Below, in pieces: positions 1-64,000 of a stretch of 64,000 bases of DNA. A program made the position numbers and the translations under genes. A model generated the notes under the pieces. The model saw only the letters and a program-made list of their open reading frames with translations. It was not told where the DNA came from and did no database searches. The number at the start of each line of letters is the position of its first letter. The first letter of the stretch is position 1. Location: positions 62,001 through 126,000 of the forward strand of contig NZ_ASJA01000004.1 in assembly GCF_000412185.1 (NCBI RefSeq). The letters run 5' to 3'. Source of the DNA: Euryhalocaulis caribicus (lineage in GTDB: Bacteria > Pseudomonadota > Alphaproteobacteria > Caulobacterales > Maricaulaceae).

Positions 1-372
1 ACGATCATCCTGACGCCCAGCCTGCCCATCGCGCTGGGCCTGATCGGGCTGGCGGCGCTGTTTGCAATTCAGGAAATTTCGGCGATGGCGCGCAAACGCT
101 GGCGCGGCGAGGTGGTGATGGACAACAAGCCGCTGCTGTTGATGGAGCGCGGTGAAATCCTGTTCGACAACCTGAAGGCCGCCAAAGTTACCGAGCACGA
201 CCTCTACGCCAAGCTGCGGTCGGAAAACATCCACCGCCTGGAAGAGGTCCAGGCGGTGGTGTTCGAGACAACCGGCGACGTGTCGGTGCTGCACGGCAAG
301 GATATGGAGATCGAACCGGCGCTGCTGGACAATGTCCGGCGAAGCGGCAGCGCGATCCCGACGTCCGGCTAG
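1..372 (+). CDS. DUF421 / YetF-family membrane protein, C-terminal part
   Basis: The reading frame is open from the first base, so the gene begins upstream of the window. The visible part starts with a hydrophobic segment (TIILTPSLPIALGL onward), then a soluble domain with the pattern of the YetF C-terminal domain: a 'KPLLLMERGEILFDNLKAAKVTEHDLYAKLR' type region and a strand 'VQAVVFETTGDVSVL'. YetF/DUF421 proteins are inner-membrane proteins of poorly defined function with a cytoplasmic C-terminal domain. The stop TAG at 370-372 overlaps the stop of the convergent fliJ in a shared CTAG. Family assignment is by sequence pattern from memory. Confidence 0.75.
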   Translation, partial: TIILTPSLPIALGLIGLAALFAIQEISAMARKRWRGEVVMDNKPLLLMERGEILFDNLKAAKVTEHDLYAKLRSENIHRLEEVQAVVFETTGDVSVLHGKDMEIEPALLDNVRRSGSAIPTSG

Positions 373-776
373 CCCGCCATGCGGGATCCGGCCTCGTCCA
401 GCTCGTCGTTTTCGGATTTCTGGGCGGCGGCGCGATCCCGCGCCTTACGCCTTTCCTCCAGAAGTTCGTATTTCTTCAGTTCCTCGAAGGCGGCGCGCAG
501 GTCGGCGCGCATCGCCTCGGCCTGCTCGTCGACTTCGTTGAGGGAGCGCTTGATGTTCTCGCGGCGCTCGATCACCGCCTTGGCGTAGGCGCCATAGGCC
601 GCGCCCGATTGCGGGTCGGCGGCGGCGGCTTCCTGCTCGCGCTGGACGTCCTGTTCCAGCTCGTCCGCCTTGCGGCCGAGCGAACCGCGCGCGCGGTCCA
701 GTTCGGCCATCTGCTTTTGCAGACCCTCAACCTTGAACCGCGCCAGACGGATCAGGGATTCATGAGATCTATTCAT
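369..776 (-). CDS. fliJ: Flagellar export protein FliJ
   Basis: 135 residues, almost wholly charged and heptad-like, consistent with the FliJ antiparallel coiled coil. FliJ is the soluble stalk-like subunit of the flagellar type III export apparatus, working with the FliI ATPase and FlhA in the cytoplasm. It starts inside the 3' end of fliI (8-base overlap), so the two are surely co-transcribed and probably translationally coupled. FliJ sequences diverge strongly, so the call rests on size, coiled coil and the position directly after fliI, which is also the order in Caulobacter. Confidence 0.85.
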
Positions 777-2118
777 TGTTATCCTCTTGGTTCATACCCC
801 TGCCACTCAAAATTCCCTGCAGGCGCGTGAAGCTTTCCTCCATCGAGGTCGCCTCATTCTTGTCCTGCGCCAGGAACGCTTCCAGCTCCGGATTGAGCGC
901 GATGGCCTGATCCAGTTCCGGGTCGGATCCGCGCTGATAGGCGCCGATCCGGATAAGTTCTTCCATGTCCGCGTATGAAGAGAGCATGCGGCGGGCCTGC
1001 CGCGTGATCTGCTGCTCCTCCGGGGTCTGACAGTCCGGCATGGCGCGCGAGACCGTCTTCAAGACATCGATCGCCGGGAAACGGCCGCGTTCGGCGATGT
1101 CCCGGCTCATGACCACGTGGCCGTCCAGCACGCCGCGCACGGCGTCGGCGACCGGCTCGTTCATGTCGTCGCCCTCGACCAGGACGGAGAACAGGCCGGT
1201 GATCGTGCCGGTCTTGCCGCCATTGTCGTAACCGGGGCCGGCGCGCTCCAGCAGGCGCGGAAGCTCGGCGAAGACGGACGGCGTGTAGCCGCGGGTCGTG
1301 GGCGGCTCGCCCGCGGCGAGGCCGATTTCGCGCTGCGCCATGGCGAAACGGGTCACGGAATCCATCAGGCAGAGCACGTCCTGCCCCTGATCCCGGAAAT
1401 ATTCGGCGACCGCCAGCGTGGTCCAGGCCGCCTGACGGCGGGCCAGCGCGCTTTCATCGGAGGTCGCCAGCACGACAACGGAGCGGGCCAGCCCCTCCTC
1501 GCCCAGCACGTCCTCGACAAACTCGCGCGCTTCGCGGCCGCGTTCGCCGATGAGGCCGATCACGGCCACCTGGCTTTCGGCGCGGCGCGCCAGCATGGAC
1601 ATCAGAACCGATTTGCCGACGCCCGAACCGGCAAAAATGCCAAGACGCTGGCCGCGGCGGACCTGCGCGAACGTATCCAGCGCGCGAACCCCAGTCGTCA
1701 TGCGTTCGCCCAGCCGCGCGCGCTCGCAAGCCCGCGGCGGCGTAGCGCGCAGACGCACCGGCAGGTCGCCTTCGTCCAGCGAGCCCTTGCCGTCGGCGGG
1801 ACGGCCGAACGCATCCACGACCCGCCCCAGCCATGCGGCGTTGGGACGGACAGAGGGAGACGCCTCGGCCAGGCGCACATCGGCGCCGGCGCGCGCGCCC
1901 TCCAGTGAACCGTAAGCCATCAGCAGCGCCTTGCCGTCGCGCACGCCGACGACTTCGCATTCCAGATCGCCCTCGCGCGCGCCGGTGAGCGCACGCGCGC
2001 CCAATGGAAAGGCGCCGGACGGGCCGGACGCCTCGATCACCAGCCCGCCGACAGAGCGGGCGCGGCCGCGCCAGTGGCGGGGCTCCAGGGCTTCGATATC
2101 TGCAATTGCGCTGCGCAT
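769..2118 (-). CDS. fliI: Flagellum-specific ATPase FliI
   Basis: 449 residues, the usual FliI length. The F1-beta-like core shows Walker A 'AGSGVGKS' at about residues 163-170, Walker B '[10 protein letters not shown]' at about 248-257, and the '[23 protein letters not shown]' stretch typical of type III export ATPases. It energises unloading and export of flagellar substrates at the cytoplasmic face of the basal body. The start ATG (complement of 2116-2118) faces the 335-base region shared with ctrA, which contains a CtrA box about 100 bases upstream, so CtrA control of this class II flagellar operon is likely (inferred). Confidence 0.96.
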
Positions 2119-2220
2119 TGGGTTTAAAGGGCCTGTCCGGGCTGCAATTTTCTTCGTTGCCCGGCAAGATATGCCCGGGTGCGTTTCCCCGGCGTTAACG
2201 CTACAAATTGAATTTGCTGA

Positions 2221-2235
2221 TTAACCCGTCATTAA
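2221..2235. promoter_or_regulatory. Consensus CtrA box (TTAA-N7-TTAA)
   Basis: TTAA at 2221-2224 and TTAA at 2232-2235 are separated by exactly seven bases, the full consensus recognised by phosphorylated CtrA in Caulobacterales. It lies 103 bases before the fliI start and about 220 bases before ctrA, so it could act on either gene: activation of fliIJ and/or autoregulation of ctrA. Another TTAA is at 2195-2198. Confidence 0.75.
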
Positions 2236-2276
2236 ACGGGAATAGCCGCCCGGAACCGGGTTGATCCCCGCCATGA

Positions 2277-2426
2277 GAATCGGGAACGCGCGCGTTACCG
2301 AGTCGCCCCTGACAGGAGGTTGTGCGAATCGCCGTAATTTCGCCCCGGCGGTTAACCTTCTTTAAGGATTTGTCCTTAGCGTCGGGAAAGCGTTAACCAT
2401 CGGTAAGTCCGGCGCCACCACGATTC
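2277..2426. promoter_or_regulatory. Cluster of four GANTC (CcrM-type methylation) sites
   Basis: GANTC occurs at 2277-2281 (GAATC), 2300-2304 (GAGTC), 2326-2330 (GAATC) and 2422-2426 (GATTC), all inside the 150 bases before ctrA. GANTC is the target of the cell-cycle methyltransferase CcrM in alphaproteobacteria; in Caulobacter ctrA P1 is activated only when its GANTC is hemimethylated after fork passage. The clustering suggests the same logic here, with more sites. Confidence 0.7.
2352..2407. promoter_or_regulatory. Near-consensus CtrA sites close to ctrA
   Basis: A TTAA-N6-TTAA pair (2352-2355 and 2362-2365, one base short of the ideal spacing) is followed by a TTAACCAT half-site at 2393-2400 whose second half is only TAAG. 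They sit 50-100 bases upstream of the ctrA ATG, where direct autoregulation by CtrA would be expected. Assignment is by motif only. Confidence 0.5.
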
Positions 2427-2453
2427 GCGCCAAAAACATTCGGGGGATCATCA

Positions 2454-3167
2454 ATGCGGGTCTTGTTAATCGAGGACGACAGCTCCACGGCTCAGTCCAT
2501 CGAGCTCATGCTCAAATCCGAAGGATTCAACATCTACACAACCGATCTCGGCGAAGAGGGCGTCGATCTCGGCAAGCTGTATGATTACGACATCATCCTT
2601 CTAGACCTGAACCTGCCGGACATGCCCGGCTATGACGTCCTTAAGACGCTGCGGGTCGCCAAGATCGGCACCCCGGTCATGGTCCTGTCCGGCACGGCCG
2701 ACGTGGACGCGAAGGTTCGCGGTCTGGGCTACGGCGCCGACGACTACATGACCAAGCCGTTCCACAAGGACGAGCTGGTCGCCCGCATCAACGCCATTGT
2801 CCGCCGCTCCAAGGGTCACTCCCAGTCGGTCATCAAGACCGGCGACATCACGGTGAACCTGGACGCCAAGACCACCGAGGTCAGCGGCCAGCGCGTGCAC
2901 CTGACCGGCAAGGAATACCAGATGCTGGAGCTGCTCTCCCTGCGCAAAGGGACGACGCTCACCAAGGAGATGTTCCTGAACCATCTCTATGGCGGCATGG
3001 ACGAGCCGGAGCTGAAGATCATCGACGTCTTCATCTGCAAGCTCCGCAAGAAGCTCGCCGCCGCCACCAACGGCAACCACTATATCGAAACCGTCTGGGG
3101 CCGCGGCTATGTGCTGCGCGATCCGGAAGAAGGCACGGTCACGGAAAGCGAATCCGCGGCCGCCTGA
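2454..3167 (+). CDS. ctrA: Cell-cycle master response regulator CtrA
   Basis: 237 residues. An OmpR-type receiver domain (residues 1-115: acidic D8/D9, phosphoacceptor D51 in '[13 protein letters not shown]', K101 in 'MTKPF') is followed by a winged-helix DNA-binding domain (about 125-225, ending '[15 protein letters not shown]'). CtrA is phosphorylated through CckA-ChpT and controls flagellar, division and replication genes by binding TTAA-N7-TTAA. The protein ends in Ala-Ala-Ala; in Caulobacter a C-terminal Ala-Ala is needed for ClpXP proteolysis, so regulated degradation is probably conserved. ATG at 2454 follows 'GGGGGATCATCA'. The upstream region holds CtrA and GANTC sites. Near-certain call. 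Confidence 0.98.
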
Positions 3168-3205
3168 TACGCCGCTTCACCAGACTTACCCCGAACGCCA
3201 GGAAA

Positions 3206-3236
3206 GGGCGGTCCGCACGGGCCGCTCTTTTCTTTT
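3206..3236 (+). terminator. Intrinsic terminator after ctrA
   Basis: GCGGTCC (3208-3214) pairs with GGGCCGC (3219-3225; one G-U in RNA) around a GCAC loop, followed by a T-rich tract TCTTTTCTTTT. It lies 40 bases after the ctrA stop. Confidence 0.75.
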
Positions 3237-3406
3237 GCGCGTCCGAAAACCCGGAAATCGGACGGTCCGTCAAAGTCCCGTCACTTTTCATGCGGATCCT
3301 GAATCCTGATCGTCCCTGTGACGGTTGATAGCGGCTGACAGGTTCCAGCCGGGCGATCCCGGCATGGCGGTTGTCGCAGGCGTATGAAGCCTGTTACCCA
3401 TGCCCC

Positions 3407-4918
3407 ATGGAAACTGGAACACTGATTACGCTCGCTCTGTATTTTCTTGGAATGCTGGGCATCGGGCTGTACGCGTGGAGGAAATCGACCTCCGACGTGT
3501 CCGGCTACATGCTTGGCGGCCGTAACCTTTCCCCGGCTGTTGCCTCGCTGTCCGCCGGCGCCTCCGACATGAGCGGCTGGCTCATGATGGGCCTGCCGGG
3601 CGCGATGTTCGTCTCCGGCCTGCCGGCCGCGTGGATCGGCGTGGGGCTGTTTGTCGGCGCCTATGCGAACTATCTCATCGTCGCGCCGCGCCTTCGCGTC
3701 TACACCGAAGAGGCCAACGACGCGATCACCATTCCGGACTATTTCGGCGAACGCTTCGCCGACCGCGGCCATTTGCTGCGCGTCCTGTCGTCCGTGGTGA
3801 TCGTGATCTTCTTCACGCTCTATACCTCCTCCGGCATGGTCGCCGGCGGCAAGCTGTTCGACAGCGCCTTCGGCCTGGATTATCGCTGGGGCCTGTGGAT
3901 CACGGCCTCGGTCGTGATGGCCTATACGCTGTTCGGCGGCTTTCTGGCCGTCAGCCTGACCGACTTCGTGCAAGGTTGCATCGTCTTCGTGGCGCTGGTC
4001 GTTGTGCCCATCGTGGCGCTGACCGATGTCGGCGGCCCGTCCGGCGCGGCCCAGACGCTCAACAGCATCGACCCGACCCTGCTGAACCTGTTCTCAGGCG
4101 TGACGCTGCTGGGCCTGATATCCTCACTGGCGTGGGGACTGGGCTATTTCGGACAGCCGCACATCATCGTGCGCTTCATGGCGGTGCGTTCCGTGAAGGA
4201 CGTGCCTGCCATGCGGCGCATCGGCATGACCTGGATGGGCGTCTCCATGATCGGCACGCTGACCACCGGCATTGTCGGCCTGGTCTACGCGACCCAGAAC
4301 AACGTGCCCGTGGATGACCCCGAGACCATCCTGATCATCCTGTCGGAAGTACTGTTCCATCCGCTGGTGCTGGGCTTCCTGCTGGCCGCCATACTGGCCG
4401 CGATCATGAGTACGGTGTCGTCGCAATTGCTGGTCTCCTCCAGCTCTCTGACCGAGGATTTCTACCGCATCTTCCTGCGCAAGAACGCCAGCGAGAAAGA
4501 GCTGGTGACGGTCGGCCGCATTTCCGTTCTGGCCGTGGCGCTGGCCGCCATCGCCTTGGCCTATGACCCGGAAAGCAATGTCCTGAACCTGGTGTCCAAC
4601 GCCTGGGCCGGCTTCGGCGCGGCCTTCGGTCCGGTGGTTATCCTCAGCCTGACCTGGCGGCGGATGACGCGGAACGGCGCGCTGGCCGGCATGGTTGTCG
4701 GCGCGGTGACCGTCCTGTTCTGGATTTACGCCCCGGTTCTGGCCGATGGCGCGGCCTTGTCCAGCGTGCTGTACGAAATCGTCCCCGGTTTCATTCTCAG
4801 CTTCGCTGCGATCATCGCCGTCAGCCTGATCGACACGCCCCCCTCCCCGGACATGGTGGAAACCTATGACCGGGTGAAGGACGAGTTGAAGAGGAACGGC
4901 CCGAAATCGGTCATCTGA
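3407..4918 (+). CDS. putP: Sodium/proline symporter PutP (SSS family)
   Basis: 503 residues from ATG 3407, matching E. coli PutP (502). The N-terminus 'TLALYFLGMLGIGLYAWRK' and the motifs 'GYMLGGRNLSPAVASLSAGASDMSGWLMMGLPGA' and 'WGLGYFGQPHIIVRFMA' are PutP hallmarks; about 13 transmembrane segments are evident. It imports proline with Na+ across the inner membrane. An in-frame TTG at 3371 would add 12 residues, but ATG 3407 fits the family. It is monocistronic: a terminator precedes it and a bidirectional one follows. No putA is adjacent. Confidence 0.93.
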   Translation: METGTLITLALYFLGMLGIGLYAWRKSTSDVSGYMLGGRNLSPAVASLSAGASDMSGWLMMGLPGAMFVSGLPAAWIGVGLFVGAYANYLIVAPRLRVYTEEANDAITIPDYFGERFADRGHLLRVLSSVVIVIFFTLYTSSGMVAGGKLFDSAFGLDYRWGLWITASVVMAYTLFGGFLAVSLTDFVQGCIVFVALVVVPIVALTDVGGPSGAAQTLNSIDPTLLNLFSGVTLLGLISSLAWGLGYFGQPHIIVRFMAVRSVKDVPAMRRIGMTWMGVSMIGTLTTGIVGLVYATQNNVPVDDPETILIILSEVLFHPLVLGFLLAAILAAIMSTVSSQLLVSSSSLTEDFYRIFLRKNASEKELVTVGRISVLAVALAAIALAYDPESNVLNLVSNAWAGFGAAFGPVVILSLTWRRMTRNGALAGMVVGAVTVLFWIYAPVLADGAALSSVLYEIVPGFILSFAAIIAVSLIDTPPSPDMVETYDRVKDELKRNGPKSVI

Positions 4919-4961
4919 TCCGTCCCGGCTCCAGCCGATGACGCACATATAGCCAAAAAGG

Positions 4962-4998
4962 AAAACGCCCTCCCCGGTCTCCCGGAGAGGGCGTTTTT
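4962..4998. terminator. Bidirectional intrinsic terminator (putP / DUF6607 gene)
   Basis: AAAACGCCCTC (4962-4972) pairs with GAGGGCGTTTT (4987-4997). The stem is flanked by T-tracts when read on either strand, so it can end both putP and the convergent gene at 5021-6040. Confidence 0.85.
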
Positions 4999-5020
4999 AT
5001 GCGCGGCGGCGTCAGCTTGA

Positions 5021-6040
5021 TCAGTTCGACGCCGTCCGGATTTCGGCGGCGCTTTGCGTCTGCCGGTCGATGACCTCGCGGGCCTCGGCCAGCGCGGCCT
5101 CGGTCGTCATCTCGCCATCCTCGACCTTTCCGGCCAGTTCCAGAACCGGCATGTAGAGGCGTTCGCCTTCTGCATTGTCATCGATGGCGAGCGAACCGGT
5201 TTCGATCAGCGCGGTCCACTTGCCGCGCACGCCGGCCCAATAGTCGGCCGTCTTGGACCAGTAGACCTCGCCCGCATCCGGCGCGAACCCGTCCGTGCGG
5301 TAGTAGGAGTTGATGCCCACTTCGCGCACCAGCTCTTCCGGGCCGTTTTCGGTCAGCACCAGCTTGTGGTTGTCCTGCTCGTGCCACCAGCCCCAGGGGG
5401 CGACCGTGTGCCGGTTCACCGCGGCCAGAACGTCATAATCGTCGCGCGTGGTGGCGTCGCGGCGCGGCAGCGGGCGCCAGGACACTGGCGGCTCCCAGGT
5501 GGAAATCTCGCCCTCATGCTCCCACGGGGCGACGGCGGCGTAACGCGGACCGTCATCGACCTGGTAGACGGTCTGCGACCAGGCGCCCTGACGCTCGGCC
5601 GTGTTCAGCGTCTTCGCCTCCCAGCGGTCATGCCCCTGATAGGCCAGGATCGATTCCGGCTCATACGCCCAGTCCTGACGCCAGTGCTTCACGACGATGT
5701 CCTTGCCGCCATGATTCATCACAAGGATGTGCTGCAGGCTGATGAAGCCCGGCTCATCCTCGATCACCCGGACGATCTCGGTCGTCGGCGTGACCTTTTG
5801 CGGCTTCAGCTCATAACCATCCTGCAGCGGCACGGTTTCGGTGAAGTCGAATGTCACGTCGAAATCGCCGGCCATCTCCAGAATGGCCTGGCGGTCGCGC
5901 TCGTAATCGGCCTTCTCTGCGCCCGCATAAGGCTGGACGGAAGACGCGGCCTCGCCGGTCTGCATCTGCATGGCGGGTTGTGCGGCGCATGCCGAAACCG
6001 CCAGCGCAAGGCCGGCGGCGGACGCCCAGATCTTTTTCAT
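5021..6040 (-). CDS. DUF6607-type lipoprotein of the heme module
   Basis: 339 residues. The N-terminus 'MKKIWASAAGLALAVSACAAQ' has a signal peptide with a lipobox-like VSAC, suggesting an exported lipoprotein. The mature part is rich in Trp and acidic residues ('VKHWRQDWAYEPESILAYQG', 'APWGWWHEQDNHKLVL') and I match it, from memory, to DUF6607, a family of unknown function often seen next to TonB receptors. It diverges from a heme-type TonB receptor across 95 bases that contain two opposed Fur-like boxes, so a role in iron or heme acquisition is inferred. No enzymatic motif recognised. Confidence 0.75.
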   Translation of the reverse strand: MKKIWASAAGLALAVSACAAQPAMQMQTGEAASSVQPYAGAEKADYERDRQAILEMAGDFDVTFDFTETVPLQDGYELKPQKVTPTTEIVRVIEDEPGFISLQHILVMNHGGKDIVVKHWRQDWAYEPESILAYQGHDRWEAKTLNTAERQGAWSQTVYQVDDGPRYAAVAPWEHEGEISTWEPPVSWRPLPRRDATTRDDYDVLAAVNRHTVAPWGWWHEQDNHKLVLTENGPEELVREVGINSYYRTDGFAPDAGEVYWSKTADYWAGVRGKWTALIETGSLAIDDNAEGERLYMPVLELAGKVEDGEMTTEAALAEAREVIDRQTQSAAEIRTASN

Positions 6041-6060
6041 TAAATTCCCCTATTGCGCTC

Positions 6061-6121
6061 TTGCGACTCATTCTCAATGTCGGTACAGCCTCTTTGTATC
6101 GCAACTGAGAATTACTCGCAA
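6061..6121. promoter_or_regulatory. Two opposed Fur-like iron boxes between divergent genes
   Basis: TTGCGACTCATTCTCAA at 6061-6077 and CTGAGAATTACTCGCAA at 6105-6121 are the same motif in opposite orientation: reversing the first gives TTGAGAATGAGTCGCAA, identical at 13 of 17 positions to the second. The GAGAAT/ATTCTC core with outer TTGCGA arms resembles proteobacterial Fur boxes. One copy sits just upstream of each divergent gene, so coordinated iron repression is likely. Confidence 0.7.
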
Positions 6122-6135
6122 TAAGGAAAGCCGCC

Positions 6136-8241
6136 ATGCTGATCCGTTCATCCCTCCTCGCCGGCGCCTGTTTCGCCGCCCTTACAGCCGGGGCCCATGC
6201 CGACGACGATCTGCCGGAGGCCGATGAAGACATGGACGTCGTCACGGTTTACGGCACGTCCAATCCCCTGCCCGTTTTCGACTATCCGGGCATGGTCAGC
6301 GTGGTGACGCGCGAAGATATCGAGAAGCTGGGCGCCAGCTCGATTTCCGACCTGCTGGAAGACACGCCCGGGATGCAGTGGTTCGGCGGCCCGCGCCGCA
6401 CGGGCGAAGGCCCCGCCATCCGGGGCCTGAGCGGGGGCAATGTCCTGATCCTTCTGGACGGCGCGCGTCAGACCTTCCGTTCCGGCCATGACGGCCGCTT
6501 CTTCCTGGACCCGGCGCTGGTGAAAACCGCCGAGGTGGTTCGCGGTCCGGCATCCGCTCTCTACGGTTCGGGCGCGGTCGGCGGGGTTCTGGCGTTCGAG
6601 ACGCTGGACGCCGAAGACCTGCTGGAAGACGGCGAGGCCTATGGCTTCCGCGCGCGCACCGGCTATCGCGACGTGAACGAGGAATGGCTGGCCGGCGCTA
6701 CGGTGTTTGGCCAGACCGGCCCGGTCGATGTTCTGGCGAGCCTGGCCTATCGCGACTCTGGCGATATTTCGCTGGGCAGCGGCGACACCCTGCCCTCCGA
6801 CGACGATATCTGGACGGGTCTTCTCAAGGGCAATGTCGATGTGACCGAGGCGCTGAACCTGGAGCTGTCCTGGCAGAGCTTCAAGAATGACGCCTTCGAG
6901 CCCAATAACGGTCAGGGCCTGAATGAAGTCGACCCGACGGACGTGCAGTTCGCCAATGTGGAGAAGGAAATCACTTCCGACACGCTGCGCGGCCGGCTGG
7001 CCTACAACCCGGCAACGCCTCTGATCAACGCCAGCGCCACGCTGTACCGGAGCGAGAGCGGCGTCGACGAATACGACCCCCAGACCGGGCGCACGACCGA
7101 ACGCGACGTGGAGACCACCGGCTTCCGCGCCAGCAACGCCGCGACATTTGAATTCGGCGCCAACGAGATCCGCGTGACCACCGGCGTCGACTGGTTCGAG
7201 GACAAGCAGACCGGCCGTGACAGCGACAGCACCGACGGCGTGCGCGCCGGGGTGCCGGATGGAAAGTCCGAATTCCTGGGCCTGTTCGCACAGGCGGAAG
7301 CCGCCTTCGACCGGCCGCTGGGCATGCCGGGCGAGTTGCTGGTCGTGCCCGGGATCCGGTTCGATAATTACAAGAGCTCGTCCAGCGTCGACCCGGAAGA
7401 GAATGACGACGAAGCGGTCTCGCCCCGTATCGCGGCCAGCTATGGTCCGGTGGAATGGCTGCGCGTGTTTGGCGGATATTCCGAAGGGTTCCGCGCGCCC
7501 TCGATCGACGAGCTGTATCTGGACGGAGTGCATTTCCAGCTGCCGCATCCGATTCTCGGCGCGCCCGTTTTCATCAGCAACCAGTTCATTCCCAACCCGG
7601 ATCTGGTCCCGGAGAAGACCGAGACCGTGGAGTTCGGCGCGGGTCTTGATTTCCGCAATGTCGCCGCGCCCGGCGACCGGTTCCAGGCCAAGGTCTCGCG
7701 TTTCGAGACGGACGCCACGGATCTGATCAATCTGGCCGTGGACTTTGCTTTCCCGCCGACCTGTTTCGCGCCGCCCTTCCAGCCGTGCAACGCCGGCGTC
7801 ACCATCAGCGACAATGTCGATGCGGCGGAGCTGTGGGGCTGGGAAGCCGAGGCCCGCTATGACACGGACCGCATCTCGCTCAGCGCCGCCTTCTCCACCG
7901 TGGATGGCGAGAATTCGGCCACCGGCGACAAGCTGGGCGTGCTGACGCCGGCCACCCTGACCCTGGACGGATCATATCTGTTCGAGGCGCTGGCCCTGCG
8001 GCTGGGCGCGCGGGTTCAGGCCGCAGACGAGTTCGACAAGGTCAATGACCCGTCCGAAATTCGCCCCGGCTATGTCGTGGGCGACCTCTACGCCAGCTGG
8101 GCGCCGGAGGCGCTGGGCGGCGTCCGCATCGACGCTGGCGTCGATAACGTGCTGGACCACGATTACGACCGCGTCTTTGCCGGAGTCAGCGAGCCGGGCC
8201 GCAATGCCCGCATCGCCTTCACCTACACGAAAGGCTTCTAG
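6136..8241 (+). CDS. TonB-dependent heme/hemoglobin-type outer-membrane receptor
   Basis: 701 residues. A signal peptide (cut near 'GAHADDD') precedes a TonB box 'MDVVTVYG', a plug domain (about residues 45-155, with 'GPAIRGLSGGNVLILLDGARQ' and 'VVRGPASALYGSGAVGGVLAFET') and a 22-strand-type barrel ending in aromatic 'FTYTKGF'. The FRAP motif (452-455) and an NPDL motif (487-490) flank His466 and His471, the layout of heme receptors such as HemR/HasR. It would import heme or heme-protein-bound iron with TonB energy. ATG 6136 has a clear AAGGAAAG site. It is downstream of a Fur-like box and followed at 8 bases by a small gene. Confidence 0.92.
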   Translation: MLIRSSLLAGACFAALTAGAHADDDLPEADEDMDVVTVYGTSNPLPVFDYPGMVSVVTREDIEKLGASSISDLLEDTPGMQWFGGPRRTGEGPAIRGLSGGNVLILLDGARQTFRSGHDGRFFLDPALVKTAEVVRGPASALYGSGAVGGVLAFETLDAEDLLEDGEAYGFRARTGYRDVNEEWLAGATVFGQTGPVDVLASLAYRDSGDISLGSGDTLPSDDDIWTGLLKGNVDVTEALNLELSWQSFKNDAFEPNNGQGLNEVDPTDVQFANVEKEITSDTLRGRLAYNPATPLINASATLYRSESGVDEYDPQTGRTTERDVETTGFRASNAATFEFGANEIRVTTGVDWFEDKQTGRDSDSTDGVRAGVPDGKSEFLGLFAQAEAAFDRPLGMPGELLVVPGIRFDNYKSSSSVDPEENDDEAVSPRIAASYGPVEWLRVFGGYSEGFRAPSIDELYLDGVHFQLPHPILGAPVFISNQFIPNPDLVPEKTETVEFGAGLDFRNVAAPGDRFQAKVSRFETDATDLINLAVDFAFPPTCFAPPFQPCNAGVTISDNVDAAELWGWEAEARYDTDRISLSAAFSTVDGENSATGDKLGVLTPATLTLDGSYLFEALALRLGARVQAADEFDKVNDPSEIRPGYVVGDLYASWAPEALGGVRIDAGVDNVLDHDYDRVFAGVSEPGRNARIAFTYTKGF

Positions 8242-8249
8242 GAGGGCCC

Positions 8250-8468
8250 ATGTGCGCGCCGATCGACGAGACCACAATCGCCCAATGGCTGAGCGGACAA
8301 TGTCTGGCGCTGGATTTATGGCTGGAGGCGGTGGCCGCCGATCCAATGGGCGATCCCGACCTCGCCCACCGGATCGAAACCCACCGCAACTGGCTGGCCG
8401 ATGAGCTTCTGGCGATTTGTGAAGAGCGGGAGAACGTGCGCAACACGCCACAGCGCGCCGCGGGCTGA
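8250..8468 (+). CDS. Small acidic protein encoded after the heme receptor
   Basis: 72 residues (MCAPIDETTIAQWLSGQC...). GGAGG (8241-8245), overlapping the receptor stop, forms a good ribosome site, so it is likely translated from the receptor mRNA. The sequence is mostly helical and acidic, with two Cys near the N-terminus and one near residue 57, and no signal peptide. I recognise no family. Its position suggests a role in cytoplasmic heme or iron handling, but that is inference only. Confidence 0.65.
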   Translation: MCAPIDETTIAQWLSGQCLALDLWLEAVAADPMGDPDLAHRIETHRNWLADELLAICEERENVRNTPQRAAG

Positions 8469-8478
8469 CCGGCCTGGA

Positions 8479-9291
8479 TCAGGCGGGGACGCGGTCCAGG
8501 GCCTGATAAAGGCCGGGCGCGCCGGCCTCATCCAGACGGCCGAATGTCTGCGGCGTGCGCTCGCCCTCGCCCAGCATCAGCCAGCCGCCGGGCTGCAGCC
8601 GGGCGGCGACGCGGGAAAGGGTCTTCGCGGCGATGTCGGCGGGCATGCGCGCGACAACGCCGCGCAGCACGATGCAGTCAAACTCGCCCAGCGGCTCGAG
8701 TTCCGCCATCAGGTTGAGCGTGCGGAAATCGACGCTCCGGCGCAGATGCGTCCGGGCGCGCCACATCTCGCCATCCTGCTCGAAATGCTGAACCAGCATG
8801 CGGACCGGCAGGCCAGTCTGGACCTCCATCCGGGAAAAGCGGCCCGATTGCGCGCGGTCGATCGCGGACTCTGAATAATCCGTGGCGATGATCTCACAGC
8901 GCCCGGGGGCGGCGAAAACGCCATCGGCGGCGGCCAGCATGGCCAGCGAATAGGCCTCCTGCCCCGTGGCGCAGCCGGCGCTCCATATCCGCACGGGGCG
9001 ATTCTCGCTGCGGCGGACGAGGTCCGGCAGGATCATCTCGCGGAATGTCTCGAAACCCTGTCCGAAGAAGCGGGTCTTACCCGGGGCCAGCGCCTCGACC
9101 ACTTCATAGGCCAGCCGTTCTTCCGGCCGGGCCAGCGCGGCGCGGCTGAGCGCCTCCGCGTTATCGTAGCCTTCACGGCGGGCCAGCGGCGACAGGCGCG
9201 CCTCGATCTGTTTTCTGTCCAGTCCGGTCAGCGACAGGCCCGCGCGCCGCAGCGCCATGTCCTCAAGCGCGTTGATCCAGCTCTGGCTCAC
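8479..9291 (-). CDS. cheR: CheR-type chemotaxis methyltransferase, divergent
   Basis: 270 residues: an N-terminal helical domain (1-75) and a SAM-binding domain with 'RIWSAGCATGQEAYSLAMLA' and 'IIATDYSESAIDRA'. CheR methylates glutamates of chemoreceptors. Two normally strong motifs are altered: the usual RNVLIYF region reads 'RGVVARM' and the FFR motif reads 'RFFGQ'. It starts at GTG 9291, six bases after the stop of the CheY-like gene, in a cluster with chpT as in Caulobacter. It may therefore methylate something other than standard MCPs, or be a weak enzyme. Confidence 0.85.
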   Translation of the reverse strand: MSQSWINALEDMALRRAGLSLTGLDRKQIEARLSPLARREGYDNAEALSRAALARPEERLAYEVVEALAPGKTRFFGQGFETFREMILPDLVRRSENRPVRIWSAGCATGQEAYSLAMLAAADGVFAAPGRCEIIATDYSESAIDRAQSGRFSRMEVQTGLPVRMLVQHFEQDGEMWRARTHLRRSVDFRTLNLMAELEPLGEFDCIVLRGVVARMPADIAAKTLSRVAARLQPGGWLMLGEGERTPQTFGRLDEAGAPGLYQALDRVPA

Positions 9292-9297
9292 AATGAT

Positions 9298-9672
9298 CTA
9301 CGCCGCCTCCACCAGACCGACCTCGGCCAGCTTGGAGGCGATGATATCCGAGTCGAAAGGCTTCATGATGTATTCGTCCGCGCCGTGACGCAGCGCCTCG
9401 GTGATGTGCGCCATGTCGTTCTCCGTCGTGCAGAAAACCACCTTGGGCGCCTCGCCCGAGGGTTCCTTGCGCAGCGTCTTGAGGAAATCCAGCCCGTTCA
9501 TGACCGGCATGTTCCAGTCCAGCAGGATCAGATCCGGCATGTCCTGACGGCAGGCCTTCAGGGCCTCGGACCCGTCGGCGGCCTCGCGGCATTCGAAATC
9601 AAGATCTTCCAGGATCCGGCGGGCGACCTTCCGGATCACCCGCGAGTCGTCCACCAAGAGACAAGTCATCAT
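9298..9672 (-). CDS. CheY-like single-domain response regulator
   Basis: 124 residues from ATG 9672 (GTG 9675 and ATG 9669 are alternatives; GGAGAGG lies just upstream). It is a bare receiver: acidic pair D8/D9, phosphoacceptor D52 in 'LLDWNMPVMNG', T82/T83 and K104 in 'IMKPF'. With no output domain it must act by protein contact, for example on a flagellar switch or a phosphorelay. It lies between cheR and chpT; the same trio occurs in Caulobacter, where this regulator is annotated as CheY-like. Partner unknown from sequence. Confidence 0.9.
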   Translation of the reverse strand: MMTCLLVDDSRVIRKVARRILEDLDFECREAADGSEALKACRQDMPDLILLDWNMPVMNGLDFLKTLRKEPSGEAPKVVFCTTENDMAHITEALRHGADEYIMKPFDSDIIASKLAEVGLVEAA

Positions 9673-9737
9673 CACGCCTCTCCAGTAATGGCGCGAGAGT
9701 CCGCCTGCGCGGTTAACAAGACCTGAATCAGCCGCCC

Positions 9738-10382
9738 TCAGGCGCCGGGGACCAGCGCGGTCAGCTCAACCCGGTCTTCGCTGGTCTGCGCGTCCACGCG
9801 CCCGCCAACTTCCTGAATTATAAGATAAATATAATAGGGCTGGATGCTGCGCCCATCGAACCCGCCCTCCGGCGCCTGGCCCGTCAGGGCGTCGGCCGCG
9901 GCCGGCAGAAGCTTGGCGCGCGGCCCCGCCGCAGTCACGCGAAGGCGTGTTTCGCCCGCCGATTCGCTGGCCTCGATTCGCACTTCGCCGCCCCGCGGGG
10001 CGGATTCCATGGCGATCAGGATCAGGTTCAGAAGCACACGCGCGGCGCGCTTTTCCAGGCCCCCGCCCTCCACCTTCCAGACGACGCCGGCCTTGGACCC
10101 GGCATACATGTCGCCGGTCAGGCGCTGCAGGGAGGCCAGCTCTATGACGCCGGGCGCGGAACCGCCGGCCCCGAAGGCAAGGCGGCAGAATTCCAGCCGG
10201 GCGCGGGATTTCTCCGCCGACTCGCGGATCAGGGCGATGGCGTCGTCCCGCATGTCCGCGGCGTCCGGGTCGTCAAAGACCGAAACGGCGGAAATGGTCG
10301 CCCCGACCGGGCCGATCAGGTCATGGCAGAGACGGGCGCTGAGCAGCGCGGCGAGGTCGGCGGAAGAGACAGGTTCGGACAT
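9738..10382 (-). CDS. chpT: Histidine phosphotransferase ChpT
   Basis: 214 residues. The N-terminal dimerisation helix carries the phospho-accepting His20 in 'SARLCHDLIGPVGA', followed by a degenerate HATPase-like fold without nucleotide-binding N/G boxes. ChpT passes phosphate from the hybrid kinase CckA to CtrA and CpdR. The motif and length match the Caulobacter family (about 225 residues). It lies about 7 kb from ctrA, so this window holds two of the three members of the relay. It is preceded by a small membrane-protein gene in the same direction. Confidence 0.93.
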   Translation of the reverse strand: MSEPVSSADLAALLSARLCHDLIGPVGATISAVSVFDDPDAADMRDDAIALIRESAEKSRARLEFCRLAFGAGGSAPGVIELASLQRLTGDMYAGSKAGVVWKVEGGGLEKRAARVLLNLILIAMESAPRGGEVRIEASESAGETRLRVTAAGPRAKLLPAAADALTGQAPEGGFDGRSIQPYYIYLIIQEVGGRVDAQTSEDRVELTALVPGA

Positions 10383-10412
10383 GAGTTCGATCTTTAGGCG
10401 ATTCGGCGCGGA

Positions 10413-10667
10413 TCAGGACCATTCATCGCCGTCGAAAACGTCATCCCCGCTCCGGACATCATCGTCATGTCCGCTGCGCGAGGAATAGAAGGCCAGCCAC
10501 ATCAGACCGCCCCCCAGCGCCAGCGAAAATACAACGCCAAGCGTCAGCGCGGTCCATCCGTGAAAGCCGATGCTGACCGGACCGGCGGACAGCCAGGTTC
10601 CGGCGGCAAAGATAATGGCGGCCGCAAGAAGGGCCGCCATTATCGCGATCAGGGCGTAGAGTTTCAT
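10413..10667 (-). CDS. Small two-helix membrane protein
   Basis: 84 residues with two clear hydrophobic segments (about residues 4-27 and 39-62) and an acidic C-terminal tail (GHDDDVRSGDDVFDGDEWS). It sits between ydbL and chpT on the same strand, 13 and 30 bases away, suggesting co-transcription. I recognise no family. The acidic tail should be cytoplasmic if the short inter-helix loop is periplasmic. Confidence 0.7.
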   Translation of the reverse strand: MKLYALIAIMAALLAAAIIFAAGTWLSAGPVSIGFHGWTALTLGVVFSLALGGGLMWLAFYSSRSGHDDDVRSGDDVFDGDEWS

Positions 10668-10680
10668 AGCGGCAGACGGG

Positions 10681-11022
10681 CTATTTCTTCACCCACTGAC
10701 CGCTGGCGTTCATGTAGTACTCGCCGGAATCGACTTTCTCGGCGATCAACTTTTCAGCCGTGACGCGGGCCACCGCATCCACCGAAACACCCTGCTTTTC
10801 AGCAAGCCTGGTATAGGCGGCGCGGCGCTGGATATTGATTTCGTCCACGGCCTGTTTGATGTCGGAATCGACCTGGCTGGGCACGACGCCGAGGAAGCCA
10901 TCCGCCCGTTCGCCCACGACGCCTTCGGCCTTGGCCTGTTCGACGATCTGCGGGGCGGTCTGGGCGACAGCCGGGGCCGCGACCAGGGCCGCGGCGAGAA
11001 GGATGGTAAGAGCACGGGGCAT
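10681..11022 (-). CDS. ydbL: YdbL family (DUF1318) periplasmic protein
   Basis: 113 residues with a Sec signal peptide ('LTILLAAALVAAPAVAQ') and the DUF1318 pattern: 'AKAEGVVGERADGFLGVV', 'VDEINIQRRAAYTRLAEKQGVSVDAVARVTAEKLI', 'GEYYMNASGQWVKK'. YdbL is encoded with YdbH and YnbE in E. coli and modulates that intermembrane lipid-transport bridge. Here the same three genes are adjacent in the same order. Confidence 0.9.
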   Translation of the reverse strand: MPRALTILLAAALVAAPAVAQTAPQIVEQAKAEGVVGERADGFLGVVPSQVDSDIKQAVDEINIQRRAAYTRLAEKQGVSVDAVARVTAEKLIAEKVDSGEYYMNASGQWVKK

Positions 11023-11032
11023 ATCAGCCTCC

Positions 11033-11227
11033 CTAGAAGATATCCGGATTGTCCGCGATCAGGTCCTCGACTTCCTTGTCGAGCTTGACGCGAATTTCCT
11101 GGTCGATCTTGACGTTAAGATCGATGCGGATGGGTTCTTTCGGCGCGGCGACCTGAACCGTCGGCGTGCAGGCTCCAAGCCCGATCGCGACGGCTATCGC
11201 CATTAATACAGGTGCAGCGGATTTCAT
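11033..11227 (-). CDS. ynbE: YnbE-like outer-membrane lipoprotein
   Basis: 64 residues from ATG 11227, chosen because GGAGGACAG lies directly upstream; an in-frame start at 11260 would add 11 residues. The signal ends in lipobox GLGAC, and the mature part has the repeating beta pattern 'PIRIDLNVKIDQEIRVKLDKEVEDLI' typical of YnbE. In E. coli YnbE multimerises by beta-strand stacking and links YdbH to the outer membrane. It lies between ydbH and ydbL. Confidence 0.9.
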   Translation of the reverse strand: MKSAAPVLMAIAVAIGLGACTPTVQVAAPKEPIRIDLNVKIDQEIRVKLDKEVEDLIADNPDIF

Positions 11228-11292
11228 GTCTGTCCTCCAGTTCGGGATGCAGCCTGCCACAGCGTCGCTGAACCCGCGATTAATATAGGCGT

Positions 11293-14200
11293 CTAACGTG
11301 ATTCATCACCCAGTTGTTCGCGAATCTGCCGTTCGATCTGCCGTCCGCGGGTGACGTTCTGTAGCAGATTCATCAGGTCCGCGTTCAGGGTAATGTCGAA
11401 TTCGAAAGGCGTTCCGTTCAGCACATCCGGATTGTGCCCCTCCAGCAGGACGTCCAGCTGCATCTCCCCGGCCAGCGGCCCGTCGAGGCCGGCCTCCAGC
11501 ACGCGGTAGCGGAAATTCTTCAGCGCGCGGAAGGCCAGATTCGCCTGTTCATTGCTCTGCGCGGCGGCCTCCGATGCGCGGCCCGTATAGCTGAAATAGC
11601 CATCCTCATCGGCGAACAGGCGGCCCTGTTCCACCGAAATGTCGCCCTCGTCGATCAGGATGGGGACGCGCCCGGACAGCTTGCCCGCCGCAGACATGGA
11701 TTCATTCCCAAACAGGCCGATGAGCGAGGCGAGATTGAGCGACTCGGCCGCCACCACGGCTTCATGCCGGGTCTGGCCGCGCTTCCAGGTAAAGGGCTCG
11801 ACAAAGATGCGCCCCTCGGCGAACGGCCAGCCGCCGGAAAACTCGATCTCGTTGCCGGGCAGCATCTCCACCTGCAGTTCGCCGCCCTCCAGCCGCACGC
11901 CCGGATTGAACACGCCCACCCTGATCGTCTGACGGCCGGGGGTGAGGAGCGGGGCGAGGCTGGAAATGTCGAAGGTCGTGGAGACATTCTCCGCCGGGCC
12001 GAAACGGGTAGCGAAATCGGTGTCGTTCAAGCGGACCTGTCCGGAGGATTCCATCTGACCATCCGCCCAGGAGGCCTGCATCTCGCCCGCTACCAGCCCG
12101 TCGACATTGGCCACAAGCCCGCGCAACGGATTGATGAAATCCTGAGGCTGCAGGCCGTCCGGATCGAAACGCGTTTCCGGCAGGGTGATCTGCGCCTCGC
12201 CCTGATTGGCGGAGAGGTTATGGGTCAGCACAATATTCAACAGGCTGGACGCGGCCGCTTCCGGCGCGCCCGAAAGCTGGAGCCGTGCGATTCCGTCCTC
12301 CAGCGTCAGCCCGCCCGACGCCGTGAACGGGCGCACGGCCGGGTTTTCCGACAGCAGCGAAACCCGCGCGCCGTCAATATCGATATCGGCGCGGGCGGGG
12401 TCGGAGAGAATATAGTCCCCGGCCACCACGGCCTGATCCATGCGAACCGGCAGATCGCCGCCGCTGGCCGCCAGGTCTGCGCTGCGGAACTGCGTGGCGA
12501 TGGGCGCCTCGCCGCTGCGCTCCGCCTGCAGCCGGGTCTGGCCGCCCGCCAGCGCGATGCCGGTCCGCCCCGCAGCGTCCAGCCCGGCCTCGAAGGCCGG
12601 CGCATTCACGGTCAGGTTCAGGTCGGGCAGGAACTGTCCGGACAGCGCCAGCCGGGGAAAGGACAGCGTGTGCATCACGACGCCATTTTCCAGCGTGATA
12701 CGGCCGATCCGCGCCGCGCCCGACTGGATGGAAAGAAAGGTCTCGCCTTCCAGGCGGCGGACAAACAGCGCGTCGCCGGCCACCGCGCCGCGCGCCGCCA
12801 CGTCCGAAAGCGTCCAGGCCGGGCCGCGCACGGTCTCTATTGTCAGGTCGATGCCGGGCGCGTCCTCCACCCGGAAATCGCCGCCCTGCCCGGCGAACAC
12901 CACGCCCGCGGGGCCGGAGGCCTGAACGTCTGTCAGGCTCCAGCTTTCAGCCTGCACCGACGCCGCGCCATAGCGGAAGGGCGCGCCCGGCGCGGCCGCG
13001 TAGCGATACGCGATTCCGTCCGCCCCCAGCGTGATCGTCAGGTCCGGCATGGAGGTCAGCGTGACCTGCCGCTGGACGATGCCGGCGTTTTCCAGCGATA
13101 CGGCCGACAGGCGCACGGCGTCTTCATCCGCTCCGCTGACGTGAATTTCCCGCCCCGCGCGCTCAATGGCGGCCGCCCCGTTCAAGGCCAGCGTGTCAAA
13201 CGTCCAGCCGGCCAGCTCCCCGCTATAATGGGTTTCGCCGTCCAGCCGCGCTTCCCAGCCTTGGGCGCGGTTCTCGAACGCCACGGCCAGATCGCGGGCG
13301 GCCCATATGTCATCGCCGCCGAAGCGTTCCAGCGACACAACGCCGGATGCCGATTGCAGGCGGCCGCGCCGGCCGCGGGCGGAAAGGCCGCGTGCGACCA
13401 GATCCGGTCCGCCCTCGATCGCAAGGTCCGCATTGGCGCGCCAGTCGCCGGTTTCCGGGTCCGCCCGGAGCGCCGGCGCGCCGCCATTGCTGAACAGGCG
13501 AATATCCGGCCCGGACTGGCCTGTCAGGCGCAGCGCCTCGTCAAAGCGCAAGGACGCCCCCTCCCCGTCCAGCGAAACGATCAGATCCGCGCGGGCGTCG
13601 AAATCCGCCAGCGTCGCGGCCAGTCGCTGGGTCAGCGGCTCCGCCACGCCGCCCACGGCGGGCGCGCCGGACCACATATCGGGATGCAGGATGGATCGCG
13701 CCTGCGCGGCCGGATCGGCGGCCGCCGCGCCCGCCAGCAACAGGTCAGCCTGCACATCGCCATTCGCCGCAAGCGGGCTGGCCGGGTCAAACCCGGTCAG
13801 CGCGGCCGTGAAATCCAGCGACGCCGATTGCGCCGCGCCCATCGCCGCCTGCGGATTTTCCAGCGCCAGCGCGCCTTCTGCATCCAGCGCCCCGTCCTGA
13901 AGACTGAAAGAAAGGCGGGAGGGGCGAACCGCCGCGCTCAGCTGCGGCAAGTCCAGCGCGCCTTCGGAGAACACGGCCTCGCCCCGCCATCCCGATTGCT
14001 GGCCGCCCGTGACCGAGGCCTCGCCCCGCAGGACCGCTTCGCCGGTTTCCAGCGTCAGGCCAACGCCGCGCGCCTCCATCGAACCGATGCTGACCGGCGG
14101 TGCGCCGCCGCCTCCGCCGCCGACCTTGAAGCCCGCGACGGTCAGCCCGTCTTCGCCGTAACGCGCGCGGACGGAACCGCCCTCCACCAGAATCGAATCG

Positions 14201-14499
14201 ATCCGGCGGGCGCGCAGCCCCGAAAGCGTGTAGTCGAGATTCACCCGCGACAGGGTCAGCCGGTCGCCCGATTCGCCGATCAGGCGCACGTCGCGGATTT
14301 CCGCGCCGCCCAGTCCGGCGCGCTCCACGGACAGTTCCGCCTCCATCCCGCGTTGGGACAGGCTGCGTTTGACCAGCGCCTCAATCAGGGACTCCCGGAA
14401 CAGCCACGCCGCTGCGCCCAGCACACCCGCCAGACACAAAATCGCCACACAGGCGAGCAGGATGCGCCGCAAATCAACTCTCACATGAAAAATCCGCAC
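11293..14499 (-). CDS. ydbH: YdbH-type AsmA-like intermembrane lipid-transport protein
   Basis: 1068 residues, longer than E. coli YdbH (about 880). A single N-terminal membrane helix (about 10-32, 'ILLACVAILCLAGVLGAAAWLF') is followed by a very long beta-rich periplasmic region and a conserved C-terminal part ('QTIRVGVFNPGVRLEGGELQVEMLPG', 'FTWKRGQTRHEAVVAAESLNLASLI'). YdbH belongs to the AsmA-like group that spans the periplasm and moves phospholipids, redundantly with TamB and YhdP. It is the first gene of the ydbH-ynbE-ydbL set. The start is GTG 14499 with 'GGAATGA' upstream. The extra length lies in the middle repeats. Confidence 0.88.
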   Translation of the reverse strand: MRIFHVRVDLRRILLACVAILCLAGVLGAAAWLFRESLIEALVKRSLSQRGMEAELSVERAGLGGAEIRDVRLIGESGDRLTLSRVNLDYTLSGLRARRIDSILVEGGSVRARYGEDGLTVAGFKVGGGGGGAPPVSIGSMEARGVGLTLETGEAVLRGEASVTGGQQSGWRGEAVFSEGALDLPQLSAAVRPSRLSFSLQDGALDAEGALALENPQAAMGAAQSASLDFTAALTGFDPASPLAANGDVQADLLLAGAAAADPAAQARSILHPDMWSGAPAVGGVAEPLTQRLAATLADFDARADLIVSLDGEGASLRFDEALRLTGQSGPDIRLFSNGGAPALRADPETGDWRANADLAIEGGPDLVARGLSARGRRGRLQSASGVVSLERFGGDDIWAARDLAVAFENRAQGWEARLDGETHYSGELAGWTFDTLALNGAAAIERAGREIHVSGADEDAVRLSAVSLENAGIVQRQVTLTSMPDLTITLGADGIAYRYAAAPGAPFRYGAASVQAESWSLTDVQASGPAGVVFAGQGGDFRVEDAPGIDLTIETVRGPAWTLSDVAARGAVAGDALFVRRLEGETFLSIQSGAARIGRITLENGVVMHTLSFPRLALSGQFLPDLNLTVNAPAFEAGLDAAGRTGIALAGGQTRLQAERSGEAPIATQFRSADLAASGGDLPVRMDQAVVAGDYILSDPARADIDIDGARVSLLSENPAVRPFTASGGLTLEDGIARLQLSGAPEAAASSLLNIVLTHNLSANQGEAQITLPETRFDPDGLQPQDFINPLRGLVANVDGLVAGEMQASWADGQMESSGQVRLNDTDFATRFGPAENVSTTFDISSLAPLLTPGRQTIRVGVFNPGVRLEGGELQVEMLPGNEIEFSGGWPFAEGRIFVEPFTWKRGQTRHEAVVAAESLNLASLIGLFGNESMSAAGKLSGRVPILIDEGDISVEQGRLFADEDGYFSYTGRASEAAAQSNEQANLAFRALKNFRYRVLEAGLDGPLAGEMQLDVLLEGHNPDVLNGTPFEFDITLNADLMNLLQNVTRGRQIERQIREQLGDESR

Positions 14500-14629
14500 T
14501 CATTCCGGCCGGCATAGCAAAAAGATCACACGCAAGATGATTTTTGCACTTGGCAGACCGGCATGAGATTTGTTTTCTATCACTCGGGGACGGCGTAATT
14601 TTGCGCTCAGGGTTAAGGGACCGTTATCC

Positions 14630-16138
14630 ATGCACGACGTAAGCAAGCTGAACGGCGTTCGGAACGCCGTGGACTCCATTAAGCTGCGCCTCGTTCAGGA
14701 AATGCAAGAATTCGATCCTCGTAAGACGACTCGCGACGGTTGGCGACGCGCCGCTCTTTCTTTGAGCGTCGCCGCGATCGCCGTCACGCTGGGTCATGCG
14801 ACCGGCCTTCTGGATGGCCCGGATAACGTCAACGCAGATCAGGCCCCTGTTGATCCCGCCCAACTGAAAATCGCCGAAGCGCCCCGCCTTGATGTCGCGC
14901 TGACCGAAGCCAAGACCCCGGTTCTGGACCGCTATGCCGCCCTGACCCAGGATTATATGGGCGAGGTCGCCGGCCTGCGCGTCGAGCGCGTAGACATTCA
15001 GCCGGGCGACACGCTGGGACGTGTTCTGGGCCGCTTCAATGTTTCCACCGACCAGTCCGCCGCCGCGATATCCGCGTTGAAGGCCATCTGGGACCCGCGT
15101 CATCTGCGCGTCGGACAGGAAATCACGCTGTATCTGGAAACCTCCCCCATCCGGAAAGTTTCCGCCAACAGCGCCGACACGCCGGATCTGGTGGGCCTGA
15201 CCCTGAAGCCGTCCGTCGAGAAGACGGTTGCGGTGTCCAAGGATCATGAAGGCGCCTTCCAAGCGCGCGAGATCGTGATGGAGCTGCAGCGCGAAGTCGT
15301 GAAGGCCGCCGGCACGATCAATAACTCGCTTTATGCCGACGCCAATAACGCCGGCGCCACCGACCGGGTGATCGCCAATTTCGCCCGCGTCTATTCCTAT
15401 TCCGTCGATTTCCAGCGCGAGATTCGCCAGGGCGACGATTTCGAAATCATGTTCGAGCGCTTCAACGACGCCGACGGCAATCTGATCAAGACGGGCGAGA
15501 TTCTCTACGCCTCTCTGGAAGTGCGCGGCGACCTGAAAGAGCTTTACCGCTTCGATGACGGCGAAGGCATCGACTATTACGACGCCGACGGCATTTCCAC
15601 GAAGCGTTTCCTGATGAAGACGCCGATCAATGGCGCGCGTCTGTCCTCGCATTTCGGCCGCCGCCGCCATCCGGTGCTTGGCTATACCAAGATGCATGAG
15701 GGCACGGACTTCGCCGCGCCGCGCGGCACGCCGATCTATGCGGCCGGCGACGGCGTTCTGGACACCGCCTACCGGTCTTCCAGCTACGGCAACTATATCC
15801 GCATCAATCATTCCGGCGGCTGGCAGAGCGCCTACGCCCACATGCAACGCTTCGCCAGCGGCATGAAGAAGGGCGTCCGCGTCAGCCAGGGCGACGTGAT
15901 CGGCTATGTCGGCACGACCGGCCGCTCCACGGGCCCGCACCTGCATTATGAAGTCCTGAAGAACGGCACGCCGCAAAACCCGCTGGGCGTCGACGTGCCG
16001 ACGGGCAAGGAGCTGGAAGGCAAGCCGCTGGAGCTGTTCAAGGTCGAGCGCGAGCGTCTGGATACGCTTTACGCCGAGTCCCGCGACGCTTCCGAAATCA
16101 AGGCTCCGCTGGTCGCTTCGGCCTCCGGCGCCGAATAG
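14630..16138 (+). CDS. M23 (LytM) cell-wall endopeptidase with LysM-like domain
   Basis: 502 residues from ATG 14630, preceded by AAGGGAC; TTG 14570 is an in-frame alternative. A membrane anchor lies near residues 40-60, then a LysM/OapA-like region ('VERVDIQPGDTLGRVLGRFNVS'), then a C-terminal M23 domain with zinc ligands His356 and Asp360 ('MHEGTDFAAP') and His437-x-His439 ('PHLHYEV'). This MepM-like layout fits a D,D-endopeptidase that cuts peptidoglycan crosslinks in the periplasm during growth or division. All catalytic positions are intact. Confidence 0.92.
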   Translation: MHDVSKLNGVRNAVDSIKLRLVQEMQEFDPRKTTRDGWRRAALSLSVAAIAVTLGHATGLLDGPDNVNADQAPVDPAQLKIAEAPRLDVALTEAKTPVLDRYAALTQDYMGEVAGLRVERVDIQPGDTLGRVLGRFNVSTDQSAAAISALKAIWDPRHLRVGQEITLYLETSPIRKVSANSADTPDLVGLTLKPSVEKTVAVSKDHEGAFQAREIVMELQREVVKAAGTINNSLYADANNAGATDRVIANFARVYSYSVDFQREIRQGDDFEIMFERFNDADGNLIKTGEILYASLEVRGDLKELYRFDDGEGIDYYDADGISTKRFLMKTPINGARLSSHFGRRRHPVLGYTKMHEGTDFAAPRGTPIYAAGDGVLDTAYRSSSYGNYIRINHSGGWQSAYAHMQRFASGMKKGVRVSQGDVIGYVGTTGRSTGPHLHYEVLKNGTPQNPLGVDVPTGKELEGKPLELFKVERERLDTLYAESRDASEIKAPLVASASGAE

Positions 16139-16193
16139 GCTTTCCGGCGCACCGCTTTAAAATTCGCACAAGCTGCAGGAGGCTGAAGGCCCG

Positions 16194-16964
16194 ATGCGCG
16201 TAACCGTGTGTCAGATTCCCGGTCATGACCAGGCGGCCCGGGAGGCGGGCTTCGACGCCCTGTTCGATCATGCCCGCGACAAAAGCAGCGAGCTGGTCGT
16301 CATCCCCGAGATGCCGATGAGCCCCTGGCTCTCCAATTCGGATGCCTGCGACCCCGAAGCGTGGGAGCAGGCCGTCCGGACTCATGAAAGCGGGATCGAG
16401 GCGATCTGCGATTCCCCCTTCCCGGTCGTCGGCAGCCGCCCCGTCACCATCGGCGGACGGCGGTTCAATCAGGGCTTTCTGGCGCATAAGGGCCTCTGCA
16501 AGGCCGTGCACCACAAACGCTTCCTCCCCAATGAGCCGGGCTACTGGGAAGCGACCTGGTACGAACATGGCGATGGCGGGTTCGAGGTTTTCGGCGTCAA
16601 CGGCGTCACCGCCGGCCTGATGATCTGCACCGATCTCTGGTTCATCGAACACGCCCGGATGCTGGGCCGCGCCGGGGCCGCGATGATCTGCCATCCGCGC
16701 GCGACCGAGCGGCGGACGCTGGAAAAATGGCGCACCGGGGTAAAAGCCTCCGGCGTGATTTCCGGGGCCTATATTCTCAGCTCCAATCTGTGGGAGCCGG
16801 AGGAAGGCGAGAGCGACGCCAATCTGGGCGGGGCCGGCATGATCGCCGACCCGAACGGAGAGATTCTGGGCGAGACCAATGCCGATAACCCCTTCCTGAC
16901 GCTGGACATCGATATCGAGTTCGCGGACGCCGCGAAGTCCCTCTATCCGCGTTACGTCATGTAG
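16194..16964 (+). CDS. Carbon-nitrogen hydrolase (nitrilase superfamily)
   Basis: 256 residues with the Glu-Lys-Cys triad of the superfamily: E39 ('VVIPEM'), K108 ('VHHKRFLPNE') and C145 ('LMICTDLWF'). The Cys motif ICTDLWF differs from the ICYD(L/V)RFP of omega-amidases, so the substrate is probably a different C-N compound. ATG 16194 has GCAGGAGG upstream. It lies 55 bases after the LytM gene and 4 bases before a formate/nitrite-type channel gene, suggesting a link between hydrolysis and transport of a small anion (inference). Confidence 0.88.
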   Translation: MRVTVCQIPGHDQAAREAGFDALFDHARDKSSELVVIPEMPMSPWLSNSDACDPEAWEQAVRTHESGIEAICDSPFPVVGSRPVTIGGRRFNQGFLAHKGLCKAVHHKRFLPNEPGYWEATWYEHGDGGFEVFGVNGVTAGLMICTDLWFIEHARMLGRAGAAMICHPRATERRTLEKWRTGVKASGVISGAYILSSNLWEPEEGESDANLGGAGMIADPNGEILGETNADNPFLTLDIDIEFADAAKSLYPRYVM

Positions 16965-16968
16965 GTCT

Positions 16969-17856
16969 ATGCTCGGCGCGCCGCCGCGCAAGAAAGCCCG
17001 CCCGATGACAGCCAGCAAAACCGAAGCCGAAAAAGCCGCCCCGCCGGGCGAACGTCCCGAGCAGATCGAGGCGGACGAGCGCGAAACGGTGGAGGAGCTG
17101 GCGCGGCTGCGCGCCCCGGTCATCTATCGCATCATTTCCGACGAAGGCAGGCAGGAGCTGGCCCGGCCGGCCGCTTCGATCTGGTGGTCGGGTCTGGCCG
17201 CGGGCATGGCGCTGGGCCTGTCTGTCGTTATGAAGGGGCTGCTGCATCACTATCTCCCCGATACGCCCTGGAAACCGGTTCTGGAGAGCTTCGGTTATCC
17301 GGTCGGTTTCCTGATCGTAGTTCTGGGGCGGCTGCAGCTGTTCACGGAGAACACGCTGACCGCCATACTGCCGATCCTGACTCAGCCCAGCCGCAAGCGT
17401 TTCATGCAATTGACCAAGCTCTGGGGACTGGTCTTCGTCGCCAATGTTACCGGCGCGCTGATCGCCGCCGCCTTTTCGACGATCCCCGGCATGGCGGGCG
17501 CGGAGCAACTTTCCGCCATGCTGGAAATTTCGGCGGAGTCGCTGGACCGCAGCATGCTGGAGCTGTTCCTGAAAGGCGTTCCGGCCGGTTTCCTGATCGC
17601 CGCCATGGTCTGGATGATGCCCAGCTCGAAAGGGTTCGAGTTCTGGGTCGTGCTGCTGATGACCTATCTGATCGCGCTGGGCGGCTTCACCCATGTCATC
17701 GCGGGAACCACAGAGGTCGGGCTGCTGATCCTGAACGGTCAGGGCGGGCTGGCCCTGCTGCCCGGCTTCCTGCTGCCCTCCGCGCTGGGCAATCTGGTCG
17801 GCGGCACGGGCCTGTTCGCCGTGCTGGCCTATGCGCAGGTGAAGGAAGAAGTCTGA
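16969..17856 (+). CDS. Formate/nitrite transporter family channel (YfdC-like)
   Basis: 295 residues; ATG 17005 would give 283. A charged cytoplasmic N-terminus (about 60 residues) precedes six transmembrane helices. The pattern 'SIWWSGLAAGMALGLSVVMKGLL', 'LGRLQLFTENTLTAILP' and 'HVIAGTTEVGLLI' fits the FNT superfamily and especially YfdC-like members with long N-terminal extensions. FNT proteins are pentameric channels for small monovalent anions. The gene follows the nitrilase-like gene by 4 bases. Substrate cannot be told from sequence. Confidence 0.88.
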   Translation: MLGAPPRKKARPMTASKTEAEKAAPPGERPEQIEADERETVEELARLRAPVIYRIISDEGRQELARPAASIWWSGLAAGMALGLSVVMKGLLHHYLPDTPWKPVLESFGYPVGFLIVVLGRLQLFTENTLTAILPILTQPSRKRFMQLTKLWGLVFVANVTGALIAAAFSTIPGMAGAEQLSAMLEISAESLDRSMLELFLKGVPAGFLIAAMVWMMPSSKGFEFWVVLLMTYLIALGGFTHVIAGTTEVGLLILNGQGGLALLPGFLLPSALGNLVGGTGLFAVLAYAQVKEEV

Positions 17857-17905
17857 CGCCCGCCGCGCGCTCGACACCGCTTCCGGCGATCATTATCAAA
17901 ACCCC

Positions 17906-19108
17906 ATGCAAAGTTTTGACGATCTGATCGCGCCGATGAGCGCGGCGGAGTTTTTCTCCGCCCATCACGACCGCAAACCGGTCCACATCCCCTGCCCCGA
18001 GGGCAGGCGGAAGGCGATGCTGGACTGGGCCGGGCTGAACCGGATCCTCGATCTGCACACTTACTGGATCGAACCGCACATGAAGCTGGTCATGGGCAAC
18101 CGCGCGGCCCTGACCGAGCATTATTGCGACGAGGTCGAGACGCTGGACGGCAACAAGACCCTGCGCGCCAATCCGGCCAAGGTGAAGGCGTTTCTCGGTA
18201 TGGGCGCCAGCATGGTCGCCAACCGGGTGCATGACGTCTCCCCGCCCGTGCGGGATGTCGCAGCGATCCTGGAGGAGACGTTCGGCGCCGGCGTGGGCGC
18301 GAACATCTATTGCTCCTTCAAGGGCGTGCAGGCCTTCCAGAGCCATTACGACCTGCATGACGTCTTCGCCATCCATACCGAGGGCGAGAAGACGTGGACG
18401 GTGTATGAGAACCGCGCCGACACCCCGGTGAACCCGCTGCCGCCCGGCGATGCGACCAGCCAGTATCTCAACGCCTCCAAGGGCAATGTCCTGTTCGAAG
18501 CTCACATGAAGCCGGGCGACCTGCTCTATCTGCCGCGCGGCTGGTATCACGACGCGCTGGCCAGCTCCGACGCCTCCATGCACGTCACCTTTTCGGTCTC
18601 GCCCAACACGGGGCTGAGCCTGTTCAAGCTGCTGGAGCGCGAAGCCAAACGCGACAGCGCTTTCCGCGCCTTCCTGCCGCACGCCCTCGATGACGAGGAA
18701 GCGTTGCAGCAACGGCTCGGCGAACTCGGCGACCGTCTCAAAGCGCTGGTCACCTCCCCGGCCTTTGCGACGGAAGTGAAAATCGCTCAGCGCAAGCTGA
18801 AGAACGATCCCACGCGCTTCGACCTGCCCCATGTCGCGAAGCCGCAATTCTACGCCGTCAATCGCGGCGCGGGCCGCGTGACCAAGACCGACCAGGGCGC
18901 GATGCTGGAGACCCAGTCCGGCCAGACCCCGCTCGGCATCAGCTATGAGGCCGTGGACCACCTCCTCAAACAGCAATTCTTCACCGTTGAAGACATGCTG
19001 GCCCGCTTCCCCTATCTGGAGCGGGACGAGTTCGAGGCGACGCTCGCCAGGCTGGAACAGGCCAACCTCATCGCCAGGACACAGGCGGAAGGCATGGGCG
19101 GGGGATAG
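17906..19108 (+). CDS. JmjC/cupin-4 2-oxoglutarate oxygenase (ribosomal oxygenase-like)
   Basis: 400 residues. The JmjC core shows the iron facial triad His147-x-Asp149 ('QSHYDLHDVF') and His215 ('LPRGWYHDAL'), with the YLPRGW signature of the YcfD/RoxA (MINA53/NO66) group. These Fe(II)/2OG enzymes hydroxylate ribosomal proteins such as uL16. A C-terminal winged-helix-like region (about 335-395, 'FTVEDMLARFPYLERDEFEATLARLEQANLI') also fits. It starts 49 bases after the FNT gene and is followed after 2 bases by an unrelated orphan. The target is unknown. Confidence 0.87.
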   Translation: MQSFDDLIAPMSAAEFFSAHHDRKPVHIPCPEGRRKAMLDWAGLNRILDLHTYWIEPHMKLVMGNRAALTEHYCDEVETLDGNKTLRANPAKVKAFLGMGASMVANRVHDVSPPVRDVAAILEETFGAGVGANIYCSFKGVQAFQSHYDLHDVFAIHTEGEKTWTVYENRADTPVNPLPPGDATSQYLNASKGNVLFEAHMKPGDLLYLPRGWYHDALASSDASMHVTFSVSPNTGLSLFKLLEREAKRDSAFRAFLPHALDDEEALQQRLGELGDRLKALVTSPAFATEVKIAQRKLKNDPTRFDLPHVAKPQFYAVNRGAGRVTKTDQGAMLETQSGQTPLGISYEAVDHLLKQQFFTVEDMLARFPYLERDEFEATLARLEQANLIARTQAEGMGGG

Positions 19109-19110
19109 AA

Positions 19111-19637
19111 ATGATTTGGACGGATATTGTTATTCCGCTCCTCGCCGCCTTCGGCGGTATCGTTCTAGGCGGCATAATTACTCACCGCTCGCAAATCGCA
19201 CTTCAGGAAAAACTTTTAGAGCGCAAGGGTCGCGCGTTTGCGTATGGTTTCGCTGCAGAGCTCGAGGCTTATCTCAAGATCCTCGAAGTCCGCAAAGCTA
19301 TAGATTCTTACGAAGCTATAGCTCAACGATTAGAGGCCGGTCAGGACCAACCGCTTCACCTTTTCGTAGACGACCCTACAGAAAGCCCGTTAGCGATGTT
19401 GCCTTTCGCCGATAAGAATTTCGGCGATATTGCTTTTCTTCCAGCGGGACCTCGAGAAGACTGCGTCAACTGGCTCACCCTATATCGAGGTGTAAGGGCA
19501 AGCGTGATTGGAGCCGCTCAAGGGAAATTTTCGCACCTACCCGTCATAGAGAAGGCCAAGCTCGTTCGAGGGGAACTCGATCTCTTCAAGGACCTCCTCG
19601 ACCAAGCTGGCCACCTCATTTCGCGATTGCGCGCCGT

Positions 19638-19641
<4 letters not shown>
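19111..19641 (+). CDS. Orphan membrane-anchored protein, A+T-richer
   Basis: 176 residues with one N-terminal transmembrane helix ('[20 protein letters not shown]') then a mainly helical cytoplasmic domain ('[34 protein letters not shown]', '[23 protein letters not shown]'). I recognise no family. Codon use differs from neighbours: TTA, CTA and ATA codons appear, and the gene is visibly richer in A+T, suggesting recent acquisition. It starts two bases after the oxygenase stop, and its TAG shares CTAG with the clpB stop. It resembles, in layout only, small anchored proteins of accessory regions. Confidence 0.75.
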
Positions 19642-22268
<2,627 letters not shown>

Positions 22269-22359
22269 ATTGTTTCAATCCCCTGATACAGGCAGATGAA
22301 CCACGCCGGACGCGCCCGTTATGGCGCACGCACGGCGTGAACAAGCAAGTTACAGTCCG

Positions 22360-22387
22360 ATATGGTGTTGCGCTTATGTCACGCAAG
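22360..22387 (-). promoter_or_regulatory. RpoH (heat-shock) type promoter of clpB
   Basis: Read on the minus strand, CTTGCG (complement of 22382-22387) and CCATAT (complement of 22360-22365) are separated by 16 bases. Alphaproteobacterial RpoH promoters have CTTG near -35 and CCATAT-like -10 elements with 16-17 spacing. It faces clpB, a standard heat-shock gene, about 90 bases away. Confidence 0.65.
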
Positions 22388-22512
22388 AGAGGCGCTGAAA
22401 CATGCTCTGGCGGGCGCTGCTATTTCCCTTGCCGTGAAAAAGAATCCGCTGGTCTGAAAAAGCACTCCTGTAGGATAATGCGTTGCTGAAATACCGGACT
22501 GGCGGCGACTGA

Positions 22513-24282
22513 ATGGAAAATTTGCACGCATGGATCTCGCTGGGGATGCTGGCCGTGATGTTCGTGGCCTTCACGCTGGAGCGCGTTCCCCCCGCCGTCG
22601 TCGCGGTGGCCGGCGGCGCGGCGTTTCTGGTGCTGGGCTATATCAGCACGGACGACGCGATGGGCGTGTTTTCCTCCAGCGCGCCAATCACCATCGCGGC
22701 CATGTTCATCCTGTCCGGCGCGCTGGTGCGCACCGGCACGCTGGAGGCGGTGGCGAACTTTATCGCCCGCCAGGCGGCGGGGCGGCCCGTTTCCGCTATC
22801 GGAACCATGTTCTCCGGCACGGTCGCGGCGTCGGCCTTCATGAACAACACGCCGGTTGTTCTGGTCCTTATTCCTATCGTGAAAAAGCTTGGCCGGGCGC
22901 TGGACATTCCGGCCTCGAAACTGCTGATCCCGCTCTCCTACGCCGCCATCTTCGGCGGCACCTGCACGCTGATCGGCACATCCACCAATCTTCTGGTCGA
23001 CGGCGTGGCGCGGGATCAGGGTCTCAGCCCGTTCGGCATTTTCGAGATCACGCCCATCGGCCTTGCCGCCGCGGCGGCGGGCGCCGTCACCCTGCTCTTG
23101 CTGGCCCGGTTCATCCCCACCCGTGACGCCATAGGCATGCAGGCGGAGGAAAAGGAAGCGACCGTCTTCCTGAGCGATGCGCGGGTCAATGAGGAGAGCG
23201 CCTGGATCGGCCAGCCCTATGGCAAGATTTCGGAGCTCAACAAGCCGGGGATCCGCCTGATCTCCATCCGGCGGGGCAGCGAAACCATCCGGACCGATTT
23301 AGCCGACCAGACCGCCGAAGCGTTCGACCGCCTGGTGTTCCGGGCGCCGGTCTCCGAAATCCTGACCCTGCGCGAAGGGTCGGCGGCGCGCATCGGCATC
23401 CGGCCGGACATGGACATCGGCGCTGGCGCGGTGGTGTTCGAATCCGTGGCCGCCCCGAACCGCCGCGGCGTGTTCGAGACGCTGGCCGACCTCGACCTTC
23501 TCAACCGTTTCGGCCTGCGCCCGCTGGCCGTGTCGCGGCATCTCAGCTCCGAAGGGCCGGAACTGGCCGAAGTGCGGCTGCGCCCGGCCGACACGCTGCT
23601 GGTCGAAGGCTCGCCCGAAGGCTTTGCCGCCATGATGCGCGAGGGCGCCTTCATCAGCCTTGAGACCCCGCGCTCCCGCCCCTTCAAGCGCCGGCGCGCG
23701 CCGATCGCCATCGGCGCGCTGGCCGCGGTCGTGCTGCTGGCGGCGTTCAATGTCATGCCGATTGGCGGGCTGGCGATCATTGCAGTCGCCCTGATCCTGC
23801 TGACCCGCTGTATCGATCTGGAAGAGGCGCTGGCCTCTCTGGAAGGCGGAGTCCTGCTGCTCATCTTCGGAATGCTGGCCGTGGGCAAGGGGCTGGAGAA
23901 CACCGGGGCGGTGGAGCTGATCGTGAACGCGCTGGCGCCGTTCATGACGCAGGCCAGCCCCTTTGTCGTGCTGCTGAGCCTTTATTTGCTGACATCCATT
24001 CTGACAGAGATCGTCACCAATAACGCCGTGGCGGTGATCCTGACGCCCATCGCCATTGCCATCGGGGCGGAGCTGGGCGTCGATCCGCGGCCGCTGGTCG
24101 TGGCGGTTATGTTCGCGGCCAGCGCCAGCTTCGCCACGCCCATCGGCTACCAGACCAACACGCTGGTCTATGCCGCCGGAAACTACAAATTCAGCGACTT
24201 CCTGCGTGTGGGCGTGGTCATGAACATCACGGTCGGCATCGCCAGCTGCCTCGCCATCCTGGCCTTCATGCCGTTCGGCTGA
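22513..24282 (+). CDS. SLC13-family (DASS) permease with TrkA-C domains
   Basis: 589 residues. Two transmembrane bundles (about 1-205 and 395-589) flank a cytoplasmic insert with two TrkA-C/RCK_C-like modules (about 210-380, 'GRPLAV'-type strands such as 'LNKPGIRLISIRRGSETIRTD'). Each bundle holds an Asn-containing signature: 'SAFMNNTPVVLVLIP' and 'TEIVTNNAVAVILTPIA', the SNT/NNTPV-like sites of DASS sodium-coupled carboxylate or sulfate transporters. Members with TrkA-C inserts are often linked to sulfate or other anions. The gene stands alone, diverging from clpB, and ends at a terminator. Confidence 0.9.
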   Translation: MENLHAWISLGMLAVMFVAFTLERVPPAVVAVAGGAAFLVLGYISTDDAMGVFSSSAPITIAAMFILSGALVRTGTLEAVANFIARQAAGRPVSAIGTMFSGTVAASAFMNNTPVVLVLIPIVKKLGRALDIPASKLLIPLSYAAIFGGTCTLIGTSTNLLVDGVARDQGLSPFGIFEITPIGLAAAAAGAVTLLLLARFIPTRDAIGMQAEEKEATVFLSDARVNEESAWIGQPYGKISELNKPGIRLISIRRGSETIRTDLADQTAEAFDRLVFRAPVSEILTLREGSAARIGIRPDMDIGAGAVVFESVAAPNRRGVFETLADLDLLNRFGLRPLAVSRHLSSEGPELAEVRLRPADTLLVEGSPEGFAAMMREGAFISLETPRSRPFKRRRAPIAIGALAAVVLLAAFNVMPIGGLAIIAVALILLTRCIDLEEALASLEGGVLLLIFGMLAVGKGLENTGAVELIVNALAPFMTQASPFVVLLSLYLLTSILTEIVTNNAVAVILTPIAIAIGAELGVDPRPLVVAVMFAASASFATPIGYQTNTLVYAAGNYKFSDFLRVGVVMNITVGIASCLAILAFMPFG

Positions 24283-24292
24283 CCCGGCAAAG

Positions 24293-24323
24293 AAAACGCC
24301 CCGGCAAGGCTGCCGGGGCGTTT
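24293..24323. terminator. Intrinsic terminator between SLC13 and DUF4167 genes
   Basis: AACGCCCCGGCA pairs perfectly with TGCCGGGGCGTT across a short loop. The T-tract is better on the minus strand (GTTTTCTTT after the stem), so it mainly ends the DUF4167 transcript but can also end the permease mRNA. Confidence 0.75.
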
Positions 24324-24355
24324 CAAGCGATGCTTTTGAAGCGAGCCGCGGAACG

Positions 24356-25027
24356 TCAGGCGTTCGCCGCTTCCTTCTTGGACTTGTCATCCGAAGCGGC
24401 ATCCGACTTGCGCGGACGGCCGCGGCGCTTGGGCGCCTCGTCCTTCGAGGCCGCGCCCAGCTCGCCGCTTTCCTCGGGCGTCACGACTTCCAGCGGATTG
24501 CTGTTTTCGGAGTCAGACTTTTTCGCCCGTGAACGCCGCGGCTTGGCGTCCTTGCCGTTATCGGCGCTGTTCTGGCCCTGATCGCCGCCGCCGCGGTTCT
24601 GGTTCTGCGCCTTGGGCTGGTCGTCCTGCCGGTTGTTGTTCGCATTGGCCTGCGCGTCGTCATTCCTCGACTCGCCGCGCTGGTCGTTATTGTGGCTGTT
24701 GCCGCTATTATTGCCGCCGGACGCGCGCTGCTGGTCCCGCTGGTCGTTATTGTTGTTATTGCGGTTGTTGTTTTCCTGCTGCCGCTGCTGCTTCTGCTCT
24801 TCCTGAGCGCGCATGATGCGGAAATAGTGCTCGGCGTGCTGCAGATAGTTCTCTGCCTTCACGCGGTCGTCAGAAGACGAAGCGTCACGCGCCAGCTGGA
24901 TGTATTTTTCATAGACGGTGCTGGGCGCGCCCCGGACCTTCACGTCAGGCCCGTTGCTCTCCATGGAGCGATTGCCCCCGCCGCCACTATTGCCGCCCTT
25001 ACGGCTGCGTCCGCGCTGACGTTTCAT
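24356..25027 (-). CDS. DUF4167 protein with N/Q-rich low-complexity region
   Basis: 223 residues. A basic N-terminus (MKRQRGRSRKGG...) and the DUF4167 core (about 30-75, 'KVRGAPSTVYEKYIQLARDASSSDDRVKAENYLQHAEHYFRIM') precede an Asn/Gln/Asp-rich disordered stretch (about 78-165) and an AT-hook-like 'KRRGRPRKSD' near residue 205. DUF4167 occurs almost only in alphaproteobacteria, usually right after prmC, as here; its function is not established, but the basic ends suggest nucleic-acid binding. The low-complexity centre could promote condensate formation (inference). Confidence 0.9.
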   Translation of the reverse strand: MKRQRGRSRKGGNSGGGGNRSMESNGPDVKVRGAPSTVYEKYIQLARDASSSDDRVKAENYLQHAEHYFRIMRAQEEQKQQRQQENNNRNNNNNDQRDQQRASGGNNSGNSHNNDQRGESRNDDAQANANNNRQDDQPKAQNQNRGGGDQGQNSADNGKDAKPRRSRAKKSDSENSNPLEVVTPEESGELGAASKDEAPKRRGRPRKSDAASDDKSKKEAANA

Positions 25028-25166
25028 TGCGTCTCCTTGTTATCGGTTCGCCTCAAGCCGCGCGCGCGCAGGTTCGCGCAACGCAGTCCCTCATCAAAGG
25101 CGATTGAGAGTTCCAATATTTAGCGTCTTGGTCGCTTGATCCGTTTCCGGATCGCTTAAACGCAGC

Positions 25167-25240
25167 GCGGCAAAAACCGCCCTCATCAACCGATCCGGCG
25201 ATGGCTGCGTACAATCGGACCCTAGCGGCAAAAACCGCCC
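25167..25240. repeat. 16-bp direct repeat upstream of the DUF4167 gene
   Basis: GCGGCAAAAACCGCCC is present at 25167-25182 and again, identical, at 25225-25240, 58 bases apart, in the 247-base gap between prmC and the DUF4167 gene. Each copy is itself nearly palindromic (GCGG...CCGC around AAAAA), so it could form a small hairpin or bind a dimeric protein. Nothing else recognisable lies in this gap. Confidence 0.7.
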
Positions 25241-25274
25241 GTTCCAAGCCCTTTTCACCGCGCCCCGCTTTCCC

Positions 25275-26141
25275 TTAGCAGACAAGGGAAATCAGCAAGG
25301 CGCGGCCGTGTCCGGCAAGGTCCGCGCGGCATTCGTCCACAGCCAGTTTCCCGGCTGATTCCATCAGGGCGGAGACCGCCTCCGCCTGCCCCGCGCCCAG
25401 TTCCAGCACCGCCGAGCCGCCCGGCGCCAGCAAGGACGGCAGGCACGCCGCCAGCGCGCGATAGGCCGTCAGCCCGTCCGCGCCGCCATCCAGCGCCGCG
25501 CGGGGGTCGCGCTGCACTTCCGGGGCCAGGGCGGCCAGGTCCGCCGTCGGAATATAGGGCGGGTTGGACGCAACCAGGTCGAAGCGCGCATCAATCGCCG
25601 CCGCCCAGTCCCCCTGCATCAGCGCCACGCGGTCCGCCAGTCCCAGCTGGGCCGCATTCTCCCGCGTCAGGGCCAGCGCCCCGGCGGACCGGTCCGCGCC
25701 GACGCCAAACGCTTCCGGCCGTTCCGTCAGCAACGCCAGCAGAATGGCGCCGGACCCCACGCCCAGATCCAGTATGCGCGACGGCCGCCCGGCAGGCAGG
25801 CGCTCCAGCGCCGCCTCCACGATAATTTCGGTGTCCGGTCGCGGCGTCAGCGCCCGCGCATCGGAGCGCAACTCGAAGCTCCAGAACGGCTTGCTGCCCG
25901 TCAGGTGCGCCACCGGCTCCCCCGCCAGCCGCCGCGCCGCCAGCGTTTCCAGCGCCGCCGCCTGCGCGCCCGTCATCTCGGCTTCAGGCGCGGCCGCCAG
26001 CCACTCCCGGCTCAGCCCGGTGACGTGCTGGATCAACAGGCGGGCGTCCAGATCGGGCGTCTCGTTTCCCGCCGCGGCCAGGCGCGAGGCCAGCGAACGC
26101 CGCAACGCCCCGACGCGGTTCTGTCTATTTGCTGTTTTCAT
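25275..26141 (-). CDS. prmC: Release-factor glutamine methyltransferase PrmC
   Basis: 288 residues. A helical N-terminal domain (1-85) binds the release factor; the SAM domain shows 'RILDLGVGSGAILLAL' (122-136) and the catalytic NPPY at 193-196 ('ASNPPYIPT'). PrmC methylates the Gln of the GGQ motif of RF1 and RF2. prfA lies 1.5 kb upstream on the same strand; the genes are normally adjacent, but here a methyltransferase gene in the other orientation separates them. Confidence 0.95.
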   Translation of the reverse strand: MKTANRQNRVGALRRSLASRLAAAGNETPDLDARLLIQHVTGLSREWLAAAPEAEMTGAQAAALETLAARRLAGEPVAHLTGSKPFWSFELRSDARALTPRPDTEIIVEAALERLPAGRPSRILDLGVGSGAILLALLTERPEAFGVGADRSAGALALTRENAAQLGLADRVALMQGDWAAAIDARFDLVASNPPYIPTADLAALAPEVQRDPRAALDGGADGLTAYRALAACLPSLLAPGGSAVLELGAGQAEAVSALMESAGKLAVDECRADLAGHGRALLISLVC

Positions 26142-26200
26142 GCCGCCACCGGGGGGTTAATCGTCCAGTCCCTTTCTGACGCGAACAGGCACGCTTGAAC

Positions 26201-27686
26201 ATGAGTCACGGCACCCTTCTGCACCATGTTCGGATGGAAGACGACAATGTCGTATCCGGCGTCGTGATCGACGCCTCGGCGCCGCTGAAACCGCTTCGCA
26301 TCAAGATAAGCGTGGACGAAAAGATCGTCGGAATCGTTCTGGCGGGCGATCTGGTGAACAGGCGCACCTTGCCGGGACTGTTTCCGGACCGCGACCTGTC
26401 ATTCATGGACGCTGTGAAACAACAGGAAACGCCATCCGGGTTCAGCTTCCGCATCCCCGAGTTTTTCCGGGCCGGCATTGATCACCGCATTCAGGCGGCG
26501 GCGATGACCGAGGATGGAGAGACGCCGATTTTCCGGCAATCGGCGCAATTGACGGAGACCAGCTTCGCGGACGCCCGGCGCTTCTTCGCGGAATACAGCT
26601 ACATCAATTTCGAGACCATCACCCATGTCCGGGACGATGTAGTCGCCTTTACCGGCTGGTATTCATTGCCCGAGGGCCGGGAAGATGACCTGGCGGTGAC
26701 GGTGAATGGACAGCCAGCGTTCAAGTGCGTCTGCGAAAGACTGTCAGAACCGGCCGACCCGCTTCACTTTGCCTTCGACCGCGCCCGCCCGTCCTGGCGA
26801 TTCCAGGGCGAAGCCGATCTGGCCGCCGTGCCCTCCGACCCGCGCGGCTTCCTGTTTTCCGCACAAAGACCGGACGGCGCCTCCGCCGGTTTCCTTCACG
26901 GGATGAATTATTTCCTGCCGGCATACTGGAAAGAGTGTTTGCGTGATTGGCCCGCGCCGCCTTTCGGCAATGTGGAGCGCACCAATCCGCATTTCACAGA
27001 GCGCAAAGGCGCGGACGGACAGGACCTGCTGCGCGCCGGTCACTTTTTCTCCGGTTATTCCAGCCTCTGGCATATCGACCACGCGGCGCGCGCCCATGCC
27101 GGCAAATCGCTGACCGATTGTGAAAAAAATCCTCGACTGGGGCTGCGGCGCCGGGCGTCTGACCCAGCACCTTCCCCGGATGCTGCAGGCGGAAATTCAC
27201 GGCGTGGATATCGATGCGGAGAACATCGCCTGGGCCGCTGCGAACATACCGGACGTCCAGTTCGCCCCGATCGGCCTGGACCCGCCTTTGCCCTTCCCGG
27301 ACGCCAGCTTCGACGCGGTGATCGGCCTGTCCGTCTACACGCATCTGTCCGAAGAAGACCAGTTCCGCTGGCTGGCCGAACACCGCCGCATCCTGAAGCC
27401 CGGCGGCCTGTTGCTTGTCACAGTGGCCGCCGAATCCGCGCTCAAACGCGCGCGCCTGCCAAAGATGATCCGCTATGCGCGGGAAATGCGCCGCCACGGC
27501 ATCTCGGACAGCGACATCCCGCCGCTGTTTGCCGGCATGCTGGGAAACCGGGCCGACTATTACCGCAACACGCGCCATGCCACCGGCTACGTCCTTGCCC
27601 GCTGGCAGTATTACTTTGACATCAAGGGTATCGAGCCGAGCGGCAGCCAGGCGCAGCAGGACATCGTGGTCGGCGTCCGCCGCTAG
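26201..27686 (+). pseudogene. SAM-methyltransferase gene with a +1 frameshift in an A7 tract
   Basis: From ATG 26201 (TTG 26195 is the alternative) a protein of about 300 residues with beta-rich segments ('VVIDASAPLKPLRIKISVDEKIVGIVLAG', 'VAFTGWYSLPEGREDDLAVTVNGQ') runs to 27122. The frame then leaves the coding pattern and becomes Arg/Pro-rich until 27619. A class I methyltransferase begins in the next frame at the same point. Reading the A7 at 27123-27129 as A6 joins them smoothly: '...[18 protein letters not shown]'. So this was one gene of about 494 residues; it is broken, slippage-expressed, or a sequencing error. The N-terminal domain is unfamiliar; such domains often accompany glycan-modifying enzymes. 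Confidence 0.7.
27120..27686 (+). CDS. Class I SAM-dependent methyltransferase domain (3' frame)
   Basis: 188 residues if read from GTG 27120. Motif I '[15 protein letters not shown]', motif II '[13 protein letters not shown]' and the post-motif '[43 protein letters not shown]' define a methyltransferase-11/25 type fold with SAM-binding residues intact. No ribosome site precedes the GTG, so independent translation is doubtful; it is best seen as the C-terminal half of the gene starting at 26201. The end shares CTAG with the prfA stop. The substrate is unknown. Confidence 0.75.
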
Positions 27687-28765
27687 GCTTCCGCCCCCTC
27701 CATCGCGGCCAGTTTGTGCGCCTGGTCTTCGGAGATCAGGGCGTCCAGAAGCTCGTCCAGCGCCTCGCCCTCCAGAACTTTGTCCAGCTTGTAGAGCGTC
27801 AGATTGATGCGGTGGTCGGAGACCCGCCCCTGCGGGAAATTATAGGTGCGGATGCGCTCCGAGCGGTCGCCGGAGCCGACCTGGCTGGCGCGGTCCGCCG
27901 CGCGCTCCGAATCCTTGGCCTCGCGCTCCATGTCATAGAGCTTGGTTTTCAGCATCTGCATGGCGCGGGCGCGGTTCTGGTGCTGCGACTTTTCGGAGGA
28001 CATGACCACGATGCCGGTCGGAATATGGGTCATGCGAACCGCGGAATCGGTCTTGTTGACGTGCTGGCCGCCCGCACCCGACGCGCGCATGGTGTCTACG
28101 CGCAAATCTTCCTGCCGGATTTCGATTTCCACATCTTCCGGCTGGGGCAGCACCGCCACCGTCGCCGCCGAGGTGTGGATGCGGCCGCCCGCTTCGGTGT
28201 CGGGCACGCGCTGCACGCGATGCACGCCGGATTCCCATTTCAGGCGTCCGAACACGCCCGCGCCCTCGACCGAGGCAATGATTTCCTTGTATCCGCCCGC
28301 GTCGCCCTCGGATTCGGATTCGATTTCCACTTTCCAGCCCTGATCCTGCGCGTAGCGCTGATACATGCGGAACAAATCGCCCGCGAACAGCGCAGCCTCG
28401 TCTCCGCCCGTCCCGGCGCGCACTTCCAGCATGACGGAGGCCTGATCGTCCTTGTCCTTGGGCAGAAGCAGTAGCTGCAGCGCCTTTTCCTTGCCCGGGA
28501 TCTGGTCGCGCAGCTCGTCCGCCTCGGCCTCGGCCAGTTCCTTCATCTCCGCATCGTCCGCGTCCCTGGCCAGCGCCTCGGCCTCTTCCAGTTGCTGGCG
28601 CAGGGTGGAGAGTTCGCGCGCCGCATCGGCCACCGGCTTCAGCTCGGCGTGCTCCTTGGACAGGCGGACAATCGCGTCGGCGTCCGCGGCGGCGGACATC
28701 TCGGCTTCGATGGCGTCAAAACGGTCGACGACCTGATTGAGGCGGGATTCGGGTATATGCGGCAT
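27683..28765 (-). CDS. prfA: Peptide chain release factor 1
   Basis: 360 residues from ATG 28765, the typical RF1 length; an in-frame start at 28801 only adds a poor extension. The stop-codon recognition PxT motif is 'PDT' (188-190) and the catalytic GGQ is at 232-234 ('[12 protein letters not shown]'). RF1 reads UAA and UAG and triggers peptide release. Its Gln is the PrmC substrate encoded nearby. TAG is the stop of many genes in this window, for which RF1 is required. Confidence 0.97.
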
Positions 28766-28859
28766 GGCGCATCGAATAGCGGTTGCCGCGGCGCGGCGCA
28801 AAGCCTGATAGCGCCTGACGCGGCGGAACTCTCTGGCGGGGCTGCGGGTTAGGCATGGA

Positions 28860-29570
28860 ATGAGCAGAACTGCCGAATATGCCCGCCTGGCCGCCGGGGG
28901 CGTGATCGGCGTAATCCTGATTATCTACGCCGCCATTTTTCTCACCCGCACGGCCACGACGCCGGATCCGTCCGCGCCATCGCCTGAAATCACGGCGATT
29001 GCGGCGCAACGTCTGGATGCGACCGAACCTCCGTCAGCGGATATGGCGGCGCCGGAATCCCGGGCCGGCGCCCCGGTCAGCAACCGCCCGCCCGCCGCGC
29101 CTGCGGCGGCGCCTGTCGCCGCCCCACCTTCCGACTTTCCGCGCCCCCTGATCATTCCCGTCAGCGGCGTGCCGACCGGCATGTTGAGCGACAATTATGA
29201 TGATCCGCGTTCCGGCGGACGCGAACACCGCGCCATCGACATCATGGCCGAGCGCGGCACGCCCGTTCTGGCCGCCGATGACGGCACAATCGTCAAGCTC
29301 TTCGACAGCGACCGCGGGGGCCTGACCATCTATCAGTTCGATCCCACCCAAACCTATTCCTATTATTACGCGCATCTGGACGCCTATGCCGACGCGCTGG
29401 AAGAAGGCCAGAGCGTCGAGCGCGGCGATCTGATCGGTTATGTCGGAACCAGCGGCAACGCGCCGGACAGCGCCCCGCACCTTCACTTCCAGATCAGCGA
29501 ACTGGACGAAGACAAGAGCTGGTGGCTGGGCGAACCGATGAACCCGTTCCCGATCCTCGCCGGCCAGTGA
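28860..29570 (+). CDS. Membrane-anchored M23 (LytM) peptidase
   Basis: 236 residues. An N-terminal helix (about 9-29) anchors it, a Pro/Ala-rich linker (about 35-95) follows, then an M23 domain with '[22 protein letters not shown]', 'YYYAHL' and 'APHLHFQI'. The usual HxGxD reads HRAID (Gly to Ala) but the His and Asp zinc ligands and the HLH motif are present, so activity is plausible. It diverges from prfA and converges on the hybrid kinase gene with a 9-base gap. Likely a periplasmic peptidoglycan endopeptidase. Confidence 0.88.
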
Positions 29571-29579
29571 TGGCTGCGG

Positions 29580-31628
29580 TCAGGAAGCCTCGCCGTTAGC
29601 CTGACCGGCCGATATGGCGCGACGCCCGCCCGCATTAACAACGCGCGTGATTTCCGCAAACAGGGCGCGAATATCAATCGGTTTCACGGCATACCCGTCC
29701 ATTCCGGCGTTCAGGCATTTCTTTTTGTCGTCGTCATGCGTATTGGCCGTCAGTCCGACCACCGGCGTATCCGCGTTGATCCCGCCGGACGCACGCAACC
29801 GCCGTGTGGTTTCAAGCCCGTCCAGTTCAGGCAGGCCCATATCCATCAAGACGAGGTCGAAATCCTGCGATTCCGCCAGGTTCAGAGCCTCCAGACCGGT
29901 CCAGGCCTGCGTAATCCTGTAATCCAGGGTCCGCAGCAACGCCTCCAGGATCGCGTGATTGATGCCGACGTCCTCGACGACCAGAACTTTCAATCCGCGC
30001 GGCGTGTTGGACTGCAGGGTTTCCTTGGTTTCCGCCTCTTCCAGACGGGCGCGCCTTAGCGGCACCGTCAGCGTGAATGTCGCGCCCTGTTCGCCGCCAT
30101 CGGCAAGGACAAGGTCGCCGTCCATGGCTTGGGCCAGCTTGCGGCTGATGGGCAGGCCCAGACCCGTGCCGCCATATTTGCGGCTGATGCTGTGATCGGT
30201 CTGTTCAAAGGCCTCGAATATCCGCTCGCGCGCCTCCGCAGGCACGCCCGGCCCTGAATCGGTGACGGACAATGTCATCCGCCATTCCTCGGCGGCGGAT
30301 TCCTCAAAATCCGCCCGGATGGCGATTTCGCCCTCGCTGGTGAATTTCACCGCGTTTGAAATCAGGTTGAACAGGATCTGGCGAAGACGGGTGGGGTCGC
30401 CCATCACGGCGTCCGGCGCATTATGAATGCTGAGATGAAGCGACAGCCCCTTGTCGCGCGCACGCGCGTCCCAGAGTTTCTGCGCCTTCTCCAGAAGGTC
30501 AGAGGGGTCCAGCGGAATGACCTCGATGGTCATTTTGCCCGCTTCGATTTTCGACAGGTCCAGGAGGTCGTTCAACAGGGTCAGCAGCATCCCGCCGCCT
30601 TCCCCGATCATGTCCAGCTGCTGGGCCTGCCAGTCGTCCAGTTCGCTGGTCCGCAACGCCTGCGTAGCGCCAAGAATGGCGTTCATGGGCGTGCGCAACT
30701 CATGGCTGACCACCGCCAGGAATTCGGATTTGACCTTGTCGGCTTTCAGAGCCTGATCGCGGGAGGTCTCCAGCGCTTCCTCATGATCCAGCCGGTCCAG
30801 CTCATGCCCCACCTTGCCGGCGATCAGACGCATGATGTCGAAATCGGAATGGGTGAAAGGTTGTTGCGGCTTCGCCGATGAAAAACTGATCGTGCCGGTG
30901 ACCTTGCCGCCCCGCACCACGCGCGCGCCTATAAATCCCGAAATGCCGGCATTCTGATAGCAGGGATGCTGCACGGCCCCGGTCTCCGGCGCATCGTGAA
31001 ACGCCAGGGGGGCGGCGCTGTTCAGCACGTCGCGCGTGAAGGATTCTCCAACCGCGAAGACCTGCCCGGCCTGGATCTCGCCCGTCGGGTCGAATACCCG
31101 CAACACTTCGTACCGGTCGCCATCGACCGCGCTGATGATGCCAAGGTCCAGCCCGAAATGCTCACACCCCAGGCGCAGCAATTCGCGCAACTTGTAATCG
31201 GGATCGCTGGCGCTGGCGGCGAGCTCAAGGATCGCCGACATGCCCTGTTGCCGCAAAACACGGTCGGTCACATCGCGGATGGACCCCATGAAGCCGACAT
31301 GTTTGTCGCCGCCATTGGTCAGCGGAACGCCGATCGTGGCGCCGTGAAACACCACCCCGTCCGCGGTCTGATACCGCATGATGTATTCACTGCTGTCCGC
31401 CGAGGCCGCCGCGTTGAACCGGCTTTGTCCCTGTTGGTTGAAATCCTCGGGATCTGCGTAGAGGACCGCCGTGGACTGGCCGACGATCTCCTCCTCGGAA
31501 TAGCGGAAAAGTTCAAGAAAGGCGGGGTTTACCTCCTGGATGATGCGCTGCTGATCGGCCACCGCGATTGCATCGGGCAGCCGGTCGAACATTTCGCTGG
31601 CATAGTCTGAAAACTTTTGCTTCATCAT
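29580..31628 (-). CDS. PAS-GAF hybrid sensor histidine kinase
   Basis: About 682 residues from ATG 31628 (TTG 31658 would add ten). Order: PAS (about 5-125, 'RLPDAIAVADQQRIIQEVNPAFLELFRYSEEEIVG'), GAF (about 140-290), HisKA with H-box 'VVSHELRTPMNAILGA', HATPase with 'NLISNAVKFTSEG' and 'GTGLGLPISRKLAQAMDG', and a C-terminal receiver with 'LVLMDMGLPELDG' and 'YAVKPID'. There are no membrane segments, so it senses a cytoplasmic signal. No partner regulator is adjacent; phosphate probably goes to a separate phosphotransferase. It is not CckA, which has membrane helices. Confidence 0.92.
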   Translation of the reverse strand: MMKQKFSDYASEMFDRLPDAIAVADQQRIIQEVNPAFLELFRYSEEEIVGQSTAVLYADPEDFNQQGQSRFNAAASADSSEYIMRYQTADGVVFHGATIGVPLTNGGDKHVGFMGSIRDVTDRVLRQQGMSAILELAASASDPDYKLRELLRLGCEHFGLDLGIISAVDGDRYEVLRVFDPTGEIQAGQVFAVGESFTRDVLNSAAPLAFHDAPETGAVQHPCYQNAGISGFIGARVVRGGKVTGTISFSSAKPQQPFTHSDFDIMRLIAGKVGHELDRLDHEEALETSRDQALKADKVKSEFLAVVSHELRTPMNAILGATQALRTSELDDWQAQQLDMIGEGGGMLLTLLNDLLDLSKIEAGKMTIEVIPLDPSDLLEKAQKLWDARARDKGLSLHLSIHNAPDAVMGDPTRLRQILFNLISNAVKFTSEGEIAIRADFEESAAEEWRMTLSVTDSGPGVPAEARERIFEAFEQTDHSISRKYGGTGLGLPISRKLAQAMDGDLVLADGGEQGATFTLTVPLRRARLEEAETKETLQSNTPRGLKVLVVEDVGINHAILEALLRTLDYRITQAWTGLEALNLAESQDFDLVLMDMGLPELDGLETTRRLRASGGINADTPVVGLTANTHDDDKKKCLNAGMDGYAVKPIDIRALFAEITRVVNAGGRRAISAGQANGEAS

Positions 31629-31735
31629 CCAGGGCTCTGGTCGGACTACGGCATTCAACCCAGAAAACGGGTTCGAAATGACTATAGGTTTAAGAAAGCC
31701 GACTTAAAGCCAGCGGACTGCAGGCCCGTAACCGC

Positions 31736-32878
31736 TTATTCAGCCGCGCTTTTTGCGCTTTCGCCTGCGGCGCGCATCTCGGCGGCCTTGTCCTCGACCA
31801 TTTGCACGATCCGCTCGATCATCTCCTCGTTGGAGAGTTTCGCGGACGGCTTACCGGAAACGTAAAGCATGCCGGAATCCTTGCCGCCGCCAGTGAAGCC
31901 AAGGTCCGTATAGGCCGCCTCGCCTGGCCCGTTCACCACGCAGCCGATAATCGACAGGGAGATCGGCTCGGCGATATGGGCCAGCCGGTCCTCCAGCGTC
32001 CGCACCGTCTCGATCACCTCGAACCCCTGCCGCGCGCAGGACGGGCAGGCGATGATATTCACCCCGCGCGTGCGCAGGTTCAGGCTTTTCAGAATGTCGT
32101 AGCCGACCTTGATTTCCTCGACCGGGTCCTCGGACAGCGACACCCGGATCGTGTCCCCGATCCCGGCCCACAGCAGCGATCCCAGCCCGATGGAGGACTT
32201 GATGGTGCCGGAGCGCCGGGCGCCCGCCTCCGTCACGCCCAGATGCAGCGGACAGTCCATCGCTTCCGACAGCGCCTGATAGGCCGCCACGGTCAGGAAA
32301 ACATCGCTGGCCTTGGCGGAAACCTTGTACTCGCGGAAATCGTGTTCTTCCAGGATCGCGGCGTGCATCATCGCGCTTTCCACCATCGCTTCGGGGCACG
32401 GCTCGCCGTATTTTTCCAGAAGATGGCGCTCCAGCGATCCGGCGTTCACGCCGATGCGGATGGAGCAGCCATGATCCTTGGCCGCCTGCACCACGTCTCG
32501 AACCCGGTCTTTCGACCCGATATTGCCCGGATTGATACGCAGGCAGGCCGCGCCCGCCTCCGCCGCCTCGATGCCGCGCTTATAGTGGAAATGGATATCG
32601 GCGACGATCGGCACATTGACCTGCGCCACGATGTCTTTCAGCGCGGCCGTGGAGTCTTCGTCCGGGCAGGACACGCGCACGATGTCGGCCCCCGCATCCT
32701 CCAGCGCGCGAATCTGCGCCACCGTTCCGGCGACGTCGGGCGTTCGCGTATTGGTCATGGACTGGACGCTGATCGGCGCGTCCCCGCCCACGGGAACGGA
32801 CCCGACATGAATCTGGCGGCTCTTGCGGCGTTCGATGGCCCGCCAGGGGCGGACATGCATGGCGTCTTCGACAGTCAT
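31736..32878 (-). CDS. ispG: 4-hydroxy-3-methylbut-2-enyl diphosphate synthase IspG
   Basis: 380 residues. An N-terminal TIM-barrel part ('[18 protein letters not shown]', 'VADIHFHYK') is followed by the [4Fe-4S] domain with Cys278 and Cys281 ('CPSCARQG'), Cys313 and Glu320 ('GCVVNGPGE'). IspG reduces methylerythritol cyclodiphosphate in the MEP isoprenoid pathway. The gene lies about 100 bases after a RodZ-like gene on the same strand, an association common in proteobacteria. Start ATG 32878; ATG 32860 is possible. Confidence 0.97.
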
Positions 32879-32981
32879 GGCAGCAGGTTCACACCAGAAC
32901 TCGGCGCGCGGCGGCGTCCGCCGCGCAAGTCAGGCCTGATATAACAATCGATGAGTTGGGCCGCCATGCGGCCGCCGCGTC

Positions 32982-33596
32982 TTATTCAGCAGCGGCGACT
33001 TCAGAGGGGGCGGTTTCAGTCGCGGCTTCGGTCGCGGTGTCCTGCTGTTCGGCGCTCTCGCCGGCCAGACCGTTCCAGATGGAGGCGTCTGCCTCCTGCG
33101 GCGCTTCATCGAAACTCCACTCTGCAAGCGCGGCGGGCACGGGCGGGGTGTCTTCGCTGGCCGAATTGGCCGGAGCGTTATAGCCGTACCAGGTCATGGC
33201 GACCGCAGCGAGCGCGAACACGCCGATGGCTCCGGCCAGGCCGCGCGGAAGGCGTTGCTCAGGCGGGGCTTCGGGTTGAATCAGCTCGGGCTTGTAACCG
33301 TCGCGGAACCGGCAGTCATTCTTGACGCCTTCCGCAATATGGCAGGGATCCAGACCCAGAAAGGTCGCGTAATTCCGCGCAAAGCTCACCGCATAGGCCC
33401 GCGGCGGCAGCGCCAGCGGATCGGCTTCTTCAAGCGCGGTGAGATATTCTTCCTTGATGCGCAGCGCGGTCGCCGCGTCGGCCAGTTCCAGGCCGCGCTC
33501 CAGACGCGCCTGCCGGAGTTGCGCCCCGACATGTTCGTCCTCGAAGCCGGAGACCTCGTCTCCGAACCACTCGTCCGAGAACCCGATTGCGGTCAT
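32982..33596 (-). CDS. RodZ-like HTH membrane protein
   Basis: 204 residues. An N-terminal HTH_25/Xre-type domain (about 23-90, 'GAQLRQARLERGLELADAATALRIKEEYLTALEEAD' and 'AYAVSFARNYATFLGLD') precedes one membrane helix (about 119-138) and an acidic, Ala/Thr-rich periplasmic tail. This is the layout of RodZ, the MreB-binding cell-shape protein, but the tail lacks the DUF4115 beta domain of full RodZ, so it may be a shortened relative. ispG follows on the same strand. Confidence 0.85.
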   Translation of the reverse strand: MTAIGFSDEWFGDEVSGFEDEHVGAQLRQARLERGLELADAATALRIKEEYLTALEEADPLALPPRAYAVSFARNYATFLGLDPCHIAEGVKNDCRFRDGYKPELIQPEAPPEQRLPRGLAGAIGVFALAAVAMTWYGYNAPANSASEDTPPVPAALAEWSFDEAPQEADASIWNGLAGESAEQQDTATEAATETAPSEVAAAE

Positions 33597-33701
33597 AAGA
33601 TCCTTCTACCCCTTGTTTCGCGCTGAACCGCATCCCCTGCGGCTCCCCCCAGCGCACGGTGTGACTATAAAGCCTCACCGCAACGATTTTATTAACAGGC
33701 T

Positions 33702-36005
33702 TCACCCGATTTGCCAATGGGTTAGCCCGGAAAAATTACTCTGCGCGGCATATTCCTTCAGAAATTCCCGCGTCGAGCCGTTGTCGCTGCGAATCACCTC
33801 TTGCAAGCGCTCTGCCAGAGATTTCGCGTCAAGCTGCAGCGCCATCGCCTTCACAGGCCCGAACCCGCTCGGCGGCATGGAAAGCCGCCGGAAACCAAGG
33901 CCCATAAGCGCCATCGCCTCCAGCGGGCGGCCGGACATCTCGCCGCAAACGCCGGCCGGAACGCCATGTTCGGCGCAGATGTCCCGGATTCGGCCCAGCA
34001 TCGTCAAGAAGTAAGGATCCAGCGCGTCATACCGGTCTGTCAGGCGCGGATGATCGCGGTCCGCGGCAAAGAAGAACTGGAACAGATCGTTCACGCCCAC
34101 GGACACGAAATCCGTCTCGCCCATGACCGACGGAAGGGCCCAGGCGAAGGCCGGCGTCTCCACCATGGCGCCGATATTCAGCTTGTCCGGCACGGGCCGT
34201 CCGCGGCTCCGGGCCCATTCGAATTCCTTCAGGGCCAGCGCCCGCGCGGCGCGGTATTCGCCGACCGTCGCCAGCATCGGGAACATCACGTTCAGCTCCC
34301 GCCCGGCGGAGGCCGTCATCAGAGCGCGCAGCTGGTAACGAAGCAGCCCCTTGCGGTCCAGCGACATGCGGATCGCGCGCCAGCCCAGCGCCGGGTTGCG
34401 CTCCCGCTCCGAGGAGACATAGGGCAGGATCTTGTCGCCGCCGAGGTCCAGCGTGCGGAAGATCACCGGCTTGTCGCGGGCGGCGTCCAGAACCTGCGTA
34501 TAGACCTCGATCTGCGCTTCCAGCCGGGGCAGCTGCTCGGCGATCATGAACTGGAACTCGGTGCGGAACAGGCCCATCCCGTCCGCCCCGGTCGCGCCCA
34601 TCTGCGGCAGGTCGACCAGCAGGCCGGCGTTCAGCATCAGCTCCGCATCCTGCCCGTCCCTGGTGCGGGAGGGACGGTGGCGCAGCCGGGCAAATTCCGC
34701 CTGACGCTTGCCGCGCAGGGCGACGCGGGCGGTGTAGGATTCCAGAACCTCATCGGAGGGCCGCAGATGAATGGCGCCGGATTCGCCGTCCAGAATCACC
34801 ACGTCGCCGTCTTCGGCGCGGTCCAGCGCGTCATCCAGACGCCCGACCAGCGGAATGCCCAGCGCCCGCGCCACAATCGCCGCATGGCCGGACGCCGACC
34901 CCTCCTCCAGCGCCACGCCCTTCAGCGTCCCGGCGCCGTATTCCAGCAAGTCCGCCGGCCCGATATGGCGGGCGATCAGGATAGCGTTCTCGGGCAGCTC
35001 GACCTGCGTATCCTCGCCGGAAAGATAGCGCAGCGTGCGATTGGCGATATCTTCCAGATCGTGCAGCCGGTCGCTGAAGAAGGCGTCCCGCGTCTGGGTC
35101 AGGCGGGCGCGCTGCTCGTTCCGCGCGCGCTCCACCGCCGCCTCTGCGGTCAGGCCGGAGCGCACCGCGTCGAACAGCTTGCCGGTCCAGGCCGGATCGC
35201 GCGCGAACATGCGGTAGGTGTCGAATACCTCGCCGGTCAGCCCGGCGCCGACCCGCGCATCCCGTTCCGCCCAGCGGTCCAGGTCAGACTGCAACTGCCC
35301 CAGCGCCAGGCGCAGGCGTTGCTCCTCGGCGTCCGGATCGTCCGCGATCAACCGGGTGGAGCCGACATGCGGCTTGTGCACCAGCGCCGTGCCGATGGCG
35401 ATGCCGCCGGCAAAGGCGCGTCCCTGCAGGGTTTCAAAGCGGGAGGGCCGAAGCTCGATCCCTTCCAGCGCCACTGTGTCCAGAAGGTCGCCGGAGGCGA
35501 TCACCTCGGCCAGCACCATGGCGATGGTCTGCAAGGTCTCGATTTCGTCTTCGCGGTAACCGCGCTTTTCCACGCTCTGCACCACCAGCACGCCCAGCAG
35601 GCGGCCGCCGCGCAGAATCGGCACGCCCAGGAACGTCTGATAGGCGTCCTCGCCCGTCTCCGGCCGGTAGGAGAAGGCCGGATGCTCCTGCGCGCTGATC
35701 GTGGAAAGCGGTCGCGCGGTCTGCGCCACCCAGCCGACAAGGCCCTCGCCCGCGTTCAGGCGCGTGGCGTGAACCGCTTCGGCTTTCAGGCCCTCGGTAG
35801 CGCACAGCTCCAGCGAGCCGCCGGAGCGGCGCAGATAGATGGAGCAGACCTCGGCGCGCAGATTGGCGGCGATGATGTCCACCAGGCTGTCCAGCCGCTC
35901 CTGTGCGTCGCCTTTCCGCGCCATCACGTCGCGGATCTGGCGCAGCAACCGGACCGGGCCGGGCGCTTCGGGCGCAGGAGTTTTCAATTCGGCTTCGTTC
36001 GCCAT
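33702..36005 (-). CDS. ptsP: Nitrogen-PTS enzyme I (PtsP, EI-Ntr)
   Basis: 767 residues. A GAF domain (about 30-170) precedes the EI N-domain, the phospho-His domain with His374 ('GSASGHAAIVARALGIP') and the C-terminal PEP-binding barrel ('LFRTEFQFM', 'FRTLDLGGDKILPY', 'GVPAGVCGEMSGRP'). PtsP starts the PTS-Ntr relay to NPr and EIIA-Ntr, linking nitrogen status to potassium and stress control. lysC is 21 bases upstream on the same strand, a common alphaproteobacterial pair. The GAF domain in other species binds glutamine. Confidence 0.96.
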   Translation of the reverse strand: MANEAELKTPAPEAPGPVRLLRQIRDVMARKGDAQERLDSLVDIIAANLRAEVCSIYLRRSGGSLELCATEGLKAEAVHATRLNAGEGLVGWVAQTARPLSTISAQEHPAFSYRPETGEDAYQTFLGVPILRGGRLLGVLVVQSVEKRGYREDEIETLQTIAMVLAEVIASGDLLDTVALEGIELRPSRFETLQGRAFAGGIAIGTALVHKPHVGSTRLIADDPDAEEQRLRLALGQLQSDLDRWAERDARVGAGLTGEVFDTYRMFARDPAWTGKLFDAVRSGLTAEAAVERARNEQRARLTQTRDAFFSDRLHDLEDIANRTLRYLSGEDTQVELPENAILIARHIGPADLLEYGAGTLKGVALEEGSASGHAAIVARALGIPLVGRLDDALDRAEDGDVVILDGESGAIHLRPSDEVLESYTARVALRGKRQAEFARLRHRPSRTRDGQDAELMLNAGLLVDLPQMGATGADGMGLFRTEFQFMIAEQLPRLEAQIEVYTQVLDAARDKPVIFRTLDLGGDKILPYVSSERERNPALGWRAIRMSLDRKGLLRYQLRALMTASAGRELNVMFPMLATVGEYRAARALALKEFEWARSRGRPVPDKLNIGAMVETPAFAWALPSVMGETDFVSVGVNDLFQFFFAADRDHPRLTDRYDALDPYFLTMLGRIRDICAEHGVPAGVCGEMSGRPLEAMALMGLGFRRLSMPPSGFGPVKAMALQLDAKSLAERLQEVIRSDNGSTREFLKEYAAQSNFSGLTHWQIG

Positions 36006-36026
36006 TATCCGCCCTTGGGAGACCTT

Positions 36027-37265
36027 CTATTCCGCGTCCAGGCCAAAGGCGGCGTGAAGGGCGCGCACCGCCAGCTCGGTATACTCGGCGTCGATAAGCA
36101 CCGAGATCTTGATTTCAGAGGTCGAAATGGCCTGAGCCGCTATCCCTCGCTCGTTCAGGGCGCTGAACATCGTCTGGGCCACGCCCGAATGGCTGCGCAT
36201 CCCCAGTCCGATGACCGACACCTTGGACACGTTCGCCTCCGAGGCGAGTTCAGAATAACCGATTTCGTCCTTGTGTGCAGAAATCGCCTCCAGCGCCCGG
36301 TCCAGCTCCGCCATTCCGACGGTAAAGACCATGTTCGCGGCCTGTCCGCTGCGCGCCGGACTCTGGACGATCATGTCCACGTTCACGTCGGCGTCCGCCA
36401 GGCGGTCGAAGATGCGCGCGGTGGCCTGCGGCGACGGGGGAAGGCCCAGAAGACTGACCTTGGCTTCGTCCCGCGTGTAGGCGACGCCGGACACGATGCG
36501 CTGTTCCATATTCTCGTCCTCCGCGCAGACCAGCGTGCCCGGATTGTCCGCCTCGAGAGGCGTCATGGAGGACACCACGCGCAGCGGAACATTGCGCGCC
36601 ATGGCCAGCTCCACCGAGCGGGTCTGCAAAACTTTCGCCCCGAGAGAGGCGAATTCCAGCATTTCTTCATAACTGATCCGGTCCAGCCGCCTTGCGCGGC
36701 GGACAATGCGCGGATCGGCGGAATAGACGCCGTCGACATCGGTATAGATATCGCACTGCGCCCCGCCCAGCGCCGCGGCCAGCCCCACCGCGCTGACATC
36801 GGAGCCGCCGCGGCCCAGCGTGGCGATCCGGTTATTCTCCGTAACCCCCTGGAATCCCGTCAAAACCGCCACTTCTCCGAAATCGATGGCCGGTCCGATC
36901 AGATCGTCCGTCAGGCCGTCGATACGCGCTTTTCCGTGAGAGGCGGAGGCCCGGACCGGCGCCTGCCAGCCCTGCCAGGAGCGCGCCTTCACGCCCTCTG
37001 CGCGTAAGAGCAGCGCCATCATGGCGGCGGACACCTGCTCGCCAGTGGCCAGAATCGCGTCCGTTTCGTCTCGCGGATCGGCGACATCGGCGCCCGCTTC
37101 CCGCGCCAGACCCAGCAGGCGGTCGGTTTCCCCCGCCATGGCGGACACCACCACGGCAACGGATTTTCCGGCCGAAACCTCACGCGCCACGCGGCTTGCG
37201 GCGACGCGCATGCGATCAAGGCCGGCCACCGAAGTGCCGCCGAATTTCATCACAAGCCGGGACAT
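36027..37265 (-). CDS. lysC: Aspartate kinase LysC
   Basis: 412 residues. The kinase domain has '[16 protein letters not shown]' at the N-terminus and '[39 protein letters not shown]'; two ACT domains (about 265-410) follow with '[13 protein letters not shown]' near the end. It makes aspartyl phosphate for lysine, threonine, methionine and diaminopimelate. The ACT domains predict feedback inhibition, usually by lysine plus threonine. It diverges from ubiG and leads into ptsP. Confidence 0.97.
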
Positions 37266-37371
37266 GCGGTTCCCTTGCCCTCGCCATCTGGCTGTCGCGC
37301 ATTATTGTCAAACGGGCATGACCCGCGCTCAAGTCGGATACAGCAAAGCGACACGGACGCAAAATTCCCCC

Positions 37372-38145
37372 ATGGCCCACGCAAACGAAGCCGTAGAAGA
37401 ACTCACATCGCCCAGCATCGATCCCGAAGAGGTCGAAAAATTCTCCGCCATGGCGGACGAATGGTGGGATCCGGACGGCAAGTTCAAGCCGCTTCACAAG
37501 ATCAATCCGCTGCGCCTGAACTATATTCGCGACACGCTGACCCGCCATTTCGGCCTGGATGCAGACGCCGATCAGCCGCTGAAAGGTCTGCGCCTGCTGG
37601 ACATCGGCTGCGGCGGCGGCCTGTTGTCGGAGCCCCTGGCGCGGCTGGGGGCCGAGGTCGTTGGCGTGGACGCGGCCATCCGGAACGTCAAAACCGCCAA
37701 GGCGCACGCCGAAAAGACCGGCGTGAAGGTCGATTTCCGGCACAGGACGATCGAATTGCTGGCCGAAAGCGGCGAAAAACCCTTCGATGCGGTGCTGAAT
37801 ATGGAGGTCGTGGAGCACGTTTCCGACCCCGCGCAATTCCTGAAAACCAGCGCGTCGGTCGTGAAACCGGGCGGTCTGATGCTGGTTTCGACCATAAACC
37901 GCACCTCAAAAGCCTTCGTCATGGCCATTTTCGGCGCGGAATACGTGCTGGGCTGGCTGCCAAAAGGCACGCACCAGTTCGACAAGCTGGTCAAACCCGA
38001 AGAGATCGAGGCCGCCCTGGCGCCGGAAGGCTATGAGGTTGGCGAGCCGGTCGGGGTCAGTTTCAACCCGCTTTCGGACGAATGGCGGCTGTCCGGCGAC
38101 ACATCTGTCAATTACATGACGGTCGTAACCGCCCCTGAAAAATAG
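37372..38145 (+). CDS. ubiG: Ubiquinone biosynthesis O-methyltransferase UbiG
   Basis: 257 residues from ATG 37372 (ATG 37318 in frame would add 18). '[29 protein letters not shown]' is the UbiG signature, followed by SAM motif '[21 protein letters not shown]' and '[12 protein letters not shown]'. UbiG carries out both O-methylations of ubiquinone synthesis at the inner membrane. It diverges from lysC by 106 bases; this ubiG/lysC arrangement is conserved in many alphaproteobacteria. Confidence 0.96.
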
Positions 38146-38238
38146 ATTTCGCTGCGGCTTTCCCGCGCGGACCGGGACCCTATCTCTGTCTGGCGCATTG
38201 TATGACGCCGCAAGACTAGACCCGGGAAGCCCTCTTTC

Positions 38239-39066
38239 ATGACACTCCGCACCGTCGCCGTGGCCGCAATACTGGCCGCCATGACCGCCCTGCCCGCCGC
38301 CGCCCAGTCCGATATGGACCTGCATCCGGTCGCGGAATCCTTCATCAAGAAGCAGGAAAACAAGGATTTCTTCATTCTGGGCGGCGCGGCCGGCCTGTAC
38401 GGGCCTGTCTATGAAGGCTCCGACGAATACGAATTACGCGCCTTTCCCTTCGCCCTGATCACCTACAAGGACCGTTTCTACGCCGATCCGATCCGCGGCG
38501 CGGGCGCATATCTGCTGGAAAAAGGCCCGTTCCGCGCCGGTGCCGGGGTCAATTATTCCTTCGGACGGGATGAGGAAGACGCCGACATCCTGACCGGGAT
38601 GGGCGACATCAATGGCGGCGCGGCCGCCGAAATCAGCCTGGAATACCGCCCGTGGGAGATGGATCTGCCCGTCGGCCCGTCCTTTACGACGCGTATCAAG
38701 CACCAGTTCACGGGCACGGACACCGGAACCCAGGTGGAATTGAATGGCGGTTTCGGCTTTCCGGTCGCCGGACGCATGATCGTCCGCCCCAGCCTGACCG
38801 CCGAATACGGCAGTGAAGGCTATAATCAGGCCTTTTACGGGGTGACTCCGGCGCAGTCAGCGCGCAGCGGCCTGCCGGTTTATGACGCGGATGCGGGCTT
38901 CCGCTCCGTCGGCGCGGGGGTTTTCGGCACCTATCTGGTCACCGATACATGGATGCTGACCGGGGTTGTGACCTATGACCGCCTGATCGGCGACGCCGCC
39001 GACAGCCCGCTGACGCAGGACGAGAACCAGGCGCGGGTCATTCTGGGCGTGGCGCGGGTCTTCTAG
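38239..39066 (+). CDS. MipA/OmpV-family outer-membrane protein
   Basis: 275 residues with a signal peptide ('VAAILAAMTALPAAAQS'), then the MipA/OmpV pattern: 'FFILGGAAGLYGPVYEGSDEYELRAFPFALITYKDRFYADP', alternating beta strands and a terminal aromatic 'VILGVARVF' that fits barrel insertion. Family members scaffold peptidoglycan enzymes (MipA) or act as outer-membrane proteins of unclear role. The stop shares CTAG with the DUF1178 gene. No operon partner on its strand. Confidence 0.88.
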   Translation: MTLRTVAVAAILAAMTALPAAAQSDMDLHPVAESFIKKQENKDFFILGGAAGLYGPVYEGSDEYELRAFPFALITYKDRFYADPIRGAGAYLLEKGPFRAGAGVNYSFGRDEEDADILTGMGDINGGAAAEISLEYRPWEMDLPVGPSFTTRIKHQFTGTDTGTQVELNGGFGFPVAGRMIVRPSLTAEYGSEGYNQAFYGVTPAQSARSGLPVYDADAGFRSVGAGVFGTYLVTDTWMLTGVVTYDRLIGDAADSPLTQDENQARVILGVARVF

Positions 39067-39488
39067 TTGAGCTTTTTCGCCCCGTCCGGCGTCAGGCCGG
39101 CGGGCAGCGGAGAGAATGGCACGCCGTCCTCGCGCAGGGATTTCGTCTCCTGCGATGTGGCGGTTCCGTAAATCGCCTTCTGATCGCTTTCGCCATCGTG
39201 CATCCGGCGCGCTTCCTTTGAAAAATCCGCGCCGACATCCTTGAAATTCTCGGAAATATGATCGCGCATCGCTTTTACGAAGGCGGCTGAATCAGGCGCT
39301 TTTTCAGGCTTTTTCGCGCCGCCAGACTTCGCAATGGCGGGGGCCATGACCTGTTTACGCACCTCGGCGCCGCCGCATAGCGGGCATTCGACAAGGCCGC
39401 GTTCGGCCTGATCGTCAAAATCGCCGGAAGAGCCAAACCAGGCGTCATATTCATGGCCGCAATCACAGGCCAGCGCGTAACGAATCAT
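39063..39488 (-). CDS. DUF1178 protein with zinc-ribbon-like N-terminus
   Basis: 141 residues. Cys pairs 'LACDCGHEYDAWF' and 'VECPLCGGAEVRKQVMAPAI' form the rubredoxin/zinc-ribbon-like site that defines DUF1178. The C-terminal half is helical. Function is unknown; in alphaproteobacteria the gene regularly follows a nitrilase-like gene and grxC, and here the three overlap by 4 bases each, so they form one translationally coupled operon (comF may be the first gene). Confidence 0.9.
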   Translation of the reverse strand: MIRYALACDCGHEYDAWFGSSGDFDDQAERGLVECPLCGGAEVRKQVMAPAIAKSGGAKKPEKAPDSAAFVKAMRDHISENFKDVGADFSKEARRMHDGESDQKAIYGTATSQETKSLREDGVPFSPLPAGLTPDGAKKLN

Positions 39489-40300
39489 GGGGTCGAAAAC
39501 TCCCGGTCATGCTGCAGGGACGGGATTTTGGACCGAACAGTCTGAACCGCGTCTAAATCCAGATCGGCCAGAAGCACGCCCGGTTCGTCATGGTCCAGTT
39601 TCGCCGTCACCTCGCCCCACGGGCCGGCAATGGTCGAGCGTCCCCAGGTCGCTCGGCCGTCTTCGTGCCCGCCGCCCTGCGCGGGGGCCAGAATATAGGC
39701 GCCGTTTTCAATGGCGCGGGCGCGGATCAGCGTTTCCCAGTGCGCCTTCCCGGTGGGCACGGTGAAGGCGGCGGGCGCGGTTATAATCTCCGCCCCGGCC
39801 TGACCCAGCGCGCGATAGAGGGCGGGAAAACGCAGGTCGTAGCAGATGGTCAGGCCCAGCTTCGCGGCGCCGGCATCGGCCATAACCGCTTGCTGTCCGG
39901 GCCGGTAAGTCGCTGATTCCCGCCAGTTATCGCCAGAACCCAGCGTTACGTCGAACATGTGAATCTTGTCGTAGGACGCCTCAAGATCGCCCTCGGGCGA
40001 GAACAGGAGGCTGCGATTGACCGCGCGGCCCTCGCCGATTTTCAGGGCGAAGGAGCCGGCCAGAAGCCAGACGCCCAGTTCCTTTGCCAGCGCCGCGAAA
40101 TGCGCGACGCCCGGGTCTTCGTCCTGCGTCCTGATGTGCTGGAACAACTTTTCGCGGTCGCGCTGGACGATATTGGTCGTCTCCGGCGTTGCGATCAGTT
40201 GCGCGCCCTCGCGCGCGGCCTCCCGGATCAGGCTTTCAGCGGCGGCGATATTGGCTTCGGGCTCTCCGCCCGAACGCATTTGTATCAAGCCTGCCTTCAC
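39485..40300 (-). CDS. Nit1-type carbon-nitrogen hydrolase
   Basis: 271 residues with triad E40 ('IATPETT'), K112 ('YDKIHMFDV') and C153 ('TICYDLRFPALYR'). The 'KIHMFDV' and 'ICYDLRFP' motifs match the Nit1/YbeM group, which hydrolyses deaminated glutathione in a repair reaction. That fits its neighbour grxC, a glutathione-dependent enzyme. Start is GTG 40300, inside the grxC stop (GTGA). Confidence 0.93.
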   Translation of the reverse strand: MKAGLIQMRSGGEPEANIAAAESLIREAAREGAQLIATPETTNIVQRDREKLFQHIRTQDEDPGVAHFAALAKELGVWLLAGSFALKIGEGRAVNRSLLFSPEGDLEASYDKIHMFDVTLGSGDNWRESATYRPGQQAVMADAGAAKLGLTICYDLRFPALYRALGQAGAEIITAPAAFTVPTGKAHWETLIRARAIENGAYILAPAQGGGHEDGRATWGRSTIAGPWGEVTAKLDHDEPGVLLADLDLDAVQTVRSKIPSLQHDREFSTP

Positions 40301-40560
40301 GCCGATTCCTTCAGCAGCGCGTCCAGCCCGCCTTTCTTGTCCAGCGCGAACAGATCGTCACAGCCGCCGACATGCTCGCCATTGATGAAGACTTGCGGAA
40401 ACGTGTTCCGCCCCCCGGATTTGTCGCGCATTTCGGCGCGCTTTTCCGGGTCCATGCCGGCGTCGATTTCCTCGATCGGCGCTCCCTTTTCCCGCAAGAG
40501 CTGCATGGCGCGGGAGCAGAAGCCGCAAAACGGGCGCGTATATATCGTTACAGTGTTCAT
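40297..40560 (-). CDS. grxC: Glutaredoxin 3
   Basis: 87 residues, the usual Grx3 length. The active site is C12-G-F-C15 ('RPFCGFCSRAMQLL'; CPYC is more usual), with 'RNTFPQVFINGEHVGGCDDLFAL' forming the glutathione-binding cis-Pro and GG region. It reduces protein and mixed disulfides with glutathione in the cytoplasm. comF ends 27 bases upstream on the same strand. Confidence 0.95.
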   Translation of the reverse strand: MNTVTIYTRPFCGFCSRAMQLLREKGAPIEEIDAGMDPEKRAEMRDKSGGRNTFPQVFINGEHVGGCDDLFALDKKGGLDALLKESA

Positions 40561-40587
40561 GGCGGCGTTATGTAAGTCTCTTCTTGT

Positions 40588-41376
40588 TTATGCCAACGGG
40601 TCCAGCGGCTTCGCCACACGCGCGAGAGTCACCGCGTTCACCTCAACCGCCCCGGCCTGCCGAAGCGCGCGGGCGCAAGCCTCAAGCGTGGCTCCGGTGG
40701 TCAGGACATCGTCTATCAAAAGAACGCGCGCGCCGCGCATTCGATCCGCCGCTGACTGACGTACGGCGAACGCCCCGGCGACATTGCGGCGGCGGCCGCG
40801 GCGCGTCTTGCCCGCCTGGGTCTGGGTCCGGCGGCGCCGATAGAGGCTGTCGGGGTCGAAAACCGCGCCGCTTCTGGCCGCCAGCGCTCGCGCCAGCACG
40901 CCGGACTGGTTGAAGCGCCGCCGGATCAGGCGGGAATAATGCAGCGGCACGGGCGCGATATAATCTGCCTCCGCCAGCAGCGGCCCCGCCGCCCGGGCCA
41001 TCCAGTCCGCGAAGGCGGGCAAGGCGTCCCGACGGCCGCCATGCTTGAACGCCAGGACCAGTTTCCGGCTGGCGTCGTCATAGGCCAGGGCCGAACGCGC
41101 CTTGCCATAGCGGGGCGGCCGCGCCGCACAGGCGCCGCAGACGGCCGCGCCCTCCACCTCGAACGAAAACGGCGTTCCGCAGGTGTCGCAGAACGGCGCC
41201 TCGATAAAATCCAGCGCGCCCCAGAGCGTGGCGGAGACATCCCCGGCGCGGCTGACCGGCTCCGTGCTGAGCGGGGATAGCGGCGGCAATAGCGCGTCCA
41301 GCGCGGCGCGCGCCGCGGCGCCGGGCAGCAGAGCCGCCCTTTTCCCCCAGGCCTTGTCGGCATATCTGACGGGCAT
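40588..41376 (-). CDS. ComF-family phosphoribosyltransferase-like protein
   Basis: 262 residues from ATG 41376. A zinc-binding part ('FCDTCGTPF', 'VCGACAARPP') precedes a PRTase domain with 'PVPLHYSRLIRRRFNQSGVLARALA' and PRPP loop 'LLIDDVLTTGATLEACARAL'. ComF/GntX proteins act in DNA uptake in competent bacteria, but in many others the role is unknown. The start ATG and that of the divergent methyltransferase share one CATG. A longer frame upstream exists but lies wholly antisense to the methyltransferase and is not family-like. Confidence 0.88.
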   Translation of the reverse strand: MPVRYADKAWGKRAALLPGAAARAALDALLPPLSPLSTEPVSRAGDVSATLWGALDFIEAPFCDTCGTPFSFEVEGAAVCGACAARPPRYGKARSALAYDDASRKLVLAFKHGGRRDALPAFADWMARAAGPLLAEADYIAPVPLHYSRLIRRRFNQSGVLARALAARSGAVFDPDSLYRRRRTQTQAGKTRRGRRRNVAGAFAVRQSAADRMRGARVLLIDDVLTTGATLEACARALRQAGAVEVNAVTLARVAKPLDPLA

Positions 41377-42295
41377 GTCCGGCCCCGCCCCCTTCGACCG
41401 TTCGCTTCTGCGCCTTCGCCGCGACCGCGCGGCGGGACGTATAGACGCCCATGATTTCCTGATCCGCGAGGCGGTCAAGGACTCGCTGGACCGCGCGGCC
41501 TTCACGACGCGCAGTTTCGACCGGGCGCTGGCCATTGGCGGCGCGGGCCTGACCGGCGAGGAAATGGCCGCCGGACCGATGGCGGACCGCATCGGCTGGC
41601 TGGCCGAAATGGACCTGTCGCCGCGCATGGCGATGCGGACAAACAGCCCCGCCTTTGCGGCGAACGAAGAATCCCTGCCGCTGGCGGAAGACAGCCTGGA
41701 CCTGGTGCTGGCGCCGCTGACGCTGCACTGGATCAACGACCTGCCGGGCGCGCTGATCCAGATTCGCCGGGCGCTGAAGCCGGACGGGCTGTTCATCGGG
41801 TCGATGTTCGCGGCGGGCACGCTGGCCGAACTGCGGGAATGCCTGACGGAGGCGGAACTGGAGATTACCGGCGGCGCGGCGGCGCGGATTGCCCCGTTTG
41901 CCGATGTGCGGGACGCGGGCGGCCTGTTGCAGCGGGCCGGTTTCGCCATGCCGGTTTCCGATCTGGACCGCCGCCGGGTCGTCTATCGCGACCCGGCGCG
42001 GCTGTTCCATGATTTGCGCGGCATGGGCGAGACGGCGTCCCTGTCCGACCGCGCCCCGGCGCTGAAGCGCGCCGTGTTCGCGCGGGCGCTGGCGCTCTAT
42101 GCCGAGCGTTACGCGGATGAAGACGGCCGCCTGCCGGCGACTTTCGTGATCGCCAATATTTCCGGCTGGGCCCCGGCCCCGGACCAGCCCAGGCCGAAAG
42201 CGCCGGGATCGGCGCAGAAAAGTCTGGCGGAGGCGCTGGGCGTAAAAGAAGAGAGCGCGGGAGAAGCCGCGCAACCGGGCAAGCCGAAGCCTTAG
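41375..42295 (+). CDS. NDUFAF5-like SAM-dependent methyltransferase
   Basis: 306 residues. 'FDRSLLRLRRDRAA' at the N-terminus and 'LPLAEDSLDLVLAPLTLHWINDLPGALIQIRRALKPDGLFIGSMFAAGTLAELRECL' match the mitochondrial complex I assembly factor NDUFAF5 and its alphaproteobacterial relatives, which in mitochondria hydroxylate an Arg of NDUFS7. SAM motif I is degenerate ('ALAIGGAG'). The C-terminal tail (about 275-306) is Pro/Lys/Glu-rich. It starts within the CATG shared with comF and its stop overlaps the pilin stop (TTAG). Confidence 0.85.
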   Translation: MSGPAPFDRSLLRLRRDRAAGRIDAHDFLIREAVKDSLDRAAFTTRSFDRALAIGGAGLTGEEMAAGPMADRIGWLAEMDLSPRMAMRTNSPAFAANEESLPLAEDSLDLVLAPLTLHWINDLPGALIQIRRALKPDGLFIGSMFAAGTLAELRECLTEAELEITGGAAARIAPFADVRDAGGLLQRAGFAMPVSDLDRRRVVYRDPARLFHDLRGMGETASLSDRAPALKRAVFARALALYAERYADEDGRLPATFVIANISGWAPAPDQPRPKAPGSAQKSLAEALGVKEESAGEAAQPGKPKP

Positions 42296-42450
42296 GAGGC
42301 GATCTCGGTCGCCACGGTATTGAACATATCGGTGCTGTTATTGGCGAACAGCGTGACCGCCCCGACAATCGCCAGGAATATCAAGGCGCAGATGAGGCCG
42401 TACTCGATGGCTGTCGCGCCGGATTCATTTCGCGAAAACCGGGCGATCAG
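42292..42450 (-). CDS. Flp/Fap-type pilin, probable CTG start
   Basis: 52 residues. '[35 protein letters not shown]' is the class IVb Flp pilin pattern: a short leader, a [10 protein letters not shown] processing region and a hydrophobic helix. No ATG, GTG or TTG lies in frame at a sensible position, but CTG 42450 overlaps the TGA of the Nudix gene (CTGA) and 'GAGG' lies 10 bases before it, so coupled initiation at CTG is proposed. The tad assembly genes are not in this window. Confidence 0.8.
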
Positions 42451-42941
42451 CCCAGACGGGCCTCGATCTCCGCGGCCAGCGGAACGTCGACGTCCGGCAT
42501 GTCGTAGCTGAGCAGGTTTTTGGGCCGCACCCAGGCGATTTCCTGCCCCTCGCGCGGAAACACCACGCCGTCCCATTGGCGGCAGAGAAACAGCGGCATC
42601 AGGATGTGACGCCCGTCCTGCGGGGCGGAGGCAAAGGCGAAGGGCTGCAGGCAGGTGCGGCACGGTTCGACCTCCAGCTCCTCGTAAAGCTCCCGGATCG
42701 CCGCCTGTTCGGGGGATTCTCCGGCCTCGACCTTGCCGCCCGGAAACTCCCACAGCCCGGCCAGCGGTTTGCCCGGCGGGCGGCGGGACAAGAGTATCCG
42801 GCCATCCGCATCCAGCAACGCCACCGCAGAAACAAGAAGAAGCGGCAATGATGCAGGGCGGCGGACGCTATCACTGGAATTATTAAGGTCCGGTTCCCCG
42901 AAAGCCTTCAATTCCAAAGTATCGCGAGATTTTTCGCTCAC
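42447..42941 (-). CDS. MutT-type Nudix pyrophosphohydrolase
   Basis: 164 residues from GTG 42941, overlapping the PPIase stop by four bases (GTGA). The Nudix box is complete in '[22 protein letters not shown]' (GX5EX7REUXEE). The long form after '[19 protein letters not shown]' matches the 8-oxo-dGTP MutT enzymes that clean the nucleotide pool. In many alphaproteobacteria argJ lies between the PPIase gene and mutT; it is absent here. Confidence 0.92.
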
Positions 42942-43912
42942 TCTTCCGGGGCCGGTTCAGCGTTATCTTCCGGCGCGGCGTCGTCTTGCTGCTGCGGCGC
43001 AGGCTCAAGCGTGACGGGTTCATCATCGGACCCGGAATCGCCTTCCAGCGAGACCGCCGGCGCATCGCGAACAGTGATTTCGGTGTTGTCGCGCAGATCA
43101 TCCAGCAGGTTCTGGATTTCGTCGAATGTCATGAAGCGCACGATACGCGGGCGCAGCTCCTCGAAACTCGGGCGCTGCTGGGCCCGGCGGTCTTCAACCT
43201 TCACGATATGCCAGCCGAATTCGGTCTCGAACGGGTCGGAGATTTCACCCACCGGCGTGGCGTAAGCCGCGGTGGAAAAAGGCGCGACCATGGCGTCTGA
43301 CGTGAAATAGCCGAGATCGCCGCCATCCAGACGCGTCGCCTCGTCTATGGAGTTGTCGAAGGCGAGCTGTGCAAAGTCCGCGCCCTCATCCAGCTGCGCC
43401 TTGATCTCGTCGGCGGCCTCGCGCGTCTCGACCAGAATGTGACGCGCGCGAACCTCGTCGCCCAGCTCCACCAGGCGCACCTGCTCGTCATACATGCGGC
43501 GGATCGAATCCTCGGTGACGCTTTCGTCCACGGCGGTCTCGACCAGGACATTGCCGAGAATGCGTTCGCGCGCGGTCTGCAGGCGGCGGCGCGCTTCATC
43601 CGTGTCGGCAAGGCCGCGGCGGGCCGCCTCCATGGCCAGCAGGCGCTGGTCGATCAGCTCGTCCAGAACGCGGGAATAAGCATCGGAATCGGTCGAGATG
43701 CGGTCGCCCGGCGCAATGGCGCCCTGGGCGGCGGCCTCGCGCTCCACATCCGAGACATAGATGCGGGTTTCCCCGACTTCGGCTGCGACAGTATCGCCCA
43801 GACGCGTGACGTTATCGCGCAACTCGACGGAGGCTTCGGGGCTGCTCTCGTCGGAGCAGGCGGCCAGCGCAATTGCGGCCAATAGAAGGAACAGGCCGGA
43901 GCGGATGCTCAT
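42938..43912 (-). CDS. Parvulin-type peptidyl-prolyl isomerase lipoprotein
   Basis: 324 residues. A lipoprotein signal (lipobox LAAC) precedes a SurA-like N-terminal helical region (about 45-150) and a rotamase domain (about 155-245, '[29 protein letters not shown]', '[16 protein letters not shown]', '[21 protein letters not shown]'). The tail is acidic and Pro/Gln-rich. It would help fold exported proteins in the periplasm, fitting its divergent neighbour secA. The Nudix gene overlaps its stop. Confidence 0.93.
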
Positions 43913-44133
43913 TTATGATACCTCCAGACGCTCTTGGACACGGGTTGGCGGCAATCTAGCCGCCGCGCGGCTTCGTTGACAGGGCACGGGGCCGCTCTTA
44001 AGTCAGCGCCGAGTGCAAGTCGGACCATCAGACCCTGAATTCAAGGGCTTTAATACTGATCGGCCCGGTCCCATTTCACTGGCCAGACCGTTCCATCTCT
44101 CTGCGCCGCTAAAGAATTGCGATCCGTCTACCT

Positions 44134-46986
<2,853 letters not shown>

Positions 46987-47013
46987 GACAGCCCGCCTTG
47001 CTTGCTCTTGATT

Positions 47014-47042
47014 AAAAGGCCCGGCCCCGCGCCGGGCCTTTT
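47014..47042 (+). terminator. Intrinsic terminator after secA
   Basis: AAAAGGCCCGGC (47014-47025) pairs perfectly with GCCGGGCCTTTT (47031-47042) around a 5-base loop, with further T/A-rich sequence. It lies 28 bases after the secA stop and separates secA from the riboswitch. Confidence 0.9.
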
Positions 47043-47096
47043 ATTGTTGTGATTGCCCTTTGCGCCGGCCCCCGCCTTCGGTTACACAGCGCCCTG

Positions 47097-47210
47097 TCAT
47101 TGGGGAGTAGCCGTCCTCCGATTTGCGAGAGGAGAGCGCGTCAACAAACTCCGGCTTTATGCCGGTGGCGCGTTCAGGCCCGAACGGGTTTGGCGAGACC
47201 TTTGACGCCG
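47097..47210 (+). promoter_or_regulatory. yybP-ykoY manganese riboswitch aptamer
   Basis: The two conserved halves are present: TTGGGGAGTAGCC at 47100-47112 and GGCGAGACCTTTGACGCCG at 47192-47210, with stem-forming sequence between (for example GGCTTTATGCC at 47153-47163). GGGGAGTAGC plus a downstream AGACCTTTG is the signature of the Mn2+-sensing yybP-ykoY class. It lies 80 bases before a GDT1/UPF0016 gene, a family of Mn2+ exporters often controlled by this riboswitch. Confidence 0.88.
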
Positions 47211-47220
47211 AGCGCTTCAG

Positions 47221-47276
47221 CCGGGACGGGCGGAGCGCTTTGCGTCATTGGATTCGCGAAGCCCCGCCCGTCCCGG
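47221..47276 (+). promoter_or_regulatory. Long hairpin between riboswitch and exporter start
   Basis: CCGGGACGGGCGG (47221-47233) is a perfect inverted repeat with CCGCCCGTCCCGG (47264-47276), 13 pairs, and the loop can form an inner stem (CTTTGCG with CGCGAAG). It begins 10 bases after the aptamer and ends 13 bases before the ATG, so it is the likely expression platform. No T-run follows, so control is probably at translation or by Rho rather than intrinsic termination. Confidence 0.65.
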
Positions 47277-47289
47277 AAAAGTTCAAGAT

Positions 47290-47868
47290 ATGGAATCGTT
47301 TCTGGTTTCCACGGGCGTCGTCGCGCTGGCCGAGATTGGCGACAAGACGCAATTGCTGGCTTTCATACTGGCCGCGCGCTTCCGCAAACCCGTTCCCATC
47401 CTGCTTGGGATTCTGGCCGCCACAATCCTCAACCACGCCCTGGCCGGGGCGGTTGGCGCTGCGGTGTCCGCGTTCCTTGGCCCCGATGTCCTGCGCTGGC
47501 TGCTGGGCCTGGCCTTTCTGGCCATGGCGGGGTGGGTGCTGATCCCGGATTCGGATGACGGCCTGAAAACCCATGGCGGCGCAATGGGCGCGTTCGGGGC
47601 GGCGCTGGTCTCGTTTTTCATGGCGGAAATGGGCGACAAGACGCAGATCGCCACAGTGGCGCTGGCCGCCCGGTTCGAGGCGCTGACCGCCGTGATTGCG
47701 GGGACCACGCTGGGCATGATGCTGGCCAACGCGCCGGCGGTGCTGCTGGGCGAGCGCGCCGCGCACCGGATCCCGGTGCGGCTGGTGCATGGCCTCGCCG
47801 CCTTGATGTTCACGGCGTTGGGCGTGCTGACGCTGCTGGGCGTCGGGGCAGGCCTCTATGGCGCTTAA
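47290..47868 (+). CDS. GDT1/TMEM165 (UPF0016) manganese exporter-like protein
   Basis: 192 residues with two repeats of three helices, each carrying the family signature: 'EIGDKTQ' (residues 15-21) and 'EMGDKTQ' near 114. GDT1 proteins exchange Mn2+ or Ca2+ for protons; bacterial forms (MneA) export Mn2+. The manganese riboswitch directly upstream supports Mn2+ as substrate. ATG 47290 has no strong ribosome site, consistent with structural control of initiation. It ends 5 bases before the convergent accA stop. Confidence 0.93.
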   Translation: MESFLVSTGVVALAEIGDKTQLLAFILAARFRKPVPILLGILAATILNHALAGAVGAAVSAFLGPDVLRWLLGLAFLAMAGWVLIPDSDDGLKTHGGAMGAFGAALVSFFMAEMGDKTQIATVALAARFEALTAVIAGTTLGMMLANAPAVLLGERAAHRIPVRLVHGLAALMFTALGVLTLLGVGAGLYGA

Positions 47869-47873
47869 GAGAG

Positions 47874-48854
47874 CTAGCTGAGTTCCCGCCCGATGCGCAG
47901 GAAGCGTTCGCGGCGTTGCTCGCGAAGCTCGTCCGCGCTGCGGTTTTCCAGCGAAGCCAGCGCCCGGTCAATCGCCTTGCCGACGCTCTGAATTATCTCT
48001 GACGGGGCGCGATGGGCGCCGCCCATCGGCTCCTGAATAATGTCGTCGATGACGTGCAGATCCTGAAGATCGTTCGCGGTGATCTTCATGGCCTCCGCCG
48101 CGTCCTTGGCCTTGGCCTGATCGCGCCACAGGATAGAGGCGCAGCCCTCAGGCGAGATCACCGAATAGATGGAGTGCTCCATCATCAGGACAGTGTTGGC
48201 CGCGGCCAGCGCAATGGCGCCGCCGGAGCCGCCCTCGCCCGTGATGACCGTCACCATCGGCACGCCCAGCGTCAGGCAGCGCTCGGTCGAGCGGGCGATG
48301 GCCTCGGCCTGTCCGCGTTCTTCCGCGCCCAGACCCGGATAGGCGCCGGCGGTGTCGACGAAGCTGACCACCGGTATCTGGAATTTCTCGGCCAGATCCA
48401 TCAGGCGCACCGCCTTGCGGTAACCCTCCGGGCGGGCCATGCCGAAATTGTGATGCAGGCGGGTCTGGGTGTCGCGGCCCTTCTCATGGCCGATCACCAG
48501 AACCGGGCGTTTGGTCATCCAGCCCGTGCCGCCCAGAATCGCCGGGTCCTCGCCAAAGGAACGGTCGCCCGACAGCTCGGTAAAGGCCTCGATCAGGTTC
48601 GATCGGAAGTCGTGGAAGTGCGGGCGGTCCGGATGCCGGGCCACCTGCGTCTTCTGCCAGGGCGTCAGATTCGCATAGGTCTTGCGCAGCTGGTCAGCGG
48701 CCTTTTCGCGCAGGCGCTTGATTTCATCAGCCACATCGACGCCGTCATCGCCGTCGCCGTTCGAGCCGGCGGCGGATTCGAGCTCTTCGATCTTCGCCTC
48801 GAGCTCGGCGATGGGACGTTCAAAATCGAGATAGGTGCGGGTGGGATCGGACAT
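47874..48854 (-). CDS. accA: Acetyl-CoA carboxylase carboxyltransferase subunit alpha
   Basis: 326 residues. 'YLDFERPIAELEAKIEEL' at the N-terminus and 'MTKRPVLVIGHEKGRDTQTRLHHNFGMARPEGYRKAVRLMDLAEKF', 'ITGEGGSGGAIALA' and 'YSVISPEGCASILWRD' are AccA hallmarks. With AccD it transfers carboxyl from biotin to acetyl-CoA, the first step of fatty-acid synthesis. Monocistronic here; divergent from the exchanger gene. Confidence 0.98.
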   Translation of the reverse strand: MSDPTRTYLDFERPIAELEAKIEELESAAGSNGDGDDGVDVADEIKRLREKAADQLRKTYANLTPWQKTQVARHPDRPHFHDFRSNLIEAFTELSGDRSFGEDPAILGGTGWMTKRPVLVIGHEKGRDTQTRLHHNFGMARPEGYRKAVRLMDLAEKFQIPVVSFVDTAGAYPGLGAEERGQAEAIARSTERCLTLGVPMVTVITGEGGSGGAIALAAANTVLMMEHSIYSVISPEGCASILWRDQAKAKDAAEAMKITANDLQDLHVIDDIIQEPMGGAHRAPSEIIQSVGKAIDRALASLENRSADELREQRRERFLRIGRELS

Positions 48855-48985
48855 CGGGTTTTTTATAGCCGCCGCGCGCCCTTTCGACGCGGCGCGCGCA
48901 ACCTAACGGGGCCTTGCCCCCCTCACAAGCGGCGCAGACGGTTAACCGGCCGGAACAAGGCCGCCGCGCCCGCATTGGGAAGGCA

Positions 48986-50014
48986 ATGCCAAACCCCGCC
49001 GCCCTGCCCCTTCCTGTCCTGATCCTGCTGTTTCTGGTTGCGGCCGCCATAATTCTTGCGGCCGGGTCGCGGCTGGCCGGGGCCGCGGACAAGCTGGCGG
49101 ACGCCACGGGGCTGGGCGAGGCGATGACCGGGGCGATCATCATGGGGGCGATTACGTCCCTGCCCGGCATTGTCACCTCCGTCGCCGCCGCCGCGCAGAA
49201 TCACCCGGAACTGGCCGTTTCCAACGCCATGGGAGGCATTGCGGCGCAGACGGCGTTTCTGGTCATCGCCGATTTCGCCTATCGCCGGGCCAATCTGGAG
49301 CATGCCGCGGTATCGCTGGCCAATCTGGTGGACGGCGCGGCGCTGATCGGACTGATCGCGCTGGTGCTGCTGGCCGCATCCGGGCCGGAGGTTTCCATTC
49401 TGGGCGTTCACCCGGTCACGCCCTTCCTGTTCGCCGCCTATCTGTTCAGCAAGGACGTGGCCCTGAAAGCCCGCAAATATCCGATGTGGAAGGCGGCGCA
49501 GACCACCGAGACGCGCTATGACCGGCCTGACGACGATCACGGCAAGCACAGCATCGTGCGCCTATCGGCCGAGGTGGCGTTTCTGGGCCTGATCACGGCG
49601 GTCGCCGGGTTTGCCGTGGCGCAGACCGGCATCGGCCTGATCGAAACCGCCGGATGGCAGGAAAGCCTGGTGGGCGCGGTCTTCACCGCGCTGGCGACAT
49701 CGACCCCGGAACTGGTGACGACGATCGCGGCGGTGCGGCGCGGGGCGCTGCAACTGGCGGTGGGCGGCATACTGGGCGGCAATACGTTCGACGTGCTGTT
49801 CGCCGGCGCCGCCGACGCCGCCTATCGCGAAGGCTCGATCTATCACGCCATGGGCGCCGACACCGTGTTTCTGAGCGTCCTGGCGGTGGTCATGACGACG
49901 ATCCTTCTCATGGGTCTGCTGCGCCGCCAGCCGCATGGATTCGCCAATATCGGATTTGAAAGCTTTGCGGTTCTCCTGTTCTATCTCGGGGGACTGTTGG
50001 TTATCGCCATCTAG
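48986..50014 (+). CDS. Sodium/calcium exchanger family antiporter
   Basis: 342 residues from ATG 48986, which has GGGAAGG just upstream; an earlier in-frame ATG 48914 gives a hydrophilic extension not seen in the family. About ten transmembrane helices in two halves carry related repeats: 'GAIIMGAITSLPGIVTSVAAAAQN' and 'GAVFTALATSTPELVTTIAAVRRG', the alpha repeats of CaCA exchangers (the first has SLPG where GTSxPE is usual). It exchanges Ca2+ or another cation at the inner membrane. A pirin gene follows after 19 bases. Confidence 0.9.
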   Translation: MPNPAALPLPVLILLFLVAAAIILAAGSRLAGAADKLADATGLGEAMTGAIIMGAITSLPGIVTSVAAAAQNHPELAVSNAMGGIAAQTAFLVIADFAYRRANLEHAAVSLANLVDGAALIGLIALVLLAASGPEVSILGVHPVTPFLFAAYLFSKDVALKARKYPMWKAAQTTETRYDRPDDDHGKHSIVRLSAEVAFLGLITAVAGFAVAQTGIGLIETAGWQESLVGAVFTALATSTPELVTTIAAVRRGALQLAVGGILGGNTFDVLFAGAADAAYREGSIYHAMGADTVFLSVLAVVMTTILLMGLLRRQPHGFANIGFESFAVLLFYLGGLLVIAI

Positions 50015-50033
50015 CTGTGCAGGAGAGGCAGGC

Positions 50034-50984
50034 ATGTCCCGTTATTCCGAAGAAGTTCCGGCAGATGATGAGCGCGAAGCGCCCTGCAAGGCGATTGACC
50101 TGATTATCAATGCCCGGCCCCGCGATCTGGGCGGGTTTTCCGTCCGCCGCGTCCTGCCCTACGCCAGACGGCGGATGGTCGGGCCGTTCATCTTCTTTGA
50201 TCATATCGGCCCGGCGGTGTTCGAACCGGGCAAGGGCATCGATGTCCGCCCGCATCCGCACATCAATCTGGCGACCCTGACCTGGTTGTTCGATGGCGGC
50301 CTGCGCCACCGCGACAGCCTGGGCACCGATATGGTCATCCGTCCCGGCGCAGTGAACTGGATGACGGCGGGCCGCGGCATCGCCCATTCCGAGCGCACCG
50401 ACGATGGGGACCGCGAAGCCGGTCACCGGCTGCATGGCATCCAGAGCTGGGTCGCCCTGCCCGACGAGCACGAGGAAGCCGATCCCGGCTTCTTCCATCA
50501 CACGCCGAACGAACTGCCCACGCTGACCAGCGATGGCGGCGCGGCGCTGACCCTGATTGCGGGCGAAGCCTACGGGGTGGAATCGCCCGTTCAGCATCTT
50601 TCCCCGCTTTTCTATCTGCAGGCGGAGATGGAGGCCGGAACCACGCTGGCCGCGCCGGACAACTATACCGAACGCGCGGTCTATGTGGTGTTCGGGGAAG
50701 TGGAAATTGACGGTGCCGCCGTGCGCGAAGGCGAAATGGCGGTTCTGGGCGAAAACGCGCCGATTCGCGTTATGGCGAAAGACCGCACGCGCCTGATGCT
50801 GCTGGGCGGTGAGCCTGTCGGCGAGCGCAAGATCTGGTGGAATTATGTGAGTTCCCGGCCCGATCGCATCGAACAGGCCAAGCGCGACTGGACCGCCGCG
50901 GCGCAGGACGGGTTCCCCGAAGGCGGGCCGTTCACCCTGCCGCCTGGCGAGCATGAACATATTCCGCTGCCCGATGATGGATAA
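50034..50984 (+). CDS. Pirin-family cupin protein
   Basis: 316 residues from ATG 50034 with AGGAGA upstream. The metal site of the N-terminal cupin is visible in 'VRPHPHINLATLTWLFDG' and 'WMTAGRGIAHSE', the C-terminal cupin in 'YVVFGEVEIDG' and 'LMLLGGEPVGERKIWWNYVSSRPDRI'. Pirins are Fe-binding bicupins; some act as quercetinases or regulators, but for most the role is unknown. It follows the exchanger gene and is followed by a mini-lipoprotein gene. Confidence 0.93.
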   Translation: MSRYSEEVPADDEREAPCKAIDLIINARPRDLGGFSVRRVLPYARRRMVGPFIFFDHIGPAVFEPGKGIDVRPHPHINLATLTWLFDGGLRHRDSLGTDMVIRPGAVNWMTAGRGIAHSERTDDGDREAGHRLHGIQSWVALPDEHEEADPGFFHHTPNELPTLTSDGGAALTLIAGEAYGVESPVQHLSPLFYLQAEMEAGTTLAAPDNYTERAVYVVFGEVEIDGAAVREGEMAVLGENAPIRVMAKDRTRLMLLGGEPVGERKIWWNYVSSRPDRIEQAKRDWTAAAQDGFPEGGPFTLPPGEHEHIPLPDDG

Positions 50985-51052
50985 AAAACCGCGTTCATGC
51001 GTTTAAGCCCCGACCCGCGCCCCGATGGCGTGAAAACAAGGGGAAAAAGACC

Positions 51053-51190
51053 ATGAAGAAATATATCGCGGCGCTGGCCGCCCTTGGCATGCTCGGCGTT
51101 GCCGCCTGTGAAGACGAGGCCGAGATCGAAACCCCGGCCGGCGAGGTCGAAGTCGAGGAAGACGGCGACGTCAACGTCAACGAAAACTGA
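51053..51190 (+). CDS. Mini-lipoprotein A, tandem with B
   Basis: 45 residues: signal and lipobox 'LGVAAC' then only 26 mature residues, acidic (EDEAEIETPAGEVEVEEDGD...NEN). AAGGGG lies 9-14 bases before ATG 51053. It is a paralogue of the next gene: both share AACEDE at the lipid attachment site, then ETPAG and EEDGD. A terminator follows at 51203-51234, so it forms its own transcript or an early-terminated one. I know no described family; it may bind cations or act as a surface spacer (speculation). Confidence 0.8.
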   Translation: MKKYIAALAALGMLGVAACEDEAEIETPAGEVEVEEDGDVNVNEN

Positions 51191-51202
51191 TCAGATTGCG
51201 TG

Positions 51203-51234
51203 CGGCGGGCCGGGTTTTCCCGGTCCGCCGTTTT
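51203..51234 (+). terminator. Intrinsic terminator between the mini-lipoprotein genes
   Basis: CGGCGGGCCGGG pairs with CCCGGTCCGCCG (one G-U) around TTTT, followed by TTTTCATTT. It starts 13 bases after the stop of mini-lipoprotein A and ends 21 bases before the ATG of B. Confidence 0.8.
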
Positions 51235-51254
51235 CATTTCATGGAGATTACATC

Positions 51255-51410
51255 ATGCGTATTGCCGCCCCCGTGATTCTTGCCGTGCTCGCCCTTGCCG
51301 CCTGTGAGGACGAGGAAACCGTGACCATCGAAACGCCCGCCGGAACGATCGAGGCCGAGGAAGATGGCGACATGAAAATCGAGGCCAAGGACCCGGAGAA
51401 TAACGGATAG
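51255..51410 (+). CDS. Mini-lipoprotein B
   Basis: 51 residues: 'LAVLALAAC' lipobox, then 34 acidic mature residues with the EDE...ETPAG...EEDGD pattern shared with mini-lipoprotein A. GGAG lies upstream of ATG 51255. The pair probably arose by tandem duplication. The M28 peptidase gene follows 120 bases later and also begins with a lipobox (SLAACGD), giving three consecutive lipoprotein genes. Confidence 0.82.
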   Translation: MRIAAPVILAVLALAACEDEETVTIETPAGTIEAEEDGDMKIEAKDPENNG

Positions 51411-51444
51411 ACTCGCCGCGCCCTGCCGGAGACCCCCGGCGCGC

Positions 51445-51494
51445 GGAAGCGCGACAAGCCGCCGCCCTTGCGGCGCGCCGCGAAACGCGCTTCC
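51445..51494 (+). other. Nested hairpin in the leader of the M28 peptidase gene
   Basis: GGAAGCGCG (51445-51453) pairs with CGCGCTTCC (51486-51494), enclosing an inner stem CGCCGC-CCTT-GCGGCG (51460-51475). It lies 37 bases before the ATG and has no T-run, so it is a structured leader or mRNA-stability element rather than a terminator. Confidence 0.55.
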
Positions 51495-51530
51495 AATGCG
51501 GCAGAAAAATAACACTCGAGGGAGACACCA

Positions 51531-53330
51531 ATGCGCTTTTTAGCCGCCGCGTCGGTTCTGGCGATTTCGCTGGCCGCCTGCGGAGACCAGACCGATACAG
51601 AGATTGAAGATACCGCCGCCGAAACCGGCGAAGCGGCCGATTCCGCCGAAATGAACGGCGACGCCATGACCGAAGACGGCATGGCGGAAGAGGACATGGC
51701 CGCCGGGGAAGACGATTCCGAGGCCATCGTTCAGGCCGCACAGGCCGAAGTCGACAACTCCGTCGCCGAAATCACGGCCGAAGATGTCGCCAACCGCATC
51801 GAGATTCTCGCCAGCGACGCCTTTGAAGGCCGCGCCCCGGCGACCCCGGGCGGCGAGCGCACGGTGGAGTGGGTGACCCAGGAAATGCAGCGCATCGGCC
51901 TGGAGCCGATGAGCGACGCCGGATACACCCAGACCGTTCCGCTGGTGGAAGCGACGCTGGACACGGCGCAGTCCGATTTCGCCATTTCCGGGCCGGACGG
52001 CGACATCTCCCTGCAACTGGGCGAGGATGTCGTTTACTGGACCAAGCAGATGGAAAACGAGGTTTCTTTCGAGGATTCCGAACTGGTTTTCATCGGCTAT
52101 GGCTCCGTCGCGCCGGAATATGACTGGAACGACTACGCGGACATGGACTGGTCCGGCAAAACAGTTGTGATGCTGGTCAATGATCCGGGCTTCGCGACCG
52201 AGGACCCGGAACTCTTCAACGGCCGCGCCATGACCTATTATGGCCGCTGGACCTACAAATTCGAAGAAGCCGGCCGGCAAGGACCGGACGCGGCGATCAT
52301 CATTCACGAGACCGAGCCGGCCTCCTATGGCTGGTCGGTGGTCCGCAACTCCTGGACCGGGCCGCAGCTTTCGCTGGAAACCGAAGACCCGAAAGCCAAG
52401 CTGGAAGGCTGGGTGACCCGCGAGAAGGCCGAGGAAATGTTCACGGCCGCCGGGCTGGACCTGGAAGAGCTGAAGGAACAGGCCAAGGAGCGTGGGTTCG
52501 CGCCCGTGCCAATGGAAGGCCTGACGGCTTCGGGCACGGTTGTGTCCGACGTTAAGCGCAGCGAGTCCAAGAATGTGGGCGGCGTGATCCGCGGCTCCGA
52601 GCGTCCGGACGAGTATGTGCTCTATACCGGACACTGGGACCATCTGGGCGCCCAGCCGGCCGATTTCGGCGAAGACACGATCTATAACGGCGCCGTAGAC
52701 AACGCCTCCGGCACGGCGGGCATCCTTGAAATCGGCGAGAAATTCGCCAAACGGGAAACGCCGCCGGCGCGCTCGGTCATGATCCTGGCGGTCACGGCGG
52801 AAGAATCCGGCCTTATCGGGTCCGACTATTTCGCGCAGAACCCGGTGGTGCCGCTGAAGGACATCGTCGCGGGCATCAATATCGATGCGATGCTGCCCGA
52901 CAGCGAATCCCGCGACATGGTGGTGATCGGCTATGGCTCTTCCGAGCTGGAAGACATGCTGGCCGAGGTCGTCGAGCCGATGGGCAAGACGCTGACTCCG
53001 GACCCGAACGCCGAGGCCGGCTATTATTACCGCTCCGACCATATCTCGCTGGCCAAGCGCGGCGTGCCGATGCTGTACGCTGAAGGCGGCGAGGACCTGA
53101 TCGAGGGCGGCACGGAAGCCGGCGAAGCGGCTGCGGCCGACTATCGCGCCAACGCCTATCACGGCGTGGCTGACGAATACGACGATAGCTGGGACATGTC
53201 CGGCATCGTTGCCGACCTGAAGATCCTGTATCAGCTGGGCGAGAACCTGGCGGACTCCGAAAGCTGGCCTGAATGGTATGATGGCAGCGAATTCAAGGCG
53301 ATCCGCGAGGAACAACGCGCAAGCGAATAA
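51531..53330 (+). CDS. M28-family zinc aminopeptidase lipoprotein
   Basis: 599 residues. Signal with lipobox SLAAC, then a very acidic linker (about 20-75, Glu/Asp/Ala/Met-rich), then an N-terminal domain with a PA-like insert (about 165-340) and the M28 core: His368 in 'YTGHWDHLGA', 'GAVDNASGTAGILEI', 'AVTAEESGLIGSDYF' and 'YRSDHISLAKRGVPMLY'. All metal and catalytic positions look intact. It should cleave peptides at the cell surface or in the periplasm. GAGGGAG precedes ATG 51531. A terminator for this gene lies inside the convergent neighbour. Confidence 0.92.
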   Translation: MRFLAAASVLAISLAACGDQTDTEIEDTAAETGEAADSAEMNGDAMTEDGMAEEDMAAGEDDSEAIVQAAQAEVDNSVAEITAEDVANRIEILASDAFEGRAPATPGGERTVEWVTQEMQRIGLEPMSDAGYTQTVPLVEATLDTAQSDFAISGPDGDISLQLGEDVVYWTKQMENEVSFEDSELVFIGYGSVAPEYDWNDYADMDWSGKTVVMLVNDPGFATEDPELFNGRAMTYYGRWTYKFEEAGRQGPDAAIIIHETEPASYGWSVVRNSWTGPQLSLETEDPKAKLEGWVTREKAEEMFTAAGLDLEELKEQAKERGFAPVPMEGLTASGTVVSDVKRSESKNVGGVIRGSERPDEYVLYTGHWDHLGAQPADFGEDTIYNGAVDNASGTAGILEIGEKFAKRETPPARSVMILAVTAEESGLIGSDYFAQNPVVPLKDIVAGINIDAMLPDSESRDMVVIGYGSSELEDMLAEVVEPMGKTLTPDPNAEAGYYYRSDHISLAKRGVPMLYAEGGEDLIEGGTEAGEAAAADYRANAYHGVADEYDDSWDMSGIVADLKILYQLGENLADSESWPEWYDGSEFKAIREEQRASE

Positions 53331-53334
53331 ACGC

Positions 53335-53874
53335 CTAGCCTGTTTCGCAGGCAGTCAGACCGGCGGCTGGGATCACGAGATCCCAGCCGTCTTTTTTTGT
53401 GAGGCGGATGGAGGCGGCCGGCACGCGGACCCCGCCCTGCATCTGTTCCCCGGTTTGCATGGAGAGATTGATCGAAACGCCGCCGGGCGAACGGAAGACC
53501 TGCGTGGTTTCGCCCTCCCCGCCCGTGACGCTTTCCGTGCGCTGAAAGGCGACCAGTGCGCCATTGACATTCATCAGCGCGGTTCCCCCTTCCAGACGCG
53601 AGAAAAAGACAAATTCCGGCTCGGCCCGGCGTGACCACAGAAAGACGCCGCACTGACCGGCGTTCAATTCCTGCGCGGGCAAGGCCCCGACCGTCAGCGT
53701 GTCGCCTGCGCCTTGCGGAATTTCCGCGCCGGTTTGCGGGGCGGAGTCCGTCGCAGGGGCCTGCGCCGGCTGCGTTCCATCTTCCTGAGCCGCCGTGGCG
53801 CAGCCGCAGGCGGCAAAGAGAAGCGCGCCGCTAAGCGCCTTCGCGCGGCCAGGCATAGACATAGACGTCCTCAT
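53335..53874 (-). CDS. Lipoprotein gene at the end of the gsp operon
   Basis: 179 residues from ATG 53874 (ATG 53862 and 53856 also possible), overlapping gspN by up to 44 bases. Signal and lipobox FAAC, a Pro/Ala/Gln linker (about 28-60), then a small beta domain 'NAGQCGVFLWSRRAEPEFVFFSRLEGGTALMNVNG'. No named family comes to mind. Overlap with gspN suggests co-expression with the secretion system, perhaps as an outer-membrane accessory; a GspS-like pilotin is possible but the sequence does not show it. Confidence 0.75.
   Translation of the reverse strand: MRTSMSMPGRAKALSGALLFAACGCATAAQEDGTQPAQAPATDSAPQTGAEIPQGAGDTLTVGALPAQELNAGQCGVFLWSRRAEPEFVFFSRLEGGTALMNVNGALVAFQRTESVTGGEGETTQVFRSPGGVSINLSMQTGEQMQGGVRVPAASIRLTKKDGWDLVIPAAGLTACETG
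53364..53398 (+). terminator. Terminator of the M28 gene embedded in the opposing gene
   Basis: CGGCTGGGATC (53364-53374) pairs perfectly with GATCCCAGCCG (53379-53389) around a four-base loop (ACGA), followed by TCTTTTTTT. It lies 34 bases after the M28 stop but within codons of the convergent lipoprotein gene (53335-53874), whose Lys-Lys pair is encoded by the T-run complement. Confidence 0.88.
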
Positions 53875-54574
53875 CGCGTTGGAACCCCAGAAGCGGCAGG
53901 AAAGCGCGCAGCGAACGCTCCTGGCTGCGCACGCGGGCGGTGACGGTCAGGGCGCGGTCCGCCCCCATACGCGCCAGCACCCGATACTCGCCCTCGCCAT
54001 CATTGCCATCAAGCCGGACCACCAGATCCTCCCCCTCGCATACGGCCGGGCCGGTCAGGGGCGGTCCCCGCCAGTCGGCGCGAGGATCGCCATGCGTCAG
54101 CGCATCCGTCCAGGCCTGTCCGGAGGCTTCGACACAGCCGGCTTCATTGAACACGACCCGGTCGAGATCGAGCGTGAAGGAGCCGGGGCGTCCGCGAAGC
54201 CGGGGATCGATTCCTTCGGCGCGGGCGAGATCGGCCCGCAGGCTGGCCCCGGTCACCGCCAGGCGGTCGCCCGGCCCCAGCGTGATCACGCCCGAACCGA
54301 ACAGGCCCGGCGCGGCAAGCCCGGCGTCAAGGCTGACGCGGCCGGTCAGCAAGGGCCAGAAACGCAGGGAGACTTCGATATCGCCGAGGCGCCGGCGCTG
54401 AAGCTCCGCATCCTGAATGGAGCCGTTCCAGATCGTGCCGGCCGCGCGGGACCAATCCAGCCCCTGATCGCGCGCGCCGGTCAGCGCCAGCGCGGCAGAG
54501 AGCGGAAACCACAGGATCAGGGCGGCGACAAACGCCAGGGCGGAGGCGCCGGCAATGACAAGCCAGCGCGTCAT
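53831..54574 (-). CDS. gspN: Type II secretion protein GspN
   Basis: 247 residues: an N-terminal membrane helix ('LVIAGASALAFVAALILWFPLSAALAL') and a beta-rich periplasmic domain with 'GTIWNGSIQDAELQRRRLGDIEVSLRFWPLLTGRVSLD', typical of GspN. GspN is a non-essential bitopic part of some type II secretion systems. Its start overlaps the gspM stop by four bases. Confidence 0.88.
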   Translation of the reverse strand: MTRWLVIAGASALAFVAALILWFPLSAALALTGARDQGLDWSRAAGTIWNGSIQDAELQRRRLGDIEVSLRFWPLLTGRVSLDAGLAAPGLFGSGVITLGPGDRLAVTGASLRADLARAEGIDPRLRGRPGSFTLDLDRVVFNEAGCVEASGQAWTDALTHGDPRADWRGPPLTGPAVCEGEDLVVRLDGNDGEGEYRVLARMGADRALTVTARVRSQERSLRAFLPLLGFQRDEDVYVYAWPREGA

Positions 54575-55062
54575 GCGCCGCCCTCGCGAATCAGGACATT
54601 GGCGCGGACCGTGGCGCGGCCCTCATTCTTGCGCAGGGTGACCTGCTCCACCGGAACGCCCAGATCACGCTCCACCCGCGCCAGCCAGCGATACAGCAGC
54701 GCCGGGTCGGCGTCCTCCAGCCACAGGGTCAGCGCCCCGCCCTCGCCCGGCTGCGTGCGGGAGACGGTCAGGCCCATTTCACGCGCCGCGCCGGTAACCA
54801 GCGCGCGCACCGGGCCTTCCGGACGGCTGGGCGCGGCGGCGGCGTTCCGGCGCAGCTCAGCAGCCTCTCGCGCGCCGGACTGGATCTCGTCCATCAGCTC
54901 CACGGCGGAGGCATAGTTGCGGCGCGCTTCGGCGCGGTAGGAAAGCACGGGATTCAGAACGAACTGCCAGATCACGACCAGCAGGACCGCCGCCACGGCG
55001 CCCGCCAGCAGGCGCTGTTCGCGGGCGGTCTTGGATTTCCACCAGGCGAGCGCGGCGTTCAT
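54571..55062 (-). CDS. gspM: Type II secretion inner-membrane protein GspM
   Basis: 163 residues: one membrane helix (about 17-37), a coiled segment, then a small ferredoxin-like periplasmic domain ('ARAMGLTVSRTQPGE'-like strand and 'DPALLYRWLARVERDLGVPVEQVTLRKNEG'). GspM pairs with GspL in the assembly platform. Overlaps gspL and gspN by four bases each. Confidence 0.88.
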   Translation of the reverse strand: MNAALAWWKSKTAREQRLLAGAVAAVLLVVIWQFVLNPVLSYRAEARRNYASAVELMDEIQSGAREAAELRRNAAAAPSRPEGPVRALVTGAAREMGLTVSRTQPGEGGALTLWLEDADPALLYRWLARVERDLGVPVEQVTLRKNEGRATVRANVLIREGGA

Positions 55063-56252
55063 GGCGTCCTCACGACGATTTCACTGGCGATGCGGCCTTG
55101 CGACTGCCGGGACACGCCCTCTTCCAGCTCCGCCCCGCGCGCGGCGATATTGGCGCGCAGCGTCTCCATGTCCTCGAACGCGGCGTACTCCACCTCGGCG
55201 ACCAGCTCCCCGGTCTCGGCGTCATAGCGCATGGACTGGACGCGCGCGGAAGAAATGTCTTCCAGGCTGCCGGTCAGGATCGTCGCCAGATCAAGGAAGG
55301 CGCCGGAGCCGGCCGCGCGCAAGGCGCGCAGGCGGGTGGTCATCTGGAGGCGCGGATTGACGATGCGCGTTTCCTCCGGAAAGGCCTCTGCAAAGACGCT
55401 CTCGGCCTCTGCGCGGATTTCATCGGCGCGCTGATTGAGGGCAAAACCCTCCGCCGCCAGCAGGCCGACACAGCCCAGCACGGCGACCGCCAGCAAGGCC
55501 GCGGCGCGGGTGAAAACACGCCACTGGGCGAAGAACGGCGCCCGGCGGGCGAACGCGCCCTGCAGCAGCTCCGTATAGGCGCCGCCGCGCAAGCCGGCGG
55601 CGATCAGCGCGGCATAGTCCGCGCCGTCATCGCGCGGCGCCTGACCGGCGTTTTCCAGAACCGGCGCCAGCGGGCCAAGCGCGCCGCTATCCTCCGACCA
55701 GACCGGGCCAAGGCGCGCGCCCTCGAGCGCCTGTTTCAGAATTGCGGCGGAAAGGTCCGGGTCCGCGGTGAACCCCGTGCCCGGGCCGGTGACGAAAACG
55801 CGCCCGCCGATCATGGCGACGCTCATCGCGCCTTCCTCGCGCGGGATAAGGTCGTAATCGGCAACCACGCTATCGGGCGTGACGCCAAGCGCCGCGGCGG
55901 CGTCCAGCCAGCCCTGAAGCGCATCCTTGTCTACAATCGCCAGACGGCGGCCGGCGCCTTCCTCCGGCCCGATGGCGATGTGCAATTCGTCCACCGGCCG
56001 CGCTGCCATGTCCTCCACCGCGAAACCGGCGGCGGTTCGGGCCTGCGCGTCGGAGCCCGGCGGCAGCGGCGCCCTGTGGGTGACCACCGCTTCGCCGGGC
56101 AGAACAAGGACCGTTCGTTCAGCCTCCAGTTCGGTGAAATCGAAATCGGCGATTTCGGCCTGACGGCGCGCGACGCCGGCCGCATCGACCAGCGCGGCAT
56201 AGGCGGGCGCGCAGGAACCGGGATCGATGAAAATGAACAGGGTCTGGGTCAT
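55059..56252 (-). CDS. gspL: Type II secretion cytoplasmic-membrane protein GspL
   Basis: 397 residues. The cytoplasmic actin-like domain (about 1-240, 'TLFIFIDPGSCAPAYAALVD', 'PDSVVADYDLIPREEGAMSVAMIGGRVFV') binds GspE; a membrane helix follows (about 253-272) and then the periplasmic ferredoxin-like domain. It links the ATPase to the pseudopilus platform. Overlaps gspK and gspM by four bases. Confidence 0.9.
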   Translation of the reverse strand: MTQTLFIFIDPGSCAPAYAALVDAAGVARRQAEIADFDFTELEAERTVLVLPGEAVVTHRAPLPPGSDAQARTAAGFAVEDMAARPVDELHIAIGPEEGAGRRLAIVDKDALQGWLDAAAALGVTPDSVVADYDLIPREEGAMSVAMIGGRVFVTGPGTGFTADPDLSAAILKQALEGARLGPVWSEDSGALGPLAPVLENAGQAPRDDGADYAALIAAGLRGGAYTELLQGAFARRAPFFAQWRVFTRAAALLAVAVLGCVGLLAAEGFALNQRADEIRAEAESVFAEAFPEETRIVNPRLQMTTRLRALRAAGSGAFLDLATILTGSLEDISSARVQSMRYDAETGELVAEVEYAAFEDMETLRANIAARGAELEEGVSRQSQGRIASEIVVRTP

Positions 56253-57235
56253 GAATCCTGTCCGAACCGGCGGGTCACCACGAACACATCCCCGCCACCG
56301 GGCGAAGCCAGCAGGGTGGACAGCGAGAACTCCGCGCCGAAATGCACGACGCGGGCATTGAGCGTGTAATAGTCCGTGCGCACGCCAATCAACTCCCGCG
56401 CATCTTCAGCCTGTTTGATGCGGGAAATTTCATCGCGCGCCCAGAACTGCTCCAGATCGCCATAGCCTGTATCGGGCCGCTCCGCGATCACCCTTTCAGC
56501 CGCCTCCGCGTCCAGCCCGGCGCCGACCGCCATCACCAGCAACGGCCCCTGTCCGGGGCGAAGCGTATTCACATTCAGCGGCGAGGCGCTCTCGTTCGGG
56601 TGCGCGCAGACATGGGGGCGTATGCGCTGGAAAATTGCTTCCCCGTATCCGCGCACGCCGCGCAGCTCCTCGACCTCGGCGAACAGGGTGTTGGCGGTGC
56701 GATGGGGCGCCGGAAGGCTGGCGTAATAGGAATCCTCCGCGCCGTCCCCCAGCGGGGCGTTGTCGGTGTCGATCCAGTCGACCGCCGCCGCCGTCAGCGC
56801 CGCGGCTTCGCCGCTATTAAATTCCAGAGCCGTGAGAAGGCGCTGATAGCGGGCGGCATTGGCCGCGCTGATGCTACGTCCGCCCTCAGCATTCTCCGTC
56901 AAACTATTGATATTGAAGCAGTTAGAGGCATCGCGCAACGCGCCGGAAATTGCCCCGCCCTCGATATCGAAATAGAGATCCCGGCCTGCGCCGGCGGCCA
57001 GCATGGAGCGTTCCTCGCTGGCGCGGCGATCCTGCTCAATGGCGGCGGCGGCCAGGCGTTCGGCCCCCATGGCGTACCACATCGCCTGATCGCGCAGCTG
57101 GACGTTGGTTGCGCGGCGCACCGAATAACGGATGTCGTCCATGACCGAGAGCGCCACCGCCGACATCACCGCCACGATCAGCATGACCGTTATGAGGGCG
57201 GCGCCGCGCTCGTTCTTCCTGCCGTCGACGAGCAT
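56249..57235 (-). CDS. gspK: Type II secretion minor pseudopilin GspK
   Basis: 328 residues from ATG 57235, which overlaps the gspJ stop by one base (TGATG). The leader 'NERGAALITVMLIVAVMSAVAL' has the cleavage Gly and a hydrophobic helix; GspK lacks Glu at +5, as normal. A long globular domain follows ('DASNCFNINSLTEN', 'VDWIDTDNAPLGDGAEDSYY', 'LNVNTLRPGQ'). It caps the pseudopilus tip with GspI and GspJ. Confidence 0.93.
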   Translation of the reverse strand: MLVDGRKNERGAALITVMLIVAVMSAVALSVMDDIRYSVRRATNVQLRDQAMWYAMGAERLAAAAIEQDRRASEERSMLAAGAGRDLYFDIEGGAISGALRDASNCFNINSLTENAEGGRSISAANAARYQRLLTALEFNSGEAAALTAAAVDWIDTDNAPLGDGAEDSYYASLPAPHRTANTLFAEVEELRGVRGYGEAIFQRIRPHVCAHPNESASPLNVNTLRPGQGPLLVMAVGAGLDAEAAERVIAERPDTGYGDLEQFWARDEISRIKQAEDARELIGVRTDYYTLNARVVHFGAEFSLSTLLASPGGGDVFVVTRRFGQDS

Positions 57236-57855
57236 CAGAACGCCTCGCCTGTCATGAAAAGCTGATCGACCTCGCCAACGCCTTCCATGGTCAGGGTCAG
57301 GCGCACGATTTCGGGCAGTTGCGGCGCGGCGCGGACGCCGCCGAACCATTCCGGCGACCACTGGCCCGCGCGGGCAAATTCCAGGTTCGCCTCCTGCACG
57401 CCGGACAGCAGCACGCGACGTTGCTCGGGCGTGTGTTCCATTGCGTCCGGCCGCGTGCGGGCGATACGGATCAGCGCGCCGTCTTCAATGCGGTATTCCA
57501 CGGCCTGAAGCGATCCCCGGCGCTCCAGCGCGCCGGGATTTTCCCAGCCGCGGCGGACCAAGAAGAGAATGGTCTGAGAATCCCCGTCCCTCAGGTCACC
57601 GCCCGCAAAAAACTGATCGGCCCGGGCGCGGTACAGGCCGCGCACAGGACGGGCGACGGCCTGACCAATATCGCTTTTCAGCGTCGCCCGGGCGACGTCG
57701 ATCTCGCGCAGCACATCAGACCGCGCCTCCACCTGCTCCTTGCCATCGAGCGTCTGCATCAGCATCGCCGTGCCCGCCGCCGTGAGAAGCGACAGCACGA
57801 ACAGCGCCACCAGCATCTCCACCAGCGTAAAACCGGATTCGCGCGAGACCGTCAT
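57235..57855 (-). CDS. gspJ: Type II secretion minor pseudopilin GspJ
   Basis: 206 residues with prepilin motif 'ESGFTLVEMLVALFVLSLL' at the N-terminus and a beta domain with 'RPVRGLYRARADQFFAGGD' and 'AVEYRIEDGALIRIARTRPD'. It forms the pseudopilus tip complex. Starts in the gspI stop (four-base overlap). Confidence 0.93.
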   Translation of the reverse strand: MTVSRESGFTLVEMLVALFVLSLLTAAGTAMLMQTLDGKEQVEARSDVLREIDVARATLKSDIGQAVARPVRGLYRARADQFFAGGDLRDGDSQTILFLVRRGWENPGALERRGSLQAVEYRIEDGALIRIARTRPDAMEHTPEQRRVLLSGVQEANLEFARAGQWSPEWFGGVRAAPQLPEIVRLTLTMEGVGEVDQLFMTGEAF

Positions 57856-58217
57856 GGACCGATGAACCCGCTGAGCACGGCCGCCTGCCGATCCGATCCG
57901 GCAAGGCTGACCGTCACCTCCACCCGGCGCAGGGCGGGATTGCCGGTCGGAAGAATCTGGCGCCGCCAGACCCAGTCGACCGCGGCCATTTGCACCTCGC
58001 CCTCATCTTCGCCGCTCGCCGGTTCGGTTTGGGCCATGGCGGTTTCGATCATCACGTTCTCAGCGACAATGCGGGCGAAGGTGACCTCCTGCAACCGGGT
58101 GGCGGCGCGGGCGTTCTCCGCGCTGACATGCATCAGGGAGATGCCGGCGATGGCGAACACGGCCAGCGCGGCCATCACCTCGATCAGCGTGAACCCGGCC
58201 TCGCTACGCTCACGCAT
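57852..58217 (-). CDS. gspI: Type II secretion minor pseudopilin GspI
   Basis: 121 residues from ATG 58217, inside the last codons of gspH. Prepilin motif 'EAGFTLIEVMAALAVFAIAGISL' and the GspI domain ('RIVAENVMIETAMAQ', 'RRVEVTVSLAG'). The long open frame upstream of this ATG belongs to gspH in another frame. Confidence 0.92.
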   Translation of the reverse strand: MRERSEAGFTLIEVMAALAVFAIAGISLMHVSAENARAATRLQEVTFARIVAENVMIETAMAQTEPASGEDEGEVQMAAVDWVWRRQILPTGNPALRRVEVTVSLAGSDRQAAVLSGFIGP

Positions 58218-58716
58218 CGGACCGCTCCAGCATGAAACCGCCGCCGCCATCGCCCTCAAACACGAAACGCTGCTGGCCGCGGCTGATCTGAACGCGGAAA
58301 GGCGTGGAGCCGCCCGTGCTGTCGAACCGGATAAGCGGCGGCGCGTCCTCTTCATCCAATACTTCAAGTCGCTCGGCGGATAGCGCGTCGCTGCTGACAT
58401 TGACGATAACGCCCGAGGGCCACTGCACGGCGCGGAACCCCGGCATGGCGATCCATGCCCCGCCCCGCCAGCGCTGGAAATCATATCCCGCGCCGTCCAC
58501 GCGCACGCCAACCGCGTTGCCGGAGATGACCGCCTCTTCCGCCGCGCGCTGCACCAGCGCCGCAAAACGCTCCGCCGATTTTTCGGCGTCGCTTTCCGGC
58601 GCGGGCAGCGTCAGCACGACCAGCGCAGACGCCAGCCCGACAATGACCAGCACGGCCATCATCTCGACCAGCGTGAACCCGGCCTCCTGCGGATATCTTC
58701 GATTCACGCGCAACAT
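58210..58716 (-). CDS. gspH: Type II secretion minor pseudopilin GspH
   Basis: 168 residues from ATG 58716. Prepilin motif 'EAGFTLVEMMAVLVIVGLASALVVLTLP', then 'RFAALVQRAAEEAVISGNAVGVRVDGAGYDFQRW', the classic GspH/FimT region. It joins the shaft to the tip complex of the pseudopilus. Seven bases after gspG. Confidence 0.93.
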   Translation of the reverse strand: MLRVNRRYPQEAGFTLVEMMAVLVIVGLASALVVLTLPAPESDAEKSAERFAALVQRAAEEAVISGNAVGVRVDGAGYDFQRWRGGAWIAMPGFRAVQWPSGVIVNVSSDALSAERLEVLDEEDAPPLIRFDSTGGSTPFRVQISRGQQRFVFEGDGGGGFMLERSDA

Positions 58717-58723
58717 CAGCGAG

Positions 58724-59176
58724 TTAGTTCCAGTTCCCGATATCGGCGTTGAGGCCCTCGCCGTCCAGCTGGCCGTCGGCGCCTGTCGTGTAGAGATCGT
58801 AGGGTCCGTGTTCGCCGGGGAAGACATATTGGTAAGGGCTGTCCCACGGATCATTGGGCAGGCGGCGAATATAACCGCCCTCGCGATAATTCGCGGCGCG
58901 CTCCACCCCGTCGGGGACTTCAACCAGTGCTTCAAGTCCCTGCTCGGTCGAGGGATAGACCAGCATGTCCATGCGATAGAGCTCCAGCGCCTGCTCCAGA
59001 AGGCGGATATCGGCGCGCGCCTTCTCCACGCGGGCCTGGTCGCTGCTGGGCAGGACATTGATCAGCACCACGGTCGCCAGAAGCCCGATGATGAAGATCA
59101 CCACCATCAGCTCCGTCAGGGTGAAGCCCGCTTCGCCGTCACGTTTCTTATTGATAGTTTTTATGAGCTTTTCCAT
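58724..59176 (-). CDS. gspG: Type II secretion major pseudopilin GspG
   Basis: 150 residues. Prepilin motif 'EAGFTLTELMVVIFIIGLLATVVLINVLP' (Glu at +5), then 'YPSTEQGLEALVEVP', 'RLPNDPWDSPYQYVFPGEHGPYDLYTTGADG', which includes the conserved calcium-site loop. It is the shaft subunit of the pseudopilus that pushes substrates through GspD. Confidence 0.97.
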   Translation of the reverse strand: MEKLIKTINKKRDGEAGFTLTELMVVIFIIGLLATVVLINVLPSSDQARVEKARADIRLLEQALELYRMDMLVYPSTEQGLEALVEVPDGVERAANYREGGYIRRLPNDPWDSPYQYVFPGEHGPYDLYTTGADGQLDGEGLNADIGNWN

Positions 59177-59200
59177 GGGCTTGAGCCTCCAAAGTTCAGG

Positions 59201-60424
59201 CTAGAACATAGCCGAGGTGTTGAGCTGCAGGATGGGCAGCATGATGGCCAGGATGATCAGGGTGACGAGCCCGCCCATCAGGATGATGATGGCCGGCTCC
59301 AGCAGGTTCATCGCCACCTGGGTGACGGTCTCGAATTCGTTTTCCAGATAGTCGGCGGCCTTGTCGAACATCGCCGGAAGCTCGCCGCTATTCTCGCCGC
59401 TGGCGGCCATGTGAACCATCAGGGGTGGAAAGGCGCCGGTCTTGCGCATGGCGGTGCTGAGCGCCCCGCCTTCCTGCACGTCGGCGGCCGCCGCGGTGAC
59501 CGCATCGCGCAGCACCATGTTGGGCGCGGTGGCGCGGGCGGCCTTCAATGAATCCAGGACGGTCGCGCCCGAGGCTGACAGCGTGGCGAAAGTGCGCGCG
59601 AAACGGGCCGCGCCTGCGTCCCGGATCAGGCGGCCCGCCAGCGGCAGTTTCAGGATCGTCCGGTCCACGGCGCGCCGGAAATCATCCTGCTTCAGGGCGC
59701 GCGCGAAAACGAAACCGCCCATGGCCAGCGCCAGCGCAATCAGCCAGCCCCAGTCGCGCATGCCGCCCGATATGTTGATCAAAATCCGGGTCAGCAGCGG
59801 CAGGTCCTGACCCAGCGTGGAAAACTGCTCGACCACGCGCGGGACCACGAACACCATCAGCGCAGTGACCACCGCAATCGCCACCACGAACAGGACGCAT
59901 GGATAGACCAGCGCCGCCATCATTTTGCGCTGCATGGTCTGGCTGCGCTCCAGATAATCGGCCAGACGCTCCATCACCGCGCCCAGCGCGCCCGCCGCCT
60001 CCCCGGCCGAGACAACAGCCAGATAGAGCGGCGAGAAGGCGCGGCCTTCCAGACTCATGGCCTCTGACAGGCGGCGGCCCTCCACCACGCGGTCGCGCAC
60101 CGACAGAAGCGTGCGGCGAATGGCGGCGGAATCGGACTGCAGGGCGACCGCGTTCAGCGCCTCTTCCACCGGCGTTGAGGCGCTGACCAGCAGCGCCAGC
60201 TGGCGCGTGGCGAGCACGAGTTCGCCGGAGCCGAGCCGCCCGCCGCGATTGAGCAGGCCGGAGAGATTGAGGCCGCCCCGCTTTTCCGCCGCCGGGGCCA
60301 GCTTCAGCAGCATCAGCTTGCGGCGCTGCAATTCCCGGCGCGCCGCGCGCGCAGTCTCGGCGGAGATCACGCCCTTGGTCCGGCGCCCCTCCGTATCCAC
60401 GGCGACATATTCAAACGCCGCCAT
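59201..60424 (-). CDS. gspF: Type II secretion platform protein GspF
   Basis: 407 residues from ATG 60424, which lies 14 bases inside gspE. 'FEYVAVDTEGRRTKGVISAETARAARRELQRR' starts the protein; two GspF domains contain 'LSEAMSLEGRAFSPLYLAVVSAGEAAG' and 'ALSTAMRKTGAFPPLMVHMAASGENSGELPAMFDKAA', with three membrane helices. It is the polytopic core of the inner-membrane platform. Confidence 0.96.
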   Translation of the reverse strand: MAAFEYVAVDTEGRRTKGVISAETARAARRELQRRKLMLLKLAPAAEKRGGLNLSGLLNRGGRLGSGELVLATRQLALLVSASTPVEEALNAVALQSDSAAIRRTLLSVRDRVVEGRRLSEAMSLEGRAFSPLYLAVVSAGEAAGALGAVMERLADYLERSQTMQRKMMAALVYPCVLFVVAIAVVTALMVFVVPRVVEQFSTLGQDLPLLTRILINISGGMRDWGWLIALALAMGGFVFARALKQDDFRRAVDRTILKLPLAGRLIRDAGAARFARTFATLSASGATVLDSLKAARATAPNMVLRDAVTAAAADVQEGGALSTAMRKTGAFPPLMVHMAASGENSGELPAMFDKAADYLENEFETVTQVAMNLLEPAIIILMGGLVTLIILAIMLPILQLNTSAMF

Positions 60425-61910
60425 CGGACTCACCACTCTGGCGGCAGGTGCGCAGTATTTCTTCGGATGTCGTCAGACCGTTCAGGGCGTGTCTCACCCC
60501 GCTCTGCATCAGATTGTCGGAATGGCGGAAAGCCGCGCGTTCGATGTCCAGCTCGCGCGCATCGTCGTGAATGAGGCTGCGGATTTCATCATTGATGACG
60601 ATCAGCTCATAGATGCCCAGACGCCCTTCATATCCCTGCCCGCCGCACTGGCCGCACCCGACCTTGCGATAGAGCGTCACCGGCTCATCGGCCGGGATGC
60701 CCAGCAGGGATTTTTCTTTCGCGTCCGGCTGGTAGGCCTCCTTGCACACCGGGCAGAGACGGCGAACCAGGCGCTGCGCCATCACGGCGGTCATGGTGGA
60801 GGCCAGCAGGAAGGGCTCGACCCCCATGTCGCGCAGACGGGTCACGGCCGCCGCGGCGCTGTTGGTGTGAACCGTGGAGAGGACCAGGTGGCCGGTCAGG
60901 GAGGCCTGCACCGAGATCTGGGCGGTCTCAACATCGCGGATTTCGCCGACCATCACGATTTCCGGATCCTGACGCAGAATGGCGCGCAGGCCCGCCGCGA
61001 AGGTCATCCCGACCTTGGAATTGACCTGCGTCTGGGAAACCCCGTCCAGCCCGTATTCGATCGGATCTTCCACCGTGAGGATATTGCTCTGGCGGTCGTT
61101 CAGTTCGGTCAGGGCGGCATAGAGCGTGGTCGTCTTGCCCGAACCTGTCGGGCCGGTGACCAGGACAATGCCGTTCGGCTGTGACAGGGCTTTTCTGAAT
61201 CCGGCCAGTATCCCTTCACCCATGCCCAGCGCGCCGAGATCCAGACGGATTTCGGTCTTGTCGAGCAGGCGCAGCACCACCCGCTCGCCATAGCGGGACG
61301 GCAGCGTGGAAACGCGCACATCAATGGCGCGTCCGCCCAGCGTCAGGGAGATACGGCCATCCTGCGGCACCCGTTTTTCGGCAATGTCCAGCCGCGCCAT
61401 GACCTTGATACGGCTGACCAGAAGCGGCGCCAGGCGGCGGGCGGGCGACAGCACCTCCCGCAGCACGCCGTCCACCCGGAACCGGATGGCGAGGCGGTCC
61501 TCGAACGGCTCAATATGGATATCGGAGGCCTTGCGCTTGATCGCCTCGGAAATCAGCCCGTTGATCAGGCGGATGACCGGGGCGCTGTCGCCGGTGTCCA
61601 GAAGGTCCGCCGTCTGGGGCAGGTCCTCGATCAGGCTGTCCAGAGAATCCGTCTGTTCGGTATCTTCGGAGAGCTCCGCCTCCTCGATCCCGGCGCCGGC
61701 ATAGATTTCCGAAAGCTGGCGGTCGAACTCCACCGGCGCCATGGTTTCCACATCCAGCGGCGCCCCCAGCGCGCGCCGCGCCTCCAACAGCGCCCGCATG
61801 TCCGCGCCATCGCGCAGACCGACGCGCGCACGCTCGCCCATGCCGAGCAGCACCACGCCGCGCTCCTTGGCGAAGGCGTAGGCGAGGACAGGATCAAGGC
61901 GCTCGCTCAT
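60411..61910 (-). CDS. gspE: Type II secretion ATPase GspE
   Basis: 499 residues from ATG 61910. Walker A 'GPTGSGKT' at 253-260, 'HIEPFEDRLAIRFRVDGVLREV', Asp box 'LTVEDPIEYGLDG', Walker B 'LRQDPEIVMVGEIRD' and a zinc site made of 'CPVCKEAY' and 'CGQCGG'. It powers pseudopilus assembly. The N-terminal GspL-binding region contains an acidic stretch ('SEDTEQTDSLDSLIEDL'). Confidence 0.97.
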   Translation of the reverse strand: MSERLDPVLAYAFAKERGVVLLGMGERARVGLRDGADMRALLEARRALGAPLDVETMAPVEFDRQLSEIYAGAGIEEAELSEDTEQTDSLDSLIEDLPQTADLLDTGDSAPVIRLINGLISEAIKRKASDIHIEPFEDRLAIRFRVDGVLREVLSPARRLAPLLVSRIKVMARLDIAEKRVPQDGRISLTLGGRAIDVRVSTLPSRYGERVVLRLLDKTEIRLDLGALGMGEGILAGFRKALSQPNGIVLVTGPTGSGKTTTLYAALTELNDRQSNILTVEDPIEYGLDGVSQTQVNSKVGMTFAAGLRAILRQDPEIVMVGEIRDVETAQISVQASLTGHLVLSTVHTNSAAAAVTRLRDMGVEPFLLASTMTAVMAQRLVRRLCPVCKEAYQPDAKEKSLLGIPADEPVTLYRKVGCGQCGGQGYEGRLGIYELIVINDEIRSLIHDDARELDIERAAFRHSDNLMQSGVRHALNGLTTSEEILRTCRQSGESDGGV

Positions 61911-61917
61911 GCCGGCC

Positions 61918-63939
61918 CTACCGCGGCTGTACCGGCTGCGCGGGCTGGACATCTGCACCGATCACGCCGCGCATCATGTCGTCCATGGTGATCGACTTTC
62001 CATCGGTCGCGTTGAATTGCTCGTTGCGCATATAGTTGTATTTGCGGTCCGTCGCGCCGCGCATATCCGCCGCGCTGCGGATGATCGTCGGGCGGATGAA
62101 AACCATCAGATTGGTGCGCTGCTTGGTGCGCCCTTCCGTGCGGAAGGCGCGGCCAATACCGGGAATGTCGCCCAGCACCGGCACTTTGGACATGGAAATC
62201 TGCTCGTCATCCTCGATCAGACCGCCCAGCACGATGACCTCGCCGTCATCGGCCAGCACGGTCGTTTCGATCTCCCGCTTCGACGTGATCAGCTCGCCGC
62301 TGACCACGTTCGCCGAACCCAGCACCGAGGAAACCTCCTGACGCAGGAACAGCTTGATCGTCTCGCCCGCGCCGATCTGCGGCTGAACGATCAGCTTCAC
62401 GCCGACATCCTTGCGCTCGATCGTGCGGAACGGGTTGGTGTTGGAATCGCTCAGCACCTCGCCGGTCGAGATCGGGATTTCCTGCCCGACATTGATCAGC
62501 GCTTCCTGATTGTCGAGCGTCAGGACGGACGGCGTGGAAAGGACATTGGAGTCCGTATCGTCATCCACCGCGTTCAGGATGGCCCCGAAAATCACGCCGT
62601 CGTCGTTCTGTCCGCCAATGCCCAGCGCCAGACCATTGATCCCCAGAAGGGAGTTCAGCGCTGCTTCGCGCAGGATCTGGCTGGTGGTGTCATCGACGCT
62701 GGAACCGCCGTCATCATCATCGTCGTCGTCATCGTTATTATTGTTGCGGGGCGCGAAACTGTTGGTCAGGGCCGCGCCGGTCAGCGCCAGGATATTCGGC
62801 GCGGACTGGGTGTAGCTGGTGGTCGCGAACGGCACGGCGGAGTTTTCATTGCCCGCCAGGAAGAATTGCAGACCAAGCTCGTGCGCCGCGTTGTCCGACA
62901 CTTCCACGATAATCGCCTCGACCAGCACCTGTGCGCGGCGCACGTCCAGTTCTTCGATGATGCGCTCCATTTCACGCAGGGTTTCGGTCGGCGCGCTTAT
63001 GACCAGCGCGTTGGTCCCGGCGTCATAGGAAATACGCGGCCCGCCGGTTGGGGTCGGCGGACCGCCTTCCGCCACGGTTTCCACCGAGGCGGCGATCTGT
63101 TCCAGAACTGGCACGAGGTCCGCGCCATTGGCATGCTGGAGGCGGATCACGCGGATCGTGTCCCGCCGCATGTTTTCCGTATCCAGGTCATCGATCAGGG
63201 CGCGAACACGCGCGAGCTCGGCCCCCTCGCCCCGGATCACCACGCTGTTGCCAGCGCGCACCGGCGTCACGGTTACGCCGCCGGCCAGCCGGCCGTCGCG
63301 GCCCGTTCCCAGCACGTCCCGCAGGGTCGCGGCCATTTCCACCGCCGACATGTTGCGGACCGGCACGGTCTCGAAGCTGGAGCGGTCCATGTCCATTTCA
63401 TAGACGACCTGGCGTACGCGATTGAGGTTGCCGGCATAATCAACCACGACCAGCGTGTTGGCGGCGGGATTGGCCGTAACCTCGCCCTGCGGATTGATGA
63501 TCGGGCGAACCGCGTCGGCCGCTGCCACCGCGTCGACATTGTCCAGCTGGATCACCGTGGTTGCGAACTGATTGTCGGTTCCCGCCGCGGTGCTTGCGCC
63601 CGCGTCGCCCGCGGCCAGCTCTTCCGGAACGATGCGATAGGTTCCATTGCCCGCGCCCACCACCGCGAAGCCATTGACCCGCATGGTCGACATGAAAACG
63701 TCGAACAGTTCCTCGCGCGACAGAGCCGACTGGGAGGTGACGGTGACATTGCCGCGAACCTGCGGATGAACGATGAAGGTGTAACCGGTCACCGAGGAGA
63801 CATCCTCGATAAAGGTCTTGATGTCCGCCTCGCGCAGATTGAGCACCTGACCGCGCTCGCTCTGGGCCATGGCGGTCTGCGCGCCCGAAAGGGCGATCAG
63901 CGCGACCATGGCGAGCCGCTTGAAGAATTCACGTGTCAT
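61918..63939 (-). CDS. gspD: Type II secretion outer-membrane secretin GspD
   Basis: 673 residues. Signal peptide ('VALIALSGAQTAMAQ'), N0 domain ('LNLREADIKTFIEDVSSVTGYTFIVHPQVRGNVTV'), N1-N3 repeats (each with 'RVRQVVYEMD' or 'IEELDVRRAQVLVEAIIVEVSD'-type strands), and the C-terminal secretin domain ('VPVLGDIPGIGRAFRTEGRTKQRTNLMVFIRPTII'). An Asn4-Asp8 tract (about residues 395-411) interrupts the N3-to-secretin part. It forms the 15-mer outer-membrane pore. It overlaps gspC by three bases. Confidence 0.96.
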   Translation of the reverse strand: MTREFFKRLAMVALIALSGAQTAMAQSERGQVLNLREADIKTFIEDVSSVTGYTFIVHPQVRGNVTVTSQSALSREELFDVFMSTMRVNGFAVVGAGNGTYRIVPEELAAGDAGASTAAGTDNQFATTVIQLDNVDAVAAADAVRPIINPQGEVTANPAANTLVVVDYAGNLNRVRQVVYEMDMDRSSFETVPVRNMSAVEMAATLRDVLGTGRDGRLAGGVTVTPVRAGNSVVIRGEGAELARVRALIDDLDTENMRRDTIRVIRLQHANGADLVPVLEQIAASVETVAEGGPPTPTGGPRISYDAGTNALVISAPTETLREMERIIEELDVRRAQVLVEAIIVEVSDNAAHELGLQFFLAGNENSAVPFATTSYTQSAPNILALTGAALTNSFAPRNNNNDDDDDDDDGGSSVDDTTSQILREAALNSLLGINGLALGIGGQNDDGVIFGAILNAVDDDTDSNVLSTPSVLTLDNQEALINVGQEIPISTGEVLSDSNTNPFRTIERKDVGVKLIVQPQIGAGETIKLFLRQEVSSVLGSANVVSGELITSKREIETTVLADDGEVIVLGGLIEDDEQISMSKVPVLGDIPGIGRAFRTEGRTKQRTNLMVFIRPTIIRSAADMRGATDRKYNYMRNEQFNATDGKSITMDDMMRGVIGADVQPAQPVQPR

Positions 63940-64000
63940 TCGGTTTCGTCCCCCAGCTGGATCCGGCGCGTGAGGCGGTCGCCGTCACGGCTGATCGTCA
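63936..64000 (-). CDS. gspC: GspC, C-terminal end only
   Basis: The last 21 codons are visible: '...TISRDGDRLTRRIQLGDETE' and stop TGA at 63938-63936, which overlaps the gspD ATG. An 'RDG' turn near the end fits the PDZ-like or final strand of GspC, and gspC normally precedes gspD. The assignment rests mostly on position. Confidence 0.6.
   Translation of the reverse strand, partial: TISRDGDRLTRRIQLGDETE

Follow-up and report, generated by a model that had tools for sequence, protein, structure and literature searches.

A probable Fur-regulated, RhuH-type haem-acquisition cassette with a DUF6607 protein and a TonB-dependent haem receptor in Euryhalocaulis caribicus

Background

In Porphyromonas gingivalis, the lipid-anchored haem-binding protein HmuY is paired with the TonB haem receptor HmuR under iron control. 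Closer to the locus described here is the RhuH-RhuR-RhuA system of Riemerella anatipestifer, whose haemophore RhuH (PDB 8xjc) binds haem with a Kd of 3.4e-11 M, has His96 as a required axial haem ligand and, as a recombinant protein, strips haem from haemoglobin, as three flavobacterial homologues likewise do (PMC11967795). The rhuH gene is divergent from rhuR-rhuA, with a Fur box between them, and is Fur-controlled; according to its authors RhuH has no lipid anchor, and it was detected both outside cells and in outer-membrane vesicles (PMC11967795). The RhuH-type haem cassette is itself already known, and what we report as new is an alphaproteobacterial member. The name DUF6607, under which its putative haemophore is filed, was found in no paper of the literature searched.

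Organization and iron control of the cassette

In a 64,000-nucleotide stretch of E. caribicus DNA (the window), a gene for a DUF6607 protein and a gene for a TonB-dependent haem receptor diverge from an intergenic gap of 95 bases (6041-6135), and a small ORF starts 8 bases past the receptor stop, with the ribosome-binding site AGGAGG (Table 1). The three ORFs, their coordinates and the two inverted Fur-like boxes in the gap were all as a first-pass annotation of the sequence had described them. The arrangement resembles that of Riemerella, at which the haemophore gene also diverges from a TonB haem receptor gene at a common iron-controlled promoter with a Fur box, across a similarly short gap (122 bp). 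On the other hand, the host there belongs to Flavobacteriales rather than being an alphaproteobacterium, rhuA takes the place behind the receptor that the 72-residue protein gene has here, and in the window there are two Fur-like boxes, one per gene.

Table 1 Features of the cassette, with positions given within the window
Feature	Position	Strand	Basis and remarks
DUF6607 protein gene	5021-6040	-	ORF, 339 aa
Codon of His119, KHWRQDW motif of DUF6607	5684-5686	-	alignment with RhuH; equivalent to the RhuH axial haem-iron ligand His96
Fur-like box 1, TGAGAATGAGTCGCAA	6061-6076	-	exact match; 20 bases before the start codon of DUF6607
Fur-like box 2, TGAGAATTACTCGCAA	6106-6121	+	exact match; 14 bases before the start codon of the receptor gene; opposite in orientation to box 1
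ShuA/HmuR-type TonB-dependent haem receptor gene	6136-8241	+	ORF, 701 aa
72-residue small protein gene	8250-8468	+	ORF, 72 aa; immediately 3' of the receptor gene

With up to 2 mismatches allowed, the pattern shared by the boxes had 17 matches (at 15 places) in the 3.3-Mb genome versus 1 in the reversed control, and therefore the Fur-like box is not a product of chance. The same pattern was found upstream of nuoA, bacterioferritin, FbpA-like, PiuC-like and receptor genes of this genome, of which nuoA is known to be controlled by Fur in Caulobacter (PMC6120978). Furthermore, a Fur-like box was present in 42 of the 47 complete divergent DUF6607-receptor gaps, all from other genomes, against 0.05 expected. 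A sigma-70 scan of the cassette promoter found nothing. The iron control proposed earlier is thus supported by a box that is shared with Fur-target genes and kept in most divergent loci, and the cassette, whose boxes are common with established Fur targets, is a probable member of the Fur regulon.

The DUF6607 protein

Pfam profile search assigned the protein to DUF6607 (PF20311) with an E-value of 1.3e-63 and 215.5 bits, compared with a curated cut-off of 27. Judged by sequence and predicted fold, it is a homologue of the RhuH haemophore: comparison with PDB 8xjc gave an E-value of 2.4e-56 and 39% identity, and the AlphaFold2 model (pLDDT 88) aligned with 8xjc over 270 residues with a Z of 33.9 and an rmsd of 2.0 (Foldseek E 5.9e-28 against the RhuH structure), whereas the second-best structural match only reached a Z near 10. 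RhuH was absent from the interpretation given in the first-pass annotation. Nitrobindin/calycin-like barrels were among the next folds (Z 9-10 over ~148 residues), and nitrobindins bind haem; however, identity was 5-9%, additional hairpins and a helical C-terminal part set DUF6607 apart, and any kinship is conjectural. A weak phmmer match to HmoB/IsdG-type monooxygenases (E 0.3-0.6) was dismissed as chance. No match to the HmuY profile was obtained (Pfam, E up to 1, where the sole hits were DUF6607 and, weakly, LPAM_1), HmuY and DUF6607 being separate protein families whose likeness lies in the pairing of a lipid-anchored (here predicted), haem-binding-type protein with a TonB haem receptor under iron control. 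The placement of RhuH in the tree was uninformative because of its long branch.

In the alignment, the equivalent of the RhuH axial histidine is invariant in all 81 DUF6607 proteins, as is each of the equivalents of RhuH R143, Y144 and R170, and that of Q198 is kept in 79 of 81. The Arg183 equivalent is never kept in the aligned proteins (Ala, Gly or Ser, with Ala in the window protein), so that the window protein differs from RhuH by the missing Arg183 contact and has 4 of the 5 propionate contacts predicted by the RhuH authors, the essentiality of which was not demonstrated.

The DUF6607 protein is probably a lipoprotein, with a motif-based lipobox VSA-C at residues 15-18 (C18) followed by a predicted disordered tether and a predicted beta-barrel domain with the helical part at its C-terminus. 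The LPAM_1 profile scored 11.7 bits, under its 20-bit cut-off, and the strict lipobox motif occurs in 47 of the 81 family members. As RhuH is described as lacking such an anchor, the location of the two proteins may differ; for DUF6607 we favour the outer membrane, with its outer surface preferred over the periplasmic face.

The receptor and related loci in other genomes

The receptor scored 442.6 bits with TIGR01785 (cut-off 316.85) and matched ShuA (3fhh) with an E-value of 1e-89. It has the plug and barrel of ShuA/HmuR-type receptors, the FRAP and NPDL motifs, and both haem-ligand histidines aligned with those of ShuA 3fhh, namely His118 in the plug and His466 between FRAP and NPDL; its first annotation as a heme-type TonB receptor therefore holds, on the score and the two histidines.

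Of the 299 genomes of the order, 128 have a DUF6607 protein, which carries the RhuH type of haemophore beyond Flavobacteriales into a sizeable share of an alphaproteobacterial order. Its co-occurrence with TonB receptors, on which the earlier interpretation depended, is clear elsewhere, and in 46 of the 47 complete divergent loci the receptor keeps both haem-ligand histidines. In Brevundimonas and sphingomonad loci the adjoining receptor is without both of them, which leaves room for another iron ligand in this branch; those other receptors next to DUF6607 that were tested scored over haem/haemoglobin receptor cut-offs. Three of the sphingomonad loci have an FbpA-like binding protein gene after DUF6607 and an ABC ATPase gene further on. 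HemS was found in just 2 of the 299 genomes (G404 and G631) and never together with DUF6607, a pattern suggestive of mutual exclusion which, with only two HemS genomes, is not significant. In G404, a relative, the genes of an orthologous receptor (52%) and of the small protein face hmuS-hmuT-hmuU in place of DUF6607, and a gene for a ChaN haem-binding lipoprotein comes after that locus.

Unlike typical ShuA/HmuR-type (TIGR01785) surroundings, the window receptor has no adjoining hmuSTUV, and the earlier observation that no hmu-type ABC transporter is nearby extends to the whole genome: a dedicated haem ABC importer (HmuTUV) was not found among its FecCD permease and Peripla_BP_2 genes, and HemS (PF05171) and the two haem oxygenase families searched, PF01126 and HugZ-type PF10615, gave no match. 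The sole FecCD permease was rejected as HmuU, its best NCBIfam scores being to BtuC and all under cut-offs, and the only gene of the Peripla_BP_2 family follows a cobalamin riboswitch and a receptor gene; with no HemS match either, membership of an hmuRSTUV operon was rejected. Thus, no complete haem-iron pathway can be drawn. The near-absence of HemS in the order sharpens the question of the fate of haem past the outer membrane, and leaves a small gene set to test.

Proposed function and alternatives

We consider it likely that the cassette is a Fur-repressed, RhuH-type, lipid-anchored haem-acquisition system, at which DUF6607 would bind haem and pass it to the receptor. The computations here show RhuH homology and fold, conserved ligands, conserved pairing with haem receptors and conserved Fur-like boxes; picomolar haem binding, haemoglobin extraction, the role of His96 and experimentally grounded Fur control come from the RhuH work. 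Upon iron starvation, Fur would come off both boxes, and derepression would yield the DUF6607 lipoprotein from one promoter side and, from the opposite one, the receptor together with the small protein. Its lipid and flexible linker would keep DUF6607 at the outer membrane, where His119 would serve as the axial ligand of haem and the propionates would be held by Arg166, Tyr167, Arg194 and Gln222; from there DUF6607 would hand the haem directly to the receptor, which would import it with TonB energy via His118 and His466. We infer the lipidation, the outer-membrane face, the direct hand-over and whatever happens to haem afterwards. Points against this reading are an identity to RhuH of only 39%, the missing Arg183 contact, a probable anchor that RhuH lacks, the negative searches for HemS, haem oxygenase and a haem ABC transporter, and the Brevundimonas and sphingomonad receptors without both haem histidines; the G404 locus, with hmuSTU opposite an orthologous receptor, speaks for it. 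An extracytoplasmic haem-handling role for DUF6607, as suggested at first, is supported by the RhuH homology and the pairing with TonB haem receptors, and gives this Pfam family a concrete proposed function, haem acquisition.

Perhaps, with a lower probability, DUF6607 is instead a periplasmic acceptor that receives imported haem from the receptor and replaces HmuT, with haem or iron leaving through some other transporter. This would agree with the hmuSTU genes in the DUF6607 slot of G404, with the lack of a detectable HmuTUV in the own genome, with the FbpA-like and ABC ATPase genes of the three sphingomonad loci and with RhuH in vesicles, the lumen of which is periplasm. However, the slot exchange is based on one closely examined locus, and the presence of RhuH outside cells, together with the uptake of haem from haemoglobin by recombinant RhuH, points to a job outside (PMC11967795), which makes the periplasmic acceptor rather unlikely. 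A broader proposal, which we regard as improbable, is an order-wide haem-iron route without HmuTUV, HemS and known haem oxygenases, with DUF6607 as its key acceptor; iron would be stripped outside the cytoplasm and enter through a Fur-controlled FbpABC-type importer, or haem would enter through a novel carrier and be opened by a novel enzyme.

Slightly less probable still is that the 72-residue protein serves the system as a dedicated haem protein in the cytoplasm, whether as carrier or as degrading enzyme. Its gene lies directly behind the receptor gene in the window, in 11 other loci where the profile matched 3' of receptors, and in G404, and a weaker match was found ~2.5 kb from the HemS gene of G631. 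The sequence is kept across other genomes, with W13, L14, Q17, W24, E43, H45, W48 and L49 conserved and His45 invariant. However, a family member occurs in 97 of the 299 genomes, only 17 of the 50 strongest members (E < 1e-12) have DUF6607 within 5 kb, and several adjoin unrelated genes, e.g. a saccharopine-dehydrogenase-like gene; moreover, the model (pLDDT 87) predicts a helical hairpin, which at 72 residues is an unlikely oxygenase. No Pfam or NCBIfam match and no significant fold match were obtained. It is one of a wider helical-hairpin family whose members are often unlinked to haem genes, and the cytoplasmic heme partner envisaged in the first-pass annotation found no support; on account of this wide and mostly unlinked distribution, a haem-specific role was dropped.

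That DUF6607 binds another ferric chelate or tetrapyrrole, paired with whichever receptor adjoins, is very unlikely: it would suit the receptors without both histidines and a barrel type that serves several ligands (phycobiliprotein lyase, spirocyclases and nitrobindins being the next folds), but both classes of loci keep the axial histidine and three propionate contacts without exception, the tested receptors of the class without both histidines still pass haem/haemoglobin cut-offs, the window receptor has the two histidines, and RhuH and its three flavobacterial homologues extract haem from haemoglobin (PMC11967795). Natural variants are on display among these loci, with DUF6607 either anchored or free and the receptor with two haem histidines or none.

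Identification of DUF6607 as a member of the RhuH family

Re-checking the cassette showed that the positions of the three ORFs and of the 95-base divergent gap in the first-pass annotation were exact. The DUF6607 protein scored 215 bits with PF20311 and is encoded by a single-copy gene in the E. caribicus genome, while the receptor is a TIGR01785 (ShuA/HmuR-type) member with a score well over the cut-off. The small ORF starts 8 bases past the receptor stop, preceded by an AGGAGG site.

The name DUF6607 was found in no paper of the literature searched, and therefore the link to RhuH, the haemophore of Riemerella anatipestifer, was made through its structure (PDB 8xjc, named "haemophore"), which was the sole strong match among solved structures in a sequence search (E 2.4e-56). 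Modelled with AlphaFold2 (pLDDT 88), the window protein superposed on 8xjc over 270 residues (Z 33.9, rmsd 2.0), and DUF6607 is the RhuH family. The next folds, namely phycobiliprotein lyase, spirocyclases and nitrobindin, had Z near 10, and their likeness to the model may be one of barrel arrangement only.

RhuH binds haem with a Kd of 3.4e-11 M, takes it from haemoglobin, and is present in culture medium and vesicles; its essential haem ligand is His96, a change of which lowers the affinity by about six orders of magnitude (PMC11967795). The rhuH gene, derepressed in a fur mutant, diverges from rhuR-rhuA, and the promoter between them spans 122 bp and contains a Fur box (PMC11967795). In its family, fold, ligand and gene arrangement the cassette follows RhuH; peculiar to it are a probable lipid anchor, the doubled box and a downstream pathway that is unusually incomplete.

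The window protein aligned with RhuH at 39% identity over 258 columns, with His119, within KHWRQDW, as the equivalent of the axial histidine. This histidine was kept in all 81 proteins examined (80 compared loci and the window), as were the equivalents of R143, Y144 and R170, each in 81/81; that of Q198 was kept in 79/81 and that of R183 in none (0/81). Because of this conservation of the histidine, R143, Y144, R170 and Q198, the window protein likely binds haem, with a propionate set slightly different from that of RhuH.

Predicted Fur boxes

The pattern common to both boxes of the gap, TGAGAATNANTCGCAA, had 17 matches (15 places) in the E. caribicus genome versus 1 for the reversed pattern. 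The matches lie 5′ of nuoA, bacterioferritin, FbpA-like, PiuC-like hydroxylase, DUF2061 and further receptor genes; direct activation by Fur is established for Caulobacter nuoA-N (PMC6120978). With up to 2 mismatches, the pattern was present in 42/47 divergent gaps of other genomes, where mononucleotide shuffles gave an expectation of 0.05. Iron control through these predicted boxes, as proposed at first pass, is well supported at the sequence level. The DUF2061 gene, encoding a small membrane protein, is preceded by a perfect palindromic Fur-like box.

Features of the cassette and of the compared loci (L, DNA loci; G, genome of the order)
Feature	Location	Position	Strand
DUF6607 gene	window	5021-6040	-
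ShuA-type haem receptor gene	window	6136-8241	+
72-residue protein gene	window	8250-8468	+
Box TTGAGAATAATTCTCAA, DUF2061 gene	L086 (E. caribicus, contig 2)	1281-1517	
Second haem-like receptor gene, then PepSY_TM gene	L104 (E. caribicus, contig 25)	3659-6888	
Cobalamin riboswitch, 5′ of a TonB receptor gene and the sole Peripla_BP_2 gene	L107 (E. caribicus, contig 12)	4221-4446	
No-histidine receptor, divergent locus	L002 (Euryhalocaulis)	3651-5786	
DUF6607, FbpA-like ferric-binding protein gene, one gene, ABC ATPase gene	L071, L076, L078 (sphingomonads)	about 7100-10900	
DUF6607 as two adjacent matches in different frames	G570, contig 1	306481-307319	
DUF4198 gene	L004, L006, L007, L010, L012, L013, L014, L016, L021, L023, L040, L060	3′ of DUF6607	

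DUF6607 loci in other genomes

DUF6607 was present in 128/299 genomes of the order. A TonB receptor resembling that of the window adjoins it in 71 of the 80 sampled loci, which are related and do not give independent counts; the association expected by the first-pass annotation was thus found elsewhere. There are two main arrangements. In class A, to which the window belongs, the genes diverge, DUF6607 mostly has a lipobox, and the receptor has both ShuA-type histidines in 46/47 complete loci. In class B (Brevundimonas, Caulobacter and sphingomonads), DUF6607 has an ordinary signal peptide and is co-directional, behind a receptor that has neither histidine; the 4 class B receptors scanned were all over haem/haemoglobin receptor cut-offs. 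The pairing persists across both arrangements and both receptor types.

The closest relative of the window DUF6607, from another Euryhalocaulis locus (Maricaulaceae), is in the only divergent locus with a no-histidine receptor, which represents a receptor exchange within the same slot. The gene order in three sphingomonad loci suggests that this haemophore family is tied to ferric-ion import. A gene for a DUF4198 periplasmic-type protein is downstream of DUF6607 in 12 loci, mostly Henriciella, and none is beside the window copy. The split DUF6607 in genome G570 is probably a broken gene or a sequencing error.

Location of DUF6607 and the downstream pathway

It is highly probable that this is a Fur-controlled haem cassette, in which a probably lipid-anchored RhuH-type barrel and the receptor acquire haem. 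Upon iron starvation, Fur would leave both boxes, the anchored barrel would take haem via His119, and the receptor would receive it from the barrel and then import it. By analogy, the biochemistry of RhuH favours a barrel outside the outer membrane.

HemS was found in 2/299 genomes, both without DUF6607, although two are too few to prove exclusion. One of them (G404), from the same family as the window organism, has an orthologous receptor (52%) and the small protein facing hmuS, hmuT and hmuU, with a gene for the haem-binding lipoprotein ChaN 3′ of the small gene. The classical haem operon occupies there the position held by DUF6607 in the window, which supports haem as the receptor's substrate and also raises an alternative, in which DUF6607 is a periplasmic haem acceptor. 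This overlaps with the haem-cassette reading and differs only in the location of DUF6607 and the direction of transfer; the gene exchange and the fact that no HmuT was found in the E. caribicus genome favour it, but RhuH biochemistry points outside. We consider this alternative less likely.

No protein of the E. caribicus genome matched the haem oxygenase families PF01126 and PF10615 (HugZ-type) or HemS (PF05171). The genome has one FecCD permease, with an adjoining ATPase gene, and one Peripla_BP_2 gene, 3′ of a receptor gene preceded by a cobalamin riboswitch. Since the best scores of the permease and ATPase, under cut-offs, were to BtuC and corrinoid ATPases, and given the riboswitch, vitamin B12 is the more likely substrate of this sole such ABC importer; the earlier remark that no hmu-type transporter is nearby thus extends genome-wide. 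The genome also encodes a second haem-like receptor, which reached 270 bits with TIGR01785, under the cut-off; behind its gene lies a PepSY_TM gene, an order similar to that of hiuAB in Caulobacter (PMC13001220).

The 72-residue protein

The gene of the 72-residue protein is real and conserved: 11 homologues sit 3′ of receptors in the compared loci, and W13, L14, Q17, W24, E43, H45, W48 and L49 are invariant in the aligned set. A helical hairpin is predicted, the model of which had no significant fold match. The first-pass annotation had proposed a cytoplasmic haem partner; however, the family occurs in 97/299 genomes of the order, only 17 of its 50 strongest members are within 5 kb of DUF6607, and several adjoin unrelated genes, so we rather regard it as a family of small proteins that also rides on haem receptor mRNAs. 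In three Kordiimonas-type loci (L050, L056 and L063), a protein that by eye resembles cytochrome b561, a dihaem membrane protein, replaces it 3′ of the receptor.
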